Of a DNA stretch of 16,557 nucleotides, positions 1 to 16,557 are shown in pieces. Position numbers and translations under genes: made by a program. The notes beneath the pieces were generated by a model. That model did no database searches. It had not been told where the DNA came from and saw only the letters and a list, made by a program, of their open reading frames with translations. Each line of letters begins with the position of its first letter. Within the stretch, counting starts at the first letter, position 1. Source of the stretch: Nitrospinae bacterium RIFCSPLOWO2_12_FULL_45_22 (GTDB lineage: Bacteria > 2-12-FULL-45-22); the NCBI GenBank assembly GCA_001803565.1, contig MHDQ01000258.1, forward strand, positions 1 to 16,557, written 5' to 3'.

Positions 1-1
1 C

Positions 2-187
2 TTGCCTATAACCTATTCTTTAGAGGGTATGAGGTTAGCGCTACTTAAGGGTCATTCCCTAAATGCTTTATTGCCGAATCTGCTTGCTCTATCTATATTC
101 ACATTGGTGCTGCTACCCTTAAGTATCATGTCCTTCCAGTGGGCGGTAAGGAAAGCCAAGCTCCAGGGCACCCTTACGCATTATTAA
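2..187 (+). CDS. ABC-2 type transporter permease, C-terminal fragment (5' end outside window)
   Basis: The frame is open from the first bases and stops at a TAA (185-187), so only the last 61 or so residues are present. They read as the end of an ABC-2 membrane permease: a short 'TYSLEGMRLALLKG' stretch, a hydrophobic final membrane helix (NLLALSIFTLVLLPLSIMSF) and a basic tail ending in 'GTLTHY'. This pattern is common at the C-terminus of multidrug or polysaccharide-type ABC-2 permeases, which form the membrane channel with a separate ATPase. The first codon is TTG but is internal, not a start. Whether the transporter serves the peptide locus that begins at 422 cannot be told; a palindromic repeat lies between them, which argues against one simple operon. 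Confidence 0.75.
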   Translation: MPITYSLEGMRLALLKGHSLNALLPNLLALSIFTLVLLPLSIMSFQWAVRKAKLQGTLTHY

Positions 188-190
188 TTT

Positions 191-297
191 GGGTGTGGCT
201 ATTTTCTGTCACAAAAACCCGTAACTCAACCCTGGTTGACCAATTAGGGCTAAAGCCCTGAGTTACACCTACTTATGACAAAGAATAGCCACACCCT
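191..297. repeat. Cloverleaf-like palindromic repeat, copy 1
   Basis: Nested inverted repeats directly behind the permease stop codon. The outer arms are 191-210 and 278-297 (18 of 20 positions pair). The inner arms are GTAACTCA (221-228) and TGAGTTAC (259-266). Inside these are two hairpins, CAACC..GGTTG (about 228-238) and AGGGC-TAAA-GCCCT (246-259). The inner module occurs again at 3400-3449. The flanks ATTAATTT (183-190) and ATTGATTT (298-305) match at 7 of 8 positions and could be a decayed target duplication. It may act as a transcription barrier, but there is no T-tract for a classical terminator. The remaining stretch to 421 holds a 9-codon frame (380-406) with a purine-rich leader and nothing else recognised. 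Confidence 0.8.
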
Positions 298-421
298 ATT
301 GATTTCATTGAGGTTTGGCCATGTTGTTCAGTACCTTCCGTGGTAAAAATTAAGAAAAATGGGTAAAGGGGGGAAAGGAATGACCTTAAATACCAGGGAT
401 AAATGAAAAAAGGAGGGGATA

Positions 422-583
422 ATGAATAAAAAATCAGATAATAGCAAAAAAGATAGGAAGCACTATCATAAGCCTCAGCTAACCAGGATTAGATTGGTTA
501 TCGAGGAGGCAAGATGGGAAACCTGTAAACCTGCTCCTGATTGTGTAAGTCACGGACCAATAACGCGTAATCCTGGGTCTTAG
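422..583 (+). CDS. Putative RiPP precursor peptide (53 aa)
   Basis: A 53-residue frame with a strong ribosome binding site (AGGAGGGG, 411-418) just before ATG 422. The N-terminal part is very basic (MNKKSDNSKKDRK). It is followed by 'YHKPQL', like the Y-x-x-P-x-L leader motif that PqqD-type recognition proteins bind in lasso-peptide leaders, then 'RLVIEEARWE'. The C-terminal part is Pro/Gly/Cys-rich (TCKPAPDCVSHGPITRNPGS), with two cysteines (C35, C41) and a terminal Ser53. Size, leader/core layout and position directly before kinase, peptidase, PqqD and radical SAM genes fit a modified-peptide precursor. No leader-cleavage site such as a double glycine is evident. The stop codon TAG (581-583) is in frame with, and 6 bases before, the next gene's TTG. 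Precursor status is inferred from context; modification and final product are unknown. Confidence 0.65.
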   Translation: MNKKSDNSKKDRKHYHKPQLTRIRLVIEEARWETCKPAPDCVSHGPITRNPGS

Positions 584-589
584 CTAATA

Positions 590-1498
590 TTGAAGGAATT
601 AAAGCTAGAAATCGGTGGTATTACCATCCGGGTTGCCTCGGCTAAGAATCTGTATTTAAAGGTTGACCCGGCCCATGAGCTTTTCCTTGTTCAAGATACT
701 CAATGCGATTTTATCTTGCAGGTAAATTCCCCCCCTGCCCCTAATTGGCAATCAAAAGAAGTAATCTATCTTTCTAAAGGACTGTGGAGCCTCTATCGTA
801 TTGAAGGGAAATTCTTAATTATCCTTTGCTCTCCAGCGCCGGGTTCTTTTCCTTACCAGGCCGTTATATTCGATGAAGGCCTTAAAGACGGTGAATTATA
901 CATCCAACCAACAAATAATTATTCTGTCTTCGATTTACCACCCCCAACACTTACGACAACTCCCATATTGATTAACCCTTTTACCTATCCCCTGGAAGAG
1001 CTACTGATGGTTATGCTCCTCTCTAGGCGATCAGGATTAATCATCCATGCCTGCGGAATTAACTATAATGGCCGGGGAATACTGTTTGCCGGTACCTCCG
1101 GGGCAGGAAAGAGTACTCTGGCTAATATCTGTGGGGGAAAAGATATGTCATTACTCAGTGATGACCGGATCATCGTGCGCTCGATTGGGGATCGTTTCTG
1201 GATGTATGGCACTCCCTGGCACGGAGATGCCAGGGCTTGTTCACCCGAGAGGGTACCCCTGGAGAAGATATATTTGCTAAGGCATGACTATGAGAACCAG
1301 ATAGTCCCTTTGCCGATAATGGATGCAGCATCCAGGTTACTTGTATGTTCTTTCCCTCCATTTTATGAAAAGAGGGGCATGGAAGATACCTTAGACCTTT
1401 TGGAGCGCCTGGTCAAACATGTAGCCGTTTTTGAATTAAGATTTGTCCCGGATGATAGTGTTCTAGCATCAATTAAGGATCATTTAAAAAATGAATGA
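590..1498 (+). CDS. HPr kinase/phosphorylase-like protein of a peptide-modification locus
   Basis: This 302-residue protein has the C-terminal P-loop kinase fold of HPr kinases. The Walker A is GTSGAGKST (G168-T176), followed by 'LLSDDRIIVR' (D191/D192) and 'GTPWHGD' (207-213), a motif typical of HprK homologues in peptide gene clusters rather than the sugar-regulatory HprK. The N-terminal half (1-140) is a divergent domain without recognisable motifs. The start is uncertain: TTG 590 has no clear Shine-Dalgarno and lies 6 bases behind the peptide stop, so coupling is likely; no in-frame ATG occurs early. Its end overlaps the next gene by 8 bases. Known relatives in lasso-peptide clusters phosphorylate the precursor's C-terminal serine; here the peptide also ends in Ser, so the same role is an inference. 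Confidence 0.8.
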   Translation: MKELKLEIGGITIRVASAKNLYLKVDPAHELFLVQDTQCDFILQVNSPPAPNWQSKEVIYLSKGLWSLYRIEGKFLIILCSPAPGSFPYQAVIFDEGLKDGELYIQPTNNYSVFDLPPPTLTTTPILINPFTYPLEELLMVMLLSRRSGLIIHACGINYNGRGILFAGTSGAGKSTLANICGGKDMSLLSDDRIIVRSIGDRFWMYGTPWHGDARACSPERVPLEKIYLLRHDYENQIVPLPIMDAASRLLVCSFPPFYEKRGMEDTLDLLERLVKHVAVFELRFVPDDSVLASIKDHLKNE

Positions 1499-1964
1499 AT
1501 TAGTTAGACCTGGTCAGGATGGGGCTATTATGGAGTTGGTGAAAGAGCTTCTATTAAATGGAAAAATGATCCGTGCCCGCACCGAAGGGAAAAGTATGTA
1601 TCCCTGCATACGGGAAGGGGATTATGTTACTGTCAAACCTGTAAGGTATGAAGAAGCCAGGATAGGGGATATCCTGGCTTATGAGCGAGATCCGGGTATT
1701 CTCACGGCACACCGTCTACTCAGGAAAAATTCCTATCTCATCACCAAAGGTGATGCTAATATAAGCCCCTTTTATGATCCGCCTATATCTCCGGAAGCCC
1801 TCCTGGGTAAGATAATAAAGATTGAACGTGCTGGAAGGGTAATCCAGATGGAAAAGCCGATCTACCGGATAAAGGGATATATCATTGCTTATCTCCTTAT
1901 CTGCAGGGCAAAATATCTATATTATAAGGGATTAGGCATGTGGTTTAACAATCTGGTATTATAG
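1491..1964 (+). CDS. S24/S26-family signal-peptidase-like protein
   Basis: The 157-residue product carries the signal peptidase I core: 'EGKSMYPCIREGDYVTV', with the predicted nucleophile Ser35 in the G-x-S-M-x-P motif, then 'GDILAYERD', 'LTAHRLL' with His73, and 'LITKGDAN'. His73 stands where ER/SipW-type peptidases use histidine as the general base instead of lysine, so a Ser-His dyad is predicted. There is no N-terminal membrane anchor; the C-terminal third (about 125-157) is hydrophobic and tyrosine-rich and may associate with the membrane. It overlaps the kinase gene and is followed 9 bases later by the PqqD gene, so it is part of the operon. Such proteins recur in PqqD/HprK peptide clusters. 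Cleavage of the peptide leader is possible but not shown. A start at Met14 is an alternative. Confidence 0.8.
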   Translation: MNELVRPGQDGAIMELVKELLLNGKMIRARTEGKSMYPCIREGDYVTVKPVRYEEARIGDILAYERDPGILTAHRLLRKNSYLITKGDANISPFYDPPISPEALLGKIIKIERAGRVIQMEKPIYRIKGYIIAYLLICRAKYLYYKGLGMWFNNLVL

Positions 1965-1973
1965 AGGGAATAT

Positions 1974-2267
1974 ATGTGCTATTTGGAAAAATGTTACCAG
2001 AAGGATCCAAATATTGTCTTTCGTAGGATAGCGGATGAGGTTATACTGGTACCCATCCGGCAGGATGTGGCCGACATGGAATCTATCTATACCTTGAATG
2101 AAGTAGGCTCTTTTATCTGGGAAATCATCGAAAGTCAAAGGACTGTCGCACAGATAAAGGAATTGATCATAGCGGAATTTGAAGTGGACCCGGAAACAGC
2201 TGAGTTTGACCTAATAGAGTTTCTGGTGCAATTGGAAGCGGCAGGGGTGCTTGAGGAGCTTAAGTAA
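1974..2267 (+). CDS. PqqD-family peptide-binding protein (RiPP recognition element)
   Basis: A 97-residue small winged-helix protein. The signature runs 'NIVFRRIADEVILVPIRQ...IYTLNEVGSFIWEIIESQRTVAQIKELIIAEFEVDPETAEFDLIEFL', covering the PqqD domain from about residue 12 to 92, including the N-E-V/T-G-x-x-I-W segment. PqqD proteins bind the leader of a substrate peptide and present it to the modifying enzyme, often a radical SAM protein, which here is the next gene, 26 bases downstream. ATG 1974 is preceded by AGAGGGA (1963-1969). As a free-standing recognition protein it would be expected to bind the leader of the 53-residue peptide at 422-583. Confidence 0.9.
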   Translation: MCYLEKCYQKDPNIVFRRIADEVILVPIRQDVADMESIYTLNEVGSFIWEIIESQRTVAQIKELIIAEFEVDPETAEFDLIEFLVQLEAAGVLEELK

Positions 2268-2293
2268 AGGGTATTCACAGGAAAATTTGTCAT

Positions 2294-3373
2294 ATGGGGT
2301 GTTCTCATCTTCCCGAAATAAAATATGCTGAGTTTAGCAGGCACCTGCATAAAAAGTCCATAGCGGAACGGATACCCCTTCATGGGACGATAGAGCTGAC
2401 CTTTCGCTGCAATCTAAATTGTGTGCACTGTTATTGTCCCACACTTGGGCCACAAGATATAGAGAGAGAGCTCAATTATCAAGAGATTTGTCGGATCATA
2501 GATGATATGCTGGCCGAGGGTTGTCTCTGGTGGACAATCTCTGGTGGAGAGCCCCTGATCCGCGAAGATTTCCAGGACATTTATATTTATGCCAAGAAGA
2601 AGGGCTTATTAATAACACTGTTTACCAATGGGACCTTGATTACTACCCAGGTGGCCGATTTTCTGGATGAGTGGCCCCCATTTCTGGTGGAGATTACCCT
2701 ATATGGGATAACAAAAGAGGTCTATGAGTCTATTACTGGTATCCCGGGATCTTTTACGCAGTGCATGGAAGGGATCGAGCGTCTGCTGGCACGGAATATC
2801 CGCCTGAGATTGAAGACTGTGGTGCTGACCTTGAACCAACACCAGCTCTATGATATCAAAAGATATGTGGAAAGTTTGGGAGTAGGGTTCCGGTACGACC
2901 CAATGATTAACCCAGGCCTGGATGGATCCAGTAGACCCAAAAATTATAGGCTAACACCGGAAGAAGTAGTGAACCTGGATCTGGCTGATGAAAAACGTCT
3001 CCAAAACTGGAAAGAGGTAATGGAGAAGTATAGGGATAGTCCTAAAGATAATCATCTTTACACCTGCGTAGCGGGATTAGATTCTTTTCATATAAACCCC
3101 TATGGGGATATGCAGTTATGCATAATGGTCCAGAGGCCTGTTTACAGTCTTCGCCAGGGTTCTTTTAAAGAGGGTTGGCATAAATTCTTACCCAGGCTCC
3201 GGGCACAAAGGCCCAAAGGTGACTATAAATGCCCTGGTTGTGAGAGAAGCTCCCTCTGTCATCAATGTCCTGCCTGGGCCCAACTGGAGAACCATGACCC
3301 AGAAACACCAGTGGAGTACCTCTGTCAGATTGCCCACCTCAGGGCTGAGGTCTTTGGTAAAGATTCACGGTAA
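2294..3373 (+). CDS. Radical SAM/SPASM peptide-modifying enzyme
   Basis: The 359-residue protein has the radical SAM cluster motif C-x3-C-x2-C at C39, C43 and C46, and 'SGGEPL' for S-adenosylmethionine binding. Its C-terminal SPASM domain binds auxiliary Fe-S clusters: C258-x12-G271-x4-C276, then C313-x2-C316-x5-C322-x2-C325, then C344. That layout is typical of maturases that modify ribosomal peptides (PqqE, anSME and sactipeptide/thioether families) by radical chemistry in the reducing cytoplasm. It closes the operon with the PqqD-like gene just upstream. The extreme C-terminus has been altered: a structured repeat inside a 14-bp direct duplication follows codon Asp357, adding Ser-Arg before a new stop. 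The apparent original stop is at 3495-3497. The substrate is presumably the 53-residue peptide. Confidence 0.9.
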   Translation: MGCSHLPEIKYAEFSRHLHKKSIAERIPLHGTIELTFRCNLNCVHCYCPTLGPQDIERELNYQEICRIIDDMLAEGCLWWTISGGEPLIREDFQDIYIYAKKKGLLITLFTNGTLITTQVADFLDEWPPFLVEITLYGITKEVYESITGIPGSFTQCMEGIERLLARNIRLRLKTVVLTLNQHQLYDIKRYVESLGVGFRYDPMINPGLDGSSRPKNYRLTPEEVVNLDLADEKRLQNWKEVMEKYRDSPKDNHLYTCVAGLDSFHINPYGDMQLCIMVQRPVYSLRQGSFKEGWHKFLPRLRAQRPKGDYKCPGCERSSLCHQCPAWAQLENHDPETPVEYLCQIAHLRAEVFGKDSR

Positions 3374-3495
3374 CGTCAAAGTGATCCTGAGCAGCCCCTG
3401 TAACTCAACCCTTCAGGGTTGATCTGTCAAGGCTAAAGCCTTGAGTTACTCAATCGCTTTCTAAGATGACTTTGACGTGGCCTTTGGTAAAGATT
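3352..3495. repeat. Cloverleaf-like palindromic element, copy 2, inside a 14-bp direct duplication
   Basis: Direct repeats CTTTGGTAAAGATT at 3352-3365 and 3482-3495 bracket a 116-bp palindromic insert. The outer arms are ACGTCAAAGT (3373-3382) and ACTTTGACGT (3469-3478). Inside lie GTAACTCA (3400-3407) and TGAGTTAC (3442-3449), as in the copy at 191-297, enclosing hairpins CAACCCT-TC-AGGGTTG (3406-3421) and CAAGGC-TAAA-GCCTTG (3428-3443). It looks like a small non-coding mobile element that duplicated its target on insertion. No transposase is encoded. Confidence 0.8.
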
Positions 3496-3602
3496 AATTT
3501 AGCTAAATAATATTCACCCGGCCATCACAGAAGGTGACTTTCGATGATAATTATCCTGGTATCCGGGGGAGGAATCATTTCGGTTCATGAGATGGCCCAT
3601 GT

Positions 3603-3693
3603 TATAATCAGATGATCTTTTTATGAAATTTGGCCTCATCGGCAAAGCCGATAAGCTACTCGCCGATGAATCGGTGATTCGCAAGGAGGTGAT
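3603..3693 (+). promoter_or_regulatory. Possible promoter -10 and structured leader of the sigma-54 regulator gene
   Basis: TATAAT at 3603-3608 is a perfect -10 hexamer; the -35 is weak (TTCGGT, 3579-3584, 18-bp spacing). It is followed by four complementary segments: ATCGGC (3638-3643), GCCGAT (3647-3652), GCCGAT (3662-3667) and ATCGGT (3670-3675). These can fold as two adjacent hairpins or in an alternative 1:3 and 2:4 arrangement. A near-perfect Shine-Dalgarno AAGGAGGTGAT (3683-3693) follows. No known riboswitch class is recognised. The region also reads as open frame, so this is an inference. Confidence 0.4.
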
Positions 3694-5158
3694 AAAAAAT
3701 GGGGTAAACGGAGCTTTTACGTCACTGTTAGTAATAGATAATCCTCCCCTGGCTGAATTTGTCATAGATTTGATGGAGAATATGGGTTTTACAGTCAAAC
3801 TCATATCCCCTTCTAAAGAGGGTACAGAAAGAATCAAGAACACGGGGTTTGATCTGGTATTATTCGATAGCAATTGTATTAAAAATCGATATAGTTTGCT
3901 GAACTTATGCAAGGCTTCTGGAGAATCTCAAAAGGCTCCTGTAAGTATCCTTATGGCCGAGAGTCATGAATCGGGTCTGATCACGGAGATAATAAAGGCA
4001 GGGATATCTGGTATCATCATTAAGCCGATAAACCCAGAAGAGTTAGTAAGGGTATTGAATAACACCTGGGGAAGGGAGATATTCAGATTGAAGAGGGGGT
4101 TTTACGAAGATGAGCCGGAGGGCCGATGGGATTCAGGACCAGTCCTCATTGGGAAAGCCCCCAGTTTTTTAGAGATAAAAGAGGTGGCCAGGAGGGTAAG
4201 CAACTCTGATCTCCCGATTCTCATATGCGGAGAGAGCGGTACCGGTAAGGAATTGTTGGCCAGATATACCCATGAGCATTCCGGGAGAAAAGGGAGGGGA
4301 TTTTTACGGGTGAACTGTGCGGCTATCCCCCAAGACCTACTGGAGAGTGAGCTCTTCGGTCATGAAAAAGGTGCCTATACAGGGGCTCACTCCTTCAAAC
4401 CGGGTAAATTCGAGTTTGCTAATGGTGGGACCATGCTCCTGGACGAAGTAGGAGAGATACCCTTTAGCCTTCAGGCCAAGCTATTGCACGTACTTCAAGA
4501 CGGGACTTTTGAGAGGCTCGGGTCTAATAAGCCCGCAAAGACTGATGTAAGGATTATGGCAGCAACCAATACAGACCTAAAGGTTGCTATTGAGGAGAAT
4601 AGGTTCCGAAAGGATCTATTTTACAGGCTGAATACGGTAACCTTTATCCTGCCCCCTTTAAGGGAGAGGATAGAAGATATACCCTTACTCCTCAATTATT
4701 TTATGGATCTCTATAGTAAAAGATACAAGCAGACCAAGGTGGACATCCCGGATGAAACGCTGGAGGTTTTTATGAATTACACCTGGCCGGGAAATGTGAG
4801 AGAGTTAGGGAATATAATCCGACAGATAGTGGTCATGCAGGGTGTGGAAATACCCCTGGCAAATATCAATAAATCTTTTGACAAAAGGCATATTCATAGG
4901 TTACAACTGATGGATTCCCTGTCCAGGGATGGGCCATTAGAGTCACACAATAATGGTATGGAGTGGCCCTCCCTGGCGGAGGCCACCCAGAAAGGCCGCC
5001 AAGAGACTGAAAAGGCCCTGATATTGAAGGCTCTCCAGCATACCTGTTGGCATAAAAAATCAGCCGCAAAACTCCTCCGGATATCCTATAGGGCATTACT
5101 TTATAAGGTTAAGCAGTATGGGTTGGATAGTGGGGCAAGTTCCCGGCATAAACCATAA
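3623..5158 (+). CDS. Sigma-54-dependent response regulator (NtrC family)
   Basis: Three domains are visible. The receiver (about 32-150) has LLVID39-N, phosphoacceptor D82 in 'FDLVLFDS' and K134 in 'IIIKPI'; the usual acidic pair is reduced to a single Asp (D39-N40). The AAA+ domain (about 170-410) has Walker A GESGTGKE (203-210), sigma-54 contact loop GAYTGA (250-255), Walker B 'MLLDEVGE' (D274/E275) and 'FRKDLFYRLN'. The C-terminus is a Fis-type helix-turn-helix ('AAKLLRISYRALLYKVKQYGL', about 480-502). It should activate RpoN-dependent promoters in response to a histidine kinase, which is not in the window. The start is doubtful: ATG 3623 has no ribosome site and the first 30 or so residues are not receiver-like, while a strong Shine-Dalgarno at 3683 precedes an out-of-frame ATG (3699). 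Confidence 0.92.
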   Translation: MKFGLIGKADKLLADESVIRKEVIKNGVNGAFTSLLVIDNPPLAEFVIDLMENMGFTVKLISPSKEGTERIKNTGFDLVLFDSNCIKNRYSLLNLCKASGESQKAPVSILMAESHESGLITEIIKAGISGIIIKPINPEELVRVLNNTWGREIFRLKRGFYEDEPEGRWDSGPVLIGKAPSFLEIKEVARRVSNSDLPILICGESGTGKELLARYTHEHSGRKGRGFLRVNCAAIPQDLLESELFGHEKGAYTGAHSFKPGKFEFANGGTMLLDEVGEIPFSLQAKLLHVLQDGTFERLGSNKPAKTDVRIMAATNTDLKVAIEENRFRKDLFYRLNTVTFILPPLRERIEDIPLLLNYFMDLYSKRYKQTKVDIPDETLEVFMNYTWPGNVRELGNIIRQIVVMQGVEIPLANINKSFDKRHIHRLQLMDSLSRDGPLESHNNGMEWPSLAEATQKGRQETEKALILKALQHTCWHKKSAAKLLRISYRALLYKVKQYGLDSGASSRHKP

Positions 5159-5193
5159 ACATTAACCGCGGAGAATAGAAGGGGTTGTGCAAA

Positions 5194-5652
5194 ATGCTTG
5201 ATAGAGAGACTAATACGCTAGAGAAGGAATATTTTAACTACTGGCTGAATATAGAGATGAAGAGGGCCAAAAGGTATCAGTACTGTGTTAGCTTGCTTAT
5301 GCTGGAAATCAACGGGAACTCGGAAGGGAAAGATTTGAGTGATATAATAGCTGCCCTGGATCTGGTTAGAAGTGAGATAAGGGAATTTGATATCATCGGG
5401 AGGCAGGATGTATCCAGATTCTCCCTACTTATTTCATACACAGATGAGAGAAGTACCTTTCTCGTGGGGGAGAGGATAAGGGGTCAGTTGCAAGCCCTTT
5501 TCCTTCCGCCCGGGCAGACAAGTGAGAAGGCCTTTTATTTAGGAGGCTGCTGCTACCCTACCCATGTGACCAGTTTCTCAGATATAATGGGAAAGGCCGG
5601 GCAGATGCTGGATGAGGCAAAAAAAACCGGTAAGAGACTTGTCCTTCCTTAA
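5194..5652 (+). CDS. Degenerate GGDEF-domain protein
   Basis: The 152-residue product follows the GGDEF-domain pattern from end to end: 'YFNYWLNIEMKRAKRYQYCVSLLMLEI', a middle helix, 'REFDIIGRQDVSRFSLLI', 'VGERIRGQL', 'YLGGCCYPTHV' and the closing 'AGQMLDEAKKTGK'. In the aligned signature the GGDEF residues read DVSRF (72-76), and the metal-binding Asp of the first half is also absent, so diguanylate cyclase activity is very unlikely. It may bind a nucleotide or act as a partner protein. It starts 35 bases after the sigma-54 regulator and probably shares its transcript. ATG 5194 with AGAAGGGG (5177-5184) is preferred; an in-frame TTG at 5185 would add three residues. Confidence 0.75.
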   Translation: MLDRETNTLEKEYFNYWLNIEMKRAKRYQYCVSLLMLEINGNSEGKDLSDIIAALDLVRSEIREFDIIGRQDVSRFSLLISYTDERSTFLVGERIRGQLQALFLPPGQTSEKAFYLGGCCYPTHVTSFSDIMGKAGQMLDEAKKTGKRLVLP

Positions 5653-5707
5653 AATTCCATCCGCGGAATCCCTTATTAATCTGGCTTGTCTCTAAACCAT
5701 ATTAATA

Positions 5708-6060
5708 TCAGAGGCCTGTATCCTTAATATGCCCCTGGATCAGAACGCTCCAGGGTCCCTGCTTCAATGGGACATAGTTAATACCGTTAGAGCTTTCTTC
5801 AAACTATCCCCTTTCTTTTCCCGAAAATCTATAACTCCCTGTATCACAGTCCTGATGAGCACACCATTTTGTAATTGACCTTCCTTACCTTCCCTTTTGA
5901 TAAATACCAGCCTTTGTAGAGATACCAAAATTACTATCCATCTCCGGTTGCAGGTTCTCTCTATTGGCGGTAATCTGATTTGCCTGTCCATCTTTTACCA
6001 GCCACACCTGTATCCTGGGGTCCGGGGATGTTTTGGGGGCAGCAGGAACATCGCAGCGGA
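5708..6060 (-). pseudogene. Possible decayed reading frame, unidentified
   Basis: Read on the minus strand from about 6060, one frame gives protein-like text ('VPAAPKTSPDPRIQVWLVKD', then 'GISTKAGIYQKGR') up to TAA at 5885-5887. The same frame continues beyond that stop with 'WCAHQDCDTGSYRFSGKE', a further TAG, then 'INYVPLKQGPWSVLIQGH' and a final TGA at 5708-5710. There is no start codon with a ribosome site, and the upstream end abuts the transposase remnant. This could be a dead gene cut by an insertion, or chance. No family is recognised. Confidence 0.22.
5733..5755. repeat. Short inverted repeat after the GGDEF-like gene
   Basis: CCCTGGA (5733-5739) and TCCAGGG (5749-5755) form a perfect 7-bp stem with a 9-base loop, 80 bases behind the end of the + strand operon. 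There is no T-tract, so it may be a weak or Rho-linked terminator or simply part of the decayed intergenic DNA. Confidence 0.3.
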
Positions 6061-6078
6061 TTTGGCGGCTCTATTTTA

Positions 6079-6252
6079 AGGATTACCTGTCCACGCTGTG
6101 GTCATCAAAAATGCTGGAATATGCGCAGTGGACTCTACCGATGCAGCCGATCTAAGTATCATCTTTCTGTTACCGCTGGCACGATATTTCAAGATAGTCG
6201 AATCCCTCTGCGATTGTGGTTTCGGGCTATATGGCAAGTGGTCAGCCAGAAG
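6079..6252 (+). pseudogene. IS1595-family transposase remnant (N-terminal zinc ribbon)
   Basis: The translated stretch 'CPRCGHQKCWNMRSGLYRC' followed by 'HLSVTAGTIFQDSRIPLRLW' and 'IWQVVSQK' matches the N-terminal zinc-ribbon and linker of IS1595-type transposases, which normally continue into an ISXO2-like DDE domain of some 200 residues. Here similarity ends at 'SQK' (about 6252) and the frame runs out at 6351 without the catalytic domain. The second Cys pair is damaged ('RCSRS' instead of C-x2-C), and there is no recognisable start. It is a dead fragment. No terminal inverted repeats were found. It marks past mobile-element activity next to the tRNA genes. Confidence 0.7.
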
Positions 6253-6541
6253 CTTATCAAAAATGTAAGCATCCCTAGGCTTACCACATTTACCCTTCCT
6301 GACGTGAATACGGCTCTGCCCATACTTTATATAAATATCTGCAATCCTTAGATCGGACTAGGAGCTACCCCTAATGTGATTTTATAGAAGAATTTGAAAT
6401 AGAGTGACTTAATAAAGTATTTTTATGGTCAGAAAGTGGTTGCACATAGGTTGCATTTTTGCTATTATTTTGTTGGTAATTGATAAGATTTAGTATTTGT
6501 TAACCCTTGAAAATACTGATATACCAGCTTTCGGGAACAGA

Positions 6542-6583
6542 CTTACAAGCCGGGGGTCACAGGTTCAAGCCCTGTTCCGCCTA
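6542..6583 (+). pseudogene. 3' half of a tRNA-Val(TAC); possible attachment-site remnant
   Basis: From 6542 the sequence follows the 3' half of a tRNA: anticodon loop CTTACAA (6542-6548, anticodon TAC), stem GCCGG (6549-6553), variable GGGTC, T-arm ACAGG-TTCAAGC-CCTGT (6559-6575) and acceptor strand TCCGCC(T). Upstream of 6542 there is no matching CCGGC stem, D-arm or 5' acceptor, so the 5' half is missing. The end reads TATT rather than the expected CACCA. It lies 17 bases before tRNA-Asp, the usual downstream neighbour of tRNA-Val. A 3' tRNA fragment of this kind is what site-specific integration into a tRNA gene leaves at one end of the inserted element. Two GGTTGCA direct repeats lie about 100 bases upstream, but no integrase gene is in the window. 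Confidence 0.65.
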
Positions 6584-6600
6584 TTCTTGGTATATATGGT

Positions 6601-6677
<77 letters not shown>

Positions 6678-6898
6678 ATACTATCAAGGCTTTACGGTTT
6701 TTGTCTCCTCCCTATTTTCCCCTTAGGATTCAAATATTGACTATCCGAGAGATAATTTACTCCCTGTTGGCAGGGGAAGGCCCTGCGGCTACGTTTTAAT
6801 ACATCTAGGATGACGTTAGAGCTGACAGCTCCAGGGAGACATTTTTGCACAAAAGTTATTGAGCGAAGTCTGAACTGGTGATAGAAGGGGGTAGTTGC

Positions 6899-8530
6899 AT
6901 GTTCAATGGGATCTTTCATATTCGGAAGCCGGATAACGAACCTGGACTCGACTATATGCCAGGCAGCAAGGAACGTCATGAACTAAAAGCTAAATTGAAA
7001 GAGATGCTTGAAAATCCTGTTGAAGTTCCCTGCATCATCGGTGGCCGGGAAGTTACTACGGGTGACCTTGTTGAAATGAGGGCACCTCATGACACCAAGA
7101 AAATTCTTGGGCACTATCATCGTGCTGGTCCCAGGGAGGCCGAGAAGGCAATTGCCGCTGCTAACCGGGCGAAGGTCTCATGGAGCGAGATGCAATGGTC
7201 CTCCAGGGCGACAGTATTGCTCAAAGCGGCAGAACTGTTGGCCGGCAAGTACCGCCAGACACTTAACGCCGCAACCATGGTGTGCATGAGCAAAACATGT
7301 CATCAAGCAGAAATCGACTCAGCCTGCGAATTGATTGATTTTTGGCGTTTTAATCCATATTTTATGACAGAGGTATACGACGACCAGCCGATTTCTACAA
7401 AAACCGTCCTTAATTACATGGAACATCGCCCTCTGGAGGGTTTTGTGTTCGCAGTATCTCCCTTTAATTTTACCTCGATTGCAGGGAACTTGCCTACTGC
7501 CCCGGCACTAATGGGCAATGCCGTTGTTTGGAAACCAGCCTCGGCGTCGGTCCTACCAGCGCACTATATCATGCAAGTATTAAAAGAGGCGGGGATGCCT
7601 GAGGGTGTAATCAATATGATCCCTGGACCGGGACCCGTAATTGGTCCCCCGGTGCTGAACCACCTGGACCTTGGTGGTGTGCATTTCACGGGGTCAACCT
7701 ACGTATTCTCCACCATATGGTTGACCATTGGATCTGATATACGTAAATACTACTCATACCCCCGAATAGTCGGCGAGACAGGGGGTAAGGACTTTATTTT
7801 CGCACACAGCTCTGCTGACGTGGAGGCATTTGTCACGGCCATCGTGCGTGGGGCCTTTGAATATCAGGGCCAGAAATGCTCCGCAGCAAGCCGCATCTAC
7901 GTTCCCGACAACATCTGGCCCCGGGTCAAAGAGCAAATGTGCGATGAGGTCGCAACAATTAAGGTTGGAGATGTCTGTGATTTCAGCAACTTTATGAATG
8001 CTGTAATCGACAAGAACGCCTTTGAAACGATCATCAAGTATATAAAATTTGCAAAAGAAGATCCCAATCTGGAAATACTTTGTGGTGGAACGTACAATAA
8101 CTCTGAGGGTTACTTTATCCAACCGACCGTCGTCGAAACCAAAGATCCGCAGTCCAAGCTGATGTGCGAGGAGATTTTCGGGCCGGTCGTAACTGTTTAT
8201 GTATATCCGGAGAAGGAATACGGAGAAACGCTGCGGTTGTGCAATAATACCAGCGCCTATGCGCTGACCGGTGGCATTTTTGCGCAGGACCGGTTTGCCA
8301 TCGTAACAGCAGTCAAGGCCTTGCGCAATGCGGCGGGCAACTTTTATATTAATGATAAGCCAACAGGAGCTGTGGTGGGCCAGCAACCTTTCGGTGGATC
8401 GCGTGCCTCAGGCACCAACGACAAAGCTGGCAGTTGGCTGAATTTGGAACGCTGGGTTTCGCCGCGTGCCATAAAAGAAACCTTTTTGCCACCGACCGAC
8501 TATCGCTATCCATTCATGACGGATAAGTAA
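6899..8530 (+). CDS. pruA: 1-pyrroline-5-carboxylate dehydrogenase (L-glutamate gamma-semialdehyde dehydrogenase)
   Basis: A 543-residue aldehyde dehydrogenase of the monofunctional type related to eukaryotic ALDH4A1, which oxidises glutamate semialdehyde to glutamate with NAD+ in proline breakdown. Catalytic Cys327 lies in 'YQGQKCSAASR' and the general base Glu293 in 'VGETGGKDF'; the 34-residue spacing is that of the family. 'SPFNFTSIAGNLPTAPALMGN' and 'EEIFGPVVTVYVY' are also family hallmarks. ATG 6899 with GAAGGGGG (about 6885-6891) is preferred to an in-frame GTG at 6878. No proline dehydrogenase gene is in the window, so the upstream step must be encoded elsewhere. By eye, its codon use looks richer in G+C at third positions than its neighbours, and it lies just beyond a tRNA junction, so transfer is possible. 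Confidence 0.93.
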   Translation: MFNGIFHIRKPDNEPGLDYMPGSKERHELKAKLKEMLENPVEVPCIIGGREVTTGDLVEMRAPHDTKKILGHYHRAGPREAEKAIAAANRAKVSWSEMQWSSRATVLLKAAELLAGKYRQTLNAATMVCMSKTCHQAEIDSACELIDFWRFNPYFMTEVYDDQPISTKTVLNYMEHRPLEGFVFAVSPFNFTSIAGNLPTAPALMGNAVVWKPASASVLPAHYIMQVLKEAGMPEGVINMIPGPGPVIGPPVLNHLDLGGVHFTGSTYVFSTIWLTIGSDIRKYYSYPRIVGETGGKDFIFAHSSADVEAFVTAIVRGAFEYQGQKCSAASRIYVPDNIWPRVKEQMCDEVATIKVGDVCDFSNFMNAVIDKNAFETIIKYIKFAKEDPNLEILCGGTYNNSEGYFIQPTVVETKDPQSKLMCEEIFGPVVTVYVYPEKEYGETLRLCNNTSAYALTGGIFAQDRFAIVTAVKALRNAAGNFYINDKPTGAVVGQQPFGGSRASGTNDKAGSWLNLERWVSPRAIKETFLPPTDYRYPFMTDK

Positions 8531-8590
8531 TGTTTGTCTAGAAGATACCCCCCACCCTAATCCTCCCCCTTGCATGAAATATTTGCCGAA

Positions 8591-8644
8591 GCAAGCTTAA
8601 AGGCTTGCCCTACATGAGTTCGAAAAAAAGAATTGCATTTTTCG
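8591..8644. repeat. Two intergenic hairpins between pruA and the DUF362 gene
   Basis: GCAAGC (8591-8596) and GCTTGC (8603-8608) form a 6-bp stem with loop TTAAAG. CGAAAAA (8621-8627) and TTTTTCG (8638-8644) form a 7-bp stem with a 10-base loop. The first resembles short palindromic repeats scattered in such genomes. The second, ending in a T-run, could serve as a weak terminator for pruA or lie in the leader of the next gene. Confidence 0.45.
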
Positions 8645-8708
8645 GGTTAATGTATCTTAGTTAAGTGAGTGGGTGAGAGATATAATCAAAGGAAAGGAGA
8701 TAAAGAAA

Positions 8709-9878
8709 ATGAAAAAGCTTCGGGGGTTATCAAACAAAGAGAATATTCATCATGAAGAGACCAAGCATGTATCCAGAAGGGATTTTATTAAAACGGTTGC
8801 TACCGGCGCTGCGGTTATAACAACCGGTAAGAGTCTTGACGCATCTTTTGTTTCTATGGTAGAGGCCAGTCAATACTCCACTGCAGTTAAAAAGTCCGCC
8901 CATCTCTTTTCTGCGGTGGGAAGGGTAGTGGAGGTACAGGATGAACTGGTGGCAGCCAAATCCTATGACCCGGATGCCTCTATCGTGCAGAAAATGATGG
9001 ATAGAGGTATGAGAGAACTCACAGGAAAAAGCTCATTAGTGGAGGCCTGGCGAAGTTTTGTCTCCCCCGAGGATGTGGTAGGTATTAAGGTGAACGTTAC
9101 CGGGGGTAAAGTGGTCATGTCTAACTATGCTGTGATAAATTCTATCATAGATGGGCTGAAGAGCGCCGGGATTAAAGAGAACAACATCATTGTCTGGGAA
9201 AGGCATTCCGGCCGATTGGAAACGGTCGGTTTTAAGCTTAACAAAAGTTCGCAGGGAGTGAGGATTTATGCTACCGGAGATGGGGTAGGCTACGATCCGG
9301 AGGTCTACTATGATACCAACATACCGGGTGAGCTGCGCGAGTCTGATCTTGAGTATGGAAAAAAGGAGATAAGCACCAGATCATACTTCAGTAAGATAGT
9401 AACCCAGCAAATAACCAAGCTGATCACGGTTCCTGTGATCAAAGACGCCAGTCAAGCGGGCATTGCTATAACATTAAAGAATCTATCCTTCGGAACAGTA
9501 GACAATACCCCCAGGTTTCATCCGCCTGATATACTTTGTGATCCGGCTATCCCTGAGATTTGCGCCAATCCTGTTCTGCGAGATAAAGCTGTACTACATA
9601 TCCTCGATGCCGTTCATGCACAATATAATGGGGGCCCTCAGGGCAATCCCCAATGGGTATGGAATTACAACAGTATTCTCTTCAGCACTGATCCGGTAGC
9701 TTTAGACTATTTGGGAGCCCAGATTATCAACGAAAAGCGGAAGAAAGAAGGAATGCCTGAATTGGCGAAAGCAGGAAAAGACCCAAGACATATCAACACA
9801 GCGGCTAGAAAGGGGTTAGGCACGAATGACCCAGGCAAGATCGACCATCTCAAGATCGACCTCACGGAGGTAAGTTAA
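8709..9878 (+). CDS. Tat-exported DUF362 domain protein
   Basis: From ATG 8709 (preceded by GGAAAGGAG) the product has 389 residues. It carries a twin-arginine signal, 'SRRDFIKTVATGAAVITTG' (R23/R24), implying export of a folded protein across the cytoplasmic membrane. The body matches DUF362: 'VGIKVNVTGGKVVMSNYAVI', 'LKSAGIKENNIIVWERHSGR' and near the end 'AVHAQYNGGPQ...STDPVALDYLGAQII'. No ferredoxin-type cysteine clusters are present, unlike DUF362 fusions with 4Fe-4S domains. The biochemical function of the family is unsettled. Its TAA shares one base with the ATG of the following DUF6599 gene, so the two are translationally coupled and probably work together outside the cytoplasm. An in-frame GTG at 8673 would place 12 more residues before the signal and is less likely. 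Confidence 0.85.
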   Translation: MKKLRGLSNKENIHHEETKHVSRRDFIKTVATGAAVITTGKSLDASFVSMVEASQYSTAVKKSAHLFSAVGRVVEVQDELVAAKSYDPDASIVQKMMDRGMRELTGKSSLVEAWRSFVSPEDVVGIKVNVTGGKVVMSNYAVINSIIDGLKSAGIKENNIIVWERHSGRLETVGFKLNKSSQGVRIYATGDGVGYDPEVYYDTNIPGELRESDLEYGKKEISTRSYFSKIVTQQITKLITVPVIKDASQAGIAITLKNLSFGTVDNTPRFHPPDILCDPAIPEICANPVLRDKAVLHILDAVHAQYNGGPQGNPQWVWNYNSILFSTDPVALDYLGAQIINEKRKKEGMPELAKAGKDPRHINTAARKGLGTNDPGKIDHLKIDLTEVS

Positions 9879-10954
9879 TGATTGGGCAAAAAAATCAATG
9901 GCGCTGCCCTCATGGCATTAGTAAAGCAAGACGAATGTGGATTTTTTCCATCATACTCTGGTGCCTGACTAATGGATTATCCAGAGGTGAAGGATATAAT
10001 GCGGCGTCTCTAAACCCGACTGACTTATTGCCAGGTAAAAAAGAGCTGATGGAATGGAGTTCTGTAAGCCCTCCCGAGGTATACCTAAAAGAAGGGCTTT
10101 TTGACTACATGGATGGAGGCGCCGAATTATACCTGGAATTTAATTTCAAGCGGGTTGCTATTCAGGAGTATACCAATAAACAGGGTTCCTCTTTCATGAT
10201 AGAAGTTTACCAGATGGACAGTCCGAACAATGCTTATGGGATTTATTCGTTTGATACCCGCGGGGAACACCCTGTTATCGGGCAGGGGGCGACTTATAGT
10301 TCAGGATTACTCAAATTTTGGAAAGACCGTTTCTTCTGCCGTATCCTTTCTCTCGACCAAGGGGAAAATTTGAAAAGCATTATCTTTGCAATAGGAGAAA
10401 AAATAGCGGCAAGAATCCTAACTGAAGGGGCTAGACCGCACATACTAACTTATGTCCCCAGGGAGAATATAACCCCTGAAAGTATCCATTATTTTCATCA
10501 GAGAGTTACACTCAATAATTTCTATTACCTATCAGATAAAAACGTTCTGAATCTTAATGAAAAGACTGAAGGGGTATTTTTTGAGTATAAACCCGGAGGA
10601 AAAATCGCCAAGGTAATTCTTATAAGATATCCTCGGACGGAAGATTCCTTAGCCGCTTTCAAGAAGTTCCTTAACTTATACCTTCAGGATAAAGATTTTA
10701 ACAATGTCGGATCAAACGAAGAGAAAGAAATTATAAGGTCAGTGCGGGATGGGGAGTATATGGGAATTAAATTGGATCGAGATTACTTGGTACTCGTCTT
10801 TGAAACCAGAAACAAGCAAATTTGCCAAGATATCTTAAGGGGCATGAGTAGAAGATTGAGGGTCAGAAAGTCCGAATGTATGGTATCATCATTCTGCTGT
10901 CTGGTTCGTAGAACGCTGGCCCATGGCCAGAACCATGATCCTTCGCATCGATGA
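9878..10954 (+). CDS. DUF6599-like exported protein
   Basis: The start overlaps the preceding stop (TAATG). Residues 17-38 (KARRMWIFSIILWCLTNGLS) look like a secretion signal with a basic n-region; ATG 9938 or nearby would be a shorter alternative. The mature part fits the DUF6599 pattern: 'LFDYMDGGAELYLEFNFKRV', 'IEVYQMDSPNNAYGIYSFDT' and 'GLLKFWKDRFFCRIL'. Members are predicted exported proteins of unknown function in anaerobic and sediment bacteria. No metal-binding motif stands out. The last 25 or so residues (from 'VRKSECMVSSFCC') are Cys/Arg-rich and unlike the rest, possibly a small frameshift or read-on extension. Coupling to the DUF362 gene suggests a shared periplasmic task. Confidence 0.7.
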   Translation: MIGQKNQWRCPHGISKARRMWIFSIILWCLTNGLSRGEGYNAASLNPTDLLPGKKELMEWSSVSPPEVYLKEGLFDYMDGGAELYLEFNFKRVAIQEYTNKQGSSFMIEVYQMDSPNNAYGIYSFDTRGEHPVIGQGATYSSGLLKFWKDRFFCRILSLDQGENLKSIIFAIGEKIAARILTEGARPHILTYVPRENITPESIHYFHQRVTLNNFYYLSDKNVLNLNEKTEGVFFEYKPGGKIAKVILIRYPRTEDSLAAFKKFLNLYLQDKDFNNVGSNEEKEIIRSVRDGEYMGIKLDRDYLVLVFETRNKQICQDILRGMSRRLRVRKSECMVSSFCCLVRRTLAHGQNHDPSHR

Positions 10955-11143
10955 TATGCTTTATGGAAAAAAACCATCTTAATAAGGTTAAGTGTTTTTG
11001 CTGGTAGCTATTTTACTTAGGTATCTTTCGGGAAAGGCTCTACTGATCCCATATCCTTGGCTTTACCTGTGAGGCTCTTTATGCTAAATTATAGATTGGT
11101 TATACTTTTGCAGTAAGGCGGCAATAGGGACAAGCAGCTATGG

Positions 11144-11213
11144 GCACTATTGGGGCGCAATAGGGTGCTGTGCCTACGGCAGATTAGAAGGGATTTTATC
11201 GGGGTCTGACCCC
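11144..11213 (+). promoter_or_regulatory. Stem-loops in the leader of the copper ATPase gene
   Basis: Two palindromes lie in the 271-base gap (10955-11225) before the ATPase. GCACTATTG (11144-11152) pairs with CAATAG/GTGC (11158-11168, two extra bases). GGGGT-CTG-ACCCC (11201-11213) ends 4 bases before the Shine-Dalgarno GAGG (11218-11221) and could hinder ribosome access. No clear CueR or CopY operator was recognised. The rest of the gap shows nothing further. Confidence 0.35.
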
Positions 11214-11225
11214 AACTGAGGAAAG

Positions 11226-13487
11226 ATGACAGGGTATACAGAAGCTCAAGATTTGAGTCCTTCGTCTAGATCCACAGCTAAGGCTATTCTGCGGCTAGCA
11301 GGTTTGTCATGCGCCTCTTGTGTTAATCGAGTAGAGAAGTCATTGAGTCATACCCCCGGAATAATCAGGGCCACCGTTAATCTGGCTTCCCAGGAGGCAG
11401 TGGTTGAGTATCTGGCAGACCTTACTAACCCTGAAGGGCTTAAAAAAGTCATCGAGGCATTAGGCTATCAGGTTCTGAGCACGGGCACCGAAAAAGGCCT
11501 AGAAGCGCCAAACGAGGAGCTCCGGGAAAAGGGGTATTATCGGCTTAGAAAGAAATTTGTTATCAGCGCCATCCTGGGTGGCCTTGTTATGCTTATCAGT
11601 ATGTCAATCCATTCTCCTTCACCAGCATTATTTTTTACCTTATTCTTATTAACTACACCGGTGTTTGTCTGGGGTGGGGCGCAATTCTTTGTGGGCGCCT
11701 GGAAGGCCCTGAGACAAAAGACGGCTGATATGAATACCTTGATAGTTATTGGTACCTCGGCCGCATACCTATACAGTACTGCGGTCACCTTCTCACCATC
11801 ATTATTTGCGAGTACGGGACAAAAACCCCTGGTCTATTTTGATACTACCGCTATGATTATTGTCCTTATTTTGCTGGGTAGAATGCTGGAGGAGCGGGCT
11901 AAGGGCAGGACTACTCAGGCCATAGTGAGGCTTATGGGCTTAAGACCTAAGACAGCATGGGTATTGAGAGGAGTACAGGAGATAGAAATACCAGTAGAAG
12001 AGATCAGGGTAGGGGACCTGATCATGGTAAAGCCCGGGGAAAAAATCCCGGTAGACGGTATTGTAACCGAAGGGCAATCCCTGGTAGACGAGTCTATGTT
12101 AACAGGAGAGAGTCTACCAGTAGAAAAAAGAGTAGGGGATGAAGTAATAGGTGCTACCATGAATAAATACGGGGGTTTTAAATTCCTGGCTACTAAGGTA
12201 GGGAAGGATACAGCCCTGGCCCAGATAATCCGGCTGGTACAGGAAGCACAGGGCTCTAAAGCCCCTATTCAGCGTATGGCGGATCTGGTAGCGGCCTATT
12301 TTGTCCCTTCTGTACTGGGGATAGCGGTACTTACTTTCTTTATCTGGCATTTCCTGGGGCCATCAGCATCCTTTACTTTTGCCTTGCTTAATTTTATTGC
12401 GGTACTTATTATTGCCTGCCCTTGTGCGATGGGCCTGGCTACCCCTACGGCTATAATGGTCGGTACCGGCAAAGGGGCTGAGTATGGCGTCCTGATCAAA
12501 GGCGGTGAAAGTCTGGAAACCTTGCACAAAATAGATACTATTGTTTTTGATAAGACCGGTACCCTTACTAAGGGGGAGCCGCGGGTAACGGATATCTATC
12601 CCTTGCCTGGTTATGATCTTAATGAGGTGCTAAGATGGGCCGCTTCAGCCGAAAAGGGTTCTGAGCACCCTTTAGCCAGGGCTGTTGTTGAAATAGCAAG
12701 AGAAAAGGGAATTGCAATAGAAGATCATGAAGGATTAGAGGCTATACCCGGTTATGGTGTTAAGGCCCAAATAAATGGTAAGATGGTCCTACTGGGTAAT
12801 CAAAAATATATGGAGCAGCAAGGGGTTGAATTAAATGGACTGGAAAAGCAAGCCGGCATATTTTCTGCGCAGGGTAAGACTCCTATCTTTGTCGCCCTGG
12901 GGCTAAAGAGTTTAGGGTTATTGGCAGTAGCAGATACCTTGAAAGAAAGCTCAGCAGAAGCCCTGGGGAAGCTAAAAGCCCGTAGCTTACACCTGGTTAT
13001 GATAACAGGGGATAATGAACGAACTGCCGGGGCTATTGCCCATATGCTAGGTATCCAACAGGTTATGGCGGACGTATTACCACAAGAAAAGGCGCTAGAA
13101 ATAAAAAAACTGCAAGCCCAGGGTAAGACTGTGGCTATGGTAGGAGACGGGATCAATGATGCACCGGCACTGGCCCAAGCCCATGTAGGTATAGCCCTCG
13201 GTACCGGGACGGATGTGGCGATGGAGAGTGCAGACATTACCTTGATGCAAGATAATTTGTTAGGTATAGTGAGGGCTATAGCCCTTAGCAATAGAACCAT
13301 GCGGACCATAAAACAAAATCTTTTCTGGGCCTTTTTCTATAATGTAGTGGCTATACCGGTTGCCGCTGGCGCCTTATACCCCCGGTGGGGGATATTGTTG
13401 GATCCTATGATTGCAGCCGGGGCTATGGCCTTCAGCTCGGTATCGGTAGTGACCAATTCCTTAAGGTTGAGGCAGCTTAGGCTGTAG
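11226..13487 (+). CDS. copA: Copper-translocating P-type ATPase (P1B-1)
   Basis: This 753-residue pump exports Cu(+) across the inner membrane with ATP. One N-terminal heavy-metal-binding domain holds 'GLSCASC' (C29, C32). Membrane helices are followed by the actuator motif TGES (293-296), the intramembrane CPC metal site (C398-P-C400), the phosphorylated Asp442 in DKTGTLT, 'SEHPLA' (H481-P482) in the nucleotide domain and GDGINDAPA (from G640). Helix seven '[11 protein letters not shown]' and helix eight '[17 protein letters not shown]' carry the Asn/Tyr and Met/Ser residues of the Cu(+) subclass. Length and order are standard. ATG 11226 has GAGG 4 bases upstream. No copper chaperone or regulator is adjacent; a GalT homologue follows 10 bases later, an unexpected operon partner. 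Confidence 0.95.
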
Positions 13488-13497
13488 GGAGGTAATC

Positions 13498-14454
13498 ATG
13501 CCAGAGTTGAGAAGAGAAGCGATATTGCGGCGATGGGTAGCTATATCTGACCCGCCGGCGATAGAGACCGCAGAAGGTTGCCCCTTTTGTCCGGGGAACG
13601 AGGCCAGGACCCCACCCGAGACCTATGCCTTAAGAGAACCACCTGGGCCACCTAATAGCACCGGCTGGCAAGTCAGGGTTGTCTCTAATAAATACCCATT
13701 TTTCCGGTTAGAGGGTGGGATGGCTAAGAGGGCTGAAGGGATGTATGATCTGATGAATAATCTAGGGGCTCATGAAATCGTCATAGAGACCCCTGACCAC
13801 GAAGAAACCTGGCCCCAGATGGAATTAAGGCAGTTGGAGAATATCATAAAGGCCTATCGCCAACGGTATATGGAACTTAGGGGGGACCCCCGTTTTAAAC
13901 AGATCTTTGTTGCTCGCCACAACCGAAGGTCCGCCCATGATTACCATAACTCTCTGTCCCACATTGTAACTATGGCTGTAATACCACGAAGGATAGATGA
14001 GGAGATCAATGGGACGCTGGATTATTTGCGGAGAAAAGACCGCTGTATTTTTTGCGATATAATATACCAGGAACAAAGGGACCAGACCCGCGTGATTATT
14101 GATACCGAGAGCTTCCTTACCTTCGCACCATATGCCTCCAGGTATCGCTATGAGACCTGGGTAATGCCCAAGGGTCACCTGCCCGATTTTGCCCGGATTA
14201 CCGACCCTCAGATTAGCGACCTGGCTTATAATCTAAAGACAATTTATACCAAATTTCAAAAGGCCCTGGATGACCCCGTTGTTAGTTTTATCCTCCATAC
14301 TACCCCATTGCAAGAGGCTTACCGGGAAGAGTATCATTGGCATATTGAACTTAGGCCGAGGCTGGAAAGACAGCCTGGGTTTGAATGGGGAACCGGCTTC
14401 TTTATAAATTTTGTCGCACCGGAGAGGGCCGCTGCTGCCTTAAGAGAAGCATAA
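13498..14454 (+). CDS. galT: Galactose-1-phosphate uridylyltransferase homologue (GalT/HIT superfamily)
   Basis: The 318-residue protein has both GalT halves. The N-terminal half shows 'CPFCPGNEARTPPE' (C28, C31 zinc ligands), 'VRVVSNKYPFF' and 'GAHEIVIETPDH'. The C-terminal half shows 'CIFCDI' (C183, C186) and 'YHWHIELRPRL...GFEWGTGFFIN', which is canonical. The enzyme moves UMP between UDP-glucose and galactose 1-phosphate. The usual H-P-H-[GS]-Q active site reads D-Y-H-N-S (148-152): the nucleophilic histidine is kept (H150), the first histidine, a zinc ligand in E. coli GalT, is Asp, and the following glutamine is Ser. Substrate choice may therefore differ; a nucleotidyltransferase of related type is an alternative. 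GGAGGT (13488-13493) precedes ATG 13498, 10 bases after the ATPase stop, so co-transcription is likely. Confidence 0.82.
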   Translation: MPELRREAILRRWVAISDPPAIETAEGCPFCPGNEARTPPETYALREPPGPPNSTGWQVRVVSNKYPFFRLEGGMAKRAEGMYDLMNNLGAHEIVIETPDHEETWPQMELRQLENIIKAYRQRYMELRGDPRFKQIFVARHNRRSAHDYHNSLSHIVTMAVIPRRIDEEINGTLDYLRRKDRCIFCDIIYQEQRDQTRVIIDTESFLTFAPYASRYRYETWVMPKGHLPDFARITDPQISDLAYNLKTIYTKFQKALDDPVVSFILHTTPLQEAYREEYHWHIELRPRLERQPGFEWGTGFFINFVAPERAAAALREA

Positions 14455-14470
14455 TAGAAATATAAGCGTT

Positions 14471-14595
14471 CAGCTTTCAGCCGTCAGCTTTCAACTAAAT
14501 CAATCGTGAGGCGTAAGGAATAAGAGGGTAAGGGGTAAAGCGTGAGAGCGTGAGGCGTAAGGAGATACTCCTCACGCCTTACGCCTTACGCCTTA
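14471..14595. repeat. Repeat-rich intergenic segment (direct, tandem and inverted)
   Basis: CAGCTTTCA occurs twice (14471-14479, 14485-14493). GTGAGGCGTAAGG occurs twice (about 14506-14518 and 14550-14562). The segment GCGTGAGGCGTAAGGAG (about 14549-14565) faces CTCCTCACGCCTTACGC with two mismatches, making a 17-bp stem. The right arm ends in three tandem CGCCTTA units (14575-14595). It resembles dispersed REP-like repeats. It may end the copA-galT transcript; there is no coding potential here. Confidence 0.75.
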
Positions 14596-14665
14596 CGATA
14601 AGTTTTGTGGCCGATGAATGCTCAAAGTTCTTAGATAAACAACATAGAGAACCTTGGGGGAGAAA

Positions 14666-15823
14666 ATGTTTCATACTGCTACCTGGCAGGATATAGTAGC
14701 GGGAAAGATTACTGATGTATACTTTCTCAGGGCCCTGGAGGTTCTTAAGGCTAAAGGGATAGATAAGCGGGTAACCGCGGAATTTATTGCCAAGTCTTTT
14801 CCGCATGACCGGGAATGGGCCGTTTTAGCTGGGATAGAGGAATGTGCCAAGTTGTTCCAGCATCTAAAGGTAAATGTGAGGGCTATGGAGGAAGGGACTG
14901 TATTCCGGCCATATGAGCCGGTATTGGAGATTGAGGGGTTATATAGCCAATTTTGTACCTTTGAGACCGCTCTCCTGGGATTCTTATGCCAGGCATCTGG
15001 TATTGCTACTAAGGCGGCCCGCTGTAAGAAACTAGCGGACGGGCGGCGGGTGATAAGCTTTGGTGCCCGGCGTATGCATCCATCCCTGGCCCCTATGATC
15101 GAGCGAAATGCCTTCATCGGTGGCTGTGATGGTGTGGCAGTGGTAGCCAGTGCGGAGCTTATTGCCCAGGACCCTATCGGCACTATGCCCCATGCCCTGA
15201 TCTTAATCTTAGGAGATACCGTCGAAGCACTAAGGGCCTTCCATGAGGTAATGCCGCCCGGGATAAGCCGGGTAGCCCTGATTGATACTTTTAATGATGA
15301 GAAGATCGAGGCGCTACGAGTAGCCGAGGCCCTGGGTAAAGACCTGGATGCTATAAGACTGGATACACCCTGGTCTCGTCGGGGAGATTTTTATCGTATC
15401 CTGGAGGAGGTGCGCTGGGAACTAGATATCCGCGGTTATAACCAGGTAAAACTATATGTCAGTGGCGGTATTGACGAAGATGATATTCGGGAATTAAATC
15501 CTTTAGTAGATGCCTATGGTGTAGGAACAGCTATAAGTAATGCACCGGTTATAGACTTTGCTATGGATATTGTAGAGATTGAAGGAAAGCCCAGGGCCAA
15601 GCGGGGTAAATGGTCTGGGGCCAAGCGGGTCATGCGCTGCCAGCAATGCTTTCAGGATAAGATCGTCCCTAAAACCCAAATGCTTGATGCTTGCTCTTGT
15701 GGGGGCCGTTTAGAAGACCTATTGATCCCTATGATTCACGAAGGGCAACTGGTTAGCCCTTTACCTCCCTCCCAGAAGATCAGGGAAAGAGTATTAGCCC
15801 AATTACAAAATATAGTTATATAA
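14666..15823 (+). CDS. pncB: Nicotinate phosphoribosyltransferase (archaeal-type)
   Basis: A 385-residue enzyme of NAD salvage that joins nicotinate to phosphoribosyl pyrophosphate, with ATP hydrolysis. 'SFGARRMHPSLAPMIERNAF' holds the conserved His138, phosphorylated in this family. 'ALIDTFNDEKIEALRVAE', 'IRLDTPWSRRGDF' and 'KLYVSGGIDEDDI' and 'DAYGVGTAISNAP' form the phosphate-binding barrel. The C-terminus carries a zinc ribbon, C325-x2-C328 and C343-x-C345, typical of the short archaeal/thermophile-type branch. ATG 14666 with GGGGGAG (14656-14662) is preferred; TTG 14654 would add four residues. It stands alone after a repeat-rich gap, and converges with the minus-strand toxin gene downstream. 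Confidence 0.92.
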   Translation: MFHTATWQDIVAGKITDVYFLRALEVLKAKGIDKRVTAEFIAKSFPHDREWAVLAGIEECAKLFQHLKVNVRAMEEGTVFRPYEPVLEIEGLYSQFCTFETALLGFLCQASGIATKAARCKKLADGRRVISFGARRMHPSLAPMIERNAFIGGCDGVAVVASAELIAQDPIGTMPHALILILGDTVEALRAFHEVMPPGISRVALIDTFNDEKIEALRVAEALGKDLDAIRLDTPWSRRGDFYRILEEVRWELDIRGYNQVKLYVSGGIDEDDIRELNPLVDAYGVGTAISNAPVIDFAMDIVEIEGKPRAKRGKWSGAKRVMRCQQCFQDKIVPKTQMLDACSCGGRLEDLLIPMIHEGQLVSPLPPSQKIRERVLAQLQNIVI

Positions 15824-15835
15824 TTTCAAATTATA
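15819..15835. repeat. AT-only palindrome between convergent genes
   Basis: TATAATTT (15819-15826) and AAATTATA (15828-15835) form a perfect 8-bp inverted repeat with a one-base centre. It includes the stop codon of the nicotinate phosphoribosyltransferase gene and lies 11 bases before the end of the convergent toxin gene. An all-AT stem is weak, so a terminator role is doubtful. Confidence 0.35.
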
Positions 15836-15845
15836 CACCACTTCA

Positions 15846-16073
15846 TTATCGAGAAGTCTCATCTACTTCATAAAATATCCGATATTTGCCAGAGCGTAGT
15901 TCCCAAGAAGCAATCGGGCTGTCTCGAAGTTTTTTTCGGTTCTTTGTTTCAATCAAAGGTTGGTGCGTAAGCTGAACCCGGATTTTCTCAGTGATGAGTT
16001 TTCGCTCGAAGACAGTATAATAATATAAGTCAGCTTTCGCCTCCTCCGTTACTTCGATTTGGTATTCAAGCAT
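15846..16073 (-). CDS. RelE/ParE-family toxin, probably truncated
   Basis: The 75-residue product reads as a type II toxin of the RelE/ParE fold: 'YQIEVTEEAKADLYYYTVFE' (first strand and helices), 'IRVQLTHQPLIETKNRKKLR' and 'WELRSGKYRIFYEVDE'. Relatives of this subgroup are usually about 85-95 residues and end with another strand containing a conserved Lys/Arg-Tyr region. Here TAA follows 'VDETSR', so the last strand seems lost and the toxin may be inactive. ATG at 16071-16073 has no clear ribosome binding site. The antitoxin-like gene upstream is separated by about 135 bases containing an attC-like palindrome, so the two may be separate cassettes rather than one operon. Confidence 0.7.
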   Translation of the reverse strand: MLEYQIEVTEEAKADLYYYTVFERKLITEKIRVQLTHQPLIETKNRKKLRDSPIASWELRSGKYRIFYEVDETSR

Positions 16074-16105
16074 TTAAAAGAGACCCGGGTGAAACAGCAG
16101 TTAAA

Positions 16106-16201
16106 GGCAACGACAAGCTCACTTGCGCATCTGGCGTGCGGCTTGCGGCACTTTGCAAGGCGCATGACAGTAAAGCGTTGATGTGGAGCGGATTGTTAGG
16201 C
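16106..16201. repeat. attC-like imperfect palindrome (possible integron cassette site)
   Basis: On the minus strand the sequence GCCTAACAATCCGCTCCAC begins 7 bases after the end of the antitoxin-like gene, as attC sites do behind cassette genes; its R''-type box GCCTAAC fits RYYYAAC (on the + strand GTTAGGC, 16195-16201). About 95 bases away the other end, GGCAACGACAAGCTCAC (+ strand 16106-16122), is imperfectly complementary, with unpaired bases. The centre is GC-rich and partly palindromic. The second box (GTTGCCT on the minus strand) does not fit GTTRRRY, so this site would be degenerate. No integron integrase is in the window. Confidence 0.35.
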
Positions 16202-16208
16202 AGGGTTA

Positions 16209-16508
16209 TTACTTTGCCTTAGCAACTGTCCTGAGTTTTCCTGGTATAAGTTGGATCAAGGAGCGTAACGCCTTATTGACAGCATCGGAGTCAGGAAAAT
16301 ACTTCCGCACATCTGATTCCAGCATTACCGCACCCTCTTCAAGCTTAAAATACTGGACAGCGGTCGTACCATCGGCTTTGTGAATTTTAACCTCGTGACC
16401 TTTACGATAGGCTTTGTAATACTTGCCTCGCACGCCGCCGCTAAAATCATATTCAGAGAGCATGTCGTCTTTCTCCGAACTCTCTCTTTTAGAGCTTATC
16501 TTCTTCAT
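16209..16508 (-). CDS. Antitoxin-like small protein ('DFSGGVRGKY' family)
   Basis: A 99-residue protein with 'EYDFSGGVRGKYYKAYRKG' (19-37) and a C-terminal 'VRKYFPDSDAVNKALRSLIQ' helix region. This architecture is shared by a widespread family of small proteins, often annotated hypothetical, that sit beside toxin genes and probably act as antitoxins through a ribbon-helix-helix-like C-terminal part. The middle (38-62, 'HEVKIHKADGTTAVQYFKLE') is longer than in many relatives. The first 15 residues are charged and likely flexible. ATG at 16506-16508 has a GGAAGG site upstream. The stop lies 7 bases from the attC-like palindrome, consistent with a cassette gene. Its partner may be the RelE/ParE-like protein further along the strand or another gene outside the window. 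Confidence 0.65.
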   Translation of the reverse strand: MKKISSKRESSEKDDMLSEYDFSGGVRGKYYKAYRKGHEVKIHKADGTTAVQYFKLEEGAVMLESDVRKYFPDSDAVNKALRSLIQLIPGKLRTVAKAK

Positions 16509-16557
16509 ATGCCTTCCTTTCCATTTTTGTAGCCCTGCGACAACTTATGATGCGTAT

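Follow-up and report, generated by a model that had tools for sequence, protein, structure and literature searches.

Which peptide is made by a gene cluster that joins an HprK-like kinase to a radical SAM enzyme, and where on the peptide do these two enzymes act? The question is raised by an operon from Nitrospinae bacterium RIFCSPLOWO2_12_FULL_45_22, found in a stretch of 16,557 nucleotides that is called the window here. A preliminary description, made from the DNA sequence alone, had read five consecutive + strand genes at 422-3373 as a RiPP locus.

The operon in the window

All five genes were found where the preliminary description had placed them. They encode a precursor peptide, an HprK-like kinase, an S26-type peptidase, a PqqD protein and a radical SAM/SPASM enzyme (Table 1), and the genes either overlap or are separated by less than 30 bp. 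The peptide itself, described as 53 residues long with a Y-x-x-P-x-L leader behind a strong ribosome site, is also present in that form, and its ORF is preceded by aaaaaaGGAGGGgata-ATG. A chance grouping of unrelated ORFs is ruled out, because the same components recur in order in dozens of unrelated genomes, accompanied by precursors built on one plan.

Table 1. Coordinates of the operon features, counted from the first letter of the window.
Feature	Position	Strand	Details
Precursor ribosome-binding site GGAGGG	411..416	+	direct sequence reading
RiPP precursor peptide, 53 aa	422..583	+	leader Y15-H-K-P-Q-L; C35 = first core Cys (Tyr+20); C41 = second Cys; C-terminal ...RNPGS
HprK-like P-loop kinase (PEPCK/HprK fold), 302 aa, TTG start	590..1498	+	H153, GTSGAGKS 168-175, D191-D192-R193, GTPWHG 207-212
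S26B-like peptidase (archaeal/ER signal peptidase I type)	1491..1964	+	S35, H74, D88
Stand-alone PqqD-family protein (RiPP recognition element)	1974..2267	+	PF05402, 61.8 bits (Pfam)
Radical SAM/SPASM peptide maturase	2294..3373	+	C39xxxC43xxC46; seven SPASM Cys 258, 276, 313, 316, 322, 325, 344

Distribution and gene order of the cassette

About 125 related loci, mostly from MAGs, were compared. They belong to Acidobacteriota, Omnitrophota, Nitrospirota, Chloroflexota, Verrucomicrobiota, Desulfo-lineages and others, so the cassette is widespread across phyla. It is also unnamed: Pfam and NCBIfam do not describe it, and no description was found in the literature searched, which covered few of the subscription journals. 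A search of the same literature for radical SAM, HPr kinase and RiPP together found HPr kinase mentioned for lasso clusters only.

The usual gene order is PqqD, radical SAM, precursor, kinase, peptidase, nucleotidyltransferase. The PqqD orthologue adjoins the radical SAM gene in most loci, and the nucleotidyltransferase (PF14907) is present in many sister cassettes. An ABC-2 exporter gene comes next in some loci. The order in the window is rearranged, with the precursor gene in first place. For a minority of the cassette loci (for example L022, L056, L058, L157 and L192) no precursor was found; an S8 subtilase encoded upstream in L022 was tried as precursor carrier and rejected, since it has no precursor-like tail.

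The genome of the window holds a second copy of the cassette on contig C54, whose radical SAM protein is 57% identical to that of the window. This repeat within one genome, the spread of the cassette and the rule, described below, by which kinase and C-terminal Ser are linked go beyond the preliminary description.

The precursor peptides

A conserved small peptide in homologous loci had been named as a test of the RiPP reading. Such peptides are encoded there, mostly between the radical SAM and kinase genes: 125 precursors, the one of the window included, share a leader motif Y-x-x-P-x-[ILV], a first Cys at Tyr+20, usually three core Cys and a terminal Ser. The distance from Tyr to the first Cys is 20 residues in 115 of the 125, exactly three core Cys are found in 102, and a Lys directly follows the first Cys in 97. 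A penultimate Gly is common (69 precursors). The later precursors were retrieved with a profile built from those found first, a procedure that may have selected for tails of the same sort. Neither Pfam nor NCBIfam has a model that matched any of the precursors, that of the window included. A genetically encoded precursor with a conserved leader motif and a variable core, lying beside its maturase, is what characterizes radical SAM/SPASM RiPPs, and leader, PqqD protein, kinase, peptidase and radical SAM/SPASM enzyme of the homologous loci together bear out the RiPP reading.

The window peptide shares with the homologous precursors the leader motif, the Tyr-Cys spacing of 20, the CK pair and a terminal Gly-Ser. 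It is atypical in having two Cys, the usual third one being missing, and in reading EEARWETCK instead of EEAVLxGCK. Lacking the third Cys, it may have a different cross-link pattern or none.

The kinase and the C-terminal residue

Wherever the kinase carries a DD or DE pair, the precursor ends in a hydroxyl residue (110 of 110; 100 Ser, 9 Thr and 1 Tyr). Within this set the terminal residue changed at least 10 times on the radical SAM tree, always to hydroxyl residues. The background of C-terminal Ser in other proteins of the loci is 5.6% (14/252). The precursor of the window ends NPGS. In one clade of Chloroflexota the kinases carry ED instead; there a terminal Ser is found in 0 of 8 precursors, one of which ends in Thr. 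The change from DD/DE to ED occupies one branch of the tree, and therefore the ED motif and the loss of the terminal Ser count as a single event; Fisher p-values for their association were accordingly not taken as independent evidence. More than 110 matched kinase/precursor pairs thus yield a one-residue rule, for which the ED kinases are natural variants and serve as built-in controls.

The motif residues of the kinase are invariant (H153, K174, D191) or conserved to more than 90% (D192) among 25 aligned proteins, and they correspond to the His-Lys-Asp-Asp set of lasso Ser kinases. This set is essential in lasso kinases, of which PadeK, ThcoK and PsmK phosphorylate a C-terminal Ser, in the case of PadeK that of the precursor (PMC9266682). 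BsfK, a related lasso kinase with the same set of catalytic residues, phosphorylates Ser3 instead (PMC10368454), so the fold alone cannot fix the target site. By analogy, by the residues conserved in both partners and by the PEPCK/HprK fold of its model, the HprK-like protein of the cassette would phosphorylate the C-terminal Ser of its precursor.

The radical SAM protein and the peptidase

The radical SAM ORF scores 69.4 bits in Pfam; its SPASM match is weak (16.3 bits against a cut-off of 21.5), and no NCBIfam cut-off is reached. The CX3CX2C motif and all seven SPASM Cys are invariant in 27 aligned proteins. The AF2 model (pLDDT 91.5) is closest to SuiB (Z 24.9, 298 residues, 3.3 A), followed by SkfB (Z 23.5, 274 residues, 3.5 A) and anSME (Z 23.3, 312 residues, 3.9 A).

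The S24/S26 ORF lies above the Pfam S24 cut-off and reaches 47.8 bits with archaeal-type signal peptidase I (cut-off 51.85). Its GxSMxP, HR and GD motifs are invariant or near-invariant across 36 loci, with Ser, His and Asp invariant throughout. A role as leader or export protease is suggested by these motifs.

Proposed pathway

We read the cassette as one for a ribosomal peptide modified at two sites, by the radical SAM enzyme at its Cys-bearing core and by the kinase at its terminal Ser, and give this reading a probability of roughly 0.7. The sequences themselves show the gene content, its conservation, the geometry of the motifs, the intact catalytic residues and the link of kinase motif to terminal residue; the chemical steps, their order and the role of the product are what we infer. 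The PqqD protein would bind the leader at Y-x-x-P-x-[ILV] and deliver the peptide to its partner enzymes. The core would be the substrate of the radical SAM/SPASM enzyme, which most likely cross-links the Cys of Tyr+20 and/or its partners, through a thioether or in another way; the conserved cysteines and the enzyme class are the basis for this chemistry, and the core Cys are compatible with a thioether of the sactipeptide or ranthipeptide type. The kinase would phosphorylate the terminal Ser at its hydroxyl, or a Thr in those copies that end in one. In sister cassettes the nucleotidyltransferase may elaborate this phosphate, as PsmN does for pseudomycoidin by adding hexoses to phospho-Ser (PMC9266682). 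Removal of the leader most likely falls to the S26-type peptidase.

If this is true, phosphorylation of a C-terminal Ser is a modular tailoring step of RiPPs and independent of the lasso fold, and a large, widely spread peptide family of uncultured phyla, absent from Pfam, NCBIfam and the searched literature, receives a name. A wider proposal is tentative, and we put it at somewhat less than even odds: a RiPP class spanning phyla, in which a radical SAM cross-linked Cys peptide is phosphorylated at its C-terminal Ser, capped with sugar or nucleotide where the nucleotidyltransferase is present and possibly coupled to exopolysaccharide or the cell surface. The logic of the lasso kinases would here be used on a non-lasso scaffold.

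Alternative readings

The coupling to the surface can also be taken as the main function. The phospho-Ser would then be a handle for a sugar or polymer, attached via the nucleotidyltransferase and the products of neighbouring polysaccharide genes, which extends the two-site reading and is not its opposite. Of 34 long cassette loci, 11 have Wzz-like and 9 have Wza-like genes; the 16 control radical SAM loci, a small set from other lineages, have none. WecA, DegT and PIG-L genes lie beside the second cassette of the genome of the window, and the hexoses added by PsmN fit as well. However, two thirds of the loci are without such genes and the window contains no polysaccharide-type gene (Wzz-, Wza-, WecA-like etc.). 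We hold this function to be unlikely.

The HprK-like protein might be a P-loop enzyme of a different kind, such as a regulator or one that activates the terminal carboxylate at the expense of ATP, while the terminal Ser is kept for recognition by an exporter or protease or the like. Enzymes of the PEPCK fold are catalytically diverse, and the best PDB folds for the AF2 model (pLDDT 90.4) are PEPCK (Z 13.3, 241 residues aligned, 5.2 A); among the matches listed only PEPCKs appear, HprK being seen by sequence. The matches to HprK families are weak, lie mostly in the P-loop region and score far under the cut-offs: 43.5 bits for HprK_rel_B (cut-off 200), 24.7 for ScmC (125) and 23.6 for TIGR00679 (240), the last alignment being limited to residues 151-201. 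An identity as HPr kinase/phosphorylase is rejected by this last score, the P-loop kinase fold being common to both. The frequent penultimate Gly could moreover mark a processing signal. Against such an enzyme stand the tolerance of Thr and Tyr but not of non-hydroxyl residues at the terminus, the intact His-Lys-Asp-Asp set of proven lasso kinases and the vanishing of the terminal Ser in the clade with the altered Asp pair. We therefore regard it as quite improbable and retain phosphorylation of the terminal Ser.

It is about equally improbable that the functional cassette is the one on contig C54 and that the window holds a duplicate in decay or with an accessory role. Its peptide departs from the common plan as described, a nucleotidyltransferase gene is absent from the window cassette, and palindromic repeat elements flank the cassette on both sides and also occupy the extreme 3' end of the radical SAM gene. 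The five ORFs are nevertheless intact with all catalytic residues present, the leader spacing and the terminal Gly-Ser are retained, and the ribosome site is strong.

A small molecule or cofactor of the PQQ or mycofactocin kind, with the core trimmed to few residues, would agree with the occurrence in many phyla and with profile scores of the radical SAM and PqqD proteins that resemble PqqE/PqqD and the mycofactocin maturase, yet it is very improbable, as the neighbours include no recurrent dehydrogenase or PqqC-like partner, the cores differ in length and sequence but keep their Cys and the terminal Ser, and some loci (L049, L050, L126 and L225) encode two precursors.

Comparison with known systems

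Lasso clusters with a kinase are known from paeninodin (pade), ThcoA/K, SyanA/K, pseudomycoidin (psm) and bsf. The cassette shares with bsf the YxxPxL leader and a stand-alone PqqD-family B1 protein, with these clusters in general the HprK-like kinase with His-Lys-Asp-Asp, and with paeninodin-type precursors the C-terminal Ser; in psm and bsf a nucleotidyltransferase lies beside the kinase, as in the sister cassettes (PMC9266682, PMC10368454, PMC5067487). The preliminary description had called kinase, peptidase and PqqD protein an accessory set of lasso clusters. This holds for the kinase and the PqqD protein (PMC9266682, PMC10368454), but no documentation was found of an S26 peptidase as lasso accessory. 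In contrast to lasso clusters, the radical SAM/SPASM maturase and the S26-type peptidase replace the B2 leader peptidase and the asparagine-synthetase-like C cyclase, and the core carries conserved Cys. The lasso protease and cyclase are indeed absent from the window, as had been noticed before: no B2 peptidase (Transglut_core3) is encoded there, the genome (85% complete) having one match below the curated cut-off on another contig, and no ORF for the cyclase exists in the cassette or among its recurrent neighbours. A degenerate lasso cluster is thereby ruled out.

SynChlorMet (SCM) likewise combines an HprK-like protein (ScmC), PqqD (ScmD) and radical SAM/SPASM enzymes (ScmE and ScmF), the latter being two distinct enzymes where the window cassette has one. 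Membership is rejected by scores of 24.7, 35.1, 77 and 67.1 bits for ScmC, ScmD, ScmE and ScmF (cut-offs 125, 100, 400 and 400), the last two being scores of the single radical SAM protein of the window. Locus L051 has a genuine SCM cassette, over the NCBIfam cut-off in all four proteins, directly downstream of a cassette of the new type; the candidate precursor of this SCM cassette ends in GGRD instead of Ser. GeoRSP also has a PqqD family protein and radical SAM/SPASM enzymes; membership is rejected by PqqD (23.9/100 bits) and radical SAM (71.2/400 bits) scores that fall far short of the NCBIfam cut-offs.

With PqqE and the sactipeptide and ranthipeptide maturases SuiB, SkfB and CteB, the enzyme of the window shares the radical SAM and SPASM fold, all cluster Cys and a likely action on a leader-bearing peptide. 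In contrast to them, it is accompanied by a separate PqqD recognition protein and associated with a kinase and an S26 peptidase.

The operon and its relatives

The five genes, tightly packed, form a single operon on one strand (Table), in agreement with the preliminary description, which had proposed five consecutive peptide-modification genes. Downstream of it lie genes for a sigma-54 regulator and a GGDEF protein, neither of which showed a sign of belonging to the operon. The window corresponds to contig C258 of its source genome, a draft of 3.67 Mb in 321 contigs with 85% completeness; the set searched contains just one further genome from this phylum. The source genome also encodes a second cassette on contig C54, with a radical SAM protein 57% identical to that of the window and adjoining WecA-like and sugar genes, as well as a third, more distant one on contig C138.

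Searches for homologous loci, as had been suggested earlier, showed that the components recur in order across many phyla. A scan of 84,980 species (one genome per species) listed among its matches some 48 close loci, spread over many phyla; according to profile searches most of them have the order PqqD, radical SAM, gap, kinase, S26 peptidase, nucleotidyltransferase. Radical SAM matches at E <= 1e-80, which take in some paralogous radical SAM proteins without a kinase, were counted in samples of five phyla, each named here after the locus that belongs to it: 14 of 301 genomes (Brevefilum/Chloroflexota locus), 41 of 347 (Aminicenantes locus), 44 of 295 (Nitrospirae locus), 47 of 285 (Omnitrophota locus) and 12 of 240 (Verrucomicrobia locus).

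Features of the window, of other contigs of its genome (C) and of homologous loci in other genomes (L)
Locus	Position	Strand	Feature
Window	218-266		Palindromic repeat GTAACTCAACCCT...GGCTAAAGCCYTGAGTTAC
Window	422-3373	+	53-residue peptide, HprK-like protein, S24/S26 peptidase-like protein, PqqD protein, radical SAM/SPASM protein
Window	3349-3495		113-bp stretch bounded by 17-bp near-identical direct repeats (GGTCTTTGGTAAAGATT / GGCCTTTGGTAAAGATT)
Window	3397-3449		Palindromic repeat, 3' copy
Window	5980-6351		ORF, sub-threshold IS1595-type zinc-ribbon match
C54			PqqD, radical SAM, precursor, kinase, S26, nucleotidyltransferase PF14907
C138	3642, 4873		Two inverted palindromic copies either side of HprK-like gene
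L021 (Desantisbacteria)	6233-7360, 9523-10674		Extra radical SAM-like protein and PRMT-like methyltransferase between kinase and S26
L046 (Nitrospirae)	5742-6074		Two tandem precursors, W-x-x-P for Y-x-x-P, both ending in Ser
L049 (Nitrospirae)	8096-8465		As L046
L050 (Nitrospirae)	8085-8462		As L046
L051 (Nitrospirae MAG)	9294-13572		SynChlorMet cassette; candidate precursor with Gly/Cys repeats
L119, L120, L122, L123 (paralogous, Chloroflexota)			Kinase-like protein with GTWSHG for GTPWHG, inside far longer ORFs
L188-L196 (phylum of Nitrospirae locus)			Two adjoining radical SAM genes in many genomes of the group; DE-type kinases; long precursors, extra Cys, C-terminal RPS or RAS

Precursor peptides

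In most loci the gap between the radical SAM and kinase genes codes for a peptide, mostly of 50-70 residues. A conserved small peptide, whose lack at homologous loci would have spoken against the earlier proposal, is thus present in most of them, with a common leader and core plan: K-x-Y-x-K-P-x-[ILV]-x-x-V-x-L-x-x-E-E-A-V-L-x-G-C-K ... C ... C ... G-S. The Tyr lies exactly 20 residues ahead of the first core Cys in 115 of 125 loci and is replaced by Trp in 8; 102 of the 125 precursors have three core Cys, and in 97 Lys directly follows the first. Like its relatives, the window peptide has the leader, 20 residues from Tyr to first Cys, a Lys after that Cys and a C-terminal Gly-Ser. Since it has only two Cys, and EEARWETCK where its relatives have EEAVLxGCK, it is an atypical member.

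Kinase and precursor C-terminus

The kinase motif is associated with the terminal residue of the precursor. Both parts were in view in 118 loci. Where the kinase carries DD or DE at the residues matching 191-192 of the window protein, all 110 precursors end in a hydroxyl-bearing residue (100 Ser, 9 Thr, 1 Tyr), the background of C-terminal Ser being 5.6% among other proteins of the cassette loci. To account for the non-Ser ends, the radical SAM tree requires a minimum of ten independent changes, each to a hydroxyl residue. A single Chloroflexota clade has ED at this place, followed by Gln or Thr instead of Arg, and its precursors end in Y, P, G, Q, H, M, T and P. Because the motif change maps as a single event on the tree, this contrast counts as one natural experiment, not eight.

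For the lasso peptide kinases PadeK, ThcoK and PsmK, the phosphorylation target is the C-terminal Ser of the cognate precursor, and a His-Lys-Asp-Asp set is required in lasso kinases (PMC9266682). That set is intact in the window kinase (H153, K174, D191, D192), which is predicted to adopt a PEPCK/HprK fold (pLDDT 90.4). The kinase probably phosphorylates the C-terminal Ser of the precursor. This Ser is a candidate site, because BsfK, a distant lasso kinase, targets Ser3, aided by a PqqD-type B1 protein (PMC10368454).

Radical SAM, PqqD and peptidase proteins

The catalytic residues of the other enzymes are likewise intact. C39xxxC43xxC46 and seven SPASM cysteines are invariant in 27 aligned radical SAM proteins, and Ser, His and Asp of the S26 protein are retained across 36 loci. 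Structurally, the radical SAM model (pLDDT 91.5) most resembles SuiB (Z 24.9), SkfB and anSME. The length of the protein leaves no room for a fused recognition domain like that of SuiB or SkfB; the free PqqD protein presumably does that job, similar to PadeB1, which binds the paeninodin leader at nanomolar affinity (PMC5067487). PqqD would bind the leader, the radical SAM enzyme would perform Cys-directed radical chemistry on the precursor, and the S26 protein is the likely leader protease. In several loci an ABC-2 exporter pair follows downstream.

Neighbourhood and repeats

Wzz-like and Wza-like polysaccharide export genes were found at 11 and 9 of 34 cassette loci larger than 10 kb and at none of 16 control radical SAM loci, a small control unmatched for phylum. 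C25 (gingipain-type) or S8 peptidases adjoin some other cassettes. These neighbours hint at a role at the cell surface.

The palindromic repeat found on both sides of the window cassette has 24 copies in the source genome versus none for the reversed control pattern. Its 3' copy lies within the 113-bp stretch, which resembles the insertion of a small element with duplication of its target; the direct repeats overlap the final codons of the radical SAM gene. The ORF further downstream is probably a transposase fragment.

Comparison with known systems

The precursors have no match in Pfam or NCBIfam, and the kinase, PqqD and radical SAM proteins reach no NCBIfam cut-off. By gene content the nearest described set is SynChlorMet. 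This identity is ruled out by the sub-cut-off scores and by locus L051, where a true SynChlorMet cassette, with ScmC, ScmD, ScmE and ScmF all above their cut-offs, sits directly downstream of a cassette of the new type, so the two are distinct. By logic the lasso clusters are nearest; however, the enzymes that define them, the protease and the cyclase, are missing here, as the preliminary description had stated. Searches of the open-access literature found no description of the cassette, which we regard as a radical SAM RiPP system with lasso-type tailoring.
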